64,000 nt of DNA, from the NCBI GenBank assembly GCA_016207825.1, contig JACQZI010000007.1, positions 1 through 64,000 of the forward strand. Reading direction: 5' to 3'. Position 1 is the stretch's first letter. Every line of letters begins with the position of its first letter. The notes under the pieces were generated by a model. It was not told the origin of the DNA. It saw only the letters and a program-made list of their open reading frames with translations, and made no database searches. The position numbers were made by a program, and so were the translations under genes. The stretch comes from Planctomycetota bacterium. Lineage in GTDB: Bacteria; Planctomycetota; MHYJ01; JACQXL01; JACQZI01. This document shows, piece by piece, positions 1-64,000 of this stretch.

Positions 1-39
1 GAAAGCTCCTATGTTAACGGCGCGGTGTTTTTTACCCAT
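1..39 (-). CDS. 5' end of an unidentified protein (partial)
   Basis: The start codon is at 39-37 and the gene runs off the window, leaving 13 codons (MGKKHRAVNIGAF). A strong Shine-Dalgarno (AAGGAGG, plus-strand complement about 47-53) lies at normal spacing. A sigma70-type promoter sits at 67-95. The visible residues are too few to identify the product. The start and direction are well supported. Confidence 0.6.
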   Translation of the reverse strand, partial: MGKKHRAVNIGAF

Positions 40-66
40 ATAAATCCTCCTTATTTATTGTTTGAT

Positions 67-95
67 ACTATAACTTTTATTAATCTCTTTGTCAA
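67..95 (-). promoter_or_regulatory. sigma70-type promoter for the partial gene at 1-39
   Basis: Read on the minus strand, TTGACA (95-90) and TATAGT (72-67) are separated by 17 bp. The predicted start near position 60 gives a leader of about 20 nt before the start codon at 39. It separates the partial gene from the transcription unit predicted upstream at 161-311. Confidence 0.65.
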
Positions 96-160
96 GGGCA
101 ATTTCATTTATTGCCAATATTTATTTTTCCTATGCCCAACCCCGACGCCCTGTCGGGATA

Positions 161-311
161 AATAAAAAAGGGCAAGGAACTACTTGCTGGGTTTCGCCTT
201 TCATCCGTCAAGACTCCAAGCGTGACCAGTGTCGCAGCCCCTGCCCAGAAGGCAGAGCCGCACACTTGGAGTGTGTCTCAAATGACGGATGAAAGTACTT
301 TATTTTTACTT
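161..311 (-). ncRNA. candidate structured small RNA of about 150 nt
   Basis: A near-consensus promoter (318-346) predicts transcription from about 311 leftwards. The transcript folds into a long hairpin. An outer stem pairs 285-297 with 198-210 (about 13 bp, CTTTCATCCGTCA with its complement). An inner stem of about 12 bp pairs the ACTCCAAG/CTTGGAGT segments. A terminal hairpin has arms CTCTGCC and GGCAGGG. A short GCAAG/CTTGC hairpin followed by a T6 tract (about 162-185) looks like an intrinsic terminator. The next gene has its own promoter further down, which favours an independent RNA over a leader. I do not recognise 6S, SRP, tmRNA, RNase P or a known riboswitch core. A cis-acting attenuator is the main alternative. 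Confidence 0.5.
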
Positions 312-317
312 AGCCGG

Positions 318-346
318 ATTATATAAGTACAGCCTAAGATTGTCAA
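318..346 (-). promoter_or_regulatory. consensus promoter for the candidate small RNA
   Basis: On the minus strand, perfect TTGACA (346-341) and TATAAT (323-318) hexamers are separated by 17 bp. It is the best-matching promoter in this part of the window. It points away from the convergent 3' end of the gene at 386-3043, so it serves the 161-311 transcript. Confidence 0.7.
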
Positions 347-385
347 CTAAAATATTGGCAGGTAAGAGAAAATAATTGCCTGTCT

Positions 386-3043
386 TTATTTCTCCTCAAC
401 CGTGATAATGTGGTCGACTGCGGTGGTCAGTTCCTCGACCTTTCCGCAGGGCCAGCGGACGGAAACGGAGACCGTGTCTACACCCTCGCCCAACCCGAAG
501 TGCTGGACCAGAGAACTCTGGCAGGTGGTGCCCGTGCCGCCCTGGACTTCGCGGGTGTATTTCGCCTTGCCATTACTTATAGTCACGCGCGCGCCGATGG
601 CGGACCGGTTGCAGTCTTTACCGACCAGTTTCACCTCCAGCCAATGCCGCTCGGGCAAAAGCTGTTTGGTCTCGTTGCGGAAAAGGAAGATACGATATCC
701 CTTTTTATCTTTCTCCTTGTCCAGGACAATTTCCTTTCCTGACACCGCCAAATCCATATCGCCGTCGTTATCAAAATCCGCCCAGGCACAGCCCCAGCCG
801 TCCATCAGTCTGGTGCCGGTAATCCAAGTGGCATCGATAAAGCGCCCGTTCTTTCCCTGCTTATAAAGGAAAGAAGTCAGCCCTTCATAAACGCACGTAA
901 TATATAAGTCAAGCAGACCGTCGTTGTCATAATCGCACCAGGCGGGATTGGAATGGGTTTCCTCGTAACGGATGCCGAGCGGTTGCCTAAAATCGCTGAA
1001 TTTATAATCGGGCGCCCCGCTGTTCTTTAAAAGATAACTCATATTGGAAAACTCCATATATCTCGGATGCGCCAGGTTCCCGACAAAAAGGTCGAGGTTG
1101 CCGTCGTTATTGAAATCGCCGAAATCCGCACCGATGCCGTGCCCAAAATAACCATATTTACCGGCGACGCCTTCCGCGCCGGTTTCGCGGGCGACATTGG
1201 TGAAAGTGCCGTTGCCGTTATTCTTCCATAAGAAATCCGGGTCAAGCCGGTAATTGGCGACAAAGATATCCGGGAAGCCGTCATTATTATAATCGCCCCA
1301 GACCACCCCGCGCCCGCACATCGGCTCAAGCGAAACAGTTCCGGCATCCAGGGTGACATCCCTGAACCATTTGCCCCGGACGTTTTCCAGAAGCCTATCG
1401 GGCGTGCCCATAGAAAGCTGTTTTCCGGGCTTTTCATAATTCGCCATATAAATATCAACAAAGCCGTCGCGGTTATAATCGCCCCAGGCGGCGCCTTCGG
1501 TCAAGGCATTATCGTTGGCTATTTCGAGGTCCGCCGTGATATTCTTAAAAGTCCCGTCCCCGTTATTTTTCCAGGCGACATCGGGCCAGCCGGAGGAAAA
1601 GAAATCCAGCCACCCGTCATTATCGATATCCGCCCAAGCTCCGCCGCCGCAAGCCATATTGATTCCGGCTTTGGCGGCGACATCCTCAAATGTCCCGTCG
1701 CCTTTATTGCGCCATAAATCGCCGCCGTCGACCAGCAAATCCTGGAAGCCATCGTTATCGAAATCCCCCCAGGCAACGCGCCGTCCGCCGGATTTGGCCA
1801 GCCCGGATTTTTCGCTGATATCCACAAAGTAAGCCGTATCGTATCCGGAAGCGAACGCCTGGTAAAAATTCCCGGTCAATTCATCACCGGTCAGTTCGGT
1901 TGCCTGCGTCATCATCTTGGGAAGTATTTCCTTTAACGCCTCATGGACTTCGGGCATATCGCCCCGGCACATCAAAGAACGCGCCATGGCGTTAAGCGCG
2001 TCGCTTAAACGCCCGGTCGCCTGGTAAACCCTGCCGAGGTGGTACCACAAGACATCATTAAAATCGTTTGATTCCAATCCGCGTTTCAAGACCTGCTCGG
2101 CCTTTGCGTAATCACCGGACTTATAATACACCCACCCCAAAGCGTCGTAAGCCTGGTACAACATCACGGCATCCTTGTATTGCCATTCATCATACCATGA
2201 AGGCTTGGGGGTTTTATCGTTTTTTATAAGCCGGACGCACTCCTCGGCCCATTCCATCGCCTGCGGCAAATCTATATCCATTTCCGCATGAACACGGCTT
2301 GACATATAAAAAGCCATCGGGTCTTGCGGGCATGAAGCAATCCATTGCCGGCAGAGCGATTCCACCTTGGTTTTAATCTTAACGTCTCTCCAATAATAAG
2401 TAAGCGCGATGCGGTAAGCGGTGCCGGTCATTTTGTGATGGGGAAACTCTTTGACGAATATCTCGCAAAGCGGCGCCCGCTTTGAGAGCTCCGGGCTGAC
2501 TCCAAGAATCCGCTCAAAGCTTTCCTGTCCGACATCATCCAGTTCCTTGCTTTTCGGGTAGGAAGAAATAAGCAGCTTTTTCATCTCGTCCGCTTTTGGG
2601 TAATCCTCCAGCTCCATAAAAACCATAAAAGCCATGCTGTATAATTTATCGCCGGGCGAATCCGTCTTGAGAAGCGATTCCAGCTTGGCTTTAACCTGTT
2701 TTTTGCGGTTTTCTTTTGATGCATCATCTTCGGCAACCGCCAGCATGGTATTCCAGAGCCCGTAATACGCCTCGTAGCAATCCGGGTGCTGGGCAATGAT
2801 TGCGTTAAACCAGTTGATTGCATCCTCATTTTTCTCTATCCGGCGGTAAAGCCAGGCGATTTTCAGCTTGATTTCCGAATCGCGCGGCTTTGATTCCAAG
2901 GCCGATTGATAATGCATCAAAGCCCTTTGATGCTCCCGGAGATTCGCCATCTCGTCGCCGTTTTTGACCTCCTCTTTAGCGAACTCCAGATAACTGCAGC
3001 CGGCAATGATAAATATGCTTAAGGATAAAAATATTTTATACAT
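386..3043 (-). CDS. TPR / FG-GAP (VCBS) / UnbV-ASPIC lipoprotein, CRTAC1-like
   Basis: An 885-residue surface or periplasmic protein. Residues 1-16 form a lipoprotein signal with lipobox I-A-G-C. Residues about 30-400 are tetratricopeptide-like repeats. Residues about 420-790 carry FG-GAP/VCBS repeats with the recurring calcium-loop pattern D-x-D-N-D-G (for example WGDFDNDGFQDLLVDGG). The C-terminus (about 800-885) matches the UnbV/ASPIC module (IGARVTISNG, VQGGTGTTCQSS, FGLGEGVDTVSVSVRWP). The family is generally extracellular and linked to adhesion or carbohydrate binding; the substrate is unknown. The start has a good Shine-Dalgarno (GGAGATAG) inside the 3' end of mtnA and overlaps it by 8 bp, so the pair is probably translationally coupled. 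Confidence 0.85.
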   Translation of the reverse strand: MYKIFLSLSIFIIAGCSYLEFAKEEVKNGDEMANLREHQRALMHYQSALESKPRDSEIKLKIAWLYRRIEKNEDAINWFNAIIAQHPDCYEAYYGLWNTMLAVAEDDASKENRKKQVKAKLESLLKTDSPGDKLYSMAFMVFMELEDYPKADEMKKLLISSYPKSKELDDVGQESFERILGVSPELSKRAPLCEIFVKEFPHHKMTGTAYRIALTYYWRDVKIKTKVESLCRQWIASCPQDPMAFYMSSRVHAEMDIDLPQAMEWAEECVRLIKNDKTPKPSWYDEWQYKDAVMLYQAYDALGWVYYKSGDYAKAEQVLKRGLESNDFNDVLWYHLGRVYQATGRLSDALNAMARSLMCRGDMPEVHEALKEILPKMMTQATELTGDELTGNFYQAFASGYDTAYFVDISEKSGLAKSGGRRVAWGDFDNDGFQDLLVDGGDLWRNKGDGTFEDVAAKAGINMACGGGAWADIDNDGWLDFFSSGWPDVAWKNNGDGTFKNITADLEIANDNALTEGAAWGDYNRDGFVDIYMANYEKPGKQLSMGTPDRLLENVRGKWFRDVTLDAGTVSLEPMCGRGVVWGDYNNDGFPDIFVANYRLDPDFLWKNNGNGTFTNVARETGAEGVAGKYGYFGHGIGADFGDFNNDGNLDLFVGNLAHPRYMEFSNMSYLLKNSGAPDYKFSDFRQPLGIRYEETHSNPAWCDYDNDGLLDLYITCVYEGLTSFLYKQGKNGRFIDATWITGTRLMDGWGCAWADFDNDGDMDLAVSGKEIVLDKEKDKKGYRIFLFRNETKQLLPERHWLEVKLVGKDCNRSAIGARVTISNGKAKYTREVQGGTGTTCQSSLVQHFGLGEGVDTVSVSVRWPCGKVEELTTAVDHIITVEEK

Positions 3044-4079
3044 GAACTATCTCCTTATATAAATGGGACGGGGTGATTATGCCCTTTTCCGTTATAAAGC
3101 CTTTAATAAATTCGGATGGAGTAACATCAAACGCCGGGTTGTAAGCCGGCACGCCTTTGGCGGCGACGGGTTTTCCGGCAATGCAAGTGACCTCCGTTTC
3201 CGGGCGGAATTCTATGGGTATTTCTTTGCCTGTTCTCAGCTTGAAATCAAAGGTGGATAAAGGCGCGGCAACATAAAAAGGAATACGATGATGATGAGCC
3301 ATAAGCGCAACCTGATAAGTCCCTATTTTATTGGCGGTATCACCGTTTGCGGTTATGCGGTCCGCGCCGGTTACAACCAGTTTTATCTTTCTTTCAGACA
3401 TCAATTTCCCTATCATATTATCGCATAACAAAATCACATCTAATTTATTCTGCTTCAATTCCCAGGCTGTAAGCCGGGCGCCTTGTAAAAGAGGTCGTGT
3501 TTCCGGTACATACACCTTAAATTTCCTGCCTTCTTTCTTAGCCTGATAAAACACCGCCAGCGCCGTACCGCTTCCGGCGGTTGCCAGCAAACCGGCATTG
3601 CAATATGTAAGGACTCCCATTCCATTCCTGATTAATCCGGAACCGCTTTTACCTATTTTATCACAGGTAACAATATCTTCACGGTGTATGGCTTTGGCTT
3701 CCAGCAATATTTGTTTCTTTATTTCGCTGACTGATGAACTATTCAGCTTATGGACTGATGAACTGATTCTATTGACCGCCCAGGCCAGGTTAACCGCCGT
3801 GGGTCTGGCAGAGATGAGCTTTTGCGCTATTATTTCCAGTCTTTTAAGAAATTCTCCCGGTGTTTTCGCCTTAATACACCGGGCACCCAGATACAAACCG
3901 TATCCGGCAGCTACGCCGATGGCCGGCGCACCGCGCACCGCTAAAGCTTGTATTGCCCGGTAAACTATATCCGTATTTTTACAGATTATATACCTGACTT
4001 TATGCGGAAGCAGGGTCTGATCAAGCAACTTTAAATACCCGTTTTCCCCTTTAATCCATTCCAGAGATTTAACTTTCAT
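3036..4079 (-). CDS. mtnA: S-methyl-5-thioribose-1-phosphate isomerase
   Basis: A 347-residue protein matching the eIF-2B-alpha-like MtnA family, which isomerises methylthioribose-1-phosphate to methylthioribulose-1-phosphate in the methionine salvage pathway. The family's catalytic cysteine and aspartate are at C160 (TYCNAGLLATAGSG) and D240 (TGADRITANGDTANKIGTY). The substrate-binding stretch RGAPAIG (49-55) and ETRPLLQGARLTAWEL are intact. Length is standard. No other mtn gene is visible in the window. It leads a two-gene unit with the lipoprotein at 386-3043. Confidence 0.93.
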   Translation of the reverse strand: MKVKSLEWIKGENGYLKLLDQTLLPHKVRYIICKNTDIVYRAIQALAVRGAPAIGVAAGYGLYLGARCIKAKTPGEFLKRLEIIAQKLISARPTAVNLAWAVNRISSSVHKLNSSSVSEIKKQILLEAKAIHREDIVTCDKIGKSGSGLIRNGMGVLTYCNAGLLATAGSGTALAVFYQAKKEGRKFKVYVPETRPLLQGARLTAWELKQNKLDVILLCDNMIGKLMSERKIKLVVTGADRITANGDTANKIGTYQVALMAHHHRIPFYVAAPLSTFDFKLRTGKEIPIEFRPETEVTCIAGKPVAAKGVPAYNPAFDVTPSEFIKGFITEKGIITPSHLYKEIVHV

Positions 4080-4110
4080 AAAATCAATAAAATCATTACA
4101 CGATAACTTT

Positions 4111-4150
4111 AATGTGATTTTTAGTCGTTAGGGCTATAGTCCTATACCAT
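4111..4150 (-). repeat. 40-bp dispersed repeat, copy 1 (upstream of mtnA)
   Basis: This 40-bp segment is about 80% identical to 11885-11924, and most differences are transitions. It holds an imperfect dyad (AGGACTATAGCCCT). It lies 32-71 bp upstream of the mtnA start, just after the predicted transcription start. The other copy lies upstream of lysC in the same orientation. Confidence 0.6.
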
Positions 4151-4156
4151 AAATCA

Positions 4157-4185
4157 TTATTATCCTAATCGGTCTAAAGTTTCAA
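4157..4185 (-). promoter_or_regulatory. candidate promoter for mtnA
   Basis: On the minus strand TTGAAA (4185-4180) and TAATAA (4162-4157) are 17 bp apart. The predicted start near 4150 coincides with the edge of the 40-bp repeat, so the repeat would form the first 40 nt of the transcript. Confidence 0.45.
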
Positions 4186-4196
4186 GTAAAATCAAC

Positions 4197-4277
4197 CCCA
4201 TTAGAAATCACGAATAAGCAAAGATTACGCCTTGGTCATTCCATAATCAGTATTATAAGTGCGGATTTCTAACGGGG
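4197..4277. repeat. 14-bp inverted repeat in the mtnA-gspD intergenic region
   Basis: CCCCATTAGAAATC at 4197-4210 is complementary, with one mismatch, to GATTTCTAACGGGG at 4264-4277. The pair sits between divergent genes, upstream of the gspD promoter. It could be an operator-like dyad or a decayed small element. No open frame lies between the arms. Confidence 0.5.
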
Positions 4278-4307
4278 TAAACCGATAATATTAATAAGGA
4301 ATAACTA

Positions 4308-4335
4308 TTGACATTTGAGGGTTTCTTTCTATAAT
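4308..4335 (+). promoter_or_regulatory. sigma70-type promoter for the gspD unit
   Basis: TTGACA (4308-4313) and TATAAT (4330-4335) are separated by 16 bp. Transcription would begin near 4342, leaving about 44 nt before the preferred gspD start at 4386. Confidence 0.7.
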
Positions 4336-4385
4336 ATTACATATTATGGGGTAGTTATATGAAATATATAGGGTTAGGGGGAAAA

Positions 4386-6239
4386 ATGAGTAAATTGTTA
4401 TGCGTGGGTTTTCTTTCATTGCTCTTATGCCCGATTATGGTTATTTTTACAGGCGCCCAGGAAAAGCAGCCGCCTACTTCGGATGAAGGGGTAACCATGG
4501 TAGTGGAAGGGGCAAAACTGAGCTCTTTGCTTGAATATATCGCCCGAAGAGAAAATAAACCGCTGGTCTATGATGACCGTTTCCCCAAGGATTTGCCTAT
4601 CAACATTATATCGCCGAAAGGGGTAACCATTCCCCCTGACAGGCTACCGGACGTCATCGAATCCATTTTAAGAATGAAAGGATTCACTCTTATCACCACC
4701 GGGCCGGTTATCAAGGTGATCCCTGCCGCAGAAGCAAAAGAACACCCCACCGTAATCACTAGCGCGGATGACATAAACAAAGCCGAATGGGCAGATCGGA
4801 TTGTCACCCAGATTATCCCGCTTAAATTCGCCAAAGCGCCTACGATGGTAAATCTATTGGTCCAACTAAAAAGTAAGGAAGGCAATATAATACCGGATAC
4901 CGACACCAACTCTTTAATTATTACTGAATATGCTTCCAACATCAGGAAACTGAATACCGTTATCAAACAGCTTGATGAAGAACCGGCTGAATATAAAAGC
5001 ACCACAAAACAACTGAAGTTCGCTTCCGCCGCAACAATGCGTGCTACCCTTACCGAATACCTTAATATAATGCAAGCAACCCGCCCGCAGAAGAATATAA
5101 CAAGAAGGCCTTTTATCTATGCTGATGACAGAACTAATTCAATTGTCATTGTTGCTATAGAAGAAGACTTAAAACAACTAAGCGGTTTGATAGACACATT
5201 TGACACGGAAACGGGCAAAAAAGAAACAAGTGTTTACACTTACAAACTGTCAAATATCAATGTCGAAGATGCGGCAAAAATACTGGAATCTATTTTTGTA
5301 AAGCAAATAACGGCTATGCCCGCTTCTGTCAAAAAGCCTGAATTATCCATCACAACGGAAAAATCAACCAATGCACTCATTATCAACACCGCCCCTCTAA
5401 TATATGCCGAAATAGAAAAACTCCTGAAAGAACTGGATGTCAAAAAGATACAGGTGTTAATAGAGGCGGCAATTGTAGAGCTTAACATGGAAAAAATGGT
5501 GGAACTCGGCATTGAATTAGCCACGGCGACAAACCCCACGGACAACGGAACCGGTTTCGGGGGGACGACTTTTGGGATGTCCACCACGACCACTGACGGG
5601 AAAATACCGCTTCAATCCGACCTCGGAGGCTTGACACTCGGCATCTGGAAAGGAAGCAACGGCAATATCCCATTCCTTTTACAAGCCGCCCAGAAAGACG
5701 GCGGGATAGATGTCAAAGCCGCTCCCAGATTGCTTACCAACGATAATTCCGCCGCTTCGATCAATATCTCCGACCAAATTCCCTATGACCAAAAAACAGT
5801 AGGACCGGACGGTACGGTAACAGGCATCACTTTCGGCGGATACCAGACAGCCGGCATTGAGTTAAAAATCACCCCTCATATAAGCGAGGATAATTATTTG
5901 CGCCTCGAGCTGGAACAGAAAGTTGGACAATTCTTTGACAGCGCCTATTCAGAAACCAGGCCATCTATAACAGACCGGACCGCCAAGACAACCGTAACCG
6001 TCCCAGACCGCCAAACTGTAGTAATCGGAGGGTTAACCAGGGATAATAAGATTAAAACAGTATCTAAAATCCCGCTATTAGGTGATATCCCTTTGCTCGG
6101 GTTATTATTTAGAAAGACCAAAGATGAGGTAAGAAAAACAAATATTTGTATCTTCATCAGCCCGAAAATCATGCGCCAGTTTTCCGAATTAGTGGAAGAA
6201 ACTGAATGCCAGGATAAAGAAATAAGAGAACAAAAATAA
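4386..6239 (+). CDS. gspD: type II secretion system secretin, GspD family
   Basis: A 617-residue outer-membrane secretin, the pore of a type II (or type IV pilus-like) secretion machine. A signal peptide is followed by an N0-like domain (residues about 35-110), N1/N2-like repeats and the C-terminal secretin domain with the signature VPDRQTVVIGGLTRDN, KIPLLGDIPLLGLLFR and a closing NICIFISPKIM. I prefer ATG 4386 over the in-frame ATG at 4359: it has an AGGGGGA ribosome site and leaves a normal signal peptide (MSKLLCVGFLSLLLCP). The downstream gene looks like the inner-membrane GspC partner. No other gsp gene is visible, so the rest of the machine must lie elsewhere. Confidence 0.88.
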   Translation: MSKLLCVGFLSLLLCPIMVIFTGAQEKQPPTSDEGVTMVVEGAKLSSLLEYIARRENKPLVYDDRFPKDLPINIISPKGVTIPPDRLPDVIESILRMKGFTLITTGPVIKVIPAAEAKEHPTVITSADDINKAEWADRIVTQIIPLKFAKAPTMVNLLVQLKSKEGNIIPDTDTNSLIITEYASNIRKLNTVIKQLDEEPAEYKSTTKQLKFASAATMRATLTEYLNIMQATRPQKNITRRPFIYADDRTNSIVIVAIEEDLKQLSGLIDTFDTETGKKETSVYTYKLSNINVEDAAKILESIFVKQITAMPASVKKPELSITTEKSTNALIINTAPLIYAEIEKLLKELDVKKIQVLIEAAIVELNMEKMVELGIELATATNPTDNGTGFGGTTFGMSTTTTDGKIPLQSDLGGLTLGIWKGSNGNIPFLLQAAQKDGGIDVKAAPRLLTNDNSAASINISDQIPYDQKTVGPDGTVTGITFGGYQTAGIELKITPHISEDNYLRLELEQKVGQFFDSAYSETRPSITDRTAKTTVTVPDRQTVVIGGLTRDNKIKTVSKIPLLGDIPLLGLLFRKTKDEVRKTNICIFISPKIMRQFSELVEETECQDKEIREQK

Positions 6240-6250
6240 TATTTAAATTT

Positions 6251-7330
6251 ATGGTTTCCAACAGATTACTTCCCAAAATAAACTGGATTTTCCTGGTATT
6301 GGCAATAGGAACCCTAATATTCGGAATAACATCTCTTGGCTCGGGCAATAACCCCCAAAACCTAGAGGTAAGAACCCCGACCGGCCTAGAAACGGACAAC
6401 AACCCCAGCAGCACCAAACCGCTTGATTTTTATAAGAATATAATTTCCAACAGGAATATTTTCAGCCGGACCCCGGACCTGCCGCAAACCAAACCTGAAC
6501 CGGAAAAACTTTTCCTGTTAAAAGGGATCATCTTTGACCCTAAAAACAAACTTCTTTGTTCGGCTATTATTAATTATCTCCCTCTTAACAAAGAGAAACC
6601 TTATTATGAAGAGGATGATATCTACGGCTGGAGCGTTAAACTGATAGAGAAAAGCAAAGTAATCCTGATTAATACCAGGACGAGAGAAGAATTGATATTA
6701 ACTACGGCCTCGGATACTTTGGCCTCCGGATCAGGCAGCGGTAACACGCCTACCCCACTTAAACCAGAAGAATACAAAAGCTATCCGATAGACAGGGAAA
6801 AACTTTCCAAGATGCCGATGGAGCAGATAAAACAAGAAATAAAAACGATGCTGAAAGACTTGCCTCCGGAATTTATTTATGAGAAGATCGAAGAATTTAC
6901 CGGCATCACCAAAACGGAAATCACACCAAATATAAAACTAGACGATTATGCCACCAACCTTTTCATGATAAGCCAGGGCGGCACTGTTCCCGGTGACGGG
7001 GAAAAAATAGTTTTCGGCGCACAGGTAAATCCGGACAATACCCCTCTAAACCAGTCAACTAATTTCAAAACCACCGACACCCGCATATACGCTTCATTCC
7101 CTAACCAGGGCGGGCTTGCCGGATTATCCAAAGTCATTGTCCGCTGGAGCAATACGACCGACGGGACTATCGCCTACCTAGGCACTAAACCGATTAATCC
7201 GAATAGCACCCATAATTACGTATACGTTGAAAAGAGAAAAGGCTGGGCAAAAGGAATTTATCTCGTAGAGTTATTCAAGGTTGACACAACCGAAAAAATC
7301 GCCCTGGGAAGATTTGAAATAAAAGATTAA
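6251..7330 (+). CDS. GspC-like inner-membrane secretion protein
   Basis: A 359-residue protein starting 12 bp after gspD. One transmembrane helix (residues about 11-31, IFLVLAIGTLIFGITSLG) is followed by a Pro/Asn-rich linker. A domain at about 85-155 (LFLLKGIIFDPKNKLLCSAI ... DDIYGWSVKLIEKSKVILIN) resembles the homology region of GspC/PilP proteins, which docks on the secretin N0 domain. The remaining 200 residues include a C-terminal beta-rich part I do not recognise. The GspC assignment rests on topology, position and the short homology-region pattern, so it is an inference. No clear Shine-Dalgarno is seen, which fits coupling to gspD. Confidence 0.6.
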   Translation: MVSNRLLPKINWIFLVLAIGTLIFGITSLGSGNNPQNLEVRTPTGLETDNNPSSTKPLDFYKNIISNRNIFSRTPDLPQTKPEPEKLFLLKGIIFDPKNKLLCSAIINYLPLNKEKPYYEEDDIYGWSVKLIEKSKVILINTRTREELILTTASDTLASGSGSGNTPTPLKPEEYKSYPIDREKLSKMPMEQIKQEIKTMLKDLPPEFIYEKIEEFTGITKTEITPNIKLDDYATNLFMISQGGTVPGDGEKIVFGAQVNPDNTPLNQSTNFKTTDTRIYASFPNQGGLAGLSKVIVRWSNTTDGTIAYLGTKPINPNSTHNYVYVEKRKGWAKGIYLVELFKVDTTEKIALGRFEIKD

Positions 7331-7382
7331 TCGAACTTCACCCCTTCATCCTAAAAACCATTTATACGGTAAATGAATTACC

Positions 7383-7410
7383 TTGACCGCGTGCTGTTTA
7401 CCGCTATAAT
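7383..7410 (+). promoter_or_regulatory. promoter for leuS
   Basis: TTGACC (7383-7388) and TATAAT (7405-7410) are 16 bp apart, with a predicted start near 7417. A short hairpin (CATTTA/TAAATG) lies just upstream. Confidence 0.6.
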
Positions 7411-7466
7411 ATGCCGATAATATATTTTGTACCTAGTGCCCACAGCATAAGAGAAAAAATAATCAA

Positions 7467-9941
7467 ATGGAAACAAAAGATTTTAATTCGATAGAATCCA
7501 AATGGCAGGCGAACTGGGCAAAGAACGGGCTTTTTAACACACCCGCTTCGCCTAAGAAAAAATTCTACTTACTTGAAATGTTCGCCTATCCATCCGGAGA
7601 TATCCATATAGGACACTTCCGCAATTATACTATCGGGGATGTATTCTGGCGATATCTTAAAATGAAAGGTTTTGATATTCTCCATCCTTTCGGGTGGGAT
7701 GCTTTCGGCCTGCCCGCGGAAGAAGCCGCTATCAAACGCAAGCTGCACCCGGGTGATTGGACCATGAACAACATCAAAACATCCCGCGAAACCTTAAAAC
7801 AACTTGCCATAAGTTACGATTGGGACAGGGAAGTCATTACCTGCACCCCGGAATATTATAAATGGACACAATGGGTATTCCTTACCCTTTATAAAATGGG
7901 GCTGGCTTATCGCGCCGGTTCCTCGGTCAACTGGTGCCCTTCCTGTAAAACTGTGCTTGCCAATGAACAAGTAGAAGGCGGTATCTGCTGGCGTTGCAAA
8001 AGCGAAGTCACCAAACGCAAACTCGAACAATGGTTCTTTAAAATCACCGATTATGCCGAACGTTTGCTTAATGATATCGATAAACTCAATGGTTGGCCTG
8101 AGAACATTAAAATCATGCAGAAAAACTGGATCGGGAAAAGTGAAGGGACTGAGATTAAATTCCAAATTCCAAACCCCAAATTACAAGTTTCGGTTTTTAC
8201 CACAAGACCTGATACTATTTACGGCGTGACTTTTATGGTCATGGCTCCGGAGCACCCGCTGGTTAAAGAACTTACCACCCACGAACATAAAAAGGAAGTT
8301 GAAGAATATATAAGAAAAGCCGCTCTTAAATCTGAAATGGACCGGACAACTACCGGTGAAAAAGACGGGGTCTTTACCGGAAGTTATGCGATTAATCCCC
8401 TGTCGGGTGAAAAAGTCCAGCTATGGGTGGCTGATTATGTCCTATTACATTACGGAACGGGAATAGTCATGGGCGTCCCTGCCCATGACCAACGCGATTT
8501 CCTTTTTGCTAAGAAATATAATATTCCAATGAAGGTTGTCATCAATCCAAAAGACAAATCTCTTTCCACGGAAACCATGACCGAAGCATATAACGATCCT
8601 GGAACTATGGTTAACAGCGGTCCTTTTAACGGAATCAATTCTGTAGAAGGCATCAAGAAAATAACGGAATACGTTAAAGAAAAAGGACTGGGAAAAGCCA
8701 CTACCCACTACCGTCTGAAAGACTGGCTATTATCACGCCAACGTTACTGGGGTGCGCCGATCCCAATGATACATTGCCCAAAATGCGGCGTGGTGCCGGT
8801 GGATGAAAAAGATTTACCGGTTCTTTTACCGCCTGACGTAAAAGATTTCATACCGAAAGGGCGCTCCCCACTGTCAGATGTGCCTTCGTTTATGAATACA
8901 ACCTGCCCGAAATGCAAGGGGCACGCCCAACGCGATCCGGATACCATGGATACCTTTGTCTGCTCCTCATGGTATCATCTGCGTTACAGCGACCCTAAAA
9001 ACAGTAACGCCCCTTTCGGCAAGGATAAAGTGAAAGAATGGCTGCCGGTTGATTTGTATATCGGCGGCGCCGAACATGCCTGCGGGCATTTGATATATTT
9101 CAGGTTTATAACAAAGGTATTACACGATGCTGGCTGGCTGACATTCGACGAACCGGCAAAGAGATTATTTAACCATGGAATGGTATTGGATGCAAACGGC
9201 GAAGTAATGTCCAAGTCCAAAGGTAACGTGGTTTCTCCGCGCCAACTGATGGAAGAATGGGGAATAGACGTTTCACGGTTTGCCATGCTTTTCTTTGCTC
9301 CTTCGGATTGGGAAATCAAATGGCATGAAAAAGGTTTAATCGGAGCCAAACGATTCCTCGTAAGGGTATGGAATCTCATTAATGCCAGCATAGAATCCCG
9401 CCAAGACGGAACAAACAGCAAAGAGGAAACGGCAAATAACAACCTGATTGCGTTAAAGAGAAAACTCCATCAAACCATTAAACGTGTGACAGAAGATATT
9501 GATCCTAAATTAGAATTCAATACTGCAATAAGCGCGATAATGGAACTGGTGAATGAGCTTTATGCCCAAATCCCAAATCCTAATTCTCCAATTCCAAACC
9601 ACGGCGTTATTAAAGAAGCCATTAAGACCGTGGTTGTTTTATTAGCTCCGTTTGTGCCGCATTTGTCAGAGGAAATGTGGCAAAAACTAGGAGAAAAAAA
9701 CAGTATCTTTACACAGCCCTGGCCTTTGTATGACGCCGATATGCTGGTGGCGGAAAAAATCGAGCTGGTAATTCAGGTCAACGGCAAGGTAAAAAGCAAG
9801 ATAATTGTTTCCACGAATGCTGCGGAAGACGAGATAAAAACCAAAGCTCTTGAAGACGATAAGATAAAAGAATTGCTGGACGGAAAAACCCCTCGCAAGA
9901 TGATTATTGTCCCCAAACGATTGGTGAATATAGTTCCTTGA
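7467..9941 (+). CDS. leuS: leucine--tRNA ligase
   Basis: An 824-residue class I aminoacyl-tRNA synthetase. The HIGH motif is HIGH at residues 47-50 (PSGDIHIGHFRNYT). The KMSKS motif is VMSKS at about 580-584. The CP1 editing domain (about 220-420) keeps the threonine-rich TTRPDTIYG patch. The zinc-type cysteine pairs CPSCK and CWRC (ZN-1 region) and CPKCG/CPKCK are present. The anticodon-binding and C-terminal domains (IELVIQVNGKVKSKI) are complete. Length fits bacterial LeuRS. A tRNA gene follows within 40 bp. Confidence 0.97.
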   Translation: METKDFNSIESKWQANWAKNGLFNTPASPKKKFYLLEMFAYPSGDIHIGHFRNYTIGDVFWRYLKMKGFDILHPFGWDAFGLPAEEAAIKRKLHPGDWTMNNIKTSRETLKQLAISYDWDREVITCTPEYYKWTQWVFLTLYKMGLAYRAGSSVNWCPSCKTVLANEQVEGGICWRCKSEVTKRKLEQWFFKITDYAERLLNDIDKLNGWPENIKIMQKNWIGKSEGTEIKFQIPNPKLQVSVFTTRPDTIYGVTFMVMAPEHPLVKELTTHEHKKEVEEYIRKAALKSEMDRTTTGEKDGVFTGSYAINPLSGEKVQLWVADYVLLHYGTGIVMGVPAHDQRDFLFAKKYNIPMKVVINPKDKSLSTETMTEAYNDPGTMVNSGPFNGINSVEGIKKITEYVKEKGLGKATTHYRLKDWLLSRQRYWGAPIPMIHCPKCGVVPVDEKDLPVLLPPDVKDFIPKGRSPLSDVPSFMNTTCPKCKGHAQRDPDTMDTFVCSSWYHLRYSDPKNSNAPFGKDKVKEWLPVDLYIGGAEHACGHLIYFRFITKVLHDAGWLTFDEPAKRLFNHGMVLDANGEVMSKSKGNVVSPRQLMEEWGIDVSRFAMLFFAPSDWEIKWHEKGLIGAKRFLVRVWNLINASIESRQDGTNSKEETANNNLIALKRKLHQTIKRVTEDIDPKLEFNTAISAIMELVNELYAQIPNPNSPIPNHGVIKEAIKTVVVLLAPFVPHLSEEMWQKLGEKNSIFTQPWPLYDADMLVAEKIELVIQVNGKVKSKIIVSTNAAEDEIKTKALEDDKIKELLDGKTPRKMIIVPKRLVNIVP

Positions 9942-9979
9942 CCGGATTTTAGATTTTTGATATACTGTTCTTTTAAAAT

Positions 9980-10053
9980 GGCAGGGTAGCTCAGCTGGTC
10001 AGAGCGAGAGATTCATAAGCTCTAGGTCGTGGGTTCGAGCCCCACCCCTGCTA
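9980..10053 (+). tRNA. tRNA with CAT anticodon (elongator Met, or Ile2)
   Basis: The 74-nt cloverleaf fits: acceptor GGCAGGG/CCCTGCT (G-T at the end pair), D arm GCTC/GAGC, anticodon loop TTCATAA with CAT, variable loop AGGTC, T arm GTGGG-TTCGAGC-CCCAC and discriminator A. The anticodon stem AGAGA/GCTCT has one A-G mismatch at the loop-closing pair. The CCA end is not encoded. CAT could be elongator Met or lysidine-modified Ile2. The initiator is unlikely because there is no run of three G-C pairs in the anticodon stem. Confidence 0.93.
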
Positions 10054-10060
10054 TTACTCA

Positions 10061-10462
10061 TCAAGAAGGCATTTGGGAACGGATAATATACTTGAAAATT
10101 TTATCCTGGTCTTCGCGCGTAATCTCCTTGAATTTCAAGCCCAGTATACAAGTATGTGTTTTCTCGTCAATCGCCTCTATCCAGGCAACACGGGTGAGGG
10201 CCTTTAGCGGTTCCTGTTCGGTCGGCAACATCATATTAACCCCGATAACCGTTTTCTGCATTAACAAATCCGGTATCCAGTTGAAATCCGGCACCGGGCC
10301 TTTAAGCAATATTCCTCCTCCGCTGAGATTGGAAGTATACCCTTGGTGAATCTCTTCAAAGATTTTATCTTCCTTATAAGTGCATAAAAATTTATACCGG
10401 ACTAGTATTTCTGTTTTTACCCGGACAAATTCACGGCGTTCGCTTTCATAAGCACCTGACAT
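10061..10462 (-). CDS. PilZ-domain protein (c-di-GMP binding)
   Basis: A 133-residue single-domain PilZ protein. The two c-di-GMP contact motifs are present: an RxxxR at R10-R14 (ERREFVRV) and [D/N]xSxxG at residues 45-50 (NLSGGG). A strong Shine-Dalgarno (TAGGAGG) precedes the start at 10462. It follows lysC by 10 bp on the same strand and converges on the tRNA. A GGDEF protein at 21856 could supply the ligand, but that link is only inference. Confidence 0.85.
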   Translation of the reverse strand: MSGAYESERREFVRVKTEILVRYKFLCTYKEDKIFEEIHQGYTSNLSGGGILLKGPVPDFNWIPDLLMQKTVIGVNMMLPTEQEPLKALTRVAWIEAIDEKTHTCILGLKFKEITREDQDKIFKYIIRSQMPS

Positions 10463-10472
10463 AGCTATCCTC

Positions 10473-11798
10473 CTAATTAAATATAATATTATGTATCTTC
10501 CTTACGGTTTTGGCAACGTCTTTATTCCCAACCGTAAAAGCCATATTGGTTTTCAAGGGGTTATAAGACATCATTTCCGGTTTTACGCCGAGCACGGGTA
10601 GGGCGGTGAATATCCGGCCGATTGCTTTCTGGTTATTTTTTATCCCTTCGCCTATAATACAGATAATGGCTTTATTTTTCATGCTATCCACGCGTGCAAA
10701 TACTCCAATTTCTTTCAATGCCTTGTATAAGGATGGCGTTTCCGAACCCGCAATGAACGACACGCTTATTTCAGATGAAGTAAGAAGATGGAAAAACACG
10801 CCATGCAGGTTGAGTGTTTCAAATACTTTTGTCACGAAGCGCCGGTGGTGGAATATTTCCGGAGAAACCACATTAACAAGCACTGCATTCTTTTTATAAG
10901 CAATCGTTTTTATCTTTTTATCGTGCCTCCGGTTGGAAATAACCGTCCCAGGCTCTTTAGGATGCATGATATCCAATATCCGCACCGGTATCCCTTTATC
11001 AACGGCCGGTGCAAGCATATAAGGATGAAGCACACCGGTCCCGTAATAAACGAGTTCACTAGCTTCGTTAAGGGAAATAGATTCCACAACCGAAGCTTCT
11101 TTTACCAGGCGAGGATCGGCGGTCATGACGCCGGGCACATCGCGCCATATCTGGATTTCTTCCGCTTCAAGCGCTGCCCCGATAAACGAAGCGGTGTAAT
11201 CGCTGCCGTCACGCCCAAGTGTGGTAATTTCACCGTTTGCATCCTTGCCGATAAATCCGGTGATGACGGGAACCGGCCGGACAGTCAGGCGCCATTTAAG
11301 CTTTTTGCGGATGGACCGGGCGGATGAATCCAAAGGGCGTGCGTTACCGAAATTGGAATCCGTCTTTAACCCGATATCGTAAGCATCAAGAGGAAATGTC
11401 GGGATATCCGCCTTCTCTGATAAATAACGAGAAAACAGCCGGGCCGCCATGCGCTCGCCGAACGACATGATATAATCAAGCGTCCTGGGAGTGAGCTCCT
11501 TCAACAGGGAAACGCCCCTACCGGCCATTTCTAGATCACGGGAAAGGTCGTCTAAAAAATACGGGTCAAGGCCGAGTTTTTTAAGCATACGTTCATGCTT
11601 GTGATAGACGGGAATAAAATTCACCTTGCCTGAGGAAACAGCCTGCAATGCAAAGCGTTCTAAGAGGTCGGTTACCCCTGCCAGCGCGGAGATGATAACC
11701 ACGGGATTTTGAGGGAGCCTTTGTTTGATTAACCCGGCGATATGCCTGATGCGTTCAGGAGTGGCAAGCGCTCTGCCACCGAATTTCATTATCAGCAT
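10473..11798 (-). CDS. lysC: aspartate kinase (monofunctional, tandem ACT)
   Basis: A 441-residue enzyme catalysing the first step of the aspartate pathway (Lys, Thr, Met). The amino-acid kinase domain occupies about 1-290, with the N-terminal KFGG (residues 5-8) and TLGRDGSDYTASFIGAALEA, WRDVPGVMTADPR and YYGTGVLHP. Two ACT-type regulatory segments follow (about 300-441). The usual KFGGTS is KFGGRA here, a departure from the common form. Length matches the E. coli LysC type. The start is at 11798, with no obvious Shine-Dalgarno. A 40-bp repeat shared with the mtnA upstream region lies 87-126 bp upstream. Confidence 0.92.
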   Translation of the reverse strand: MLIMKFGGRALATPERIRHIAGLIKQRLPQNPVVIISALAGVTDLLERFALQAVSSGKVNFIPVYHKHERMLKKLGLDPYFLDDLSRDLEMAGRGVSLLKELTPRTLDYIMSFGERMAARLFSRYLSEKADIPTFPLDAYDIGLKTDSNFGNARPLDSSARSIRKKLKWRLTVRPVPVITGFIGKDANGEITTLGRDGSDYTASFIGAALEAEEIQIWRDVPGVMTADPRLVKEASVVESISLNEASELVYYGTGVLHPYMLAPAVDKGIPVRILDIMHPKEPGTVISNRRHDKKIKTIAYKKNAVLVNVVSPEIFHHRRFVTKVFETLNLHGVFFHLLTSSEISVSFIAGSETPSLYKALKEIGVFARVDSMKNKAIICIIGEGIKNNQKAIGRIFTALPVLGVKPEMMSYNPLKTNMAFTVGNKDVAKTVRKIHNIIFN

Positions 11799-11884
11799 AG
11801 AAAAAAAGGTTATTAACCGGTTTATTTCAAGAAAACCGCTTTGCGATAACTTTCGGCCAGAGAAGAATTTGTCTCTGGCATGAC

Positions 11885-11924
11885 AATATGATTTTCAATG
11901 GTTAGGACTATAATCCTATACCAT
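11885..11924 (-). repeat. 40-bp dispersed repeat, copy 2 (upstream of lysC)
   Basis: Same repeat as 4111-4150, in the same orientation relative to its downstream gene. It begins exactly at the stop codon of the upstream gene (11924) and contains the imperfect dyad AGGATTATAGTCCT. Confidence 0.6.
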
Positions 11925-13435
11925 TAATAACGAAAACTCAAGGCGAAAGAAACGCCATAACGCTCTTTTATTTCCTCTGTTTCCGTTCCGGATTCTATTG
12001 TTACTTCCTTATCTGCTTGGGCAACAGCTAAATCCAATTTAAACAAAAGCAGATTAATGCTTGTCCCGAGCGTATAAATCTTACCCGAACCGGAAATCGC
12101 CTTGTTTTGATACATACCGGCCCTGAGGAAAAGAAATCCTATCAGGTTTATTTCTGCGCCTAAGCCCATCATCTGGGATTCATAACCTTCAAGAACCTGG
12201 CTTTTGGTTTTGTTCAAATCGTAATCGAAAGAAAGTAACAAAAGAGGCACTTTAAGCGAAGCGCCGAACCTGTATTGCGGGTCCAATTTATAATCACCCG
12301 GGCCGTCCCAGGTAAATTTGGGACCATTGATATTACGGCCGGTTAAACCTAATTTAACCATCTCACCAACTTTATACAAAGCACCGACATCAAGCCCAAA
12401 TGTAGTTGATTTTTTAGTGCTGTTATCATCTGTAAGTTCATTGAGGAAGTCACTGCCTTCCTCCATATCGTCAAAACGGTATAATTTGTAAACGGTTTCT
12501 CCCTGTAGGAGTTTCAGGTTGCCGCCTAAGGACATCTTACCATCCATTAATTTACGCCCGTAAGTTACGCCTAATTCCGTCACACTAATCCCGCTTACAA
12601 GGACGCCGGACGAATTGGTAGAAACCGTTGAACTGCCGGTTCCGGTAGTCGCGGTTGATTGCGCAATGGTGGTCAATGTGCTTTGGACTATCGGGTCGGA
12701 CGTATTTACTCCGGCTAATTCCGCCTGGTAAACTAACTCTTCTGCCTGATTTTGCGTCCCGCCGGCGGTGGCAAATATCGTTGCAATCGAATCTGCCAAA
12801 GCCTGGCTTCCGGGATTGGTAAACACTCCTGAACGGTCATTACCGGCACCGACCAAGTTGTTTATTGAGCCTATAGCCGTGGCGCCGGCGTTAAACGACA
12901 TCATTTCATTCACATTAACCGTTGGGTCAACTCCGATATTGCCTATTACATTACCGAACAAACCGATATTCCCACCAAACAATTCCGTTTGCCCCAATCC
13001 AATATTCAATCCGCCGTTTAAACTCAGGAGGAATCCCTCGCCTTCTTTATCCATGGCGGGAATCTTGGTTGTAAAAAGGTCAAGTGCGGTTTGCAATTCA
13101 GCCTGACTCAGCGCTGCTCCGGTATCCATTTTCGTGGATATGGAATTCCAATCAGAGGAATCAATAACATCGACAACCGCATCAACGTTCTCCATGATAT
13201 CCCCTTCAGCGCCTATGGATGTCCCAAAAGGGATATACAAACCGAACTTGTCATTCAAGGTAATACCAGCCGGATTCCAGTAAGAAGCGGTCGCCCCATC
13301 CTCTATCGCTACGCCCGTACCCCCCATCCCTTGAGCCCTGGGACCGTATATCGTCCAGTCCTCGGCATAGCCAACTACTCCGGAAACCGAGGTGATTAAC
13401 ACTGCCATCAAAACCGTTTTTATCAGAATCTTCAT
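11924..13435 (-). CDS. outer-membrane beta-barrel protein, TraF/PorV-like
   Basis: A 503-residue protein with a cleavable signal peptide (residues 1-25). Just after it comes the diagnostic stretch GPRAQGMGGTGVAIEDGATASYWNPAG, which marks the PorV/FadL-like family that includes proteins annotated as conjugal transfer TraF. The rest alternates short beta strands (LGTSINLLLFKLDLAVAQ near the C-terminus), ending in a barrel-closing aromatic pattern (SFALSFRY). A Ser/Thr/Asn-rich insert occupies about 150-290. It is probably an outer-membrane barrel; nothing nearby is conjugative, so a transfer role is not implied. Confidence 0.65.
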   Translation of the reverse strand: MKILIKTVLMAVLITSVSGVVGYAEDWTIYGPRAQGMGGTGVAIEDGATASYWNPAGITLNDKFGLYIPFGTSIGAEGDIMENVDAVVDVIDSSDWNSISTKMDTGAALSQAELQTALDLFTTKIPAMDKEGEGFLLSLNGGLNIGLGQTELFGGNIGLFGNVIGNIGVDPTVNVNEMMSFNAGATAIGSINNLVGAGNDRSGVFTNPGSQALADSIATIFATAGGTQNQAEELVYQAELAGVNTSDPIVQSTLTTIAQSTATTGTGSSTVSTNSSGVLVSGISVTELGVTYGRKLMDGKMSLGGNLKLLQGETVYKLYRFDDMEEGSDFLNELTDDNSTKKSTTFGLDVGALYKVGEMVKLGLTGRNINGPKFTWDGPGDYKLDPQYRFGASLKVPLLLLSFDYDLNKTKSQVLEGYESQMMGLGAEINLIGFLFLRAGMYQNKAISGSGKIYTLGTSINLLLFKLDLAVAQADKEVTIESGTETEEIKERYGVSFALSFRY

Positions 13436-13472
13436 ATATTTCCTTTCTTATTAACTTATTATGATAGCTTAT

Positions 13473-13502
13473 TATATAACATTAAATTTCTTAAAGGGTC
13501 AA
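13473..13502 (-). promoter_or_regulatory. candidate promoter for the outer-membrane barrel gene
   Basis: On the minus strand TTGACC (13502-13497) and TATATA (13478-13473, overlapping a TATAAT at 13476-13471) are spaced 18-20 bp. It is suitably placed about 40 bp before the start at 13435. Confidence 0.4.
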
Positions 13503-13537
13503 GAGAAAATTACAAATAACTCCTGTATCATAAAATA

Positions 13538-13566
13538 TTTACATAGAGTGCTGTTTAATGTATGAT
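13538..13566 (+). promoter_or_regulatory. candidate promoter for the gene at 13576
   Basis: TTTACA (13538-13543) and TATGAT (13561-13566) are 17 bp apart. The predicted start near 13573 lies downstream of the upstream ATG at 13558, which argues for translation from 13576 or later. Confidence 0.45.
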
Positions 13567-13575
13567 ACTTGTATA

Positions 13576-14814
13576 ATGATAAAATTACGGAACAGCAGTG
13601 GAGTCCCGACCCAATCGGGGAGAATTGTTTATTGGCTGACGGCCTTCCTATTTTCTCTTTCGTTTTCGGCCTTTTCCGATGATTACGAACTGGATGCCCG
13701 TGCATCGATCGACGAATCCGAAGGCGCTTATAATATAACCGTCAACATCAAATCCAGCCTGCCGGAAAATTCAGTGCTCGAAATAAGCGTCTGTTACATC
13801 AAGAAATATCTTATTCCTTCAAGCCTGCGCAAGCATGACCAACCCGAATACGAAACCGAGCCGGCTGAATTAATCACCGAAACCACCTCGCTGAATAACG
13901 GCGCATGCGTTCTAAAAGCTGGTAATTACAAAAGGAGGCCTTATGTAGGCGATTACCGGGTAAAAATAATTTTTAACCCGAATAGCCAGCCTGCCGGAGT
14001 AAAACAAAAGCTTCCGGCTGATATAAAACCTATTGAAAAGGAGATTTCTTTCGCCTACGGTAACCCCGATGAGCTTGAAGGACAGAAAAAGAATATCCGC
14101 AAAGAAATTTATATCGAGCTTGAAGAAATAAAGAAATTATACGATTCCCTGCGTGCCAAAACAGCTTCATACGCCAAGGAGGGTAAATTTGATCAGGCAG
14201 ACTGGGAAAAATGGCAAAGCGATTTGAAGGTAAAAACAGATGAAATAAAAAAGGCCAATGAATCACGACTGGAAGGCTGGGTTTACCGGCTGGAAACCGT
14301 GGGCAAGCACTCCATAGATGCCATGTGCGCAGAGCTTATAAAACTCGCCGCGGATTACGAAAAACTTGCTTTATCAACCGCGGATATGCAAAAAGTATCT
14401 GCCGGGTTTGTCCCCTTTACTGACAGCTTTGACATGACATTTGATTATGAACTGCAAAGGCTGGGTTTCGGCTCCATCCCGGATAAGCCGCTGGTCAAAT
14501 CAGCCGTAGAGGAAACGGAAAAGAATCTCGGCTTGATTGAGGTGCTATTTAGCGAAGCGGATAAAGAAAAGTGGGCGAAATTATCCGCCGAATATAAAGA
14601 CGCCATCCAGAAAGAAATATTCAAGCTGTCCAACGCAACTTCGGAGTACATATATGCTACTTACCTTGCGCCGTTTACCCAGGATTTCGTTAAGTATATT
14701 GAAACCTGCTCTAAGGCCGTAGAAGAATCAGTTGAAGATAAAATGGTTAATCAGCTAAGCGCTAAGCTTAAGAAAACCATAAAAGAGCTGAAGGAAACAC
14801 TGGAAATAGAATGA
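13576..14814 (+). CDS. hypothetical secreted protein with helical C-terminal half
   Basis: A 412-residue protein that I do not recognise. A hydrophobic segment (IVYWLTAFLFSLSFSAFS) about 20 residues in looks like a signal peptide. The N-terminal third is beta-rich (ARASIDESEGAYNITVNIKS). From about residue 175 on it is Lys/Glu-rich and helical, probably coiled coil (EIYIELEEIKKLYDSLRAK). An earlier ATG exists at 13558, but the promoter geometry favours 13576. The first codons span a CCCGA/TCGGG mini-palindrome (about 13607-13620), so the true start is uncertain. Its stop overlaps gmhB (ATGA). Confidence 0.6.
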   Translation: MIKLRNSSGVPTQSGRIVYWLTAFLFSLSFSAFSDDYELDARASIDESEGAYNITVNIKSSLPENSVLEISVCYIKKYLIPSSLRKHDQPEYETEPAELITETTSLNNGACVLKAGNYKRRPYVGDYRVKIIFNPNSQPAGVKQKLPADIKPIEKEISFAYGNPDELEGQKKNIRKEIYIELEEIKKLYDSLRAKTASYAKEGKFDQADWEKWQSDLKVKTDEIKKANESRLEGWVYRLETVGKHSIDAMCAELIKLAADYEKLALSTADMQKVSAGFVPFTDSFDMTFDYELQRLGFGSIPDKPLVKSAVEETEKNLGLIEVLFSEADKEKWAKLSAEYKDAIQKEIFKLSNATSEYIYATYLAPFTQDFVKYIETCSKAVEESVEDKMVNQLSAKLKKTIKELKETLEIE

Positions 14815-15377
14815 AAGCAATCATCCTTGATCGCGACGGAACGATTAACACCGGGCAAAATTATATCATCTCTCTTAAAAGAATCAGGATTTACCGCGAC
14901 GCCCCCAAAGCGTTAAAGAAACTTCAGGATGCCGGCTATAAGCTGGTTGTTTTTACTAACCAGGCGTGCGTGGCTCGCGGGATAATTACAGAGAGTTTGC
15001 TCAAAAAGATAAACCAAAAGATTATTAAGCTATTCAGGGCCAAAGGCGTCAAATTAAGCCGGATATATTACTGCCCACACCATCCGGAGGCGCAAATCCT
15101 AAAATACCGGAAAACCTGTTCCTGCCGCAAGCCGGCAACCGGAATGCTCCGGCAGGCAAAGCGCGATTTCGGGATAGATTTCAGGAAGTCGTTTGTCATC
15201 GGCGATGCCTTAAAAGACCTTCGGGCTGGTAAAAAGGTCGGGGCAAAAACGATACTTGTCCTCACCGGAAATGGCAGGAAATCATTTAAGGAAATGGGCT
15301 CAAACACACGAAAACCGGCTGATTATATCGCGCCAAATCTATTATCCGCTGCGAAATGGATATTAGGCAAAGCCTGA
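14811..15377 (+). CDS. gmhB: D,D-heptose 1,7-bisphosphate phosphatase family (HAD)
   Basis: A 188-residue HAD-IIIA phosphatase. The catalytic LDRDGTINTG is at residues 5-14 and the later motifs VFTNQA and VIGDALKDLRAGKK are intact. The family zinc loop is present (YYCPHHPEA ... CSCRKPATGML). GmhB removes the C7 phosphate in ADP-heptose biosynthesis; the same family includes histidinol-phosphate phosphatase, but no his gene is nearby. It overlaps the upstream gene by 4 bp (ATGA), so the two are coupled. A heptose role agrees with a Gram-negative envelope. Confidence 0.85.
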   Translation: MKAIILDRDGTINTGQNYIISLKRIRIYRDAPKALKKLQDAGYKLVVFTNQACVARGIITESLLKKINQKIIKLFRAKGVKLSRIYYCPHHPEAQILKYRKTCSCRKPATGMLRQAKRDFGIDFRKSFVIGDALKDLRAGKKVGAKTILVLTGNGRKSFKEMGSNTRKPADYIAPNLLSAAKWILGKA

Positions 15378-15419
15378 TTTCTTACGTCGAATACGGCTAT
15401 GCCTGCCATCCTAACCAAG

Positions 15420-15460
15420 CGTATGTATGAAAATGCATACGGCGTATGTATAACCATACG
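15420..15460. repeat. two tandem CGTATG/CATACG hairpins
   Basis: CGTATG (15420-15425) pairs with CATACG (15436-15441), and a second CGTATG (15443-15448) pairs with CATACG (15455-15460). The two copies start 23 bp apart. The remainder of the 15378-15707 gap is AT-rich with no gene that I can see. They lie downstream of gmhB and could be a transcript-end structure, although no T-run follows. Confidence 0.55.
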
Positions 15461-15707
15461 ATATTTATACGATTTTGACTGGTTTTAGCCCTCTCAATCC
15501 TTTCTTATATCGTATCTCCAACTCTAAGTAATTCAATCGATTAGCTAACAACTAACAACTATTATCTAAAAACTAATGAACCTGGCACGATATTTGCTAT
15601 ATATTCCTTAATGGAATAACGAAAGGACTAAGAAACAGAAGAACGGAAAACAGTTTGGTTTTAAGTTTATTAGTTTATAAGTTTTTCAGTTACTTTTAAG
15701 AAAGTAG

Positions 15708-15736
15708 TTGACAAACGGTAATTTATCGTTTATACT
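15708..15736 (+). promoter_or_regulatory. consensus promoter for the propeller-like protein
   Basis: TTGACA (15708-15713) and TATACT (15731-15736) are 17 bp apart, with a predicted start near 15743. This excludes the in-frame ATG at 15740 and supports the ATG at 15755, which has a GGAGGGG ribosome site. Confidence 0.7.
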
Positions 15737-15754
15737 ATTATGGAGGGGTGGAAT

Positions 15755-16906
15755 ATGAGAAACCATATAAAAGTAATTGCTGTATTTCTAGTCCTCGCCT
15801 CTGCTTGGCTGGTAATCGGAGCGAAGGGATGTTCGTGGTTTAATTCAGATAATGACGATGAGATTATAACAGGCAGTAGTGAAAGTAATGATGTTAAAAT
15901 TTTTAATTCCATTGTTGTAGATACAACTAATAAAATACATATTAGTTTTGATGATACTACACACAGATTGCTCAAATACGCAACAAATATCACAGGCACA
16001 TGGAATATCACAACAATTGATACGATTGGTGCCGCTGGTGGATTGAGCTCTCTTGCCATTGATAATAATAATAAAGTGCATATTAGTTATCAGCATTCCG
16101 ATATTAAAAGTCTTAAATATGCCACGAATATTACGGGCACATGGAGTACTTATATAATTGATACTCCCGCCGAGGGTTTAAGAGGAACCAAAACTTCTCT
16201 CGCACTTGATACAAATAACAAAGTTCATATCTGCTATGTAGCGAATAGTGCTTGTGAACTCAGATATGCGACGAACATTACCGGTGCTTGGACTGTCACA
16301 ACATTAGACGGTGGCATAATAGACCCTGATGGAGCAGCATCTATTGCATTGGATTCTAATAATAATATCTATATTAGTTATTGGAAAGGAAACGACCTTC
16401 GGTATGCTACTAACTTATCGGGTAGTTGGGTTAGTTCTGTGATTAATAGCGGACCAGCGCAGACTTCTGAGGGGAATAATATGGCTTCTATCGGGATAGA
16501 TACAAATAATAAAGCACATATTTGTTATTTCGTAAACTTACCTTATAGTGATATTAGATATACAACTAATGTGTCGGGAGATTGGGTGTCGTCCACGGTC
16601 GACGGCACGGGAGATGTGGGCCGCTGGAATTCTATCGCTTTAGACTCTAATAATAAAGTGCATATTAGTTATTGGGAAGGATCGGATACTCACTTTCAGA
16701 GCCTTTCGACCAACCTTAAATATGCTAGCAATGTTTCAGGCAGTTGGCAAATTGATACAATTGATTCCCAAGTCGGTATGTGCAATTCTATTATGGTGGA
16801 TACTAACAATAAGGTGCATATTAGTTACTTTGGTCTCACCAATAATAGCCCCAAATACGCTACTAATGCCTCCGGTTCCTGGGTTATTTCTACAATTAAT
16901 CAATAG
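15755..16906 (+). CDS. secreted seven-repeat protein, probably a beta-propeller
   Basis: A 383-residue protein with an N-terminal signal sequence (IKVIAVFLVLASAWLVIGA) and a following GC that may be a lipidation site. It then consists of seven copies of a repeat of about 45-50 residues. Each has the pattern (S)IALD-x-NNKVHISY ... LKYATN-x-SG-x-W ... TID. Seven repeats of this length and beta pattern suggest a seven-bladed propeller exposed at the cell surface or periplasm. The family is not identified. Base composition is AT-rich compared with its neighbours, and the gene sits in an accessory stretch. The start was chosen from promoter and ribosome-site geometry. Confidence 0.75.
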   Translation: MRNHIKVIAVFLVLASAWLVIGAKGCSWFNSDNDDEIITGSSESNDVKIFNSIVVDTTNKIHISFDDTTHRLLKYATNITGTWNITTIDTIGAAGGLSSLAIDNNNKVHISYQHSDIKSLKYATNITGTWSTYIIDTPAEGLRGTKTSLALDTNNKVHICYVANSACELRYATNITGAWTVTTLDGGIIDPDGAASIALDSNNNIYISYWKGNDLRYATNLSGSWVSSVINSGPAQTSEGNNMASIGIDTNNKAHICYFVNLPYSDIRYTTNVSGDWVSSTVDGTGDVGRWNSIALDSNNKVHISYWEGSDTHFQSLSTNLKYASNVSGSWQIDTIDSQVGMCNSIMVDTNNKVHISYFGLTNNSPKYATNASGSWVISTINQ

Positions 16907-16916
16907 AACATCAAAA

Positions 16917-17219
16917 TTACGGTTGTGCCCATCCAAATTTTTCTGCAATTACATCAAGTTTTTTCTCTACGGTCTTTGCTGATTGCCATTTGGTTTTCCA
17001 TTCTGCTAATTCTTCTTCAGGCGTTTTGCGTTTTTGTTCTATCCAATCAAACTCGAATTCGTATGATTTATCGCCCAAATCCTTTAACGGGATAATAATC
17101 CCGTTTCCCAAGTCCATCTTGTAATCCTTGCCTTCCTTGAGACTGGAAAGGCATTTAACATTCTTCAAAGGGCTCCTTCCTAAACTGGTTTGACCCATAA
17201 TCCTTGTTGTTACTTTCAT
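16917..17219 (-). CDS. hypothetical protein next to a phage-tail-like gene
   Basis: A 100-residue, lysine-rich soluble protein with no family that I recognise. It has a clear Shine-Dalgarno (GGAAGGA) before 17219 and lies 54 bp after the tail-fibre-like gene on the same strand, so the two are probably co-transcribed. The C-terminal part (TPEEELAEWKTKWQSAKTVE) is likely a helical, possibly coiled-coil segment. It converges on the propeller-like gene with an 10-bp gap. Confidence 0.6.
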   Translation of the reverse strand: MKVTTRIMGQTSLGRSPLKNVKCLSSLKEGKDYKMDLGNGIIIPLKDLGDKSYEFEFDWIEQKRKTPEEELAEWKTKWQSAKTVEKKLDVIAEKFGWAQP

Positions 17220-17273
17220 TTTTATATCCTTCCGTCTATAATATTTTTCTGCAACGAACCGCCTAATTGGTTT

Positions 17274-18473
17274 TTACTTTATATATCCATATATCCAAAT
17301 TTCTCTGGAACAACTGCCAGCGTTAGTTACTACTTTATACTCAATTATCTGATTAGCATCACATGCACAAATACAAGCGTTATAGTACCAACTGCCACCC
17401 GATGCCGCAACTACATTGCCCCATGTTTCGCTGCTCCCGTTTTTTCTTACCTCCAAATACTCGTAAGTTCCATTACCTTTTTCAGCACCGAGATTTAACA
17501 AAAGATATTTTGCGCCTGGAGCCTGTGCCGAAAAATCTAAATCAGCCCAATCTACTGACCCTCCGCTTGTATTTAATTTTAAAACGCCCGGTTCCAGCCA
17601 AGTTATCCGGTCAGTCATATTGGCAATGGGCAATTCGCCGGTAACAACACCTGCCCCGGATGACAAATCTAATTGCCCTGGTTTCCATTTAGAATTAGTG
17701 TTGTCCCAGATTAAAGGATATTTATCCGTTGGAGCAACTGAATCAACTGCTCTATTCTGTATTTTCGCCACGGTTGGATTTGGATAACTTCCGCTCAAAT
17801 CCCCGCCGGCTGATTGACCTTTTCCAATCGCATCGCCATTATCAGTTACCGCAGGAAGGCCTTTAACCGTTTTGCTATTCTTAAACGTTAAATCGCCGTA
17901 AATCTCGCCGCCGATATCAAGCGGGTTAGGCGCAAATATGAAAGGCGCTTCTCCCATAACTAAACAGGCGCCATCAAAATAAGCATATACAGTCGTAGCA
18001 CCTCTATCACAATGCAATTGAACATGAATGTTCTCGCCAGAATCTATGTCAGACGCGTCTGCTGTTACTGTTAATAATTCCCAATTACCGCTACCTGAAT
18101 GATAGTTTGAGTAGGCAATAAAACCACCAGTCAAAGCTATTCTAACTTTATTAGCGGTATCGCATTTAGCCCAACAACTTAGTGAAAACTTTCCAACATA
18201 TGGTTTAAAAGATGTAATCTCTTGGTGTAAATAATTATGCTCAGTAGCCCCAATTGGCACATTAAGAGCGGAACAATAAGAATCAAAAGTATGGACACCA
18301 CCGCGTGAAACACTTGCGCCAATACTTTCAAGCGTCCAACTATCTGGAGCGGAAGATGTTCCGGCACTCCACGATTCAAAAGAACCATTTCTTAATAGAT
18401 TTGCTGGATTTATCGTTTTAGATTCAATTTCCTCATTTAGAGAATCAGCCGCTGGGTCTTTTACTATAGCCAT
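17274..18473 (-). CDS. phage tail-fibre-like protein with carbohydrate-binding-type module
   Basis: A 399-residue protein. Residues about 22-165 (NLLRNGSFESWSAGTS, PDSWTLES ... YVGKFSLSCWAKC) look like a jelly-roll carbohydrate-binding-type domain. Residues about 215-245 carry the GGDLSGSYPNPTVAKIQ motif often seen in tail-fibre and similar repetitive structural proteins. The C-terminus is beta-rich. No signal peptide is visible, which fits a tail or receptor-binding structural protein. No capsid, portal or terminase gene is nearby, so this is at most a fragment of a phage-derived module. The start has a GGAAAGGAAG ribosome site next to a CCCGA/TCGGG palindrome. Confidence 0.6.
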   Translation of the reverse strand: MAIVKDPAADSLNEEIESKTINPANLLRNGSFESWSAGTSSAPDSWTLESIGASVSRGGVHTFDSYCSALNVPIGATEHNYLHQEITSFKPYVGKFSLSCWAKCDTANKVRIALTGGFIAYSNYHSGSGNWELLTVTADASDIDSGENIHVQLHCDRGATTVYAYFDGACLVMGEAPFIFAPNPLDIGGEIYGDLTFKNSKTVKGLPAVTDNGDAIGKGQSAGGDLSGSYPNPTVAKIQNRAVDSVAPTDKYPLIWDNTNSKWKPGQLDLSSGAGVVTGELPIANMTDRITWLEPGVLKLNTSGGSVDWADLDFSAQAPGAKYLLLNLGAEKGNGTYEYLEVRKNGSSETWGNVVAASGGSWYYNACICACDANQIIEYKVVTNAGSCSREIWIYGYIK

Positions 18474-18683
18474 ATTTTTTCTTCCTTTCCCCCGATGCGA
18501 AATCGGGATTCAAAGCAGAAAACAATCCGGGCGTAAAAACTGAAGCCACTCAATGATGCGAAATCAACCGGTGCGTACGGGTTCAACTTATTCAGGATAA
18601 TTTTATCTTCTTACAGTATATAATAGCACTAGGGGGGGGCGTCAAGAAAAACAATATTTTATAGGATATTTTATTTAATGGAC

Positions 18684-18712
18684 TTGACATTCGCTTAATA
18701 TGCGGGTATACT
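18684..18712 (+). promoter_or_regulatory. consensus promoter upstream of the 18886 gene
   Basis: TTGACA (18684-18689) and TATACT (18707-18712) are separated by 17 bp. The predicted start near 18719 gives a leader of about 167 nt that consists almost entirely of the inverted repeat at 18722-18860. Confidence 0.7.
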
Positions 18713-18721
18713 TTAAGTGGG

Positions 18722-18860
18722 AGAGATTGCCCCGCTCCACTTTGTTTCGGGGACACCCGATAATCGGGACCTTCGGCAGAATGGGGCTTCGTCCCGCCCC
18801 GTTCCACGGGACCCCAATTAATAGGGAGTCCCCGAAGGGGGCAAAGCGGGACTCGCAATG
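18722..18860. repeat. large imperfect palindrome forming the leader of the 18886 gene
   Basis: The left arm (GAGATTGCCCCGCT ... TTTCGGGGAC) pairs imperfectly with the right arm (GTCCCCGAA ... AGCGGGACTCGCAATGAC). Smaller nested palindromes lie between them (CCCGATAATCGGG at about 18757; GGGGC/GCCCC). The ends resemble dispersed palindromic repeats that carry CTCGCAATGAC termini in many bacterial genomes. An 8-G run (about 18632-18639) lies upstream of the promoter. Nothing else is seen in 18474-18885. Confidence 0.6.
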
Positions 18861-18885
18861 ACGCTAATAAACAGGAGAAAGATAA

Positions 18886-20340
18886 ATGCCCGCGAAAAAG
18901 CCCAAGCCTGATTACGGCTACCAGTTCTTCCTCGAAGGCTTAAAGGAACTCTTCGCCGAGAATTACCAGGCCGCCGCCAAGTTATTCAACTCCGCTTTGT
19001 GCGATTACGAAACCTTCTGCCCGGCAAGCAAAAAAGATGAGACCGTCCATCTCTTTTTCCGGTTCTTTAAGGAGTGGACAAACGCCTTTGCCGATTACCG
19101 GGCAGGACGCCTTGATTCCGCCGAGAGCGGGTTTTCCCATGCCGTGGAAATCACCCTGGAATTACCCCAGCCCTTCCGCGAAGATTTCCTTTTCCCCGCC
19201 CAAATATTCCTGAAGCTGGTTCCTCTGCAGGACAGGCTGGAAGATGTCCTGGCGCAGTCCAAGGATTTCACCCAGCTTTCCGAAGAGCTGAATAATTTCA
19301 TGGGGCCTTTGGGCGAGCTCCAGGATGAGATGGGACTGGAAAACGTTTCCGACACATTTTATATTATCCTGACGGCGCAGTTGAATATCTGCTTTGTGCT
19401 GTTATATCTCCTGGGCAAACTACCGTCGGCGGTTCTGGAGGGAATCATCCGCACCGGTCAACCGGCAAAACCGGGAACCGCCTCGCCCGCCCGTTTAGTC
19501 CAATGGGCGCTGGCGCAGGAGCAACTGTCCCTGATAGAAATCGGTTTTGAGCGCGCCGCGGAAATTATCCCCCAAGTAAGCCGGTTTGCCATGGAGCTCG
19601 TTCATGCCGAGGCGCCGGAGAAATTAAGCGCCATCAGCGCCGAGCGGCAAAAACAACTCCTGAAAATCCTGGAACCGTTCAACAGCTTCGGCGAGGCTTT
19701 CGCCCAATCCGAAGTCCTCAAACCCGCCGTGGAACATTCCATTGAGGCATTCAAGAATTTCCTCTGGGAATACGAAACGAAGTTAGGCGATATAGTCAAG
19801 AATTTACCCGGACTGCCCGGAAAAACAGACGCATCAATAAAATTCCCCGCGCCGTCCGGGGCAAAATGGGCTGATGTTATTATAGATTTTATCAATACCC
19901 ATTGCGTCAAGATTACCATCGGTCCGGTTTCCAAGCAGTATAATTACGCGGAGCTGGGCTTTAAGAACCAGCGTAATGGACTGCCGGATTCGTCCTGGAA
20001 GCTCCTGTGGGATTTGGCGCACAGCAACGGCAGAATTACCTGGGATTCGCCTGCCGCGCGGCGCGGCTTGAAAATGGCAATTTCCCGTTTAGCCTTGAAA
20101 CTTAAATCCATCATGAATATCCCATCCAGCCCCTTTTTCCATTATAAAGCAACCTATTCATATACCGCGAAATTCAGGATACTGCCTTCTTGCGCACAGG
20201 CAGGCGACGCGGAAGAACCGCGTTTCATGCCGCTTAAATTTGACCCGGAAGATCAGTCAAGCCGGGCGGATGGACCGGCAGGAAACACCTTTGAGAAAAG
20301 GCCTCCTGGTTATCCGGAACCAGATGACCCGGCGGGATAA
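18886..20340 (+). CDS. hypothetical protein with possible C-terminal winged helix
   Basis: A 484-residue cytoplasmic protein that I cannot place in a named family. Residues about 10-320 are helical, starting with a TPR-like stretch (GYQFFLEGLKELFAENYQAAAKLFNSAL). Residues about 350-435 (YNYAELGFKNQRNGLPDS, SWKLLWDLAHSNGRITW, GLKMAISRLALKLKSIM, ATYSYTAKFRI) follow the helix and wing layout of OmpR-type DNA-binding domains; this is an inference from pattern. The tail is Pro/Asp-rich and probably disordered. A GGAG site precedes the start. A 22-bp phased DNA array begins 3 bp after the stop, making this protein a candidate binder. Confidence 0.6.
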   Translation: MPAKKPKPDYGYQFFLEGLKELFAENYQAAAKLFNSALCDYETFCPASKKDETVHLFFRFFKEWTNAFADYRAGRLDSAESGFSHAVEITLELPQPFREDFLFPAQIFLKLVPLQDRLEDVLAQSKDFTQLSEELNNFMGPLGELQDEMGLENVSDTFYIILTAQLNICFVLLYLLGKLPSAVLEGIIRTGQPAKPGTASPARLVQWALAQEQLSLIEIGFERAAEIIPQVSRFAMELVHAEAPEKLSAISAERQKQLLKILEPFNSFGEAFAQSEVLKPAVEHSIEAFKNFLWEYETKLGDIVKNLPGLPGKTDASIKFPAPSGAKWADVIIDFINTHCVKITIGPVSKQYNYAELGFKNQRNGLPDSSWKLLWDLAHSNGRITWDSPAARRGLKMAISRLALKLKSIMNIPSSPFFHYKATYSYTAKFRILPSCAQAGDAEEPRFMPLKFDPEDQSSRADGPAGNTFEKRPPGYPEPDDPAG

Positions 20341-20342
20341 AT

Positions 20343-20606
20343 CCTGATACTCCCTGATTTAATCCCGCCAAACCCATATCGCCGCCTGTTCAAATCCGTA
20401 TCTTCATCTTATTGGAGCTGTATTTTAATCCTTTCAAACCCATATTCCGGTTGCCATAGCCCCACACCCTGATTACTAATATGCCCCGATTTAATCCATT
20501 AAGGGTAATATTCTCATCCGCTTAAATCCATACTTTCATCAATACGCGCCGGTATTTTTATCCGTTTGGGGCGGCGTCCCGGCCATTTGGGGGCTATGCT
20601 TTAACC
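20343..20606. repeat. phased array of degenerate 22-bp repeats (10-12 units)
   Basis: Dividing the sequence from 20343 into 22-bp blocks lines up conserved segments without indels. Columns 14-22 read GATTTAATC, ATCTTCATC, ATTTTAATC, GATTTAATC, ATTCTCATC, ACTTTCATC and ATTTTTATC in blocks starting at 20343, 20387, 20409, 20475, 20497, 20519 and 20541. Columns 3-14 share YYAAAYCCRTAT in blocks at 20365, 20387, 20431 and 20519. Blocks after 20563 are weaker. The period is not a multiple of three and no long frame covers it. It resembles a row of protein-binding sites two helical turns apart. Confidence 0.65.
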
Positions 20607-20687
20607 GGCACAGAGCCATGCCCACAATATTCAGGGGTAGCGCCCGCGGGGGTATCCCCCCTCTAAAAAGTGAATTAAGGATAGCGC

Positions 20688-20849
20688 CAATTGTAACCGC
20701 TCAAAGCCCAATTGTAACGGCTCGTTTGGAAAAACCAAAATCCCGTGAAAAATCAGCAAAATATTTTCTGCCCTAACGTCTTGAATTAATAGGCGTTATA
20801 AACACAGCCGCCAAGATTTCCGGAAAATCATGCTTTTCAATTGTAACCG
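20688..20849 (+). repeat. three direct repeats of CAATTGTAAC
   Basis: CAATTGTAAC occurs at 20688, 20709 and 20838, each followed by CG or GG. The first two are 21 bp apart (two helical turns). The third continues into GTAACCGTTAC, a near-palindrome. They precede the gene at 21007 and could be operator sites. Several hairpins (CTTACC/GGTAAG near 20929, GGGATAAATCCC near 20970) follow in its leader, but I match none of them to a known riboswitch. Confidence 0.5.
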
Positions 20850-21006
20850 TTACCATTATAGGGTGGAAGGCGCGGGTGAAAAACCCATGCGGGATAGGCG
20901 GGCGCTTAGGAGTTCCAGACTTACCCCGGCCAGGTAAGCACGGGACGGCAACCGCCAGGCTAACGCAAGGGATAAATCCCGCGCTTAACGAAAGGAGGTG
21001 ACTAAG

Positions 21007-21801
21007 ATGAGTATAGTAAGAAGCCATGTGATTCTGGCGGTGGATTTCCGCGTCACGGCGCCTTTGAGAGTCGTCCAGCAATGGGCGGATGGCTTAAAGG
21101 CAAACGCGGAGCGAATCAACGAGAAACGCAAGGCCCGGATTCCCAATGAGGAAAAGTTCCAGGCAAGAGTAGCCAAGATTTCCAATCTCTTCTACGCGCC
21201 GACGATGAACCCTTCGTTCATCAGCCGGGCGGGGTTAAAAGCCGGCGATATCGTTATCAAGCAGGGCGCTAATCTCAGGCGTTCATTCAGGAAATACAAC
21301 GAACGTTTGGATTACGTCTTTGCCACGGTGGACGGTGTTCCGGCCAAGAGGTTCAAGGAACTGGTGGATCTCGCCCAGACGGATTTCTCGGAAGGAACAG
21401 CCGCACGGCTCCTGCCTTTCACCGGAGTTAAGGTGGAAGAATTAGGACCGGCGCCGATAACCGTTCTCTGGTTGACCGCGGATCCCACCACGGAAGACTT
21501 CATGCGCTCAGGTGACAAGATTCTGGAAGGCGGACCTTTCTTGATGACTATGCTGGAAAAACGCTCGGCCTTTAAGGCGGCGTTGGCCGGCCGGTTAATC
21601 CAGGCAGGCGCGGCGATTGTCCGGTCAAATTTTGACCCGATGGTAATCGCCCAGCAAAACGCCCTGACCAATTCGATTGTTCAGGGATTTGTGGACCCCG
21701 CGCTCGGTTTAGAATCTTTCACCACGGGCGGTGCTTCCAAGGTAGATTACATTATGCAGAATAATGATCTATACCTGGAAATCAAAGTCTCCCAAGTGTA
21801 A
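21007..21801 (+). CDS. unrecognised protein family, copy 1
   Basis: A 264-residue soluble protein of no family that I know. It is clearly homologous to the protein at 49794-50591. Shared blocks include TVDGVPAKRFK, GP-x-x-[IV]-x-V-x-WLT, a RS-x(3)-L/A-x(2)-RLIQ-[AS]-G stretch and a C-terminus where GFVDPALGLESFTTGGAS and KVSQV recur almost unchanged. The C-terminal 47 residues are about 60% identical. No signal peptide or membrane helix is seen. ATG 21007 is preferred to the GTG at 20998 because a perfect AGGAGGT lies 7-8 bp before it. A strong terminator follows, so it is probably monocistronic. Confidence 0.75.
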   Translation: MSIVRSHVILAVDFRVTAPLRVVQQWADGLKANAERINEKRKARIPNEEKFQARVAKISNLFYAPTMNPSFISRAGLKAGDIVIKQGANLRRSFRKYNERLDYVFATVDGVPAKRFKELVDLAQTDFSEGTAARLLPFTGVKVEELGPAPITVLWLTADPTTEDFMRSGDKILEGGPFLMTMLEKRSAFKAALAGRLIQAGAAIVRSNFDPMVIAQQNALTNSIVQGFVDPALGLESFTTGGASKVDYIMQNNDLYLEIKVSQV

Positions 21802-21821
21802 ACCCAAGCCGGAAAAGGATT

Positions 21822-21857
21822 GTCCCCCGATGCCTTCGGTCGGGGGACGCCTTTTTT
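21822..21857 (+). terminator. intrinsic terminator after copy 1 of the unknown family
   Basis: GTCCCCCGA (21822-21830) and TCGGGGGAC (21840-21848) form a 9-bp stem with a 9-nt loop, followed by GCCTTTTTT. It ends the rightward unit and lies against the convergent diguanylate cyclase gene. Confidence 0.85.
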
Positions 21858-22758
21858 ATTTATCCATCGTTACCTGATTCCGCCCGTTAGATTTGCTTTG
21901 GTACATAAGCTTATCCGCCCGCTTTATAAGAGAGCTTATTGTGTCATCGGGATGCGCAAGCGTCGCCCCGGATGAAATCGTTACCGTCAGGTTTTCCTTT
22001 TGAAGCTTGAGCCCTGATTTCTCAACCAAATGCCTCAGTTTTTCCGCAATTCCATATAACTCGTTTTTATCCACATTCACCGCTATTGCCACAAATTCTT
22101 CTCCGCCCCACCTCCCGAGGAAATCAAACGACCGCAAAGCGCTTGACATGGTCTTGGCAACCATTTTTAGAATCTCGTCTCCCGTATCGTGCCCGTAAGT
22201 ATCGTTCACTTTTTTGAAGTGGTCGATATCGGAAAAAATCACCCCGAAGCCCCATTTATACCGCTTAAGTTCATCCAGTTTGGCGCGGATATTTATTTCC
22301 GTATAGCGCCGGTTGCCGATTCCGGTAAGCTCATCCAAGAAGGCAATCTGCTGAAGCTCCTGGGCCCTTTTCAAGGCAATCATCCTATCAGTATTATCGC
22401 TGAAGAGTTCGACCGCGCCGATAATTTTCCCTTTTTCATCATTAATAGGCGAAACACGCACTGAAACTGGAATCCGATATCCTTTTTTGTGGTGTAGATA
22501 CACCTCATTGGAGCAGGCGCGCTTACAAGCCATGCATTCAGCCAGCGGACATAAACCCACACACAGGCTTTGCCCTTTTCCATCAACGTGCATCAGGATG
22601 TTATCCGAACACTGCTTACCGATAACTTCCTCTTCCGAATAACCGGTAATCTTTTGGGCGCCTTTGTTCCAGTAGGTTATTTTACGGTCGTTATCCACGA
22701 AATAAACGCCTTCGGAAAGGTTATCCAAAAGGTTCTTATAAAACTCTGCTCGTTCCAT
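21856..22758 (-). CDS. PAS-GGDEF diguanylate cyclase
   Basis: A 300-residue protein that would make c-di-GMP from two GTP. A PAS domain at about 5-125 contains an unusual cysteine cluster (C50, C66, C70, C75, C78, C82), possibly a redox or metal sensor. The GGDEF domain covers about 135-300 with the active-site GGEEF at 218-222 and the inhibitory I-site RSFD at 209-212, five residues before it. No membrane helix is present. ATG 22758 is preferred to an upstream TTG at 22797; neither has a clear Shine-Dalgarno. The PilZ protein at 10061 could be an effector, but nothing in the sequence ties them. Confidence 0.88.
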   Translation of the reverse strand: MERAEFYKNLLDNLSEGVYFVDNDRKITYWNKGAQKITGYSEEEVIGKQCSDNILMHVDGKGQSLCVGLCPLAECMACKRACSNEVYLHHKKGYRIPVSVRVSPINDEKGKIIGAVELFSDNTDRMIALKRAQELQQIAFLDELTGIGNRRYTEINIRAKLDELKRYKWGFGVIFSDIDHFKKVNDTYGHDTGDEILKMVAKTMSSALRSFDFLGRWGGEEFVAIAVNVDKNELYGIAEKLRHLVEKSGLKLQKENLTVTISSGATLAHPDDTISSLIKRADKLMYQSKSNGRNQVTMDK

Positions 22759-22830
22759 AGAGGAAGCTAATTTAATCAAAAACAATCGCCAAGTCAAGCT
22801 AAAGCGAATTACGTAACTTTCTATATTTAT

Positions 22831-22858
22831 TTGACGATACGCCCTTTTTATCTAATAA
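22831..22858 (+). promoter_or_regulatory. promoter for the gene at 22886
   Basis: TTGACG (22831-22836) and TAATAA (22853-22858) are 16 bp apart. The predicted start near 22865 leaves about 20 nt, including a GGAGGG ribosome site. Confidence 0.5.
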
Positions 22859-22885
22859 TACCTTATCTCAAAATGGAGGGTTTTT

Positions 22886-24193
22886 ATGAGAAAGCATCTG
22901 GCTGTCATTTTGGGGCTCATTTTATTGGTCAGCGGATTGGTGACACGCGCAGAAGACAAACAAAACCAACCTGAAAAACCATCTGTCCAATGGAGCATAC
23001 AGGATGCGGAGCCTTACTGCCCTGAATGCACCCTGACCGTAGAGATCGGAACAACCAAATGCCAGTATTGCTCTGCCGAATTTTCCTGGTCTGAACCAAA
23101 ATTTGATAATAAGCCTGAGGGGGCATTATTCAAATTCCGCTGTTCTATAAAATCCAATAACATAAAACTCTTTAAGGAAGTTTCTGTTGAGGAAAAGATA
23201 GAAGCCTATAAAGATAGAACTCTGTCTCCCTGCGTAATCATAAAGACAGAAAAAGGCGATAACGACCAGAACATATCCCTCTATTTCGTGGTAAGTGAAA
23301 AAGAAGGATGCCGGCACCAAAAAGCAAGCCTTATAAAGGAGAATGAAACATGGAAGGTAGCGGCTATCGCCGATACGAAAGCGCCTAAAAGGTCAGACAG
23401 AATGGAAGCTAATGAAACAGTCGCTATCGGCAGCTTAAAAGCCATTCATGCTGGGGAAGCAACATGGAGACAAACCTCCATGTCCGGCACCGGCAAGACG
23501 GATTACTGGACCTATGATGTCTCAACATTATACCGCATGCTAAAAGGAGGAACCCCGTCTGCTTATATCACCCTTGACCTGGCAAAAGCAGACGTCAATT
23601 GCCATCCGGATGATTCAATTGCAAACGGTATTACACAGGATTGGAACGTAATCAAAAGCACTTGCGGACCAAAGGCAGGCTATTGGATCAAAGCCTTGAA
23701 AGAATACGAACCGGGCAAGCCTTATAACCAAAATTTCTATGCGGGAACCAATGTGGCTTGCGCCAATGATTATCGCTTTGGCTTCTGCGCTTTCCCTGCG
23801 GAATATGGCGTTTCCGGTATTCGTACTTTTATTCTTAATGAACAAGGCATAATTTATTATAAAGATCTCGGCCCCATCACCGAAACCAGGGTTAACAGGA
23901 AAGTAAAAACCACCCCTGAACAGGAAAAAGCCCTTAGCGCGCTTATCAAACAGTTGGGCGCTGATGACTGGGAAGTGCGTGAGAAAGCCCAGGAAACCCT
24001 GACTAAAATGGGAAAAACCGCCAGGGAATTATTAGAGAAAGAAAAGGATGCAAAAGACCCCGAGGTAAAGATGCGCGTTAACCTGATACTGAAAAACATA
24101 GCGGCGTTCGATAAAAAAGGAATCCCGGGAGGGATAGATTGCTGGCCCACGGCAGACCCAACTACAAAAGGATGGAAACCAAGCGGAAACTAA
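22886..24193 (+). CDS. secreted zinc-ribbon / DUF2950-like / HEAT-type protein
   Basis: A 435-residue exported protein. The signal peptide (residues 1-20) is followed by a four-cysteine ribbon (YCPECTLTV ... KCQYCSAEF, about 47-70). Residues about 175-330 resemble secreted planctomycete proteins with DUF2950- or pseudopilin-type C-terminal folds (AIHAGEATWRQTSMSG ... NEQGIIYYKDLG). Residues about 345-405 look like one or two HEAT repeats (LIKQLGADDWEVREKAQETL). Function is unknown, and the domain names are pattern-based. It has its own promoter and a GGAGGG site, and ends 7 bp before the aminotransferase, so the two may be co-transcribed. Confidence 0.6.
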   Translation: MRKHLAVILGLILLVSGLVTRAEDKQNQPEKPSVQWSIQDAEPYCPECTLTVEIGTTKCQYCSAEFSWSEPKFDNKPEGALFKFRCSIKSNNIKLFKEVSVEEKIEAYKDRTLSPCVIIKTEKGDNDQNISLYFVVSEKEGCRHQKASLIKENETWKVAAIADTKAPKRSDRMEANETVAIGSLKAIHAGEATWRQTSMSGTGKTDYWTYDVSTLYRMLKGGTPSAYITLDLAKADVNCHPDDSIANGITQDWNVIKSTCGPKAGYWIKALKEYEPGKPYNQNFYAGTNVACANDYRFGFCAFPAEYGVSGIRTFILNEQGIIYYKDLGPITETRVNRKVKTTPEQEKALSALIKQLGADDWEVREKAQETLTKMGKTARELLEKEKDAKDPEVKMRVNLILKNIAAFDKKGIPGGIDCWPTADPTTKGWKPSGN

Positions 24194-24199
24194 CATAAT

Positions 24200-25234
24200 A
24201 TGATTCATCATTCGCAACCAACGATAACATTGCGTGATATCAAAGCCTCCGGGCGAGCGCTGAAAAGCGGATACTTGAGCCAGGGCAAAGTTACGGCTGA
24301 ATTCGAAAAAGCCATGGCTCGATATATCGGAGTGAAATACGCCTGCGCGGTTAATTCAGGAACGAGCGCTTTACACCTGGCGCTGCTTTCTTTGGGAATA
24401 AAAGACGGCGATGAAGTTATCTTCCCCTCTTATGTCTGCACCGCGGTCCTTAATGCCGTAATTTATTGCCATGCCAAACCCGTCCCAGTTGATATCGCTT
24501 CTTCTGATTTCAATATCTGCATTGAATCTACCAAGCGGAGAATAACCAGGCGCACCAAGGCGATTATCGTGCCGCATATATTCGGCTTTGCCGCCAATAT
24601 CCATAAATTCCTGCAAACAGGCATTCCGGTTATCGAAGACTGCGCCCATGGCATCGGCGCCGACTATGACGGCAAAAAACTCGGCTCTTTTGGGACGCTT
24701 TCCATTTTCTCTTTCTATGCCACAAAGATGCTGGCAACCGGTTACGGAGGAATGGTTATGACTAACAACAAAAAACTGGCGGAAAGGATAAAAAACCTGC
24801 GTGAGTTCGATAACCGCAACGACTACATCACACGTTATAATTACCAGATGGGCGATTGGCAAGCCGGGCTGGGCTTAAGCCAGTTAGCCCAACTGGATAG
24901 CTTCATTAAAAAGAGAAGGGAATTAGCCCGCCTCTATGATAACGCTTTGTCCGGGCATCCCGATATAATTTACCGCCAAGCGGTGCGCCGGAATAGCAAT
25001 CCATCCTGGTTTAGGTATATCATAGGCATCAAGAACCAAACTGCTCTCTTCAGCCGCCTACGTAAAAAAGGCATAGAAACTAAACGCCCTGTTTTTAAGC
25101 CTCTCCACCGCTATCTGAGGCTATCACCCAAGCAATTCCCAGTAACTGAACATATTCACAAAACCGCTGTTTCCATCCCGATTTATCCGTCCCTAAACAA
25201 CCAATCCGCCGCTTATATCGCAAAATCAATTTAG
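24200..25234 (+). CDS. DegT/DnrJ/EryC1/StrS-family sugar aminotransferase
   Basis: A 344-residue PLP enzyme of the family that transfers an amino group to nucleotide-linked ketosugars. The PLP lysine is K176 (SFYATKMLATGYGGM). CAVNSGTSALHLALLSLGIKDGDEVIFPSY and EDCAHGIG are the cofactor-binding stretches. It is slightly shorter than most members (about 370), and the C-terminus looks a little trimmed. No nucleotide-sugar dehydratase is adjacent; the sugar operon at 54-64 kb is distant. The substrate cannot be told from sequence. The start lies 7 bp after the upstream stop. Confidence 0.88.
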   Translation: MIHHSQPTITLRDIKASGRALKSGYLSQGKVTAEFEKAMARYIGVKYACAVNSGTSALHLALLSLGIKDGDEVIFPSYVCTAVLNAVIYCHAKPVPVDIASSDFNICIESTKRRITRRTKAIIVPHIFGFAANIHKFLQTGIPVIEDCAHGIGADYDGKKLGSFGTLSIFSFYATKMLATGYGGMVMTNNKKLAERIKNLREFDNRNDYITRYNYQMGDWQAGLGLSQLAQLDSFIKKRRELARLYDNALSGHPDIIYRQAVRRNSNPSWFRYIIGIKNQTALFSRLRKKGIETKRPVFKPLHRYLRLSPKQFPVTEHIHKTAVSIPIYPSLNNQSAAYIAKSI

Positions 25235-25311
25235 CCACGGAGACTCAGAGTTCACAGAGACAGAAATACTTTTATCAGCCATTTACTCCGTGCGCTCTGC
25301 GCCTCGGTGGC
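25234..25311. repeat. palindromic CACAGAG-type repeat upstream of rplU
   Basis: GCCACGGAGACTCAGAG (25234-25250) pairs imperfectly with CTCTGCGCCTCGGTGGC (25295-25311). It belongs to the same loose family as the inverted arms at 30381-30396 and 30756-30771 (ACAGAGGACACAGAGA). Confidence 0.5.
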
Positions 25312-25335
25312 AAAACTTCCGCATGGTGATTTTAC

Positions 25336-25363
25336 TTGACTTACGGCTTAATTTATATATTAT
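25336..25363 (+). promoter_or_regulatory. promoter for rplU
   Basis: TTGACT (25336-25341) and TATTAT (25358-25363) are 16 bp apart. A TTG codon in frame with rplU lies inside the -35 box, so it cannot be the translation start. Confidence 0.55.
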
Positions 25364-25407
25364 ATAAAACTTTCAAGAATATAAACAATCAATTCAAGGA
25401 GTTGATT

Positions 25408-25752
25408 ATGGCAAAAGAAATTAAAGATATTAATTCAAAATTCGCGGTTATCAAGGATGGCGGCAAGCAGTATGAAGCAAAAGAAGGCATGAAGCTTAAT
25501 CTGGAGCTTAAAAACGCCAAGCCGGGCGATGAAATAGAGCTTAAGGATGTGCTCCTTTATGCCGACGGCAACGATGTGAAAATCGGGGCTCCGCTGGTAA
25601 ACGGCGTAACCGTAAAGGCAAAGGTGGAAGGCGAGATGCGCACACCCAAGGTCACCAGCATAAGGTTCCACAGGCGCACAGGAACAAGAGTGGAAAGAGG
25701 CCATCGCCAGAAATATACCACGGTCAAGGTTACCGGCATACTAACTGCGTAA
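25408..25752 (+). CDS. rplU: 50S ribosomal protein L21
   Basis: A 114-residue ribosomal protein. The L21 core is intact: FAVIKDGGKQYEAKEGMKL, APLVNGVTVKAKV and the C-terminal basic signature RFHRRTGTRVERGHRQKYTTVKVTGI. ATG 25408 has an AAGGAG site and gives the normal length, with a short extra N-terminal MAKEIKDINSK. In most bacteria rpmA (L27) follows directly; here the next gene is an unrelated PHP-type protein 10 bp downstream. Confidence 0.94.
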   Translation: MAKEIKDINSKFAVIKDGGKQYEAKEGMKLNLELKNAKPGDEIELKDVLLYADGNDVKIGAPLVNGVTVKAKVEGEMRTPKVTSIRFHRRTGTRVERGHRQKYTTVKVTGILTA

Positions 25753-25762
25753 CACTATTTAA

Positions 25763-27115
25763 ATGACCAGATTCCCGCTCATAGTCAAGCGGAACTTCTT
25801 CAATCTTTTAATCACATTAAGTTCTGTAGCTTTAATATCACTATCTCTGCCATTTTTCAGCGCTAATTCTCAGCCTAAAGCAGAGCAATTTAAGGATTAC
25901 CAACAGGTTAACGCCGTGATTCACCTCCAAACACCGGTAAGCGGAGGAACCCGGACATTCGCAGACTATATCCGGTTAGCCAAAGAAAATAATATCCAAG
26001 TCCTGATTATTAACGACCACGATAACTTGAGTTATGAGTATTCCATATACCCTTTGCGCTGGCTGGCTAAAAAGACGGTAACAAAAAGTTCTGTCCTTAC
26101 TTATGGAGCAGCTGATTACCTGGAATTATTCACTAAAAGCTCAACCGATGTCATGCTTGTTGATGGCGTTGAATCCACTCCTTTTTATTACTGGACGGGT
26201 TCATTCCAGATGAAAACGCTCGCCACGGCAAAGATGCCCGTTATATCCGCTCCGCGTGAACTGACACTGCATGACCGCGGCAAACACATGCTGGTAATCG
26301 GGCTTAACAAGCCGGATGCGTACGAGAAACTCCCGACACTGGCAAACGGGTATTCCTCGTTTGACGCCTATCACGGGAATATCGGCGACAAGCCTTACCA
26401 GGAAGTGATAGATTACGTCAGGCAAAACGGAGGCCTCACTTTTTGGGCACATCCTGAGGCAGAAGAAAAATGGAATACCGGCGGCGTGGCGATTGAGACC
26501 AAACCTTATACGGAATCGCTTCTCAACACGGTCGATTATACCGGCTTTGCCGTATTATCCGATGGCTACCAAAAAGTCGGCCGTATCAACGGCATTTGGG
26601 ATACTGTCCTAAAAGAATATTGCGATGGCAAACGCAACTCACCTGCCTGGGCAATCGGCGAACTGGATGATTACGGCAATAAACAGATTGACTCTATCCA
26701 AACAGTGCTACTTCTCAAAGATAAATCCTATGGAGCAATTATCGACGCCTTAAAATCAGGCAGGATGTATACCGTTCTTAAGCCGCTTAAAAGTTCGACG
26801 CTCTCCCTGGAAAACTTTGCTGTTGAAGACACTAAAAACGAGTCAAAGGCCGCTTTAAGCGGCGGGGAATTAACCTGTCAAGGCAAACCAATCATCCGTA
26901 TAAAAGTAAAATCACATAAAGCCGGACACATTACCGTAAAACTTATCTGTCAGGGCAAACTTATAAAAGAATATAACGAACCCTTGCCGTTTGAAAGCTC
27001 TTTCCGGGACGATAACGCCCCAGCCGGGAAAAAGATATATTACCGGCTGGATATCACGGATGAATTCGGAGGAAAAATCATCTCTAATCCGATATTTGTA
27101 ATAAGAAAGGAATAA
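25763..27115 (+). CDS. membrane-anchored or secreted PHP-type metallohydrolase
   Basis: A 450-residue protein with an N-terminal hydrophobic segment (about 11-30, FNLLITLSSVALISLSLPFF) acting as signal or anchor. The body resembles PHP phosphoesterases: VIHLQTPVSGGTRTFADYIRLAKENN, LIINDHDNLSYEY and LTFWAHPEAE supply likely metal ligands (D-H-D and H). The usual first PHP motif HxHS is replaced by HLQT, so the metal site may be altered or inactive. The C-terminal 100 residues are beta-rich (IRIKVKSHKAGHITVKLIC). It starts 10 bp after rplU. The substrate is unknown. Confidence 0.65.
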   Translation: MTRFPLIVKRNFFNLLITLSSVALISLSLPFFSANSQPKAEQFKDYQQVNAVIHLQTPVSGGTRTFADYIRLAKENNIQVLIINDHDNLSYEYSIYPLRWLAKKTVTKSSVLTYGAADYLELFTKSSTDVMLVDGVESTPFYYWTGSFQMKTLATAKMPVISAPRELTLHDRGKHMLVIGLNKPDAYEKLPTLANGYSSFDAYHGNIGDKPYQEVIDYVRQNGGLTFWAHPEAEEKWNTGGVAIETKPYTESLLNTVDYTGFAVLSDGYQKVGRINGIWDTVLKEYCDGKRNSPAWAIGELDDYGNKQIDSIQTVLLLKDKSYGAIIDALKSGRMYTVLKPLKSSTLSLENFAVEDTKNESKAALSGGELTCQGKPIIRIKVKSHKAGHITVKLICQGKLIKEYNEPLPFESSFRDDNAPAGKKIYYRLDITDEFGGKIISNPIFVIRKE

Positions 27116-27120
27116 AAAAC

Positions 27121-28407
27121 ATGGCTATTATATTTAACGAGCAGAATGCATATCGCCTGCTAAAGCAACTTGCCTTCCCGCGCCTGGGCGGAACCAAAGA
27201 GGAAAAAGCCGCGGCGGATTTATTGAAGAAATACCTGAAATCCATCGGTTTAACCGCCAAAGAAGAAACTTTCCAGATGCAGACCTTCAAGGATATCTCC
27301 GCCTCATTGGAAGTGCTTACCCCATACCGCAAGAAATATAAGGTGTCCGTCATGGGAAACAGCGGCTCAACGCCGCGAGGAGGGATAAAAGCCGAATTGG
27401 CGCATTTTATCTCCTCCGCTCCGGAAGAATTAAAGAAAGCGAAAGGCAAAATCGCCATCACTTATAACGCCGTCACAAAAACCATTTACCAAGAGTTGCG
27501 GCAAAATAACGCCAGGGCGTTAATCCGCATCACCGGACCATCTGCCGCCCTGCAAAACCTTAAACAGAATGACCTTTTCACCAAGGCTTACGGCAGGATT
27601 CCATCTGTCCTCATTAACTACGAAGACGGGCTGGAAATAGTCCAAAAAGGCGCCAGGCTCGTGCACCTTATTTCCCTGCAGAAAGAGATGAAAGCCACCT
27701 CGCGAAATATCATCGCGACTATTCCGGGAACCGAATTCCCAAACGAAAAGATAATCCTCTGCGCCCATTACGACAGCGTCAATAAGTCCCCTGGCGGGGT
27801 TGATAATGCCGGCGGTTCGGTAACCATCGCGGATTTCGCCAGCCATTTCTCCGTGAACAAACCCAAGCGCACCCTTATCTTCATCTGGTTCGGCAGCGAG
27901 GAGATGGGCTTAAAAGGCAGCTGGGCGTATGCGGAAAAACATAAGAAAGAATTAGTTGCGCCAAAGCCGCCAATCTCCCTGAAAAGCGAAGAGATTAAAC
28001 TCCTGATTAACCTTGATGTCGCCGGAACAGTCCTGGGTAATAATGGCGCGGTCATTTGCGGGGCTGAATCCATGGCTAATTTCATAGACTCATTTGCCAA
28101 AGAAAAAGGCATTCCAATGAATGTGCACCATTCCGCTTATTCCAGCGACAACATACCCTTTAACGAAAAAGGCATCCCTTCCTTCGCGCTTAACCGCCAC
28201 AGCGGATATTCCGGTCATACACCGCTTGACGGCATCCATCAGATGGGCCCAGAGGGATTAAAAATCCTGGGGCAATTCGGTCTGGAACTTGTCAGCCGTA
28301 TTGCCAACGCCGTGGAAATACCGTTTGAGCTTAAGATTCCGGAAGCCGATAAGAAATCACTCTATGAATACGTGGAACGTGCGAATCCGTTTTATAAGAG
28401 AAAATAG
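27121..28407 (+). CDS. M28-family zinc aminopeptidase-like protein
   Basis: A 428-residue protein with an M28 catalytic domain and an inserted PA-type lid (about 95-200). Zinc ligands and catalytic residues are visible: H216 and D218 (CAHYDS), D228 (PGGVDNAGG), E260/E261 (FGSEEMG), and later D and H residues (NLDVAGT; GYSGHTPLDGIHQ). There is no obvious signal peptide. An AAAGGA site precedes the start 5 bp after the upstream gene, so it is co-transcribed with the PHP-type protein. It is probably a peptidase; its substrate is unknown. Confidence 0.85.
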   Translation: MAIIFNEQNAYRLLKQLAFPRLGGTKEEKAAADLLKKYLKSIGLTAKEETFQMQTFKDISASLEVLTPYRKKYKVSVMGNSGSTPRGGIKAELAHFISSAPEELKKAKGKIAITYNAVTKTIYQELRQNNARALIRITGPSAALQNLKQNDLFTKAYGRIPSVLINYEDGLEIVQKGARLVHLISLQKEMKATSRNIIATIPGTEFPNEKIILCAHYDSVNKSPGGVDNAGGSVTIADFASHFSVNKPKRTLIFIWFGSEEMGLKGSWAYAEKHKKELVAPKPPISLKSEEIKLLINLDVAGTVLGNNGAVICGAESMANFIDSFAKEKGIPMNVHHSAYSSDNIPFNEKGIPSFALNRHSGYSGHTPLDGIHQMGPEGLKILGQFGLELVSRIANAVEIPFELKIPEADKKSLYEYVERANPFYKRK

Positions 28408-28408
28408 A

Positions 28409-28435
28409 ACACGAATGTCACGAATAGAACGAATT
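28409..28435 (+). repeat. CACGAAT-type dispersed repeat
   Basis: ACACGAATGTCACGAATAGA is followed by ACGAATT directly after the M28 stop. Related sequence (AGCACGAATGAAACGAATT) occurs at 29593-29611, so the frameshifted hydrolase gene is bracketed by related repeats. Confidence 0.45.
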
Positions 28436-28460
28436 CCCCATTTGATAAATAATTGACTCT

Positions 28461-29613
28461 ATGGAAAAATCATTCCTCAAGCATTATGCGGAATGGTTCG
28501 GGTTAAACCGCAAACGACTAATCCGCCTAGGAATCTATTTTATCGCATTAATCATTCTGGTCGGAGGAAGAGGTTGGTTTATTGCACATTCTGTAGGCGG
28601 TTATTACCCATTCGCCAATTTCATAATCGACCTTATCGCCCTGTCATTGATTATTATCATACTTCGCTTGTTTAATTATGCTGTAAAATATCTATTAAAG
28701 AAAATAATTCCAAATAAGCAGATTGCTTATCGTATCATCCTGAGCGCCATACACATACTTATCATAACCATTATCGCCGGTTCTTTTCTTATCACTACTC
28801 TGCAATTGCATCCCCAGCGCATGGCTTGCAGGAAACCCATCCGAACTGGGATTGGATTACGAAGAAGTTGCCATCACTTCCGATGGACTCAAGTTGTCAG
28901 CCTGGTATATTCCAACCGCAGGTAAAACAAGACCGGTCGTTTTAGTAACTCATGGATTGGCGGCCAATAAGGAAAACTTTCTGGAGCCGGTTTTGCTTAT
29001 GAACAGCCTTAATTATAACGTCATGATTTGCGATTTCAGGGGGCATGGCAACAGTGAAGGCCAATTCACCACTTTCGGCATAAAGGAAGCCGAAGACATA
29101 AAAGCCGTTTATGACTGGATTAAAATAAGGCATCCTCAAAGCCCCGTTTATGCGCTTGCCTATTCCATGGGCGGAGCTGCGGTTATCAGGGCGGCTGCGA
29201 AATATAATATATTTAATAAAATTGTCCTAGATTCATCGTTTGCCCGGAGCGAAAATGTCGCCAGGCAAACCATCTTAAAAATCTTCGGGCCTTTTAGCTC
29301 GGTCTTCTGGCAAATGGGGAGATTCTGGGGATGGGTCTGGACAGGAGTTGATATTGCCGACAGCCAGCCTGAAAGAGATATCACCTCATTAGCTAATCGC
29401 CCTATCATGATTATACACGGAACAAAAGACTCAATGATACCATATACAGAATCTTTACGATTATATGAGGCAACGGGTAAGCGAGCCAAACTATGGCTGG
29501 TTGAAAACATGGACCACGTCCAAAGCCTGATGAGCCCGGAATATAAAAAGAGGATAAAAGAGTTCTTTGAGGGTAATGACCAAAACACAAATAGCACGAA
29601 TGAAACGAATTAA
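28461..29613 (+). pseudogene. alpha/beta hydrolase with N-terminal membrane domain, frameshifted
   Basis: Two frames make one protein. The first (from 28461) has three hydrophobic helices, and the second (through 29613) an alpha/beta hydrolase with VLVTHGLAANKENF, the nucleophile elbow AYSMGG, acid HGTKDSMIP and His MDHVQS. The frames meet at a C4 run (28812-28815). Removing one C would join LQLHPSAWLAGN to PSELGLDYEEVAITSDG, the usual linker before the hydrolase core. Left as is, the first frame runs 154 residues into nonsense. It may be a real pseudogene, a sequencing error, or less likely programmed slippage. The last codons lie inside a dispersed repeat. Confidence 0.75.
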
Positions 29614-29639
29614 GAATTTTATTCGTGCTATTCGGTGTT
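29584..29639. repeat. CACGAAT hairpin at the hydrolase 3' end
   Basis: AACACAAATAGCACGAAT (29584-29601) pairs almost perfectly with ATTCGTGCTATTCGGTGTT (29621-29639). It covers the last codons and stop of the hydrolase, so the Asn/Thr-rich tail (NTNSTNETN) is repeat-encoded. It could act as a transcript-end hairpin. Confidence 0.6.
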
Positions 29640-29716
29640 ATTCGGACTATTCGTGTTTTAGTGTTTGTAAAGAATTCTTGATTTTATAGGCTCGAAAATG
29701 TAGAGTATAAACTAAT

Positions 29717-30370
29717 ATGACAGATTTAGATATTGTAATACGTTTGCTCGTGGCAACGGTTTTAGGCGGGGTAATCGGATTAGAACGGGAAATCAATAAC
29801 CAGCCCGCGGGCTTACGCACCCATATCATCGTTTGCCTGGGCTCGGCTCTGATAATGATTGTCTCAATCGAAATGGCAAAAGCAAGCGCAACGGTTGACC
29901 CGACAAGAATCGCCGCGCAGGTGGTGACCGGAATCGGATTCCTGGGCGCCGGCGCAATCTTGAGGTTCGGCATCTCCGTCCGCGGATTGACCACCGCGGC
30001 CTGCCTTTGGACCGTGGCAGGAATCGGTCTAGCTGCCGGAGCCGCTATGTGGCTGCCGGCGACCCTCGTAACCTTTATCTCGTTCTTCACCCTGTATCTC
30101 CTTGAAAAGCTGGAAAAGAGAATCATTATCGGCAGAATCTATAAAAAAGTATTCGTCACGGCAAAGGACGTCAAAGGCATCATCGGGAGCGTGGAAAAAG
30201 TCCTGCATGATTCCGATATCACTATCCATAATCTGGGCCTCAATAAGCTCATCGTGGAACACAAGGTCCAGCTAAACGCCCTGGTTACCATACCGGAAAA
30301 AGCCGATTTGGATAAGATTTCCAAGGATATGTCGGCGATTGACGGGGTGGAACAGTTCGAGATAGAATAG
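29717..30370 (+). CDS. MgtC/SapB family membrane protein
   Basis: A 217-residue protein. The MgtC transmembrane region covers about 1-125 with the family core GGVIGLEREINNQPAGLRTHIIVCLGSALIMI and ARIAAQVVTGIGFLGAGAI. The C-terminal soluble domain (about 130-217) is ACT-like, as in longer MgtC members. The family is tied to low magnesium, acid or cell-envelope stress, but the exact activity varies. No M-box leader was recognised upstream, and no Shine-Dalgarno is obvious. Confidence 0.88.
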   Translation: MTDLDIVIRLLVATVLGGVIGLEREINNQPAGLRTHIIVCLGSALIMIVSIEMAKASATVDPTRIAAQVVTGIGFLGAGAILRFGISVRGLTTAACLWTVAGIGLAAGAAMWLPATLVTFISFFTLYLLEKLEKRIIIGRIYKKVFVTAKDVKGIIGSVEKVLHDSDITIHNLGLNKLIVEHKVQLNALVTIPEKADLDKISKDMSAIDGVEQFEIE

Positions 30371-30380
30371 TTTTTTCACC

Positions 30381-30771
30381 ACAGAGGACACAGAGAACAC
30401 GGAGAATAAATGGAAAATACTAACAAGAAATTAACATCTATTAGTATGCTATTATTGGTAACTGCTATTTTATTTACAATAATAGTGGCCTTAAATATTC
30501 CTTGTAAAGAATCGGTAATACAAAAAGCAAGGGGATTAACACCTATAACATCAGTAATTCAATTAATTTCCATTATTCTTTTACCTATATTATTATTAAT
30601 CGAAATACCTCTTTTTATAAAAGCTTATCTATGGATAAAAAAGAATAAAATACCTTCTGAATCATTAGAAATCAATTCGATCGTTTTTATTATTAGCTTC
30701 ATATTATTCTTTTTTACTATTTTCATTCTCTTCACAGCATAGATAAAAACAACTATCTCTGTGTCCTCTGT
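30381..30771. repeat. 16-bp inverted repeats bracketing a small AT-rich gene
   Basis: ACAGAGGACACAGAGA at 30381-30396 is repeated exactly in inverted orientation at 30756-30771. The 359 bp between them hold one small membrane-protein gene of strikingly AT-rich composition. It looks like a non-autonomous cassette between mgtC and rlmN. I did not find a convincing target-site duplication. Confidence 0.55.
30410..30742 (+). CDS. small hydrophobic protein, three membrane helices
   Basis: A 110-residue protein with hydrophobic segments at about 11-30, 45-70 and 85-108, so it is probably an integral membrane protein. It is very AT-rich and Ile/Leu-rich compared with its neighbours, and sits inside a pair of exact 16-bp inverted repeats. 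A GGAG site precedes the ATG at 30410, which is only 14 bp after the left repeat. I recognise no family, and recent acquisition as a small cassette seems likely. Confidence 0.5.
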   Translation: MENTNKKLTSISMLLLVTAILFTIIVALNIPCKESVIQKARGLTPITSVIQLISIILLPILLLIEIPLFIKAYLWIKKNKIPSESLEINSIVFIISFILFFFTIFILFTA

Positions 30772-30786
30772 GTCTCAGTGGCTATA

Positions 30787-31839
30787 TTACTTCCCCTGCA
30801 ATGCCAACTGTCCGCAGGCGGCGGCGATATCGGCTCCCTTGCTTTTCCTCAGCATAGCAATTATCCCGCGGCTTTTCAGGATATTCTGGAAGTCCTCGAT
30901 GGTTTTATATGAAGGCGATTTGTAAGGCAATCCTTTAACTTCGTTATATGCTATCAGATTTATCTTACTCCACGATTCTTTGGCGAGTTTCGCGAGTTCT
31001 CCGGCATGGTCTTTACCGGTATTGAATTCGTCTATCATCAGGTATTCAAGCGTGACATCCTTGCGGGTCAGGGCGCGATATTTACCGGCGGCTTTGATTA
31101 TCTCATTTATCTTAATCTTTTCCGCCATGGGAATGATTTCTCGGCGCAGTTCGTCATTCGGCGCGTGGAGCGATATTGCCAGGTTTGTCGCCACCTTCTC
31201 CCTGGCGAATTGGATGATTTTATCCGGTATGCCGACGGTCGAAACCGTGATACGGTTTAAGCCAAGCCCCATTCCCCATTCGGCGTTAAGGATAGTCAAC
31301 GCCTTTATAAGGTTATCATAATTAAGGAACGGCTCCCCCATTCCCATTACTACTATATTATTCACCTTTATTTTATTGCTCAATGCTCCTTGCTCAATGC
31401 TCATTTGCTGTGCCAACAGTACCTGTTCCACTATCTCATTCGCCTCAAGCGAACGAATCAGCCCCTTTTGCCCGCTGGCGCAGAAATGGCACTTGACCGG
31501 GCAACCCGCCTGGGTGGAGATGCAGAGCGTCGTGCGCCCCGCGTCAGAAAGCACCACGGTTTCGATGCAATTGCCGTCTGCCAGTTTTACGAGGAGTTTT
31601 CTGGTCCCGTCTTTGGAAGCAAAGACCTGCTCTACCTTAGATGAAATAACCATAAAACTATCGGCAAACGTGGATTGGATTTCAGCGGAGAGATTGGTCA
31701 TGGATTTGAAATCCGTCACGCCCTTGCGGTAAACCCAATCAAGTATTTGTTTAGCGCGATATTTAGGAAAACCCGATTTAACACACTCCGCCTCCAGTTC
31801 ATGGAGGGTAAATGACGTAACCAAAGTCTTATTTTCCAT
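30787..31839 (-). CDS. rlmN: 23S rRNA (adenine2503-C2)-methyltransferase
   Basis: A 350-residue radical SAM enzyme (also able to methylate tRNA A37 in some bacteria). The cluster-binding cysteines are C113, C117 and C120 (CPVKCHFC). MGMGEPFLNYDN, SLHAPNDELRREIIP and the C-terminal RKSKGADIAAACGQL, which carries the conserved methyl-carrying cysteine region, are intact. ATG 31839 gives a normal N-terminus (MENKTLVTSFTLHELE); a GTG 69 bp upstream would add an unlikely extension. No strong ribosome site is visible. Confidence 0.93.
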   Translation of the reverse strand: MENKTLVTSFTLHELEAECVKSGFPKYRAKQILDWVYRKGVTDFKSMTNLSAEIQSTFADSFMVISSKVEQVFASKDGTRKLLVKLADGNCIETVVLSDAGRTTLCISTQAGCPVKCHFCASGQKGLIRSLEANEIVEQVLLAQQMSIEQGALSNKIKVNNIVVMGMGEPFLNYDNLIKALTILNAEWGMGLGLNRITVSTVGIPDKIIQFAREKVATNLAISLHAPNDELRREIIPMAEKIKINEIIKAAGKYRALTRKDVTLEYLMIDEFNTGKDHAGELAKLAKESWSKINLIAYNEVKGLPYKSPSYKTIEDFQNILKSRGIIAMLRKSKGADIAAACGQLALQGK

Positions 31840-31992
31840 AATGGTTCGTTTTCTATCTTTAATAAAATAAGAGGTTGGGGGAAAAGGCAGTAATCCTGTC
31901 CTACCCACCTATAGCACCCCCATAACAGCACTAATACACCTCCGTTATAACACAAACTCACCTTTATGACTATTTAATTCCTCCAGAGTAGC

Positions 31993-32168
31993 GGTTCAAA
32001 TCCGCTGTTATTATGGTTTAAAATCTCCGCTGGCATGGTTCAAGATTACTATTATGCCGGTTCAAGACTACCGATGCTATGGCTCAAAGCCGCCTACGTA
32101 ATGGCTCAAAACCACCGCTTGTATAGCTTAATATTACCGATGGCACGGCTCAATATTACCGTTATTAT
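31993..32168. repeat. phased tandem array of eight 22-bp repeats
   Basis: Eight consecutive 22-bp units begin at 31993, 32015, 32037, 32059, 32081, 32103, 32125 and 32147 without any indel. All but one start GG[TC]T[CT]AA; the seventh starts AGCTTAA. Several share TACCG at columns 11-15 and end TAT. A degenerate ninth unit may precede (31971-31992). The first unit (GGTTCAAATCCG) nearly matches the unit at 20387 in the other array. It lies between the gene at 32349 and rlmN, both leftward. The rest of 31840-32348 has no gene, only a CCCGAC/GTCGGG hairpin (32291-32307). Confidence 0.85.
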
Positions 32169-32290
32169 GGCAGCATATAATCATAATAGGACATGGCAAA
32201 ACAACTCAAAGAACAATATAGTATTAGACAGTTATTTACTCGGTTCCCAAACGTATTTTCCGGTCTTGTCGATATAGCTTTTTTCATCGC

Positions 32291-32307
32291 CCCGACATAA
32301 AGTCGGG
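32291..32307. repeat. CCCGAC/GTCGGG mini-palindrome
   Basis: CCCGAC-ATAAA-GTCGGG is one of several short palindromes with a CCCGA/TCGGG stem in this window. Others are at about 141-157, 13607-13620, 18489-18506, 18757-18769 and 51378-51393. It is followed by a CAGAGAACACGGAG fragment of the CACAGAG repeat type. Confidence 0.5.
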
Positions 32308-32348
32308 ACTTCGCTACGCTACGCAGAGAACACGGAGAGGATTGATAG

Positions 32349-34544
32349 TTATTTACCTTCGGATTCAAAGCAGTCAATTAGCTCTTCAAACACCGGCGAC
32401 CAGGAAGGATTGCTTCCCCTGGTTAATACCTGAACGCCAGAGCCATCTGCGTTCATCACCAGCACCCCCATATCGCCGCCCGTCCAGGAAAGAAAAGTAA
32501 TCTTTTTGCCATCCGGGCTCCATGACGGGCCATTCCCATTAACCGGAGTTATCATTTTCTGGTTTTTCCCATCGGCATCCATGACATAAATCCGGCGGCT
32601 TAACATGTCTCCAGCCGTACCGTCCCGGTCTGAACAAAACGCGATCTTTTTGCCATCCGGCGACCAACTAGGATTCGAATTATCTCCGGCACTATCAGTT
32701 AACTTAACCGTCTTTTTGTCAGCAATATCCATAACATAAAGCTGGTATTGCTTGCCATCAGCTGCCTCATAAACAACTTTTTTCCCATCCGGACTCCATC
32801 GGCCGACACAACTATTATTCTGGTCGATTAGTTTTTGCTGGTTTTTTCCGTCCATATCCATTAAATAAACTTTAGTGGAGCCATCTTTATCCGAAGAAAA
32901 GGTGATTTTTTTTCCGCCCGGGCTGCAATCAGAGATGCCTTCATTAGCCGCATCATTAGTTAGTTGCCTCAAATTTTCGCCATCCACATCCATGATATAA
33001 ACATCCTGATTTCCTTTTCGATTAGAAACGAATATTATTTTTTGCCCATCCCGGCTCCAAGTTGCAGCACTATTATTGGCTTCGGTATTAGTAAGCGGCT
33101 TCTTGTTTTTGCCGTCAGTATCCATTATCCAAATCTGATGCGGCTGGGTAGATGACGCAAAAAGAATCTTCGGCTTGACTCTTTCCCAGAGGGCGAGAAG
33201 AACTTGATTGGCACGGGCTTTCACCTCCTGGTCCTTATCCTGTTCGGCATCCTGCAACGCCTTAACCAATTTCTTGAAATCCGCTTTCACCGCCTGGGTA
33301 TTTTTCTTGGCATAAAGGGTCTCCCAGTATTTGACGATTAATTCACTCCCGAGGGCGATTAGCCTTTTATGGGCTGACTCCCGTTTCTCCGAGAAACTGT
33401 CACCCAGTTGTTTGATTAATTCAGGCAGGTTATCCCGGGCGCCAATGCTATCCACCTTCACCTTAAACTTTTCCAGCGATTCAAGCGATTTTGTCGCGCT
33501 TTGATTCTCCGGGTCAATTACTAGCGTCATCATAAAAGCCTGGGCGGCAAAATAGCGGTATCCTTTATTAAGAGCAGTATTTCCCTGCGCCAAATATTTC
33601 TTGGCTCCTTCTGTTTTTATTTTAGCGAAAGTCTTCCCGAATTTATCCGACTGCTTGATTTTCTGCCTGACCGAATTAAGCGTTTTGGTTTCATCCGCTG
33701 TCGGGTTGCGTTTGTTTTCCAGTATTTTCAAAGACAGGCGATAGTATTTTGTCGCTTTGACGGATTCATTTAATTTCTCGCAAGCCTCAGCTAATTTCAT
33801 GTATACGGGCAACGGATTTTCGGAGTTAACCAAGGTTTTCCTGAAATAGTCTTCGGCCTCCTTGAATTTCGACTCCGCAAGGCTTTTCTGCCCCAGCCCG
33901 TAATACAGGTTTTCCAGTTCTTTATTTACATTAGAAGAAACCCCTTCCTCTTTTTCCAGAGATGCAACCTGCTTCAACGAATCTTCTGCCACCGTAATAC
34001 CGGAGTCGATTTTCAATACCAAGTTAAATATATCCGCAGCAATAAGATAATCCAGTTCTTCAATCGTTTCCTTTCCTAATAGCAACAATTCCGCCGTAAT
34101 CTCCTGTCCGCATTTTACCAAAGCCTCCTCAAAAGCGCCAATCTGCTTTATTTTGATTTCCGCCTTATCTTTAATCTTAACTTCTTCATCCGATAAATCC
34201 TCTTTTATTTCCAATATTTGAAGGCACGTTTTATAGTATTTTAATGCGCTTATTTCATCTTTGAGGCATTCGCAGGTTTCTGCGGCTTTAACCAAAGCCT
34301 TCATAAAATCAGGAACATATTCCAACGATTTGCTGAAAAGATTCAATGCCTCATCGTATTTCTTCTCGTTGAATTTTTGCTCGCCCAATTTATAGAAATC
34401 TACCGCAATCTGCGTGTTTTTATCCGTCGGAGAGTCTTCGGCAGTGATTCTGACTCCAGTGAAACAAATAATACAAATCAAGTTTATTATTATTGTAGTA
34501 ATGGTCGTGAACAAGTAATATTTAGGTGGGAAACAAATTTTCAT
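32349..34544 (-). CDS. TPR and TolB-like (PD40) beta-propeller exported protein
   Basis: A 731-residue protein. A signal or anchor helix lies at about 10-35 (LFTTITTIIINLICIICFTG). TPR-like repeats follow (about 45-370; FYKLGEQKFNEKKYDEALNLF, YYRLSLKILENK). A propeller of PD40/WD40-like repeats covers about 470-731, with the recurring WSPDGKKIAF and IYVMDADGKN elements (at least six). TolB-type propellers usually sit in the periplasm and bind partner proteins; a link to Tol-Pal is not shown. It is monocistronic and leftward with a plausible promoter at 34568-34597. Confidence 0.82.
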   Translation of the reverse strand: MKICFPPKYYLFTTITTIIINLICIICFTGVRITAEDSPTDKNTQIAVDFYKLGEQKFNEKKYDEALNLFSKSLEYVPDFMKALVKAAETCECLKDEISALKYYKTCLQILEIKEDLSDEEVKIKDKAEIKIKQIGAFEEALVKCGQEITAELLLLGKETIEELDYLIAADIFNLVLKIDSGITVAEDSLKQVASLEKEEGVSSNVNKELENLYYGLGQKSLAESKFKEAEDYFRKTLVNSENPLPVYMKLAEACEKLNESVKATKYYRLSLKILENKRNPTADETKTLNSVRQKIKQSDKFGKTFAKIKTEGAKKYLAQGNTALNKGYRYFAAQAFMMTLVIDPENQSATKSLESLEKFKVKVDSIGARDNLPELIKQLGDSFSEKRESAHKRLIALGSELIVKYWETLYAKKNTQAVKADFKKLVKALQDAEQDKDQEVKARANQVLLALWERVKPKILFASSTQPHQIWIMDTDGKNKKPLTNTEANNSAATWSRDGQKIIFVSNRKGNQDVYIMDVDGENLRQLTNDAANEGISDCSPGGKKITFSSDKDGSTKVYLMDMDGKNQQKLIDQNNSCVGRWSPDGKKVVYEAADGKQYQLYVMDIADKKTVKLTDSAGDNSNPSWSPDGKKIAFCSDRDGTAGDMLSRRIYVMDADGKNQKMITPVNGNGPSWSPDGKKITFLSWTGGDMGVLVMNADGSGVQVLTRGSNPSWSPVFEELIDCFESEGK

Positions 34545-34567
34545 ATTGGTTCTTTTCTTTTAATAAT

Positions 34568-34597
34568 ATTTTAACTCAAAACGGGCATATTTGTCAA
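34568..34597 (-). promoter_or_regulatory. promoter for the TPR/TolB-like gene
   Basis: On the minus strand TTGACA (34597-34592) and TAAAAT (34573-34568) are 18 bp apart, about 24 bp before the start at 34544. The interval 34598-34790 holds a 9-bp inverted pair (TAAGCGGAT near 34723 and ATCCGCTTA near 34768) and no gene that I can see. Confidence 0.55.
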
Positions 34598-34790
34598 TAG
34601 AAATACTTAATGCTTTATATGGTTTATTACCTTTCCAAAACATATTGAGCAAGGCAAGCAGTTTATTTTTATTGCCTTCAGTCAGTTTTAATGGTTAGAT
34701 GATAATATTTCGTACACGGATTAAGCGGATGTGGTAGATAATAATTAACAAGTTTACTGTCAGTTAAATCCGCTTACTTTATTAATCTAT

Positions 34791-35768
34791 ATGAAAGTTT
34801 TAGTTACCGGTGGAACGGGTTTTGTCGGCAGTCACCTCGCAGAAACCCTGCTCAAACAAGGCGATGAGGTCTTTTGCCTGGTGCGTAAGCAAAGCAACCT
34901 GAGATGGCTTTCCAATCTCAAGGTCAACTACATCTACGGGGAGATGGCGGATAAGGATTCGCTCATCGAGGCGGTCAAATCCAAGGATATCATCTACAAC
35001 GTCGCTGGAGTAATCAAGTCCCCCAACCGCGCCGAATACGAGAAAGGCAATTACATAGCCACAAAGAACCTGATAGAGGCAACCTTCCAACATAACCGCA
35101 ATTTATCCAGATTCGTCCATATAAGCAGCTTAGCCGTGGTCGGCCCGTGCGCGGGGAACATCTGCCATACGGAAGATGCCAAGCCCTGCCCGATTACGGA
35201 TTACGGCCAGACCAAGCTAAAAGGCGAGCTGGAGGTGACTAAATACAGGGATTTTATGCCCATAACCATCATCCGTCCGCCGGTGGTCTATGGGCCGCGC
35301 GATACGGGACTGTATTTCTATTTCCAGGCGGTGTCCATTGGCGTAAAACCGGTATTTTCCAAAACCAAGCACGTCAGCCTGATTCATATAGATGATTTGG
35401 CCAGAGGAATCATATCCGCCGCCGCGAGCCAGAAGTCAAAAGGCGGGATATATTTTATCGCCAATGAGGAACCGGTCAAGACCAATTACCTGGCAAACCT
35501 GACCGAGCAGGCAATCGGCAAAAAGGCCAAAACCCTGTATTTATCCGACCGGTTTTTATCCGCGGCGGCCACGGTTTGCGAAGCGGTGTGCGCTTTCAGC
35601 GGAGAAACGCCCATTTTCAACCGCCAGAAGGCAAGGGAACTGGCACAGATGCTCTGGGGCTGTTCGGCAGAGAAGGCCTACCGGGATTTCGGCTTTAAAG
35701 CATCCATACCGCTCGAGGAAGGCTTCCGTAAAACGGCCCTCTGGTATAAGGAAAACGGCTGGATTTGA
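34791..35768 (+). CDS. NAD-dependent epimerase/dehydratase (extended SDR)
   Basis: A 325-residue extended short-chain dehydrogenase. The Rossmann motif GGTGFVGSHLAE is at residues 7-18 and the catalytic YxxxK is YGQTK (about 143-147), with the preceding SS pair (HISSLAVVGP). RPPVVYGPRDTG is typical. It resembles members acting on sterol-like, flavonol-like or sugar substrates, so the substrate cannot be assigned. It stands alone 90 bp before the rpsB operon, which has its own promoter. Confidence 0.85.
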   Translation: MKVLVTGGTGFVGSHLAETLLKQGDEVFCLVRKQSNLRWLSNLKVNYIYGEMADKDSLIEAVKSKDIIYNVAGVIKSPNRAEYEKGNYIATKNLIEATFQHNRNLSRFVHISSLAVVGPCAGNICHTEDAKPCPITDYGQTKLKGELEVTKYRDFMPITIIRPPVVYGPRDTGLYFYFQAVSIGVKPVFSKTKHVSLIHIDDLARGIISAAASQKSKGGIYFIANEEPVKTNYLANLTEQAIGKKAKTLYLSDRFLSAAATVCEAVCAFSGETPIFNRQKARELAQMLWGCSAEKAYRDFGFKASIPLEEGFRKTALWYKENGWI

Positions 35769-35783
35769 CACGCTAAAATTATG

Positions 35784-35812
35784 TTGACATCTCTGCTTCT
35801 ATTAAGTAATAT
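35784..35812 (+). promoter_or_regulatory. promoter for the rpsB-ribH-tsf-pyrH operon
   Basis: TTGACA (35784-35789) and TAATAT (35807-35812) are 17 bp apart, with a predicted start near 35819 and a leader of about 40 nt containing a GAAAGGA site. No clear S2-type leader structure was recognised. Confidence 0.65.
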
Positions 35813-35857
35813 ATATAATTTTGATATCTCCAAAAATACTATATTGAAAGGAACAAA

Positions 35858-36604
35858 ATGGAATTAGCATCGGTCAAAGAATTAATTCAGGCAGGCGCCC
35901 ATCTGGGGCATACGGTCAGCCGCTGGAACCCGAGGATGAAGCAGTTTATTTTCGGCAAGCAGAACAAAACCCATATCATCGATATCAAGCACACTTTGAA
36001 AGGTATGGTCATTGCCCAGCATTATCTGGCTGAAGTAGCCAAGAAAAACGGCATCGTCCTTTTTGTCGGGACCAAGCAGCAAATCAAGGCAATGGTCAAA
36101 GACGAAGCTACCCGTTGCAACATGCCGTATGTCAGCGAACGCTGGCTGGGAGGAACTCTCACTAATTTCAACACTATCCGTAGTAGGTTGAGCAAGCTGA
36201 TAGAGTTGGAAACCATGGAAAAAGACGGCTCGCTTTCCAGGTATAACAAGAAGGAAATCTCGATGTTTAACAGGGAACTGGCAAAACTGAGGCGCAACCT
36301 TAGCGGGATAAAAAGCATGGCACGCCTGCCGGATGCCCTGATTGCCGTTGATTATAAAGACAGCAAAATACCCATCAGGGAAGCCAAAGCGATGAAAATA
36401 AGAACAATCGGATTAATCGATACGGACGGCGACCCGACCGGAGTGGATATCGTCATCCCCATTAATGATGACGGCATGCGCGCGATAAACCTGGTTTTAA
36501 AACAGATGGCGGATGCGATTATCGAAGGGCAAACAAACGCCAAGATTGAAAAAGTCACCCCCTTGGAAAAGGAAAAACCTAAGAAAGTAAAGGAGGCAAA
36601 ATAA
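35858..36604 (+). CDS. rpsB: 30S ribosomal protein S2
   Basis: A 248-residue ribosomal protein with the S2 signatures LIQAGAHLGHTVSRWNPRMKQFIFG, MPYVSERWLGGTLTNFNTI, and LPDALIAVDYKDSKIPIREAKAM. Length is normal, with a Lys/Glu-rich tail. It leads the operon; its stop overlaps the ribH start (TAATG), and the ribH ribosome site (AAAGGAGG) lies in its last codons. Confidence 0.97.
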   Translation: MELASVKELIQAGAHLGHTVSRWNPRMKQFIFGKQNKTHIIDIKHTLKGMVIAQHYLAEVAKKNGIVLFVGTKQQIKAMVKDEATRCNMPYVSERWLGGTLTNFNTIRSRLSKLIELETMEKDGSLSRYNKKEISMFNRELAKLRRNLSGIKSMARLPDALIAVDYKDSKIPIREAKAMKIRTIGLIDTDGDPTGVDIVIPINDDGMRAINLVLKQMADAIIEGQTNAKIEKVTPLEKEKPKKVKEAK

Positions 36605-37068
36605 TGGGCAAAGTTTATCAGGGAAAATTGTCCGGAGATAAGAAACGTTTCTGCATCATCGTCAGCCGCTTCAACGAACTCCTGACCAAGAAGCTTCTGG
36701 ACGGGGCAATGGATAGACTTTTGCGCCATGACGTCAAGGAAACCGATATCGACGTGGTTTGGACCCCCGGCTCTTTTGAAATTCCCCTGGTTGCCCAGAA
36801 GATTTCCGGCAAGAAGAAATACGACGCGGTCATATGTTTAGGCGCAATTATCCGGGGAGACACGCCCCATTTTGATTACATTGCCAGCGAAACTGCCAAG
36901 GGAATTGCACAGGTAAGCCTGGTTTCCGGCGTTCCGTTGGAATTCGGGATTATCACGGCCGACACGCTGGAAGACGCCATCGAACGCGCCGGAATCAAGA
37001 AAGGCAACAAAGGCGCGCAGGCAGCCGAGGCAGCCATTGAAATGGCAAACCTCGTGGAACAGTTGTAA
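36604..37068 (+). CDS. ribH: 6,7-dimethyl-8-ribityllumazine synthase
   Basis: A 154-residue enzyme of riboflavin biosynthesis. Signatures VSRFNELLTKKLLDGA, TPGSFEIPLVAQK, CLGAIIRGDTPHFDYIA (with the catalytic His) and GVPLEFGIITADTLEDAIERAG are intact. Length is standard. It overlaps rpsB by 1 bp and sits between rpsB and tsf, an unusual place; ribosomal S2 and EF-Ts genes are normally adjacent. No other rib gene is visible. Confidence 0.95.
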   Translation: MGKVYQGKLSGDKKRFCIIVSRFNELLTKKLLDGAMDRLLRHDVKETDIDVVWTPGSFEIPLVAQKISGKKKYDAVICLGAIIRGDTPHFDYIASETAKGIAQVSLVSGVPLEFGIITADTLEDAIERAGIKKGNKGAQAAEAAIEMANLVEQL

Positions 37069-37109
37069 CGATATTTTAGTAGTTTTACGCATCGCAAAGG
37101 AGATATAAA

Positions 37110-37730
37110 ATGGCCGAAGTAAGCGCTCAATCCGTAAAAGAGTTACGCGAAAGAACCGGGACAAGCGTAATGGAATGCAAAAAAGCCCTGGTTGAAAGCA
37201 GCGGGGACATACAAAAAGCACTCGATTATTTAAAGCACCGCGGAGTAAAACTCGCGGAAAAGAAACAAGGTAAAACAACCACCGCCGGACGGGTCGGTTC
37301 TTACATACACTCCAACGGCAAAGTCGGGGTCCTTGTGGAACTGGGCTGCGAAACCGATTTCGTGGCTAATAACGAGGAGTTCAAGGAACTCCTGCATGAA
37401 ATCTCCCTGCAGATTGCGGCCATGAATCCGATTTATGTCTGCCGGGAGGAAATACCGCCTGAAGTAATTACTAAGGAAAAAGAATATTTCCGCAAGGAAG
37501 TCCTGGAACAGCAGCAGAAAGAAGGCAAGGAAAAACCGGCGGCCGTTACCGAAAAGATAATTGACGGAAAAATAGAAAAGATATTTTACACCCAACGCTG
37601 CCTTTTAGAACAAGCATTTGTCAAGGACGATGCTAAAAAGATACAGGATTTAATCAAAGATAAAATCGCTAAATTCGGCGAAAATATCGTGGTAAAGCGA
37701 TTCAGGCGGTTTGAAATAGGCAAGGAATAA
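37110..37730 (+). CDS. tsf: elongation factor Ts
   Basis: A 206-residue guanine-nucleotide exchange factor for EF-Tu. The N-terminal UBA-like helix (VKELRERTGTSVMECKKALVES) and the core signature GRVGSYIHSNGKVGVLVELGCETDFVA are clear. It is the short form, as in Thermus, cyanobacteria and others, with one core subdomain reduced compared with the 283-residue E. coli protein. Shine-Dalgarno AAAGGAG is present. It is the third gene of the operon. Confidence 0.95.
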   Translation: MAEVSAQSVKELRERTGTSVMECKKALVESSGDIQKALDYLKHRGVKLAEKKQGKTTTAGRVGSYIHSNGKVGVLVELGCETDFVANNEEFKELLHEISLQIAAMNPIYVCREEIPPEVITKEKEYFRKEVLEQQQKEGKEKPAAVTEKIIDGKIEKIFYTQRCLLEQAFVKDDAKKIQDLIKDKIAKFGENIVVKRFRRFEIGKE

Positions 37731-37737
37731 TCTCTCC

Positions 37738-38454
37738 ATGCCCAAAAGCGCGAAGTTTAAACGGGTGCTTCTCAAAATTAGTGGAGAAGGTTTCTGTCAC
37801 ACCGGCGGCAAAGGCATTGATATCAACGAGATAAAATTCATCGCTCAGGAAATCGTTTCTGCGTCCCAGACCGGAGCCCAATTAGCCGTGATCGTAGGCG
37901 GTGGCAATATCGTACGCGGCTCTCAATTAAGCAAACTTGGCGTCACCCGGGCAACCGCAGATTATATGGGTATGCTCGGCACAATCATTAACTCACTGGC
38001 ACTTCAAGACGTCATCGAAAAGATGGGGACCCCAACCAGACTCTTGACAGCAATCCCGATGGAAGTAATCGCCGAACCTTTTATCAGGAGGCGCAGCATC
38101 AGGCATCTGGAAAAAGGGCGGGTGATAATATTCGCGGCCGGCACGGGCAATCCCCATTTTACCACGGATACCACGGCGGCTTTACGCGCCGTGGAAATCA
38201 ATGCAGATGTAATATTTAAGGCCACCAAGGTGGACGGCGTTTATGATGATGATCCGATGAAAAATCCGCAAGCCAAAATATATAAGTCACTCTCCTATAT
38301 GAAGGTGTTAAACGAAGGGCTTAAAGTGATGGATTCAACAGCCATCACGCTTTGCATGGAAAATAAAATCCCCGTCATCGTATTCAACATGAAAAAACCC
38401 GGTAATATTCTGAATGTCGTCAAAGGCGGAAAAATCGGGACTGTTATTTCCTAA
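37738..38454 (+). CDS. pyrH: UMP kinase
   Basis: A 238-residue amino-acid-kinase-fold enzyme phosphorylating UMP to UDP. Typical stretches are RVLLKISGEGF, VIVGGGNIVRG, RATADYMGMLGTIINSLALQD, FAAGTGNPHFTTDTTAALRA and KATKVDGVYDDDPMKNP. Length is standard. It ends the operon 8 bp after tsf and converges on the FHA gene with a 45-bp gap that has no convincing terminator. Confidence 0.96.
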   Translation: MPKSAKFKRVLLKISGEGFCHTGGKGIDINEIKFIAQEIVSASQTGAQLAVIVGGGNIVRGSQLSKLGVTRATADYMGMLGTIINSLALQDVIEKMGTPTRLLTAIPMEVIAEPFIRRRSIRHLEKGRVIIFAAGTGNPHFTTDTTAALRAVEINADVIFKATKVDGVYDDDPMKNPQAKIYKSLSYMKVLNEGLKVMDSTAITLCMENKIPVIVFNMKKPGNILNVVKGGKIGTVIS

Positions 38455-38499
38455 ATATTGTGCGTATTTAAATAAGAGCTTGCTTCTTCTTGAACGTAA

Positions 38500-39780
38500 C
38501 TACTTCTTTTCTTTCAGCTGGTTGACTTCTTGCTTGATTTGTTCGCAAATTATGGAATCGCCGGAATTCTGTTTCATGAAATCCTCAAACTCCTTGATGG
38601 CTTCATCGTATTTATTTTGGCTAACCAGCTCACGGTAAATTCTGGCACGCAATTCATTGAATTGCCTTGCGGGACTATTGGTCATTTGAATCAAGTTTTG
38701 AAGTTTTTCTGCCTCGTCAACAGCAAAGGTTGCTGCCTGAGTCCCGTTATACTTTTCAGCAAACGTTTTCAGTTTAGCCAAAACACCGCTGGCTTCATCA
38801 GTCCCGGCCGCATCGGCTTCGGCTTTTAACGGTTTCCACTGTAACTGCGCTTCTGTTTCACGCGCCATGCGCTTTTGCAAATCTTCCTGGGTTTCTTTTA
38901 CCTTAGACGCAAGCTTTGAAGTCTTGTACCGTTCTAAAAACTTATCACAAAGCTCCAGCCCTTCCTGATAATTGCCTTTCTGGGAAGCTGTTTGTATTTT
39001 TTCGTATAATTCCTTCGTTTCTGATTTTGCGGGCGATTCCTCTTTGCCTTTATCTTTGGAGCCGCCCATCATTAAAACGGTTCCGATAATAACCACAAGA
39101 ACCACCGCGCTTATTATGCCGATAAGGAGAGTATTCGATTTTTTGGGCTTGGCGACAGAAGAACCATTTTCTTCCGAATTATCATCACCGTTCGCTTTTC
39201 CTGTTTTAGTTTTCCTGGATGAAAGTGGTTTCCCCGGTTTCTTTAATCCGGATAACTTTGAAAAACTGGCGCCAGCGCCTTTTTTGGCAGGTATGGTTGA
39301 AGGCTTAACTGAGATAGGCGTACCAGCAGTCTTTACCCCGCCATTAGCCACAGAAGGCTTGCTGACAGTAGAAACAGCTTTAACGACAACAGCCGGTTTC
39401 ACTATCACGGTTTGCTGGTGATCCATATCCGACTGAGCGACAGAAGCTGAAGTTTTTACAGGCACTTTGACAGGAGACTGGCTTGCCGAGGAACTTTCAG
39501 TGGCATCAAAAACTATCTGCACATCACCAACTTTTATCAGGTCTTTATCCTGTAAAACTCGTTCCTTTATCTTTTCGTTATTAACACGTGTCCCATTACC
39601 GCTATTTAAATCAACTATCTTATAGCCGGAAGGAGTTTTGACAATCTGGCAATGCGCTCTGGATATCTTTATATCCTTGAGAGGCAGGTTATTATCATCT
39701 GTACGACCTATAGTCGTGATGTCGTTTTTGACGAGAAACCCTGTTGTTTGCATTCCTTGGGTAATTATCAGTTTAGGCAT
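38500..39780 (-). CDS. FHA-domain membrane protein with TPR-like C-terminus
   Basis: A 426-residue protein. An N-terminal FHA domain (about 1-95) keeps the phosphothreonine-binding residues: GR (TTIGRTD), SRAH and NGTRVN. A Ser/Lys/Pro-rich low-complexity linker (about 100-210) precedes a transmembrane helix (about 217-240, LIGIISAVVLVVIIGTVLMMG). The rest is helical and TPR-like (KIQTASQKGNYQEGLELCDKFL). The topology implies a cytoplasmic FHA reading a phosphoprotein and an extracytoplasmic helical part. It follows the HEAT/receiver gene by 31 bp on the same strand, so a two-gene unit is likely. Confidence 0.85.
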   Translation of the reverse strand: MPKLIITQGMQTTGFLVKNDITTIGRTDDNNLPLKDIKISRAHCQIVKTPSGYKIVDLNSGNGTRVNNEKIKERVLQDKDLIKVGDVQIVFDATESSSASQSPVKVPVKTSASVAQSDMDHQQTVIVKPAVVVKAVSTVSKPSVANGGVKTAGTPISVKPSTIPAKKGAGASFSKLSGLKKPGKPLSSRKTKTGKANGDDNSEENGSSVAKPKKSNTLLIGIISAVVLVVIIGTVLMMGGSKDKGKEESPAKSETKELYEKIQTASQKGNYQEGLELCDKFLERYKTSKLASKVKETQEDLQKRMARETEAQLQWKPLKAEADAAGTDEASGVLAKLKTFAEKYNGTQAATFAVDEAEKLQNLIQMTNSPARQFNELRARIYRELVSQNKYDEAIKEFEDFMKQNSGDSIICEQIKQEVNQLKEKK

Positions 39781-39810
39781 AATAAAACAAAGATGTAATA
39801 CAACGGAAAT

Positions 39811-42198
39811 CTATTTTGGGTGAAGCCTCTTTATTTCAAATATTTCCCTACGCTGTTCGGGAGTCAAAACGGCATTTCCGAAAACCCTGGCAACCGCTGA
39901 TTGAACGGCAAAATCGCTTTCCTGAATACCGTCTTTAAGAATCTTATACGTCTCAAGCGGGATAGACTCCTTGGTAAACCTGAATATTTCAGCCATAGCG
40001 TCGCAGGAAGCAATCCTGATTTCCGGTTTATTTTCCATATTATGAAAAACCCTGGTTAGCGGATCGATTGATTTTTTGTCTCCGAACCTGCCGATCGCTT
40101 TCAGGACCGGAATTCTGATTTCATCAGGACGCGATTCCAGCGAGCCGAGAAGTGCATCACTCGCACTTAGATAAGGATAAACGCAATTAACCAAATCAAG
40201 ATTTGCAAGCGATTCAGCCGCAAGGCGGGCAATTTCTTCTGCCCTAGCTTTGCTATCACGCTGGGCCTTTTCGGAACTGAAAGCCTTGTTTAATTCTTCT
40301 TCCAAAATAACCCTGTCGATTGGCTTAACCAAATAAGCCTGCGCTTCTTCTTTAAACACGGAACGAACTGTTTCCACATTGTCTTTATCGGTCAGGAGAA
40401 AAACAGGAACGTCTTTAGTCCGCAAATCCTTTTTCAAGCTGTCAAACACTGTTTCAACAACCTCGGTCCCTAACGGCGTAACCACGGAAAAAGTGACCTG
40501 GTTGGCGATTTTGGCGTTAAGAATTATCAAGTCTTCTGAAGGAAACTTCTTGGCGCGTAAAAGACCGTCTTTGCCGGTCATTGTTTCAACAGGGAAACAA
40601 TTCAATTTCAGTAATTCTTTCTTCAAACGTGCTCTTATCTCTTCGTTATCTTCAATAATAAGAACAACCCTGACTCCGGATTCACCTAGAGCTTCTAAAA
40701 TCACCGGCATTACTTTTTCGTCGCCGGGGAAATGACGCCGCGGAGCGATTTTCAATATTAACCTGGCTGCTGCATAACGAATGCGTTTATCCTCATCATC
40801 CAAGGCTTTAACAAGTGAAGCACCCGGCTTACGCATGCTTTCCTGTTCCCACTGAGTGCGTTTTAATACCCAGGCGTTTTTTTCTTCCGGAGTCATTTTA
40901 TTCAACTCCTCCGCTGTAGGCGTTTTAATCGGGGGTAGCGGCAAATCATCATCAGTTGCGCAACTATAAAGTGCGTCCACGCATGCCACTCCGATAAGGA
41001 CATTTCTATCAGTCAAACAACGGGCTAACGCCTGATACAGATATTTACGCGAGCCCATGGCGCCAAAAAGCGAACCCAACTGGGACGGTTTTAAATCTTC
41101 CTTTAATTTGTTCATGATTTCTTCAGTAACTTCCCCTTGCTGGAGTTGTAATTGGGTAGCTGCAAGCCCTAAATCGCTTTCCACCAATTGTGCCATATTA
41201 ACATTAATTAATAATGGGATTATTTTATCAAAGTTCTGGTCTAGTTTAAGGGCGTCATAACAGCATTCTTCAGCCAATTCTTCATTATAGGAAAATTCGG
41301 GAACATCCCGGGAAGTGATTTTATCCTGTTCAACATCCCAACGCCAGACAATATAAGTCCCGTAAAGATTGAGCATAACCGAAGGATGGCTATAGTAATA
41401 CTCTTCGGCTAAAGAATAATACAGTTCCTTGGCAGAAGGAAGCGTTTCCGGATATTTGCCCGTAATTTTCTGGAGGGCATCGGCAACGTATGTTTTCACT
41501 TCGGATAATTCTTCCGGGTTCTCTAAAACCCTTTTTAATTCAGGCACAGCCCTTTTATCCTTGATAGTCCCTAATATGATAGTAGCATTTTGCCTGACCA
41601 AACGATTCTTGCTGTTTAAAGCCTCAATTATCGGCAAAACCGATTCAATCCCCATCTTTTCTAGGCAATGAATACTATTTGCCCGTAATCTGGCATTCAG
41701 CTCATTACCCAGGTTTTCGATTAAATAAGGGCAAACTCGTTGACCAACGCAGGCCAAGCGGTTAACCGCATCCCATTTTTTTGTAATGCTGTCCGTATCC
41801 AATGAATTAACCAGCGCCTGTATTTCTTCGGTAGAAAGAATAAGCGGTGTCAAAACTCCTTTAGCCAGTTGCATAATCCTCAAAGCAGTATGATATGTTT
41901 CGGGTTTGCTCAACATCTGGCGCAGGTATTCTTCCCCGAGTTCATCGCGCAAAAAACGCAGGAAATCTTCTGCGGGATTCATCCTGAGAGCCTGCTCACA
42001 TTTTTTGTATGCCTCTTCATATTCTTCTTTATCCATATGCGTTTTCACTTCTTTGAAAAGCTGGCGAATCTGTTCATCCTGAGCAGCATCATCCTGAGAT
42101 GTAGCAATCGGTAAAAAAGGCGTGTTAAACAAAGAAAACATAAGCAGGCAAAAAGCCCCTAAAATAAAATAACGTGATTTACCTAATAAACTTTCCAT
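39811..42198 (-). CDS. exported HEAT-repeat protein with embedded pseudo-receiver domain
   Basis: A 795-residue protein. A signal or anchor helix lies at about 8-32. HEAT-type repeats follow (for example LRANSIHCLEKMGIESVLPIIEAL and AVPELKRVLENP). A CheY-like receiver at about 525-640 starts VRVVLIIEDNEEIRARL and ends AYLVKPIDRVILEEEL. More HEAT repeats close the protein. At the phosphorylation site the usual LDxxMP is ILNAKI, so the acceptor Asp appears to be Asn; the Lys (VKP) is kept. A phospho-dead receiver in a likely exported protein is unusual. ATG 42198 has an AAGGAG site and is preferred to the ATG at 42237. Confidence 0.8.
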   Translation of the reverse strand: MESLLGKSRYFILGAFCLLMFSLFNTPFLPIATSQDDAAQDEQIRQLFKEVKTHMDKEEYEEAYKKCEQALRMNPAEDFLRFLRDELGEEYLRQMLSKPETYHTALRIMQLAKGVLTPLILSTEEIQALVNSLDTDSITKKWDAVNRLACVGQRVCPYLIENLGNELNARLRANSIHCLEKMGIESVLPIIEALNSKNRLVRQNATIILGTIKDKRAVPELKRVLENPEELSEVKTYVADALQKITGKYPETLPSAKELYYSLAEEYYYSHPSVMLNLYGTYIVWRWDVEQDKITSRDVPEFSYNEELAEECCYDALKLDQNFDKIIPLLINVNMAQLVESDLGLAATQLQLQQGEVTEEIMNKLKEDLKPSQLGSLFGAMGSRKYLYQALARCLTDRNVLIGVACVDALYSCATDDDLPLPPIKTPTAEELNKMTPEEKNAWVLKRTQWEQESMRKPGASLVKALDDEDKRIRYAAARLILKIAPRRHFPGDEKVMPVILEALGESGVRVVLIIEDNEEIRARLKKELLKLNCFPVETMTGKDGLLRAKKFPSEDLIILNAKIANQVTFSVVTPLGTEVVETVFDSLKKDLRTKDVPVFLLTDKDNVETVRSVFKEEAQAYLVKPIDRVILEEELNKAFSSEKAQRDSKARAEEIARLAAESLANLDLVNCVYPYLSASDALLGSLESRPDEIRIPVLKAIGRFGDKKSIDPLTRVFHNMENKPEIRIASCDAMAEIFRFTKESIPLETYKILKDGIQESDFAVQSAVARVFGNAVLTPEQRREIFEIKRLHPK

Positions 42199-42250
42199 TT
42201 TAAAACTCCTTATAACTGAGGAGAAACAGGGTGACATTATAATAACCCTT

Positions 42251-42279
42251 TGTATACACTACTCTATAAAACCTGTCAA
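42251..42279 (-). promoter_or_regulatory. promoter for the HEAT/FHA unit
   Basis: On the minus strand TTGACA (42279-42274) and TATACA (42256-42251) are 17 bp apart. The predicted start near 42244 leaves about 45 nt before the preferred start codon. Confidence 0.65.
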
Positions 42280-42389
42280 GTAATTTATTGTTATAGAATG
42301 GCTAACGTGCCGTTTTACATAAAAAGCAAAAAGCATGATTTAACCTCTTGCGTTTTTCCTTGCCAGAAAACCGCCTTTTAATTAAAATC

Positions 42390-42932
42390 ATGTTTATGAA
42401 TTTTATGGAACTGGTAAAAAAGCGTCAAAGCGTGCGCAATTATCTGCCGGATATAGTCCCCCGTGAAGCTATTGAAAGATGCCTGGAAGCCACTCGGTTG
42501 GCGCCTTCTGCCAGTAATTCACAACCATGGCGTTTTATCGTGGTAGAAAGTCCCGAATTGAAAACCAAGCTTGCTGAAGCAGCTTTTTCCGGAATTTATT
42601 TCATATCTGCTTTTGCCAAAACCGCGCCTGTCCTCATCGCGGCGGTCAGGAAGCCATCCGGCTATCTTGCGCGAATGGGTGGGTTTTTCAGGGGACTCCA
42701 ATATAACCTAATTGATATCGGCATTGCTTGCGAACATCTTGTCATGCAGGCAACCGAAGAAGGCTTAGGGACATGCTGGATCGGCTGGTTTAATGAAAAA
42801 AAGTCAAAAAAGGTTTTGAACCTGTCTAAAGCCAGCCGTGTAGATATTATCATAAGCATGGGGTATGCTTCCTCCAAGGAAACCAGAAATAAAATACGGA
42901 AACCTCTTGACGAAATTAGGATTTACAAGTAA
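42390..42932 (+). CDS. nitroreductase-family flavoprotein
   Basis: A 180-residue protein of the FMN-dependent nitroreductase fold: MELVKKRQSVRNYLPDIVPREAIERCLEA, LAPSASNSQPWRFIVV (FMN phosphate-binding Arg and Ser), and EEGLGTCWIGWFNEKK. NAD(P)H-dependent reduction of unknown substrates is likely. The start is uncertain: ATGs at 42390, 42396 and 42405 are possible, none with a strong ribosome site. It precedes an HD-domain gene by 12 bp. Confidence 0.85.
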   Translation: MFMNFMELVKKRQSVRNYLPDIVPREAIERCLEATRLAPSASNSQPWRFIVVESPELKTKLAEAAFSGIYFISAFAKTAPVLIAAVRKPSGYLARMGGFFRGLQYNLIDIGIACEHLVMQATEEGLGTCWIGWFNEKKSKKVLNLSKASRVDIIISMGYASSKETRNKIRKPLDEIRIYK

Positions 42933-42943
42933 AATATTATTTT

Positions 42944-43669
42944 GTGATTGAGAAAATACTTGCTGAGCTTAACATCAATCCGAGGGAACTGATTACCCAT
43001 TCCATCCTGCAAAGCCAGGAAGCGCTGGATGGAATAATTAAGTTTTATGAAAGGATAGAAACCCAATTAAGCAATCAGCCTGCTGGCGGGCAAAAGAGCC
43101 GGGAAAGTTATGCCTATGACCATATCGTTACTCATTCACGCAATGTAGCTTTTTATGCTACTGCCATCGCACGTGAGGCAAAAACTTCAGCGAAAGAAAC
43201 GTATGAAATAGCTCTGGCCTCCTTTCTTCACGACCTTGAAAAAATATATTGGCCGCTGGATTTGCTTTATAATAAAACTAAGAATGCTTTCACGGAAAGC
43301 GATTGGAAACGCCTGACAGAACATCCGGTAGCCACGGCAATCTTTGTGGAAAGGCTTGCAAAAAACCAGATTTCCAAAGAAGTAATAAAAATGATAGAAC
43401 AGCACCATGAAGACTACAACGGAGAAGGCTATCCGAACAATCTTGCCGGCGACGAGATATGCTTCGGGGCGCGTATTATCCGGGTGGCGGATTCTTTTTC
43501 ATCTATGACTTCGTCCAGACCGTATAAAGCACATCCAGCCAGCCGAGAAACTGCCTTGAAAGAATTAAAAGCTACAGCCGGCATCATGTATGACCCTAAA
43601 ACCATCGCCCTGTTTGAAAAAGTTATGGCTAACATTCCAATCCCAAAAAACGGCCTCGCCAAAAACTAA
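42944..43669 (+). CDS. HD-domain phosphohydrolase, HD-GYP-like
   Basis: A 241-residue soluble protein. The HD metal site is visible as YDHIVTHSRNVAFYATAIAREA and LASFLHDLEKI, followed by LTEHPVATAIFVE, IEQHHEDYNGEGYPNNLAGDEI and RIIRVADSFSSMTSSRPYK. The order and spacing follow the HD-GYP group, which cleaves c-di-GMP. The GYP triplet is present in modified form (GEGYPNN). The start is a GTG at 42944 with no clear ribosome site. If active it would oppose the GGDEF protein at 21856. Confidence 0.8.
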   Translation: MIEKILAELNINPRELITHSILQSQEALDGIIKFYERIETQLSNQPAGGQKSRESYAYDHIVTHSRNVAFYATAIAREAKTSAKETYEIALASFLHDLEKIYWPLDLLYNKTKNAFTESDWKRLTEHPVATAIFVERLAKNQISKEVIKMIEQHHEDYNGEGYPNNLAGDEICFGARIIRVADSFSSMTSSRPYKAHPASRETALKELKATAGIMYDPKTIALFEKVMANIPIPKNGLAKN

Positions 43670-43726
43670 AGAAACATAAGAAAATAGTTGCCTTGCCTTT
43701 GATTATTAGTTATATTGTATCTCTTT

Positions 43727-44911
43727 ATGGCAGATATATTTCAGAAATGCTTCAGTTTTACACGCGCTAAAGAAGCCAAAGAAGCCGGTTACTATCCATA
43801 CTTCAAAGCCATCCAGTCCGGGGCGGACGTGGAAGTACTGATTGACGGCAAGAAAATGATAATGATTGGCTCCAATAACTACCTGGGCTTAACCCAGGAC
43901 CCGCGCGTAAAGGAAGCCGCCATTAAAGCCATAGAAAAATACGGAAGCGGATGCACCGGCTCAAGATTCCTTAACGGCACGCTGGATATCCACGAAGAAC
44001 TGGAAGACAAACTCGCCAAATTCATGAAAAAGGAAATGTGCCAGATTGTCTCCACCGGGTTCCAGACAAATCAGGCGGCTCTTTCCACCGTAATCGGTAA
44101 AAACGATACGGTTATACTCGACCGCAACAATCACGCCAGCATTATTGACGGATGCCGTTTATCTTTCGGCAAGCCTATCAAATACCGGCATAATGATATG
44201 GAAGACCTTGAACGCATCTTAAAAGGATTAGAGGATCCGGAAAGCGCGATGATTGTAGTGGATGGCGTCTTTAGCATGGAAGGCGATTTGGCTAACTTGC
44301 CGGAAATAGTCAAACTGAAAAAGAAATATAAATGCCGCTTGATGGTTGATGATGCCCACGGCATCGGCGTATTAGGCAAAAACGGGCGCGGCGTGTCAGA
44401 ACACTTCGGCGTGGAAGATGATGTTGATATTATCATGGGAACTTTCAGCAAATCATTTGCCTCGCTGGGCGGATTTCTGGTCGGAGCGGAACCGGTTATA
44501 AATTATATCAAACATATTGCCCGTGCGCTTATATTTTCCGCCAGTCCCCCGCCGGCAAGCGTAGCAACCGTATTAAAGGCGCTGGAAATCCTCCAGAAAG
44601 AGCCCGAACGGCGCACCCGGCTCTGGAAAATCACCAAGAAAATGCACGCTGGTTATAAAAAACTCGGATTTAACATCGGACCAACCCAAACCCCGATTAT
44701 CCCCCTTATTATCGGGGACGATATGAAAACCCTGTTTTTCTGGAAGGCATTATTTGAAAAAGGATTATTCTCTAACCCGGTTATCCCGCCGGCGGTTAAT
44801 CCGGGCGGCTCTCTCATCCGCACCAGTTACATGGCAACCCATACGGATACCGAACTCGATAAAGTCCTGGATATTTGCGGGCATGTCGGCAAGAAGATGA
44901 AAATTATATAA
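43727..44911 (+). CDS. alpha-oxoamine synthase family PLP enzyme
   Basis: A 394-residue enzyme related to glycine C-acetyltransferase, BioF and serine palmitoyltransferase, condensing an amino acid with an acyl-CoA. The PLP lysine is K242 (GTFSKSFASLGGF). SNNYLGLTQDPRV, GSGCTGSRFLNGT, DAHGIGVLGKNGRG and DRNNHASIIDG are typical. The overall pattern is close to serine palmitoyltransferase-like and planctomycete members, but the acyl substrate cannot be decided from sequence. ATG 43727 is used; the only upstream alternative is a TTG. It is followed by oah after 28 bp. Confidence 0.86.
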   Translation: MADIFQKCFSFTRAKEAKEAGYYPYFKAIQSGADVEVLIDGKKMIMIGSNNYLGLTQDPRVKEAAIKAIEKYGSGCTGSRFLNGTLDIHEELEDKLAKFMKKEMCQIVSTGFQTNQAALSTVIGKNDTVILDRNNHASIIDGCRLSFGKPIKYRHNDMEDLERILKGLEDPESAMIVVDGVFSMEGDLANLPEIVKLKKKYKCRLMVDDAHGIGVLGKNGRGVSEHFGVEDDVDIIMGTFSKSFASLGGFLVGAEPVINYIKHIARALIFSASPPPASVATVLKALEILQKEPERRTRLWKITKKMHAGYKKLGFNIGPTQTPIIPLIIGDDMKTLFFWKALFEKGLFSNPVIPPAVNPGGSLIRTSYMATHTDTELDKVLDICGHVGKKMKII

Positions 44912-44939
44912 ATCAACTCACCAAATAAAGGAGGCTCTG

Positions 44940-46073
44940 ATGAAAAGCATTACGTGGCTGGAAAAAGACACCAAAAAGAAGAATCACTTCCTTTTTAGTG
45001 AAGAGCATTTCGGGACCGAACCGCCAACCATAGTTTATGAAAAACGCCCTGTCATCGACCCAAAAACAGGCAATGAAGCCAAAGGGCTCTATACGGCATG
45101 GATTACGCTTAATAACCCCGCTCAATATAACTCTTATACCACCGGCATGGTAAAAGGCGTGATAGCCGGCTTCCAACGCGCCTCGGCGGATAACAGTATA
45201 GTAGCCGTGGTCTTTACCGGCGCGGGCGATAAGGCATTCTGCACCGGCGGCAATACCAAGGAATACGCCGAATATTATTCAATGAACCCGACCGAATACG
45301 GCAACTACATGGATTTATTCAATGCCATGGTTGATGGCATATTAAACTGCAAGAAACCGGTCATATGCCGCGTCAACGGGATGCGCGTTGCCGGCGGACA
45401 GGAAATCGGCACCGCCTGCGATATCTCGGTTTCATCTGATTTGGCAATATTCGGACAAGCCGGTCCGCGCCATGGCTCTGCCCCTGATGGCGGCGCCACG
45501 GATTTCCTGCCGCTCTTTATGGGTCTGGAAAACGGGATGTGGAGCTGCACCGCCTGCGAAATGTGGAGCGCCTATAAAGTCAAGCAACTTGGCCTTATTA
45601 GCAAGGTCGTTCCGGTTATTAAGGACAGCGGCAAATTCATCAGAAATCCGCTTGTCGTCACGGATAAATACGTGGAAAACGGGGAAATTGTCTATGGCGA
45701 ATTCAAGAAAGGCGATGAAGCCGCAAAGGCAAGGGAATTCGTCAAAAATGCCAATACTGATTTTGAGTTCCTAGATAAAGCCGTTAACGAAATCATCTGG
45801 ACTTTTACCAATCTGATGCCGGGATGTTTGATAAAGACAATTGATAGCGTCAGGATGAAGAAGAAATTCTATTGGGACCAGAGCAAACTCCCCAACCGTC
45901 ACTGGCTGGCGGCAAATATGGCAACCGAGGCATTCATCGGATTCAATGCCTTTAATACCAAAAAGCAAACAGGCAAAGACGTCATCGACTTTATCAAATA
46001 TCGCCAGCTCCTTGCCGAAGGGCATCACTTTGATGAAGAACTAATAAGCGAAGTTCTCCCTAAACCGAAATAG
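44940..46073 (+). CDS. oah: 6-oxocyclohex-1-ene-1-carbonyl-CoA hydrolase (Oah/BamA, ring-opening)
   Basis: A 377-residue crotonase-fold hydrolase that opens the ring of 6-oxocyclohexene-carbonyl-CoA in the anaerobic benzoyl-CoA pathway. Length and the whole pattern match the family: NNPAQYNSYTTGMVKGVIAG, VVFTGAGDKAFCTGGNTKEY, CRVNGMRVAGGQEIG, FGQAGPRHGSA-x-DGGATDFLPL, and GEFKKGDEAA. An AAAGGAGG site precedes the start. No benzoyl-CoA reductase, Dch or Had gene is visible; neighbours are an alpha-oxoamine synthase and an ABC exporter. It is unrelated to the outer-membrane BamA. Assignment to the family is firm; the physiological substrate here is open. Confidence 0.85.
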   Translation: MKSITWLEKDTKKKNHFLFSEEHFGTEPPTIVYEKRPVIDPKTGNEAKGLYTAWITLNNPAQYNSYTTGMVKGVIAGFQRASADNSIVAVVFTGAGDKAFCTGGNTKEYAEYYSMNPTEYGNYMDLFNAMVDGILNCKKPVICRVNGMRVAGGQEIGTACDISVSSDLAIFGQAGPRHGSAPDGGATDFLPLFMGLENGMWSCTACEMWSAYKVKQLGLISKVVPVIKDSGKFIRNPLVVTDKYVENGEIVYGEFKKGDEAAKAREFVKNANTDFEFLDKAVNEIIWTFTNLMPGCLIKTIDSVRMKKKFYWDQSKLPNRHWLAANMATEAFIGFNAFNTKKQTGKDVIDFIKYRQLLAEGHHFDEELISEVLPKPK

Positions 46074-46076
46074 AAA

Positions 46077-46997
46077 ATGATAAGATTAGATTCAATACGT
46101 AAAGAATACGACGACCTGGTGGCGGTCAAGAACTTAAGCCTTAATATCGCCAAAGGCGCTATCTACGGGCTGATTGGCCCCAACGGCGCTGGTAAAACTA
46201 CCACCTTAAAAACCCTGGTCGGATTGCTCGAACCAACCCACGGCTCAGTGTTTATCAACGATATCAATATCAACGATAATCCCACTTCAATCCGCCGGAT
46301 GGTCGGCTATATGCCGGATTTCTTTTCCCTTTATGACGACTTAAAGGTTTGGGAGTACCCGGATTTCTTTGCCGAGGCATACGAGATTAAGAATAAAGAA
46401 AACAGGTTAAAAGAAATACTTGCCATGACCGATTTGGAATCCAAGCGAGACGGGTTTATTGCCGGCCTTTCCAGAGGGATGAAACAACGCCTGCTATTCG
46501 GCAAGACCATCCTGCACGACCCGGAAATACTCGTGCTGGACGAGCCGGCAAGCGGTTTAGACCCAAAGGCGCGTATTGACCTCAGGGATACCCTAAAAAA
46601 ACTGAGCGCCCAGGGCAAGACAACCATTATTTCTTCCCATATCCTTACCGAACTTTCCGATATATGCAACTCGGTCGGCATTATGGAAAAGGGCGTGATG
46701 GTGGAAACCGGCACTATTGACGAGATTCTTGCCCGCATTCAGACCAAGAAAATCATACATCTTGATATCATCGGGGAAAAACCGCCGGTCATGGATTTCC
46801 TTAAAACACTTGCCGGCGTGGATTATGCGGCGGAGAAAAACAACCTGATTGAAATCGGCTTTTCCGGCAAGCGCGAGGATATGCCGGCGCTTCTCAAGGC
46901 ATTGGTCGCAAAAGATATCCAGTTGGTTTCTTTGCACGAACATAAGCAAAATCTTGAAGAGATATTTATGTCTATCTCTCATCATGAGGTATCGTAA
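46077..46997 (+). CDS. ABC-2 type transporter ATP-binding protein
   Basis: A 306-residue ATPase with Walker A GPNGAGKTT (about 34-42), the signature LSRGMKQR and Walker B ILVLDEPASGLDP. The C-terminal extension (about 220-306) is typical of exporters of the CcmA/NatA type. It begins 4 bp after oah, and its stop overlaps the permease start by one base. It powers the permease encoded next; the substrate is not evident. Confidence 0.92.
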   Translation: MIRLDSIRKEYDDLVAVKNLSLNIAKGAIYGLIGPNGAGKTTTLKTLVGLLEPTHGSVFINDININDNPTSIRRMVGYMPDFFSLYDDLKVWEYPDFFAEAYEIKNKENRLKEILAMTDLESKRDGFIAGLSRGMKQRLLFGKTILHDPEILVLDEPASGLDPKARIDLRDTLKKLSAQGKTTIISSHILTELSDICNSVGIMEKGVMVETGTIDEILARIQTKKIIHLDIIGEKPPVMDFLKTLAGVDYAAEKNNLIEIGFSGKREDMPALLKALVAKDIQLVSLHEHKQNLEEIFMSISHHEVS

Positions 46998-48514
46998 TGG
47001 CAGATATGCTTTTTAATAACCCGGAGATTATCCGCAATGTCCGGTCAAGGTTACGGCCCAGAACTCTTATAATCAGCGGGGTAATTATTTTTTCCCTATT
47101 CTTATTTATTGGCATCCTTGCTTTGGGTCCGGGCGAGTATAATTCACCGGAGCGAATTATCGAAAAATGGCATGCCCTGTTTATGATATATGCCGTTTTC
47201 GCACTGCTGATTGGTTTTATTTATGGGGCCGCAAGCACGGCATCATGCGTTGTGGGGGAAAAGGATAAAAATACCTATGACCTTTTATTCCTCACCCCGC
47301 TTTCTGATAAGTCGTTAACCATCGGTAAGCTAATCGGTTCAACCGCACACGCCTGGTTTTTGTTGCTACTTATCCTTCCTTTTATCCTTATATCAGGGCT
47401 TGCCGGTCATGTGGATGGCATCAGGCTTATTTCATTCCACCTTGTTTTAATATCAGGAACGCTGTTTTTCGCTTCACTAGGTTTATTGATCTCAATCAGC
47501 GTAAAGAAACCGTCAGAAGCAACCGGAGGCGCGGTTATATCTGTAATAATTATTATAATTATGAGCTCTGCCTTTCTGGATATAAAAGAAACCCGTTTCC
47601 TTTCTGCATTAAGCCCGATTCCTTTAATGCGTGAAATAGGGGAAGAGTTTTCCAGAGCAAATTACTACCGTTCTCTATATATAAATGAAGCCTCCTTCTT
47701 TGGGTTATCTACAAACGGGGCGTTGTTTACCATATTACTTTATCTCTATCTTACTTATTGGGCAATCATTGCCGTTGCCCGTAAAATCAGGAATCCTGCA
47801 GGAATATATTTATCTAAGCTACAGGCTATTATTTTCTTCCTGATATTTGAGATGTTTATGGTTGGGGCTATTTGGAAATATAGCCAACTTCCTCTTATGG
47901 ATAATGTGCGTTATGAATATACATTTAATGCCGTTTTGTATGCTTACACATTTACAAATATCGTATTATTATTTGCGCTTATCTTTGGGCTCACGCTTTC
48001 TTATGATGACTATTTTGCCTATGTCAGGGCAAATGCAGAAAAACGTCCTTATAAACTATTCCATCAAAGGACCCCTTCTCATTTATTAGTTTTAATATGT
48101 CTTGTTATTATGATAGCAGGTTTTATTGTTGCAGTTCGTTCTTTTTCATTACAACAATCTCTCGTTTTACACTTGGTTGTTGCCCTTGAAACTGTCGCTA
48201 TCTTTTATTTAGTAATGCAACTATTTAAAACACTAATGAAAAACTATGGGGCAATAGTATCATTTATTTTATTAATTATTGCTAACGGAATACCGCCTTT
48301 AGTCATAGCTGTATTTGATCTTCCTGCTCGATATCATCTTTATTTAAACCCTATCGCTTATTTAGCGCAGATAGACGATTATGTTTTTAAGTCAAATACC
48401 GAATATTTCACTTTACCTATTATATTGGGGGTTTTATTAATAGGGATGTCTATGCTTTTCATCAAGCGTCATTATACGATAAAGGAAATAGTCGTCCGCC
48501 GGATGCAAAAATAA
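46997..48514 (+). CDS. ABC-2 type transporter permease
   Basis: A 505-residue membrane protein with about twelve hydrophobic segments, starting at 24-45 (PRTLIISGVIIFSLFLFIGI). The region after the second helix (STASCVVGEKDKNTYDLLFLTPLSDKSLTIGKLIGS) is the typical ABC-2 permease pattern. The long form, with two bundles, is frequent in bacterial ABC-2 exporters. It pairs with the ATPase immediately upstream and closes the oah-linked unit. Confidence 0.85.
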   Translation: MADMLFNNPEIIRNVRSRLRPRTLIISGVIIFSLFLFIGILALGPGEYNSPERIIEKWHALFMIYAVFALLIGFIYGAASTASCVVGEKDKNTYDLLFLTPLSDKSLTIGKLIGSTAHAWFLLLLILPFILISGLAGHVDGIRLISFHLVLISGTLFFASLGLLISISVKKPSEATGGAVISVIIIIIMSSAFLDIKETRFLSALSPIPLMREIGEEFSRANYYRSLYINEASFFGLSTNGALFTILLYLYLTYWAIIAVARKIRNPAGIYLSKLQAIIFFLIFEMFMVGAIWKYSQLPLMDNVRYEYTFNAVLYAYTFTNIVLLFALIFGLTLSYDDYFAYVRANAEKRPYKLFHQRTPSHLLVLICLVIMIAGFIVAVRSFSLQQSLVLHLVVALETVAIFYLVMQLFKTLMKNYGAIVSFILLIIANGIPPLVIAVFDLPARYHLYLNPIAYLAQIDDYVFKSNTEYFTLPIILGVLLIGMSMLFIKRHYTIKEIVVRRMQK

Positions 48515-48521
48515 CAACCGC

Positions 48522-48951
48522 ATATTAAATAGCAAAAAGCAAAATGCAAAGAGACAACTCAAAGTTTAAAGATGAGTTCAAGAAGAGATTATATGGCTTT
48601 ACGCTGCGGCTTGTAGAGTTTTTGGATAAACTCCCGCACGACAATGTTTCAAGGAGGATTGGCGACCAATTGCTTCGCAGCGGAACGAGTATTATCGGGA
48701 ATTATGTGGAGGGGCAGTCGGCCAGCAGTAAACGTGATTTTACTAATTTCTTTAACACTTCGCTCAAGTCAGCTAACGAGAGCAAATTATGGATTGCATT
48801 GCTACGCGATACAAAACGCGCTAACGCTGAAGATGTTATTTGGTTTATAAAAGAACTGAACGAAATCAGCAATATATTTGCATCCAGCATCTTAACCCTT
48901 AAAGGAAGGAGATAGTTTTACATTTTAATCTGTATTTTTGCTATTTGATAT
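48522..48951. repeat. inverted repeats bracketing the four-helix-bundle gene
   Basis: ATATTAAATAGCAAAAA (48522-48538) is repeated in inverted orientation with one mismatch at 48935-48951. The arms lie just outside the gene at 48544-48915. This is the arrangement of a small mobile cassette inserted between the ABC permease and fabG. Confidence 0.65.
48544..48915 (+). CDS. four-helix bundle protein (23S rRNA intervening-sequence family)
   Basis: A 123-residue helical protein of the family first described within 23S rRNA intervening sequences and often found as free-standing genes. Typical features are FKKRLYGFTLRLVEFLDKLP, RRIGDQLLRSGTSIIGNYVEGQSA and ESKLWIALLRDTKRA. The biological role is unknown; similar proteins form pentameric bundles. 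It is flanked by inverted repeats, which supports mobility. There is no rRNA around it here. Confidence 0.88.
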   Translation: MQRDNSKFKDEFKKRLYGFTLRLVEFLDKLPHDNVSRRIGDQLLRSGTSIIGNYVEGQSASSKRDFTNFFNTSLKSANESKLWIALLRDTKRANAEDVIWFIKELNEISNIFASSILTLKGRR

Positions 48952-48980
48952 TTAATCTTTAATATGACAAAGGAGTTGCT

Positions 48981-49727
48981 ATGATAGACCTGAAAGACAA
49001 AAGCGCCATCGTAACCGGAGGAAGCCTGGGAATCGGCGCGTCAATCGCCCTTGAACTTGCCAGGGCAGGCGCGAACGTCGCCATCAATTACAGGAAGCAC
49101 GCGGACGAAGCCAATAAAATCGTCGCCGAAATAACCAAAATGGGCAGGAAAGGACTTGCCATCCAGGCGGATGTCTCCAAAGGCGCTGATGCTGATAAAA
49201 TGGTCAAGGAAGTCGTTGCCAAATTCGGACGCCTTGATATCCTCGTCAATAACGCCGGCATCAACTGGGACGGCGTGGTCTGGAAAATGACCGAGGAACA
49301 ATGGGACAGCGTCCTTTCCATCAACCTCAAAGGTTGCTTTAATTATATCAAGTCGGTTGCCTCCATATTTAAGGAACAGCAATCAGGCAAGATTATCAAT
49401 ATCACATCCATCAACGGCTTAAGGGGCAAGTTCGGGCAATCCAATTACTCCGCTTCAAAGGCGGGTATTATCGGCTTGACCAAATCCGTAGCGCGCGAAC
49501 TGGGCAAATTCAGCGTCAATGTCAATGCCGTGGCGCCGGGACTGATTGAAACCGATATGATTAAGAACGCTCTGGAAGACGTCCGCCAGAAGGCATTAGC
49601 GGATATTGTCCTGGGCAGGATAGGAAAGCCCGAAGAAGTGGCTTATGTCGTGGCATTCCTTGCATCTGATTTAGCGCGCCATATTACCGGTGAAGTAATC
49701 AAAGTCGACGGCGGACAGTATATATAA
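48981..49727 (+). CDS. fabG: 3-oxoacyl-ACP reductase-type SDR
   Basis: A 248-residue classical SDR. The cofactor motif is TGGSLGIGASIA (residues about 12-23), followed by NNAGIN. The catalytic tetrad is Asn (LKGCFN), Ser (ITSING), and YSASK. The C-terminus LASDLARHITGEVIKVDGGQYI is typical of FabG, the reductase of fatty-acid elongation, although PHB-type and other ketoreductases look alike. AAGGAG precedes the start. A strong terminator follows. Confidence 0.88.
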   Translation: MIDLKDKSAIVTGGSLGIGASIALELARAGANVAINYRKHADEANKIVAEITKMGRKGLAIQADVSKGADADKMVKEVVAKFGRLDILVNNAGINWDGVVWKMTEEQWDSVLSINLKGCFNYIKSVASIFKEQQSGKIINITSINGLRGKFGQSNYSASKAGIIGLTKSVARELGKFSVNVNAVAPGLIETDMIKNALEDVRQKALADIVLGRIGKPEEVAYVVAFLASDLARHITGEVIKVDGGQYI

Positions 49728-49734
49728 GGAAGAA

Positions 49735-49761
49735 GGGACGGTCTTAACGACCGTCCCTCTT
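49735..49761. terminator. bidirectional intrinsic terminator
   Basis: GGGACGGTC (49735-49743) and GACCGTCCC (49749-49757) form a perfect 9-bp stem with a 5-nt loop, followed by TCTT. It lies between convergent fabG and the unknown-family gene and probably serves both. Confidence 0.8.
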
Positions 49762-49793
49762 ATCAGCCTATCAGCTTATAAACGTCTCCACGT

Positions 49794-50591
49794 TTATACC
49801 TGAGAAACTTTAACCGACAGAAACAACTGCCCATTCTCCTTGATAAAATCCAGGTGGCTCGCCCCGCCCGGAGTAAACGCCTCCAGCCCTAAAGACGGGT
49901 CAATGAATCCCTGAATAAGCGAATTATCCAGAGTATTCATATTATCAATCACCGGTTTGGAAAGCGAGGCGTGCATAATCGCCATTCCGCTTTGTATCAA
50001 CCGTGAATTCACCAGCGACCTCAGTGAGTTCCGCTGTTCCACCTTGGTAATATTGAAAGGCTCGCTTGGGACGATTATCCTATCCGCCTGCCTGAGCAAT
50101 CCCCTGCCTTTGGGGTCACCGGTCAACCAGTAAACCGCAATCCTTATCGGTCCACTTTCCAGGGATTTCAATCCGGTAAAGGCAAGCGTGCTTCCGCTTA
50201 TCTTTTCCGCAAACGTATCTTCAGCGGCTTTGACGCTGTCTTTAAAGCGCTTTGCCGGGACGCCGTCAACGGTCTCAAACTGGTGGTTCCAGTTCCGTTT
50301 ATACTTCTTCCAGGCGTTCTTGGATTTATAAGCCTGCGTGATGTTGATGCTGTTCAAATCCTTGCCTGAACGGCTGATAAAGGCAGGATTGAGCACACTG
50401 CGGAACGCCTGTTCCGAAGGCTCGGCTATCTTGGATAGATAGGTAACCTCATCAGGAATACTGTCTTTCCGGCGGTCGTTTATCTTCTCGGCATTATTTG
50501 CCAAACCGTCTGACCAGACTTTGCCAATCTTTGCGGCTGCCTCGGTCAGCGGGTTAATCGCTAGGATTAAATGTAACTTCGTCGTACTCAT
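49794..50591 (-). CDS. unrecognised protein family, copy 2
   Basis: A 265-residue homologue of the protein at 21007-21801, with the same block order (ETVDGVPAKRFKDSV, GPIRIAVYWLTGDP, NSRLIQSGMA, QGFIDPSLGLEAFTPGGAS) and the same last five residues, KVSQV. No signal or membrane segment is present. I know no function. ATG 50591 has a GGAG site 7 bp upstream and gives an N-terminus like copy 1 (MSTTKLH versus MSIVRSH); the longer frame from 50624 is less likely. It is last in a leftward unit with a 26-residue gene and a 174-residue gene. Confidence 0.75.
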   Translation of the reverse strand: MSTTKLHLILAINPLTEAAAKIGKVWSDGLANNAEKINDRRKDSIPDEVTYLSKIAEPSEQAFRSVLNPAFISRSGKDLNSINITQAYKSKNAWKKYKRNWNHQFETVDGVPAKRFKDSVKAAEDTFAEKISGSTLAFTGLKSLESGPIRIAVYWLTGDPKGRGLLRQADRIIVPSEPFNITKVEQRNSLRSLVNSRLIQSGMAIMHASLSKPVIDNMNTLDNSLIQGFIDPSLGLEAFTPGGASHLDFIKENGQLFLSVKVSQV

Positions 50592-50761
50592 CGTACATTC
50601 TCCAATCTGCCACAGATTCATCACCCTCTCCCAACCTCACCCCTTGAGGGGGAGGAAAAGGAGAGGGGTATCCGTGGCTATATCTTTGTCGCACCCCGGA
50701 AGCAGTTGCGGTAAAAAGTTCACAGTACTTTCTACCGCCTATAACTGCCCCGAAGTAACGG

Positions 50762-50842
50762 TTATTTGTTAACTCGTTTACGGATGATATTCAGGACAAT
50801 CTGAACGACAGTCCTGATAACACCCTTCCAGAATTTACTCAT
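50762..50842 (-). CDS. 26-residue cationic amphipathic small protein
   Basis: An ATG at 50842 opens a 26-codon frame beginning MSKFWKGVIRTVVQIVL and ending in a Lys/Arg-rich tail. A good Shine-Dalgarno (AAGGAGC) lies in the last codons of the 174-residue gene, whose stop codon TAA falls inside this gene's ATGAGTAA, an 8-bp overlap typical of coupled genes. The product is a hydrophobic helix with seven basic and no acidic residues, so it may bind membranes. It could be a toxin-like or membrane small protein; nothing decides which. Confidence 0.55.
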   Translation of the reverse strand: MSKFWKGVIRTVVQIVLNIIRKRVNK

Positions 50843-51359
50843 AGAAAGCTCCTTCCTTTAAACGAAATTCCTTCTTGCACAACCTATTAAGAGCCCCTTT
50901 TATTCTACGAATAATACTCATTAAGACCAAATCACCCTTCTTAAACTTCCCTTTTGTGATTGCCTTATAAGCCGCCAGATATGCTTCATCAAATGGGTCA
51001 TACACCGGGATAAGGCCGTCGCAATAACGACATCCTAATGATTTTAGATTAGGGATTATTAATAATAAAAGATAGGAAACCGTAGATTCGGTTAAAGCAG
51101 GATGGGTTTTAATAATACTGACCAATCCTGCCACAATTTCATTCTTGATTGTATCGGCGCTGCTTTTAATATCCTGAAAACCCCAAACCGAAGTCTCGGC
51201 GTTGGGAAATCTGGCTAAAAGTGGTATTTGTTTCTGTAATTCCTTGAAAACGGAACTAAACCTCTCTGACTGAATCTTATCCCAAAGCGCACGGGTAAAA
51301 TCATCCCTAAAATCTTTCCCCCCGCTCAGGCAATAACGACATTTTGCTTGTTCTTGCAT
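50835..51359 (-). CDS. hypothetical protein with two CxxC pairs
   Basis: A 174-residue, mostly helical soluble protein that I do not recognise. CRYC occurs near the N-terminus (residues 7-10) and again at about 112-115 (GCRYCDGL), so the two pairs could bind one metal ion. The C-terminal half (DEAYLAAYKAITKGKFKKGDL, SIIRRIKGALNRLCKKEF) is basic and might contact nucleic acid. A strong AAAGGAGGT site precedes 51359, next to a CCCGA/TCGGG palindrome. It is the first gene of a coupled unit with the 26-residue gene and copy 2 of the unknown family. Confidence 0.65.
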   Translation of the reverse strand: MQEQAKCRYCLSGGKDFRDDFTRALWDKIQSERFSSVFKELQKQIPLLARFPNAETSVWGFQDIKSSADTIKNEIVAGLVSIIKTHPALTESTVSYLLLLIIPNLKSLGCRYCDGLIPVYDPFDEAYLAAYKAITKGKFKKGDLVLMSIIRRIKGALNRLCKKEFRLKEGAFYE

Positions 51360-51510
51360 AAATACCTCCTTTTTGACCCCCGATGAATTTCGGGTTGTCT
51401 TTCTGCCTATATATTATGCAATCGGGAGGAAGCCGGGAGGAATTTCGAGGAACCAGAGGGAAAAGAATTATCTACCTATATAAGGAATCTGTGTAATCTG
51501 TGGCTTAGTG

Positions 51511-51771
51511 TTATCTGACAGGGTCATCCCAATTAACAGGCACAATCAAACAGTATTTATATTTAGGGGGCGGGTTGAATTGAAAGACGGTATTTTCTGC
51601 TTTGCCACTGACGCTCTTAAAACATTTCCATTTGTAGCGCCCTTCTTTGAAATCTACCATAGCACGGGCTTCCTGGAAGTATTTTAAAGCAGTTAGCTCA
51701 TCTTTCTTTAAGTGGTCTGGTGTACGTCTTCTTTGCATATGAGAGTTTTGAAAGGTTAAACTAAGAGACAT
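51511..51771 (-). CDS. hypothetical protein, probably 5'-truncated by the insertion sequence
   Basis: An 86-residue frame whose first 4 codons overlap the 3' end of the transposase gene. The N-terminal MSLSLTFQNSH may therefore derive from the element end. The host part begins near an ATG at 51738 (MQRRRTPDHLKKDELTALKY). No Shine-Dalgarno is visible at either start. I see no recognisable domain. The reading that an IS insertion removed the original 5' end is inference. Confidence 0.4.
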   Translation of the reverse strand: MSLSLTFQNSHMQRRRTPDHLKKDELTALKYFQEARAMVDFKEGRYKWKCFKSVSGKAENTVFQFNPPPKYKYCLIVPVNWDDPVR

Positions 51772-52762
51772 TTTCGACTCCCAAACTCTTATTGCTATTA
51801 AATAATTTTCTTCTGTTTAACGTTTCGCTTTTAAGCAATTCCCTTTTTACTAAAACCTGTTCTTTACGGCCAAAGTATACGTCATTCGGCGTGACATTTC
51901 CTATGGCTTCATGATATCTCACCCCGTTGTAGAAATCAATAAATTTCTTGATTTCCGATTTCAGCTCTTCCGGAGATCCCCAAAGCACCAGGCTTACCCG
52001 TTCCTTGGCTGACCTGTGAAAGCGCTCTATTTTACCGTTAGTCTGCGGATGATGCGGCGATGCCTTTATATGCCCGATTCTCCTTGCCTTCAGGTATTCC
52101 TCAAAAGGCCTTGACATCAAAGCCGGTCCTCGGTCTGTCAAAAGCTTCACTATTTCCTTCTGTTCTATCGGAGCATACTCCAGCTTGGACTCCTGGCAGG
52201 CCATCTCCACTACATCGCTGAAAGCCTCATAATCCATGGACGCCTTTAAATCCCAGGCCATTATCCGGCGGCTGTAATCATCCAATACCGATATCAGGTA
52301 ATACCATCCCCAGTTCTTGACAAGGAGATACGTCGCATCCGTCTGCCATTGCTGATTCGGCCTGACGGTCTTAATATGGTATTCCTTTAAAGCCGGAAAG
52401 CCGTTTTCTTCCTTGACCTTTATCCAGCCTTTCTTCTTTAAAATACGGTAAGCGGTAGCCTCGGATATCGTAAAACCGTAATTATCCGATATCCAGCAGG
52501 CTATCTGGCGGCAGGACCATTCCGGATACAGCGTGGCCACCTCAAACACCTTGTCCTTTTCAGCTTCCATCAGCGTGTTCCAAGGCTTGCCCTTATTGGC
52601 CGAGCTTTTATCCTGCAACCCTAACAGCCCATTTAAGCGCAACTTCTTCCTCCAACGGTAATAAGTCGCCTCAGACAGGTCTAATTTAGCGCAGGCTTCC
52701 CTTACCGTAAACTTAGAGCTTTCAATTGCATTTATAATAGTAAGCTTTTCTTCCAGGCTCAT
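51761..52762 (-). CDS. IS3-family transposase OrfB (DDE)
   Basis: A 333-residue integrase-core transposase. A helix-turn-helix lies at residues about 18-42 (TVREACAKLDLSEATYYRWRKK). The catalytic triad is D142 (QTDATYL), D210 (LTDRGPA) and E246 (GKIERFH), a D-x(67)-D-x(35)-E layout matching the retroviral-integrase-like family. The HHPQTNGKIERFHRSAKE stretch is standard. It has its own GGAGGT ribosome site and starts 18 bp after the OrfA stop, so it does not depend on a programmed frameshift. The frame is intact. Confidence 0.92.
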   Translation of the reverse strand: MSLEEKLTIINAIESSKFTVREACAKLDLSEATYYRWRKKLRLNGLLGLQDKSSANKGKPWNTLMEAEKDKVFEVATLYPEWSCRQIACWISDNYGFTISEATAYRILKKKGWIKVKEENGFPALKEYHIKTVRPNQQWQTDATYLLVKNWGWYYLISVLDDYSRRIMAWDLKASMDYEAFSDVVEMACQESKLEYAPIEQKEIVKLLTDRGPALMSRPFEEYLKARRIGHIKASPHHPQTNGKIERFHRSAKERVSLVLWGSPEELKSEIKKFIDFYNGVRYHEAIGNVTPNDVYFGRKEQVLVKRELLKSETLNRRKLFNSNKSLGVENVS

Positions 52763-52779
52763 TCTTTTATACCTCCGGC

Positions 52780-53116
52780 TTACGACAAACCAAGCGTTTT
52801 TTTCAGTTTCTGGGTTTCTAAGACGCTCTCAGCCAAGGCGTATTTAAGGTCGTCATTTTCCTGCCTGAGAAGCTTTACTTCGTCCTCATTGGCATGCCTT
52901 TGGGTATCCCTTGGTAAGGCCGTTCTTGCCGGCTTCCAGGAAGTCCTTGCTCCAGCGGTAATATACCGCGGTTGATATGCCTTCGCGGCGGCATAGCTCG
53001 ACAGCCGATATTTCGCCCCGTAACCCCTCAATGACAACCCTGATCTTTTCCTCGGCGCTATAGCGCCTCTTGGTAGCCCTTTTGATTGATGCTACCACAT
53101 TGCCTGTGTTTTCCAT
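52780..53116 (-). pseudogene. IS3-family OrfA (HTH_Tnp_1), frameshifted
   Basis: The N-terminal frame from ATG 53116 (AAAGGAG site) encodes the helix-turn-helix RRYSAEEKIRVVIEGLRG ... AVYYRWSKDFLEAGKNGLTKG, then runs to a stop at 52886. The next frame carries the expected leucine-zipper end, DTQRHANEDEVKLLRQENDD then LKYALAESVLETQKLKK, closing at 52780. The two join at a GGG run near 52911; a fourth G would restore LTKGDTQRHANED. A one-base deletion is the likely cause. Confidence 0.75.
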
Positions 53117-53167
53117 AGCTGACTCCTTTCCGCAATAAGGTATTTATCGGAGTCGAGCCGAATTTTT

Positions 53168-53197
53168 TCAAGGGCTTTCTCCCCCCAAAGCCCTTGA
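53168..53197. repeat. perfect 11-bp hairpin beside the insertion sequence
   Basis: TCAAGGGCTTT and AAAGCCCTTGA flank CTCCCCCC. No T-run follows on either strand in a terminator position (a T6 precedes it on the plus strand). It may mark the right end of the insertion sequence or block read-in transcription. Confidence 0.5.
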
Positions 53198-53243
53198 TAT
53201 CCCTCTCTTAATTCCCCTTCTCTCTGTCTCTCAAATGCGCTGA

Positions 53244-53336
53244 ATGAATACACGTTACGAAAACGCCTTATTCATTTCGGATAAAGAGGTTATAGAAAAA
53301 TATCAGTCGGAATTCAATAAGCTTTGGAAAGAATAA
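53244..53336 (+). pseudogene. C-terminal remnant of a phospholipase D-like nuclease
   Basis: A 30-codon frame reads MNTRYENALFISDKEVIEKY and ends FNKLW then KE. This N-x-RYENAL-x-I-x-D ... F-x-x-LW pattern is the typical C-terminus of small PLD-family nucleases. A stop lies just upstream, and a frame change would be needed to continue (SLKCAE precedes in another frame). The rest of the gene is absent, and the insertion sequence lies on that side. The identification rests on a short motif only. Confidence 0.4.
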
Positions 53337-53405
53337 AGGCTTTGCACCCCCATAGTAAACTGAAAACACTCCCCTACCCCCACCATCCCTCCCCCCGGTC
53401 AAATT

Positions 53406-53515
53406 ATTTAGCCTAGACGCTGAAATGATTTGATTTAGGGGTCAAAAGCGTTTAATTAACCAGACTAATCTAGTTTAGCCTGCTTAAGACAAATCTTTAA
53501 CCCACCCATCCCCAC
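53406..53515. repeat. weak 22-bp phased array (about five units)
   Basis: ATTTAGCC (53406), ATTTGATT (53428), GTTTAATT (53450), AGTTTAGC (53472) and TCTTTAAC (53494) recur at exactly 22-bp steps between C-rich tracts. It shares the TTTAA-type core with the arrays at 20343 and 31993 but is much more degenerate. Apart from this the 53340-53600 gap holds only C-rich sequence. Confidence 0.4.
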
Positions 53516-53600
53516 CAGACCCCCACCCCCCTATAATTATGTAATCCAGTCCTCCAAATCAGTTGAAATAGGGAGTCCAACGGAAAAACTTATTTGTATG

Positions 53601-54476
53601 CTATTTTATGCCGTTTAGCTTCTTGGCCGCCTTGACGGTATTGACCATAAGCATGGCAATGGTCATCGGACCGACTCCGCCCGGAACCGGCGTAATGGCT
53701 TTGGCCTTTTCCTTAACCTTCTCAAAGTCAACATCGCCGCAGAGCCCCTCAGGCAAACGGTTGACTCCGACATCAATCACCACCACCCCATCCTTTACCA
53801 TATCAGCCGTAATGAATTTAGGCTTTCCGATAGCCGCCACCAGAATATCCGCCCGGCGGGTAACCGCTCCGATATCTTTGGTATTGGAATGGCAAATCGT
53901 TACCGTGGCGTTTTCCGACATGAGTAAAAGCGCGACGGGCTTGCCCACTATATTACTGCGGCTGACTATCACCGCTTCTGCCCCGTTTATCTGGATGTTG
54001 CTTCGCCGCAACAGCTGAATGATGCCATGCGGGGTGCAGGGCAGATACATCTGCTCGGCTTCTATTTCCTTCATGTTCTTTTTAGAAAGGAGTTTACCCA
54101 TGTTGAGGAGATGGAATCCATCCACATCCTTATCCGGAGAAATCGCCAGGAGAACCTTATCCGCGTTGATGTGTTTGGGGAGCGGCAACTGGCAAAGGAT
54201 GCCATGGACTTTCGGGTCTTTGTTTAACTGGCCAACGAGTTTAAGTAAATCGGCTTCTTTTGTGTCAAGGGGCAATTTATGGTGGTGGGAAGCGATGCCC
54301 ATCTGTTCGCAGGTTTTTATCTTCTGGCCGACATAGACCTTGGAGGCCTCATCTTCGCCGACCAGGATAGTTGCCAGGCCGGGAATGATGTTTTTGGGCT
54401 TTAGCGCGGCAACCTCTTTTTTAACCTCATCCTTAATCTCTCTTGAAATATCCTTCCCCGAAATAATCTCTGCCAT
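53601..54476 (-). CDS. folD: bifunctional methylenetetrahydrofolate dehydrogenase/cyclohydrolase
   Basis: A 291-residue enzyme of one-carbon metabolism. Typical stretches: VGEDEASKVYVGQKIKTCEQ (with the catalytic Lys of the YVGQK motif), LCQLPLPKHI, PDKDVDGFH, PCTPHGI, SRSNIVGKP and the closing PGGVGPMTIAML. Length is normal. It lies 48 bp after the end of the sugar operon on the same strand and may be read with it, although the function is unrelated. Confidence 0.97.
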   Translation of the reverse strand: MAEIISGKDISREIKDEVKKEVAALKPKNIIPGLATILVGEDEASKVYVGQKIKTCEQMGIASHHHKLPLDTKEADLLKLVGQLNKDPKVHGILCQLPLPKHINADKVLLAISPDKDVDGFHLLNMGKLLSKKNMKEIEAEQMYLPCTPHGIIQLLRRSNIQINGAEAVIVSRSNIVGKPVALLLMSENATVTICHSNTKDIGAVTRRADILVAAIGKPKFITADMVKDGVVVIDVGVNRLPEGLCGDVDFEKVKEKAKAITPVPGGVGPMTIAMLMVNTVKAAKKLNGIK

Positions 54477-54524
54477 AACACTCCTTTTCCCGATTATATT
54501 TCCTATATTGCTTGCACAAAATAT

Positions 54525-55466
54525 TCATGATAACTTGCGTAATTTCTTAATGCCAACAATAATAAATTTAAGCATGAAATATAAACCGCAATTCATAAGA
54601 ATAAAGTATAAAGCATTTTGTGTATTCTTCTTGTATTGAACTGATCTTTTTATAGACTCAAACGATTTTTCTTTATTACCGGATAAAATATACTCTTTAG
54701 CCATTTTAAAATGCAGCTTACCAATAGCATTATTCTGCGCATTTTTAGATATCTCTGTTTTACTAGAAATCTTATTTACAACCCGTAAGCAAGCGCTTAA
54801 ATTTTTAGTTGCATCCAGCGATACATTCGCCCCATGCACCCTGTATTTTGCCATTATTTCGTTAATCCCCCCTATTTTATACTTTTTGGAAATTCTAAGC
54901 CATAAGTCATAATCTTCAGCCGAACGAATTTGAACATCTTCGTCAAATACCCCAACGTCTTCCAAGCATTCTTTTTTTAACAAGACCGTTAAAATACCGA
55001 TAAAATTACGTTTTAACAAACCGTCAAAAAGCCATCCTGTTTTAACATATTTAAGATGAGGAAATTCAATTCCTGAACTATCGGACTCCCCGAAAATCTC
55101 TGCTCGTCCGTAAACCAAGCCTACATCTTTATTTTCTTCAAGGAAATTTAATTGGCGTTCTAATTTAAACGGCAACCATATGTCATCAGAATCAAGGAAA
55201 GCAATATATCTCCCTGTAGCTTTCCTTACGCCTTCATTCCTCGAAGCGGCAATAACTCCATTATTCCTGAGTTTAAAATATTTAATCCGCGTATCTTTAA
55301 AAGAGCTGACGATTTTTTCGGTATTATCTTCGGAATAATTATCTATGATTATAAGTTCGATATTTTTATATGTCTGGTTTAAAACAGATTCCACGGCTTC
55401 CCCGATAAACTGGCCGTGATTATAGGTAGGCATGATTACGGTTACAAGGGGCACGTATTCTGGCAC
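54525..55466 (-). CDS. family 2 glycosyltransferase
   Basis: A 313-residue GT-A enzyme. The nucleotide-sugar-binding N-terminus is VTVIMPTYNHGQFIGEAVESV; the metal-binding DxD-type site is FLDSDDIW; and EDYDLWLRISKKYK follows. The C-terminal 80 residues include an amphipathic helix (LYFILMNCGLYFMLKFIIVG) that may touch the membrane. I use the GTG at 55466, which overlaps the upstream stop (TAGTG) and has an AAGGAG site. Last gene of the operon, probably transferring the deoxysugar made by its partners. Confidence 0.88.
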   Translation of the reverse strand: MPEYVPLVTVIMPTYNHGQFIGEAVESVLNQTYKNIELIIIDNYSEDNTEKIVSSFKDTRIKYFKLRNNGVIAASRNEGVRKATGRYIAFLDSDDIWLPFKLERQLNFLEENKDVGLVYGRAEIFGESDSSGIEFPHLKYVKTGWLFDGLLKRNFIGILTVLLKKECLEDVGVFDEDVQIRSAEDYDLWLRISKKYKIGGINEIMAKYRVHGANVSLDATKNLSACLRVVNKISSKTEISKNAQNNAIGKLHFKMAKEYILSGNKEKSFESIKRSVQYKKNTQNALYFILMNCGLYFMLKFIIVGIKKLRKLS

Positions 55467-56425
55467 TAAATAAACTCCTTGCAAATAGCCAGTGTTTTAT
55501 CGATTTCTTCTTCCATATTACCGCGCAACCGAAAACCTGTCTTAAGGAGCTTATTTATATTAAATTCAACTCGCCTGGTGTGATTTAATTCATTACGCCG
55601 ACTACTAGTTTTAATAACAATATTATTCTTATTGTATTTTTCCTTATAAGCTTTGGCGATTCTTTTAGCAACCTGAAGAATTGACATGCTACAAGCCCCT
55701 CCTAAATTGTACAAACCGTCGCCCCATTTATCAGGAATATTAAAAATAAAATGGTGCACGGCACGAGAAACATCTTTTAATGCGATAAAATCCCTGTGCT
55801 GCTTACCAGAAGATTTTAAGACTATCTTGCCGGTAGTAACAGCTTGTTTACATAAATCATTAAAAACCAATGTCCAACGATTAACATTTCTATCTACAGG
55901 ATAACCATAACTATTGGACAATCGTAAAACGAGCCCTTTTATATGATGATAATTTCTAAAATAATTAACAAAATCTTCGGCGACTCTATGAGTTATAGCA
56001 TATGGGTGAAAAGGCCTCGTCGGGGTTTCCTCAGTAATTATTGAAGATTTTGGCATGCCATATACATGAAAAGTAGAAAAATAAATAAACTCTCTTACTT
56101 TGTTGAATTTTGCTTGGTCCAATAAATTATACGTCCCTTTTGCATTTATCTCCAAAGCTAATTCGGGATATCGCATCGAATCTATTTCATTTAATGCCGC
56201 CAGATGGATTATAGTATCAATATTTTTAAGCGCTAAGCCAATTGTTTTTTTGTCGGCAATATCGATCGGTACAAACTTATAATCTTTTGTCCATGCGGGT
56301 AATTTTTTATTGCCGTATCTTTTATCCGCGATAATAATATTAGAATCGGGTTCTGCTTTTTTGAGATAAGTTGCCACCCGACCGCCGATATAACCTAATC
56401 CTCCCGTTATCAAAATATTCTTCAT
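55466..56425 (-). CDS. NAD-dependent nucleotide-sugar epimerase/reductase (extended SDR)
   Basis: A 319-residue extended SDR with the Rossmann motif GGLGYIGGRVATYL. The active-site region is FIYFSTFHVYGMP and YAITHRVAEDF: the YxxxK is YAITH here, with the usual Lys replaced by His, a notable departure. RLSNSYGYPVD and LGGACSMSILQVA are typical. It would act after RfbG and the RmlC-like epimerase, for example as the 4-ketoreductase. The start at 56425 overlaps the upstream stop (ATGA). Confidence 0.82.
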   Translation of the reverse strand: MKNILITGGLGYIGGRVATYLKKAEPDSNIIIADKRYGNKKLPAWTKDYKFVPIDIADKKTIGLALKNIDTIIHLAALNEIDSMRYPELALEINAKGTYNLLDQAKFNKVREFIYFSTFHVYGMPKSSIITEETPTRPFHPYAITHRVAEDFVNYFRNYHHIKGLVLRLSNSYGYPVDRNVNRWTLVFNDLCKQAVTTGKIVLKSSGKQHRDFIALKDVSRAVHHFIFNIPDKWGDGLYNLGGACSMSILQVAKRIAKAYKEKYNKNNIVIKTSSRRNELNHTRRVEFNINKLLKTGFRLRGNMEEEIDKTLAICKEFI

Positions 56426-56871
56426 CTGTTTTTTATTTTCCAATCATACGGAATTTTAGGGTCGAATGGATCAAGCCTTTCAATTTCAGAAGGGTCATGG
56501 GGAATAGTTGAACAATTAGCCACAATCGCCATTTCCTCCCCAATGCCTTTAAACCCGTTCCAAACCAGGGGCGGAATGATTGCCAGGCAATAATTATCCT
56601 GCCCCATAACAATCTCCTGAATCTCCCCTTTTGTCGGGCTATCAATCCTATCATCAAAAATGACTAATTTAATACACCCGCGTGGAACAGCGTAATTCAA
56701 TGTCATTTTTTTATGTATATGCCACGCTTTAATCACACCGGGATAAACGCAGGAAAAATAAATTTCTCCGAATTGCCAAAACCACTTATCATCGCACCTG
56801 AGCATATGCATAACTTTCCCGCGCTCATCGGCAATTTGCTTAAGAGGAGTTATTTTAACGCCGTCTATCAT
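56422..56871 (-). CDS. RmlC-like sugar 3,5-epimerase family protein (cupin)
   Basis: A 149-residue cupin. ADERGKVMHMLRCDD, QFGEIYFSCVYPGVIKAWHIHKKM (with the His pair) and AIIPPLVWNGFKGIG recall dTDP-4-dehydrorhamnose 3,5-epimerase, slightly shorter than RmlC itself (about 180). In this operon the likely substrate is a CDP-4-keto-6-deoxy sugar. It overlaps rfbG by 17 bp and the next gene by 4 bp. WxcM/FdtA-type ketoisomerases are an alternative. Confidence 0.75.
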   Translation of the reverse strand: MIDGVKITPLKQIADERGKVMHMLRCDDKWFWQFGEIYFSCVYPGVIKAWHIHKKMTLNYAVPRGCIKLVIFDDRIDSPTKGEIQEIVMGQDNYCLAIIPPLVWNGFKGIGEEMAIVANCSTIPHDPSEIERLDPFDPKIPYDWKIKNR

Positions 56872-57934
56872 TTTTCGCTGCCATATACATTTGTATCTGT
56901 TTTCGGGTCATCGCCAACGCTGGATTCCCCTCAAACACAGATTTATACCAAAGCGCTGTTTCTTTTATCGAGCGTTCAAAGCCCCATTTAGCGCTCCATC
57001 TTAAAATCTTCGCGGCTTTAGAGCAATTTAAATGCAATAAGGTTGATTCATAGAAATAATTTTTGGGCCTTTGGATTCTTATTTTCCCTTTGCCCCAGTA
57101 AAAAACTATTTTTTCAGCAACATCTTTAACTGTTTTTATATCTTTTCCGCTTGGCCCAAAATTCCATGAATCAGAATATTTTCGGGGGTTGTTATACAAC
57201 ATAGTGGCTAATGTTAAATAACCGGATAATGGCTCCAAAACATGTTGCCAAGGCCGGGTTGCCTCTGGACGGCGTAAAACTATCGGCTTATTATCCTGTA
57301 ACGCCTTAATGCAATCAGGAACAATCCGGTCCGAAGACCAATCTCCGCCGCCAATTACATTTCCCGCCCTGGTGCTTGCCGCACCGAAACTCTTTTTCTC
57401 CGTGAAGAATGAATTATTGTATGCCGCAAAAACCATCTCGGCTGAAGCCTTTGAAGCGCTGTATGGATCGCGCCCTCCTAATTCATCAGACTCGCAATAG
57501 CCTCTCGTTAATTCCTTGTTTTTGTAGCATTTATCCGATGTTATATAAACCAACGTCCGTAAATAACCGCTCAAGCGGGCGATTTCAAGTATATTGACAG
57601 AGCCTCCGATATTCGTGTCAAAAGTGCGTTTTGCCTCCGCATAAGAAACACTAACTAAGGCTTGCGCGGCTAAATGAAAAATAAATTCCGGCTTGAAGCT
57701 ATCGCATGCTTTTTTCAATCGGTTAAAATTCCTGATATCACCATTAATATGCTTAATAATTTTATTTAGTTTGATTAGATTAAAATGGTCGTTTTCTCTT
57801 TCCGGAGGCAAAGCATAACCAAGCACTTTTGCCCCCAGTTCATGGAGCCACAGGCTCAACCAAGAACCTTTAAAACCGGTGTCCCCGGTAACCAAAACAC
57901 GCTTCCCATTGAATATTTTCACCAGATCATCCAC
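56855..57934 (-). CDS. rfbG: CDP-glucose 4,6-dehydratase
   Basis: A 359-residue extended SDR. GDTGFKGSWLSLWLHELGAKVLGYALPP is the characteristic RfbG N-terminus; YITSDKCYKNKE, YCESDELGGRDPYSASKASAE (catalytic YxxxK) and RAGNVIGGGDWSSDRIVPD also match. It converts CDP-glucose to CDP-4-keto-6-deoxyglucose. It follows rfbF with a 16-bp overlap, so product hand-over is clear. Confidence 0.95.
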   Translation of the reverse strand: MDDLVKIFNGKRVLVTGDTGFKGSWLSLWLHELGAKVLGYALPPERENDHFNLIKLNKIIKHINGDIRNFNRLKKACDSFKPEFIFHLAAQALVSVSYAEAKRTFDTNIGGSVNILEIARLSGYLRTLVYITSDKCYKNKELTRGYCESDELGGRDPYSASKASAEMVFAAYNNSFFTEKKSFGAASTRAGNVIGGGDWSSDRIVPDCIKALQDNKPIVLRRPEATRPWQHVLEPLSGYLTLATMLYNNPRKYSDSWNFGPSGKDIKTVKDVAEKIVFYWGKGKIRIQRPKNYFYESTLLHLNCSKAAKILRWSAKWGFERSIKETALWYKSVFEGNPALAMTRKQIQMYMAAKNDRRR

Positions 57935-58704
57935 GGTGCGTTTCCTTTATTATAAAGATTATTAAGCAATGTGTAATCGCGATAGGTATCCATCGGCTGC
58001 CAAAAACCCTCGTGTTTATAAACCATCATTTGATTGTCTTTAACTAATTGCCGCATCGGTTCCTGTTCAAAAACTAAATCTTCTCGATTATTTAAATAAT
58101 CAAATAGTTCTTTACGGCATACAAAAAAACCACCGGAAATCAAGCCCGCTATCGCCTGCGGCTTTTCATTAAATTCGGTGACCAATCCTTTTGAATCGCT
58201 GTTTAATTCCCCAAAACGCCCGGGAGGCCTTACACCCGTTACGGTAAGGATTTTCCCATGCGCCAAATGGAACTTCAATAACTTATCAAGATTAATATCC
58301 CCAACTCCATCCCCATAAGTCAACATAAAGTTTTTATCCTTATTCAAATACTTCTCAATACACTTAACCCTTGCCCCGGTCATTGAATGCAATCCGGTCT
58401 TCGCCAGCGTTACATCCCAACCGGCTTCTGAAATTTTTTCATGATAACTAATTTCCCCTCCTAAAGTAACTGTGATATCACACATGTTTGTCTCATAATT
58501 CAAAAAAAAATCCCTTATTGACTCTCCTTTATGGCCCAAACAAAGAATAAATTTATTGTGATTGAAATGGGCATAATATTTCATTATATGCCATAAAATC
58601 GGGTTCGCACCAACAGGAATCATTGCTTTCGGAATATTATCCGCTACATCACGAATGCGTGTTCCGTACCCACCGCATAAAATTGCAACTTTAAGGCTTG
58701 TCAT
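57919..58704 (-). CDS. rfbF: glucose-1-phosphate cytidylyltransferase
   Basis: A 261-residue nucleotidyltransferase making CDP-glucose. LCGGYGTRIRDVADNIPKAM, PVGANPILWHIMKYYAHFN, LTYGDGVGDINLDKLLKFHL and TGVRPPGRFGEL are diagnostic of RfbF. ATG 58704 has an AAGGAG site; an in-frame TTG 6 bp earlier is not needed. It begins the CDP-deoxysugar part of the operon. Confidence 0.95.
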   Translation of the reverse strand: MTSLKVAILCGGYGTRIRDVADNIPKAMIPVGANPILWHIMKYYAHFNHNKFILCLGHKGESIRDFFLNYETNMCDITVTLGGEISYHEKISEAGWDVTLAKTGLHSMTGARVKCIEKYLNKDKNFMLTYGDGVGDINLDKLLKFHLAHGKILTVTGVRPPGRFGELNSDSKGLVTEFNEKPQAIAGLISGGFFVCRKELFDYLNNREDLVFEQEPMRQLVKDNQMMVYKHEGFWQPMDTYRDYTLLNNLYNKGNAPWMIW

Positions 58705-58751
58705 ATTCAACTCCTTTTATTATATGCTGATTTATCCAGCGGTAAAATAAA

Positions 58752-59396
58752 TTATATCTTATTGATAATACCAAAAAGCCCGGATAAATCTTTTATTTTA
58801 ACACAATCAATTTTATCAAAAAGATGCTTATTATCACTGGTCATTCTTGCAATGAATTTAACAGCGTTATTCTCGGCAGCACTATAATCACTCAATGCAT
58901 CTCCTACATAAACCGTTTCGCTTGGTTTTATGGATTCCTTAACAATTATATCACGCACAATATCCTCTTTTTTTGACGGCGAACCGTATACCCCCTTAAA
59001 ATAACTATTTATGCTTCTCTTTTGTATTATATCTATTATTTCCGATTGAGGGGTTGCGGAACAGATAAAACACATATATCTATCTGAATATTTTTCTAAA
59101 AATTCCTTTGCCCCAATAACGTAAGGAGCATTTATGACTTCAACCACAACAATACGCGCAAAATCATTACAAAGCTGCTTAAATCTTCTATCGCTTAAAT
59201 GGCTTTGTATAATATTTTTGTGTATGTATCTAAATTTATCTTGCCTAGAAACTCCAGTATTATTTAAGTGATAATCAACAATTTGCTTTACAACTTCTTT
59301 TCCTTGATTTTCAAACAGTTTAGCAAAGGCTTTCGTTTTTATATCTACCGATTCTGCAATTACCCCATCAAAGTCAAAAACAATCGCCTTAATCAT
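58752..59396 (-). CDS. HAD-superfamily phosphatase
   Basis: A 214-residue HAD hydrolase: nucleophile FDFDGVIAES (motif I), FICSATPQSEI (motif II region) and VYVGDALSDYSAAENNAVKFI (motif III/IV). The helical cap includes NNTGVSRQDKFRYI, a pattern often seen in HAD proteins of polysaccharide clusters. The substrate is probably a sugar phosphate or an intermediate of this pathway. The start at 59396 overlaps the upstream stop (ATGA), which rules out the longer frame from 59420. Confidence 0.85.
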   Translation of the reverse strand: MIKAIVFDFDGVIAESVDIKTKAFAKLFENQGKEVVKQIVDYHLNNTGVSRQDKFRYIHKNIIQSHLSDRRFKQLCNDFARIVVVEVINAPYVIGAKEFLEKYSDRYMCFICSATPQSEIIDIIQKRSINSYFKGVYGSPSKKEDIVRDIIVKESIKPSETVYVGDALSDYSAAENNAVKFIARMTSDNKHLFDKIDCVKIKDLSGLFGIINKI

Positions 59397-60055
59397 TTTA
59401 CCACCCCAATAACCGTACAAGGGGCACTATCTATCCCTTCAATCACGATAGGAACAACCCAAACCGATTCCAGTTTTTTTAAGCCCTCTGGAATAAGCAT
59501 ATCCTCAATAATCAAAATCGGATGGCCCTGCCCTTTAGGATTAAGGAAAACCCGATGAGCATTTCTCCCCAAATTCCTGTGCTGAAATGATGAAAGCGAA
59601 ATCAAATCAAATCCGATAGCACGCACTTTTGGATATTTCTTCCTTAACCACAATCCAACATTCGGACTAATGCCGGGATTCTGGCAGCTATAAACCCTTT
59701 GTCCACGGAATTCACACCAGCCCGTTTTCAAAATAAGCAAATCTGTTTTAACATTAATATCATATTTAAAATCTGTTATATCTATCATTTGTCCAGGCAA
59801 AACCTTCATAGACACGACCTGTGGTTTCCTGAAAAACCAGAAATCGGCCTCATAATCGACAACGGTTTTGCCCTTAGGGAAAAAATGCGCCGGGCAATCA
59901 ATATGAGTCCCCCAATGGTTTTCGACACCTACCCGATAAATTCTACATGAATCGCCCGCGGCAATTGATTTCACTGCTTTAAGAAGTACACTTTCTTTTA
60001 CCTTACCATAAACAGGGATAGTCCGTTTTAATTTATGAGACAAATATTTTATCAT
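59393..60055 (-). CDS. cyclase-family (kynurenine formamidase-like) metal hydrolase
   Basis: A 220-residue protein of the cyclase/arylformamidase family. The zinc motif HxGTHxDxPxH appears as NHWGTHIDCPAHFFPKG; LILKTGW and IEGIDSAPCTVIGVV are typical. Family members hydrolyse amides or act on isatin- and oxo-acid-like substrates. Its presence in a sugar operon is uncommon; it may act on a formylated or lactone-like intermediate, but that is only inference. It overlaps the HAD gene by 4 bp. Confidence 0.82.
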   Translation of the reverse strand: MIKYLSHKLKRTIPVYGKVKESVLLKAVKSIAAGDSCRIYRVGVENHWGTHIDCPAHFFPKGKTVVDYEADFWFFRKPQVVSMKVLPGQMIDITDFKYDINVKTDLLILKTGWCEFRGQRVYSCQNPGISPNVGLWLRKKYPKVRAIGFDLISLSSFQHRNLGRNAHRVFLNPKGQGHPILIIEDMLIPEGLKKLESVWVVPIVIEGIDSAPCTVIGVVK

Positions 60056-60076
60056 CCGGCTTAAAGCATATTCGAA

Positions 60077-60961
60077 TCATTTCTTATTGATTTTGTCAAA
60101 CATCTCCTGCATACAAAGGAGTAACCCTTGCCCCATATCTGTATAGTAATGCTTCACATATTTTTTCCCGACTTTGGGAATAAAAGTGTAAGGCGTTATA
60201 GTATAATGCTCCATAGGATCTTCAGATTTTGGCTTGATGTATTTAATTTTAACATTTTTCTTCAAAATTTCTTTTATCATAATAAATAATTCATTTATTT
60301 TCATCGGGTGATGTCCGGTAAATATAATGTGTTCATTTTTAAATTCATTATTTAGGATTTCGACACTTGCCTTGGCCGCATCGATAACATTAATGTACTC
60401 CCTAATTTCATCCCCATGCCCTTGATATGTAATTTCTCCTTCAGTCATAGCTTGTTTGATATATCGAAAAACGCTGTTCCTCTCATCAGCCCGAGGCCCA
60501 TACAAAGTTCCGTAACGTAATATCGAGTAATCGAGTCCATATTGCTTTTGATACGTTTCTATGTATTGCTCACTGGCATATTTGCTACATCTGTAAAAAG
60601 AGCCGGAATTACTGTAGACATAAATCGTACTGGCATAGATAAATCTTTTAACATTAGCTATACGTGCCGCTTCCAAAAGTATTACGTTCCCAAGAATGTT
60701 ATATTTTACCGTTTCTATTGGATGCCTCGACGCCGCATCAATATCGGCAATGCCAGCAAAATTATACACAACATCACTCCCCCTAACTGTTTTACCAACT
60801 AATTTAGAATCCATAATATCCCCAATTATATAATCCTGATTTCGTTGCAAACGTTCCGGCCTCTTTAAATCAAAAATAATCACCTTATGCCCCACGGCAG
60901 TTAAAGCATCCGCCACATGGCTTCCGAGAAAACCGGCTCCGCCAAATACAACTATTTTCAT
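60077..60961 (-). CDS. NAD-dependent epimerase/dehydratase (extended SDR)
   Basis: A 294-residue extended SDR. GGAGFLGSHVADAL is the cofactor motif, and the active-site part is IYASTIYVYSNSGSFYRCSKYASE, with YRCSK as YxxxK. LRYGTLYGPRADERN is typical of nucleotide-sugar epimerases. ATG 60961 follows an AAAGGATG site and gives a standard MKIVVFGG start; the longer frame from 61030 would overlap the radical SAM gene. It is a second SDR in the operon, so two ketone-reducing or epimerising steps are possible. Confidence 0.85.
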   Translation of the reverse strand: MKIVVFGGAGFLGSHVADALTAVGHKVIIFDLKRPERLQRNQDYIIGDIMDSKLVGKTVRGSDVVYNFAGIADIDAASRHPIETVKYNILGNVILLEAARIANVKRFIYASTIYVYSNSGSFYRCSKYASEQYIETYQKQYGLDYSILRYGTLYGPRADERNSVFRYIKQAMTEGEITYQGHGDEIREYINVIDAAKASVEILNNEFKNEHIIFTGHHPMKINELFIMIKEILKKNVKIKYIKPKSEDPMEHYTITPYTFIPKVGKKYVKHYYTDMGQGLLLCMQEMFDKINKK

Positions 60962-60983
60962 AGTATCATCCTTTTTTAAAAAC

Positions 60984-62477
60984 CTATTTCTGATCTCTGA
61001 AGCACCATTCCTTAATTTTATAATATTCATTTTTTAAAACAGCATACATTGCATTACCTTGACAATTTAATTTCTCGGCAATTTTTATACGGGGGAATTC
61101 TGATTTAGGCATCTGCACATACAACGGAATTGTCCTAAAAAGCCCAATAAGCTCATCACATGAAATACTATTATTTTCAAGAGCGTATTGCATCTGGAAA
61201 TAATCTTCCCCGATAAAATCAGGACTAATCATTTTTCTCTCTTCACATATTTTTCGCAACTCGCATCCTCGATAAGGCGTAAAAAGAAAAATACTTATAC
61301 TGTCGGGTTTCACTTCTCTCAACAGCTCAACACCATCAAAAATGGTATCTCTGGTTTCATCAGGAAATCCTATGATAAGATTCATTGAAAACGAAATCTT
61401 CATATCCTTTAGAATAAAACAACTTTTTTTTACCAAGTCGTTAGAGTAATTTCTTTTTAAAACATTTTTCCTAAAAAGCTCATTCCCGCTTTCTAACCCA
61501 ATACTTATTCTTTTACAATTGGTTTTAGCCAACCAAGCAGCTTTTTCTTCCGTTATATCCTCCGGCCTTGTTTCGATCCAATATGGAATAGCATAGTCAG
61601 AATACATTTCCATATATTCATTAAACCTATCCTTATTGACAGCTAAAAAGGATTCCGAATGTTTATAAATAAACTCTGGTCTATATTCTTTTATATATTC
61701 ATCATATTCACGATTTATTTTATCAATCGTTTTCAGGCGATACCACCTACCGTTTTTTCTGAACATTCTGCTAAGAAAAGAATTTCCACAATACGTACAA
61801 TTATATGGACATCCCCGACTTAATTCAAGGCTAATCGTACGATAAACCTTCCCCATCATAGGCTTATCAAGGAAACGAGAACCAAAAAGAGAAAAATCTA
61901 AAATGGGCAAATTGTTAATATCGACCAAACTTGTTGTTTTGTTTGTTATATGTCCTTTAGATGTTTTAATAATAAATCCGGCTATCCCTGTAATGTCATC
62001 ACCATTTTTAATTTTTTCACATAGCCCAACAAAGTTTTCCTCCCCTTCGCCTATACAAATAAAATCAATGAGTTCATTCTTTATAAGCGTCTCGGGAGCA
62101 TAAATTGCATGTACCCCCCCTACTGCTATTTTAATCCGCCTCGTTCTTATCACATCTCTAATAGAATCAAGAAGTTTCATACTAAATAAAAACGTCGGCT
62201 CAACTATTGAGAATCCGATTAAATCTGGAGAAAATGATTCTATTTTTGACCTAAAAGCCTGATAAACATCGTCATCCATATAAGATATCCTAACCGAAGG
62301 GAATTGAAGGTGTTCCATTCTTATCTCCATAGAACTCTTTCTATCCCATTTATAAAAGGTAGTATCAAACAAATCTACGTTAAATCCGGCTTCTCGCAAG
62401 GAAGCAATTATTTGCGATACGCCCATGGGAAGCGCATTTTCCTGCATACTGTTGCAATAGACCATCAATATTTTCAT
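60984..62477 (-). CDS. B12-binding-domain radical SAM enzyme (tandem copy B)
   Basis: A 497-residue enzyme. The N-terminal domain (about 1-165) has the cobalamin-binding fold of class B radical SAM proteins (MGVSQIIASLREAGFNVDLFDT, SPDLIGFSIVEP, IAVGGVHAIYAPE, CIGEGEENF). The radical SAM core carries C223, C227 and C230 (RGCPYNCTYC), then RPEDITEEKA and GLESGNELFRKNVLKRN. It is a diverged homologue of the next gene upstream, with the same length. Such enzymes methylate or rearrange unreactive carbons. The substrate here is unknown, perhaps the CDP-sugar, its glycan or a lipid carrier. Confidence 0.88.
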   Translation of the reverse strand: MKILMVYCNSMQENALPMGVSQIIASLREAGFNVDLFDTTFYKWDRKSSMEIRMEHLQFPSVRISYMDDDVYQAFRSKIESFSPDLIGFSIVEPTFLFSMKLLDSIRDVIRTRRIKIAVGGVHAIYAPETLIKNELIDFICIGEGEENFVGLCEKIKNGDDITGIAGFIIKTSKGHITNKTTSLVDINNLPILDFSLFGSRFLDKPMMGKVYRTISLELSRGCPYNCTYCGNSFLSRMFRKNGRWYRLKTIDKINREYDEYIKEYRPEFIYKHSESFLAVNKDRFNEYMEMYSDYAIPYWIETRPEDITEEKAAWLAKTNCKRISIGLESGNELFRKNVLKRNYSNDLVKKSCFILKDMKISFSMNLIIGFPDETRDTIFDGVELLREVKPDSISIFLFTPYRGCELRKICEERKMISPDFIGEDYFQMQYALENNSISCDELIGLFRTIPLYVQMPKSEFPRIKIAEKLNCQGNAMYAVLKNEYYKIKEWCFRDQK

Positions 62478-62488
62478 TGTCTTCTTAA

Positions 62489-63982
62489 TTAATTAAAATA
62501 TCTTTCATAATAAGTTTTTCTCAATTCGGCAAAAACCTTATTCCCTTTTTTATCAAAACGCTCTGCTATCTTTATTTTATTCCATTCGCTTTTCGGAAAT
62601 CTGGCATAAAGAGGAAATGTCCTCTGCAATCCTTTTAATTTCTCATAACTTATCGGCTGATTCCTCAAAGGCACACTATCAAGTGCCTGATGCACCTTAG
62701 CATCTTTGTCAAGATAACCTTTCTTAATGCAATACCAATACAAATCGGTCCCTTTATAGGGAGTAAACAAATAGCAATTTATCGTGGTCGGGTTTATTTG
62801 CCGGTTGAGATTAATAGTATCAAAAATCAATTCCCTTGTCTCTTCAGGGAAACCCATAATATTATTTACCGTATAGGCGATTTTATATTTCTCAACTATT
62901 TTCAACCCTTCAACAATCTTCTCATTGGAAGAAATCCTTCTTAATATCCTCTTCCTAAAATCTTCGTTGCCATGTTCAATCCCAAACTGGAGATTTTGAC
63001 AACCCATTCCTTTCAATATCCTTATCTTTTCCTCCGTAATAGTCTCCGGCCTTGACTGGCACCAGAAAGGCAAATCGATTGCTTTATATTTATCGGCAAA
63101 CTCCTTTAGTTCGCCGACCGATCTTGCCAAGAAAGATTCTGCATTGAAATTAATATAATCCGGTTTGTATTTCTTTACCAGAAACTCCATTTCATCCATT
63201 ACCCTATTAACATCCTTTTTCCTGTAATAAACACCGCAATTATTCGCCTTGTATAACTTCCTCAACTGAGGCGCCTCGCAATACGTACACTGGTAAGGAC
63301 AACCCCTGTCAATTTCGATATGAAGCATTGTATATATTTTCCCATACATCGGGCGATAAAGCCGTTTCTTATCAAATATATCATAATCTATACAAGGTAA
63401 TTTATTAACATCCGTAAGCGGGCGCATCGAATTCTTAATAACCTTGCCACGCTTTTTCACCCACAAGTTTTGTATCTTGGAATAATCTTCCCTTCTTGAC
63501 ATCTTCCCGCATAATTCCTCTAATGCTTTTTCTCCTTCCCCAATACAAAGCATATCAATCAGATCATTATTAATCACATCTTCGGGGGAAAATGTCACAA
63601 AGACACCGCCCGCAATTACCGGTATATCAAAACTTTTTATGGCGTTAAGCAATGAAATCGCCAGATCATAAGTATCCTCAACAATAGTCACGCCTATCAA
63701 ATCCGGCTTATAAGACTTGACCATTTTTACCAAATCATTGTAAATATCGGCTTCAATGAGCTTCACACCCCGCTCTTTCCAGTTAAACTCCTTAACTTGC
63801 AAAAGCTCCACCTTTTTCTGCTCAAAACTCACTTCCTCGGTTCTATAATACGTCGTATCAAAAAGACTCACCTTAAATCCTTTTTCCTTGAGGCAAGCAG
63901 ATAGTAACGACAAGTTTATTGGCACTAACGTTGCCATCATTGTATTTGGGTAAATAAACAACAATTTAAAATCTCGGCTCAT
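62489..63982 (-). CDS. B12-binding-domain radical SAM enzyme (tandem copy A)
   Basis: A 497-residue enzyme in tandem with the gene at 60984. The B12-binding domain (about 1-165) shows LSLLSACLKEKGFKVSLFDTTYY, KPDLIGVTIVED, VIAGGVFVTFSPED and CIGEGEKALEEL. Cluster cysteines are C228, C232 and C235 (RGCPYQCTYC), followed by SRPETITEEKIRILKGMGC and GIEHGNEDFRKRILRRISS. An AAGGTGG site precedes the start at 63982. It is the first operon gene in the window; the promoter lies beyond the right edge. The downstream gene begins 12 bp later. Confidence 0.88.
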   Translation of the reverse strand: MSRDFKLLFIYPNTMMATLVPINLSLLSACLKEKGFKVSLFDTTYYRTEEVSFEQKKVELLQVKEFNWKERGVKLIEADIYNDLVKMVKSYKPDLIGVTIVEDTYDLAISLLNAIKSFDIPVIAGGVFVTFSPEDVINNDLIDMLCIGEGEKALEELCGKMSRREDYSKIQNLWVKKRGKVIKNSMRPLTDVNKLPCIDYDIFDKKRLYRPMYGKIYTMLHIEIDRGCPYQCTYCEAPQLRKLYKANNCGVYYRKKDVNRVMDEMEFLVKKYKPDYINFNAESFLARSVGELKEFADKYKAIDLPFWCQSRPETITEEKIRILKGMGCQNLQFGIEHGNEDFRKRILRRISSNEKIVEGLKIVEKYKIAYTVNNIMGFPEETRELIFDTINLNRQINPTTINCYLFTPYKGTDLYWYCIKKGYLDKDAKVHQALDSVPLRNQPISYEKLKGLQRTFPLYARFPKSEWNKIKIAERFDKKGNKVFAELRKTYYERYFN

Positions 63983-64000
63983 TTTTATTCCACCTTTTTC

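Follow-up and report, generated by a model that had tools for sequence, protein, structure and literature searches.

How can a tandem array change the sequence of its units and keep their spacing to the base? This question is raised by an intergenic stretch of a planctomycete genome, positions 31993-32168 of a 64,000-nucleotide piece of contig JACQZI010000007.1 (hereafter the window), where a preliminary description, made from the sequence alone, reported eight 22-bp repeats in perfect register between rlmN and a TolB-like gene. The genome, here called G000, is represented by a 2.9-Mb assembly that is 97.6% complete.

The eight units are, in order, GGTTCAAATCCGCTGTTATTAT, GGTTTAAAATCTCCGCTGGCAT, GGTTCAAGATTACTATTATGCC, GGTTCAAGACTACCGATGCTAT, GGCTCAAAGCCGCCTACGTAAT, GGCTCAAAACCACCGCTTGTAT, AGCTTAATATTACCGATGGCAC, and GGCTCAATATTACCGTTATTAT, with zero indels between them. 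Pairwise identity among them averages 0.60 (z 12.5 over the window), while 2000 first-order-Markov shuffles, each represented by its best score over periods 18-26, reach a maximum of 0.39. Thus, the exact units are confirmed, and shuffled sequence does not reproduce an equal 22-bp signal. Self-match amounts to 0.59, 0.58, 0.56, and 0.65 at lags 22, 44, 66, and 88, respectively, and to 0.19-0.32 at the other lags reported. One detail has to be corrected: the AGCTTAA head, formerly assigned to the eighth unit, belongs to the seventh in order.

The array is also longer than first noted. The adjoining 88 bp on the rlmN side match the core profile at 0.43 in register 0, the best of 22 registers, compared to 0.26 for shuffled sequence, and none of 5000 shuffles reaches the score. 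In total, the array comprises about 12 units or 264 bp (Table 1). TRF, run at score 30, overlooks it because the units are too diverged; the window copy is probably an old array in decay.

Table 1. Coordinates of the array and its flanking genes in the window.
Feature	Position	Strand	Remarks
rlmN, radical SAM 23S rRNA methyltransferase	30787..31842	-	Pfam RlmN_N and Radical_SAM; 81% identical in congener
Four further, more diverged units	31905..31992	.	In register with core; based on fit to core profile
Core 22-bp lattice, eight units in perfect register	31993..32168	.	Degenerate consensus GGYTCAARAYTACCGNTGYTAT; based on identity compared to shuffles
Possible extra degenerate or partial unit	32169..32190	.	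Weak and uncertain (p 0.09); register 0 best of 22
Gene with TPR and WD40-like/PD40 beta-propeller (TolB-like)	32349..34544	-	End approximately 180 bp from array; other gene in congener

Stops occur in all six frames of the window array, and likewise in most of the 22-bp arrays introduced below, such that a coding repeat was rejected. A tRNA or T-arm reading, suggested by the first unit with its AGCGGTTCAAATCCGCT, was dismissed as well: ARAGORN finds no tRNA within the array, and the other units bear no resemblance to a T-arm. No Rfam family maps over the array. The preliminary description was right in setting it apart from CRISPR, since the 22-bp units are continuous and no identical repeats alternate with unique spacers.

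The reported placement is correct as well: both flanking genes are located on the minus strand. The rlmN start codon (about 31840) lies approximately 60 bp from the array edge. The closest named contig is JAGVQN010000047.1 of 'Candidatus Brocadiia bacterium isolate DeMMO3_52', which represents a genome of the same genus (G001). There, a 22-bp lattice with the unit GGGGTGGGTATATGGACTAACC occupies the corresponding site beside rlmN, even though the next gene is replaced. The congener thus retains the lattice with another sequence. As a side observation, the TPR/PD40 gene (window 32349-34544) corresponds to a short-chain dehydrogenase in the congener (L075:3294-4184), a near-identical copy of which is present elsewhere in G000; rlmN and an epimerase gene farther out are unmoved despite this swap. 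Also in the window, positions 32290-32335 hold a short dispersed REP-like sequence, GACATAAAGTCGGGACTTCGCTACGCTACG, with copies in G000 and other genomes of the order and occasional matches farther out.

The window unit has zero further copies elsewhere in its genome. A single weak pattern match for it led to a second 22-bp array composed of a different unit (L014/L176). An agnostic, ungapped scan over all periods from 14 to 60 was applied to 1.39 Mb from three related genomes of the Planctomycetota ('Candidatus Brocadiia'), comprising 785 kb of G000 (27% of the genome), 400 kb of G001 (about 33%), and 200 kb of G003 (7%), the latter from another family of the same order. It revealed 32 noncoding 22-bp arrays, 15, 9, and 8 in the respective samples. 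Noncoding 21-bp arrays form a smaller, mixed class (4, 5, and 1), and all other periods together contribute three arrays (16, 16, and 14 bp). When indels are allowed, the picture is the same: of the 51 noncoding arrays that TRF reports at 100 bp or longer, 46 repeat at a multiple of 21 or 22, and the remaining five have periods of 24, 56, 71, 133, and 102. Such arrays are rare in further orders of the class and phylum (345 kb sampled) and in other bacterial rlmN loci (779 kb).

The window array is thus a degenerate member of a genome-wide noncoding set of 22-bp lattices. The preliminary description had proposed to search the genome for lattices with the same head; lattices were found, but the GGYTYAA head is absent from the other arrays. 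At the level of whole genomes we counted a single pattern, three GGTA copies spaced 22 bp, along with a backwards control pattern, in 99 genomes. Counts are high in four of them only (G000, G001, G003, and G007) and near zero in G002, G004, G005, G006, and G008 of the same order. This patchy occurrence indicates that the arrays are dispensable for the lineage.

The 32 arrays comprise about 5-19 units each, with a median of 13. The unit is nearly always specific for its locus: only about five of 861 array pairs are clearly related, e.g., L189 and L195, both of G001. A unit family with TCAGTGAACCRTTC (L264, L272, L281, L282, L293, and L298) is, unlike most units, shared across genomes, namely G001, G003, and G007 from two families. 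Within arrays, divergence is greatest in the edge units, and higher-order repeats occur in some, e.g., five-unit blocks in L240; TRF accordingly reports many arrays at periods of 44, 66, 88, and 110 bp. Diverged edges and higher-order repeats imply that copy number shifts by whole units or multi-unit blocks. Both features are also what unequal exchange predicts for neutral minisatellites, which would grow by slippage and unequal exchange and be tolerated wherever promoters are undisturbed, while equal-length recombination keeps the register. However, the usual turnover of such repeats would yield many periods and not one.

A further difference concerns indels. For each array, we slid its own profile over the surroundings, with the register not assumed. 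Among 345 unit steps, 341 are exact multiples of 22, and all four exceptions lie at array edges. Over the same arrays, substitution events number at least 904. In alignments of noncoding DNA outside the arrays, made for the same genomes under two gap settings, there is one indel per 7.5 substitutions, and hence approximately 120 indels would be expected within the arrays; as the substitution count depends on the unit genealogy, this number uses the lower bound. In simulated arrays passed through the same detection, steps fall off register in 28% of cases at the background ratio, in 6.4% at 1:50, in 2.6% at 1:200, and in 0.6% without indels, compared to approximately 1.2% observed. Detection bias is therefore not the explanation of the depletion. 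Because units share ancestry, the substitution load put into the simulation is a maximum, and for this reason we state the depletion as at least tenfold, which is below the nominal figure. Substitutions thus pile up freely in the arrays, while register-breaking indels do not persist, and the claim that spacing is conserved over sequence, which had held for the window array in the shuffle and congener comparisons, extends to all arrays. Locked spacing combined with varying sequence suggests that spacing matters here and sequence does not. Compensated indels within units were also counted, but nine units compared to 3.5 +/- 1.8 in controls are too weak to claim. For neutral minisatellites this depletion is difficult to accommodate, as it includes arrays too diverged to recombine well.

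Further cases of a kept site with altered sequence come from comparisons between genomes, although conservation of array position in gaps comprises few cases. 22-bp arrays with related units also follow the gene that ends at L249:10138 and occupy the orthologous gap in L267; the CCGAA..GG..TATAC core common to their units has shifted by one base, with the period unchanged. The L195 array of G001 lies opposite a weaker lattice in G000, decayed but in register (L238:8424-8555, where three units score 0.59 at best). An orthologous gap holds a 22-bp array in G000 and a 21-bp array in the congener (L176 and L299). No array was found beside the G000 ortholog (L174) of the gene next to the G001 array L185, or at corresponding genes across families. 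Neutral minisatellites, again, do not predict that a gap still holds arrays in both species once the sequence has turned over, and we consider this origin unlikely.

A seemingly conserved set of 21-bp arrays upstream of paired G000 and G001 genes was rejected. These genes are members of one uncharacterized protein family with 33-40% identity, and we set the case aside for this reason and because some of the arrays lie in open frames. The arrays are located 20-160 bp upstream of L168:18189-19138, L193:3165-4116, L242:499-1303, and L272:15149-16196; two of the four proteins start with MPKKDY, and none matches Pfam. Some 21-bp arrays of the GAAYGGTTC type have an open frame running through them and might specify heptad-like peptides, while those of L168, L193, and L199 have stops in all frames. 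Degenerate 21-bp arrays with their own unit each were also observed directly upstream of rlmN in two Verrucomicrobia loci (L106:4516-4746 and L121:4715-4945), where an upstream ORF may include them.

A single period with locus-specific units could also be the signature of a mutational process. An enzyme might duplicate local sequence at exactly 21-22 bp, for example if paired nicks or strand transfers two turns apart were then filled in, in which case the period would not reflect a selected function. Such an enzyme would account for the near absence of ordinary minisatellites, for the lack of arrays in most other genomes of the order, and for several gaps in which two arrays of unlike units lie side by side (L163, L192, L199, L264, and L291). 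By itself, however, it leaves unexplained why indels are missing from old and diverged arrays, the window copy among them, and no candidate enzyme was identified. We regard this origin as rather unlikely.

The distribution of the arrays relative to genes is not random. Among gaps of at least 350 bp, a 22-bp array is present in 9 of the 19 that are convergent, 14 of the 71 that are codirectional, and none of the 20 that are divergent (Fisher 0.0004 for convergent and 0.03 for codirectional compared to divergent gaps); a simple ORF rule was used to call genes, so these counts are approximate. The exclusion from divergent gaps argues against a classical promoter-operator role, but would also fit mere tolerance of neutral minisatellites. 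REP and BIME arrays of enterobacteria are likewise intergenic, avoid divergent promoter regions, and occur at gene ends and in convergent gaps. REP elements share one palindromic sequence and are spread by a transposase. The arrays described here have the placement in common with them but differ in sequence from locus to locus, and no shared palindromic unit was found.

Siting at gene ends would also suit an element that acts at the RNA level, i.e., a transcribed repeat RNA serving as a terminator-like structure, decoy, or string of hairpins with a spacing of 22 nt. Clear dyads are present in some units (L162, L161, and L167), and in L168 and L263 a similar loop is enclosed by different stems. 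However, a dyad or hairpin unit as a common feature had to be rejected, as 30 arrays taken together are not above shuffles (median p 0.66, combined p 0.20). The strand composition relative to the flanking genes follows no consistent pattern either, and with the lack of an Rfam family over the window array this makes an RNA element quite improbable.

What a protein could recognize in the arrays was addressed at the level of unit sequence. The tetranucleotide GGTA/TACC is present in 20 of 32 distinct units, compared to 5.7 in shuffles; in whole G000, however, the backwards control pattern is more frequent than three GGTA copies (79 vs 53), and due to this inconsistency GGTA is a candidate core only. 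Cyclic alignment of the units yields no significant common motif (4.44 bits compared to a null of 4.23 +/- 0.10 with a maximum of 4.45). An 11-bp harmonic in the conserved columns is weak (z 0.50 +/- 0.23). Strong intrinsic curvature at 10.5-11 bp was not found, the modelled signals being weak and model-dependent.

These data bear on the earlier proposal of an iteron or operator array that places a protein on one face of the DNA. Plasmid iterons and partition-site arrays are tandem repeats near two helical turns with protein on one face; in these systems, a single array of specific sequence lies next to the gene for the protein that binds it. The near-integral helical spacing is shared by our arrays (22 bp, 341 of 345 steps exact), and the one-face arrangement stays plausible. 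The arrays deviate from this model in lacking a general dyad and a common full-length motif: instead of one binding sequence across sites, there is only the short GGTA enrichment. Moreover, there are tens of arrays with differing sequences and with no common adjacent gene identified, the flanks of the other arrays having been annotated unsystematically.

Formally, the arrays resemble satellites and minisatellites: units within 10-200 nt are repeated head to tail at least four times, and length changes by whole units or multi-unit blocks. The period, however, is not free between loci, as 46 of 51 are multiples of 21 or 22. Prokaryotic satellites are described, in the part of the study drawn on here, as unique, mutually unrelated noncoding tandem arrays scattered through the genome, e.g., in Methanobrevibacter ruminantium, with repeat lengths that vary between arrays and species and a predominance of multiples of three and of short repeats derived from microsatellites (Subirana and Messeguer 2019, PMC6749651). 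Our arrays are similarly scattered, noncoding, and unrelated to each other; the locked 22-bp period, the indel depletion, and the conserved gap position distinguish them from the satellites as described there. Borg tandem repeats, according to the portion of the report considered, are pervasive, locus-specific, and derived from local sequence, and virtually absent in the host Methanoperedens; they are perfect, recent, located in ORFs in about half of the cases, and differ in unit length between loci (Schoelmerich et al. 2023, PMC9879509). Locus specificity and absence from most other genomes of the order are common to both systems, while the units analyzed here are, in comparison to that account, imperfect, noncoding, and of one period. 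A word-based literature search of partial coverage returned no account of intergenic arrays with a 22-bp period in Planctomycetes, and this is a weak argument for novelty.

Taken together, the arrays constitute a noncoding family defined by one main period, locus-specific sequence, depleted indels, and non-random placement. Our preferred reading, to which we assign a probability of roughly 45%, is that they are kept for their two-turn phase and probably serve as a scaffold for a hypothetical protein that reads one face of the helix. The property under selection would be the phase of two helical turns, and a DNA-binding or DNA-architectural protein or filament might sit cooperatively on one helix face every 22 bp. 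Such a binder would have low sequence specificity, with at most a short core for which GGTA/TACC is a candidate; because of this low specificity, units could drift or be replaced while the lattice stays. Siting at gene ends and in convergent gaps would fit an insulating, terminating, or supercoil- or nucleoid-organizing role better than promoter control. More tentatively, the arrays may represent a chromosome-wide class of elements defined by helical period instead of sequence, with dozens of intergenic lattices per genome that would each vary in sequence at a fixed two turns per unit and, through their phase, dock a hypothetical architectural protein at gene ends.

Regulatory and structural recognition of DNA normally proceeds via conserved sequence. 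Here the sequence turns over while the spacing stays, and consequently such arrays are missed by motif or homology searches; the window copy escapes even a tandem-repeat finder run at the usual threshold. Should the phase prove functional, these genomes would provide a natural, replicated experiment on the effect of helical phasing alone in a chromosome, for which several related genomes without arrays would serve as controls.
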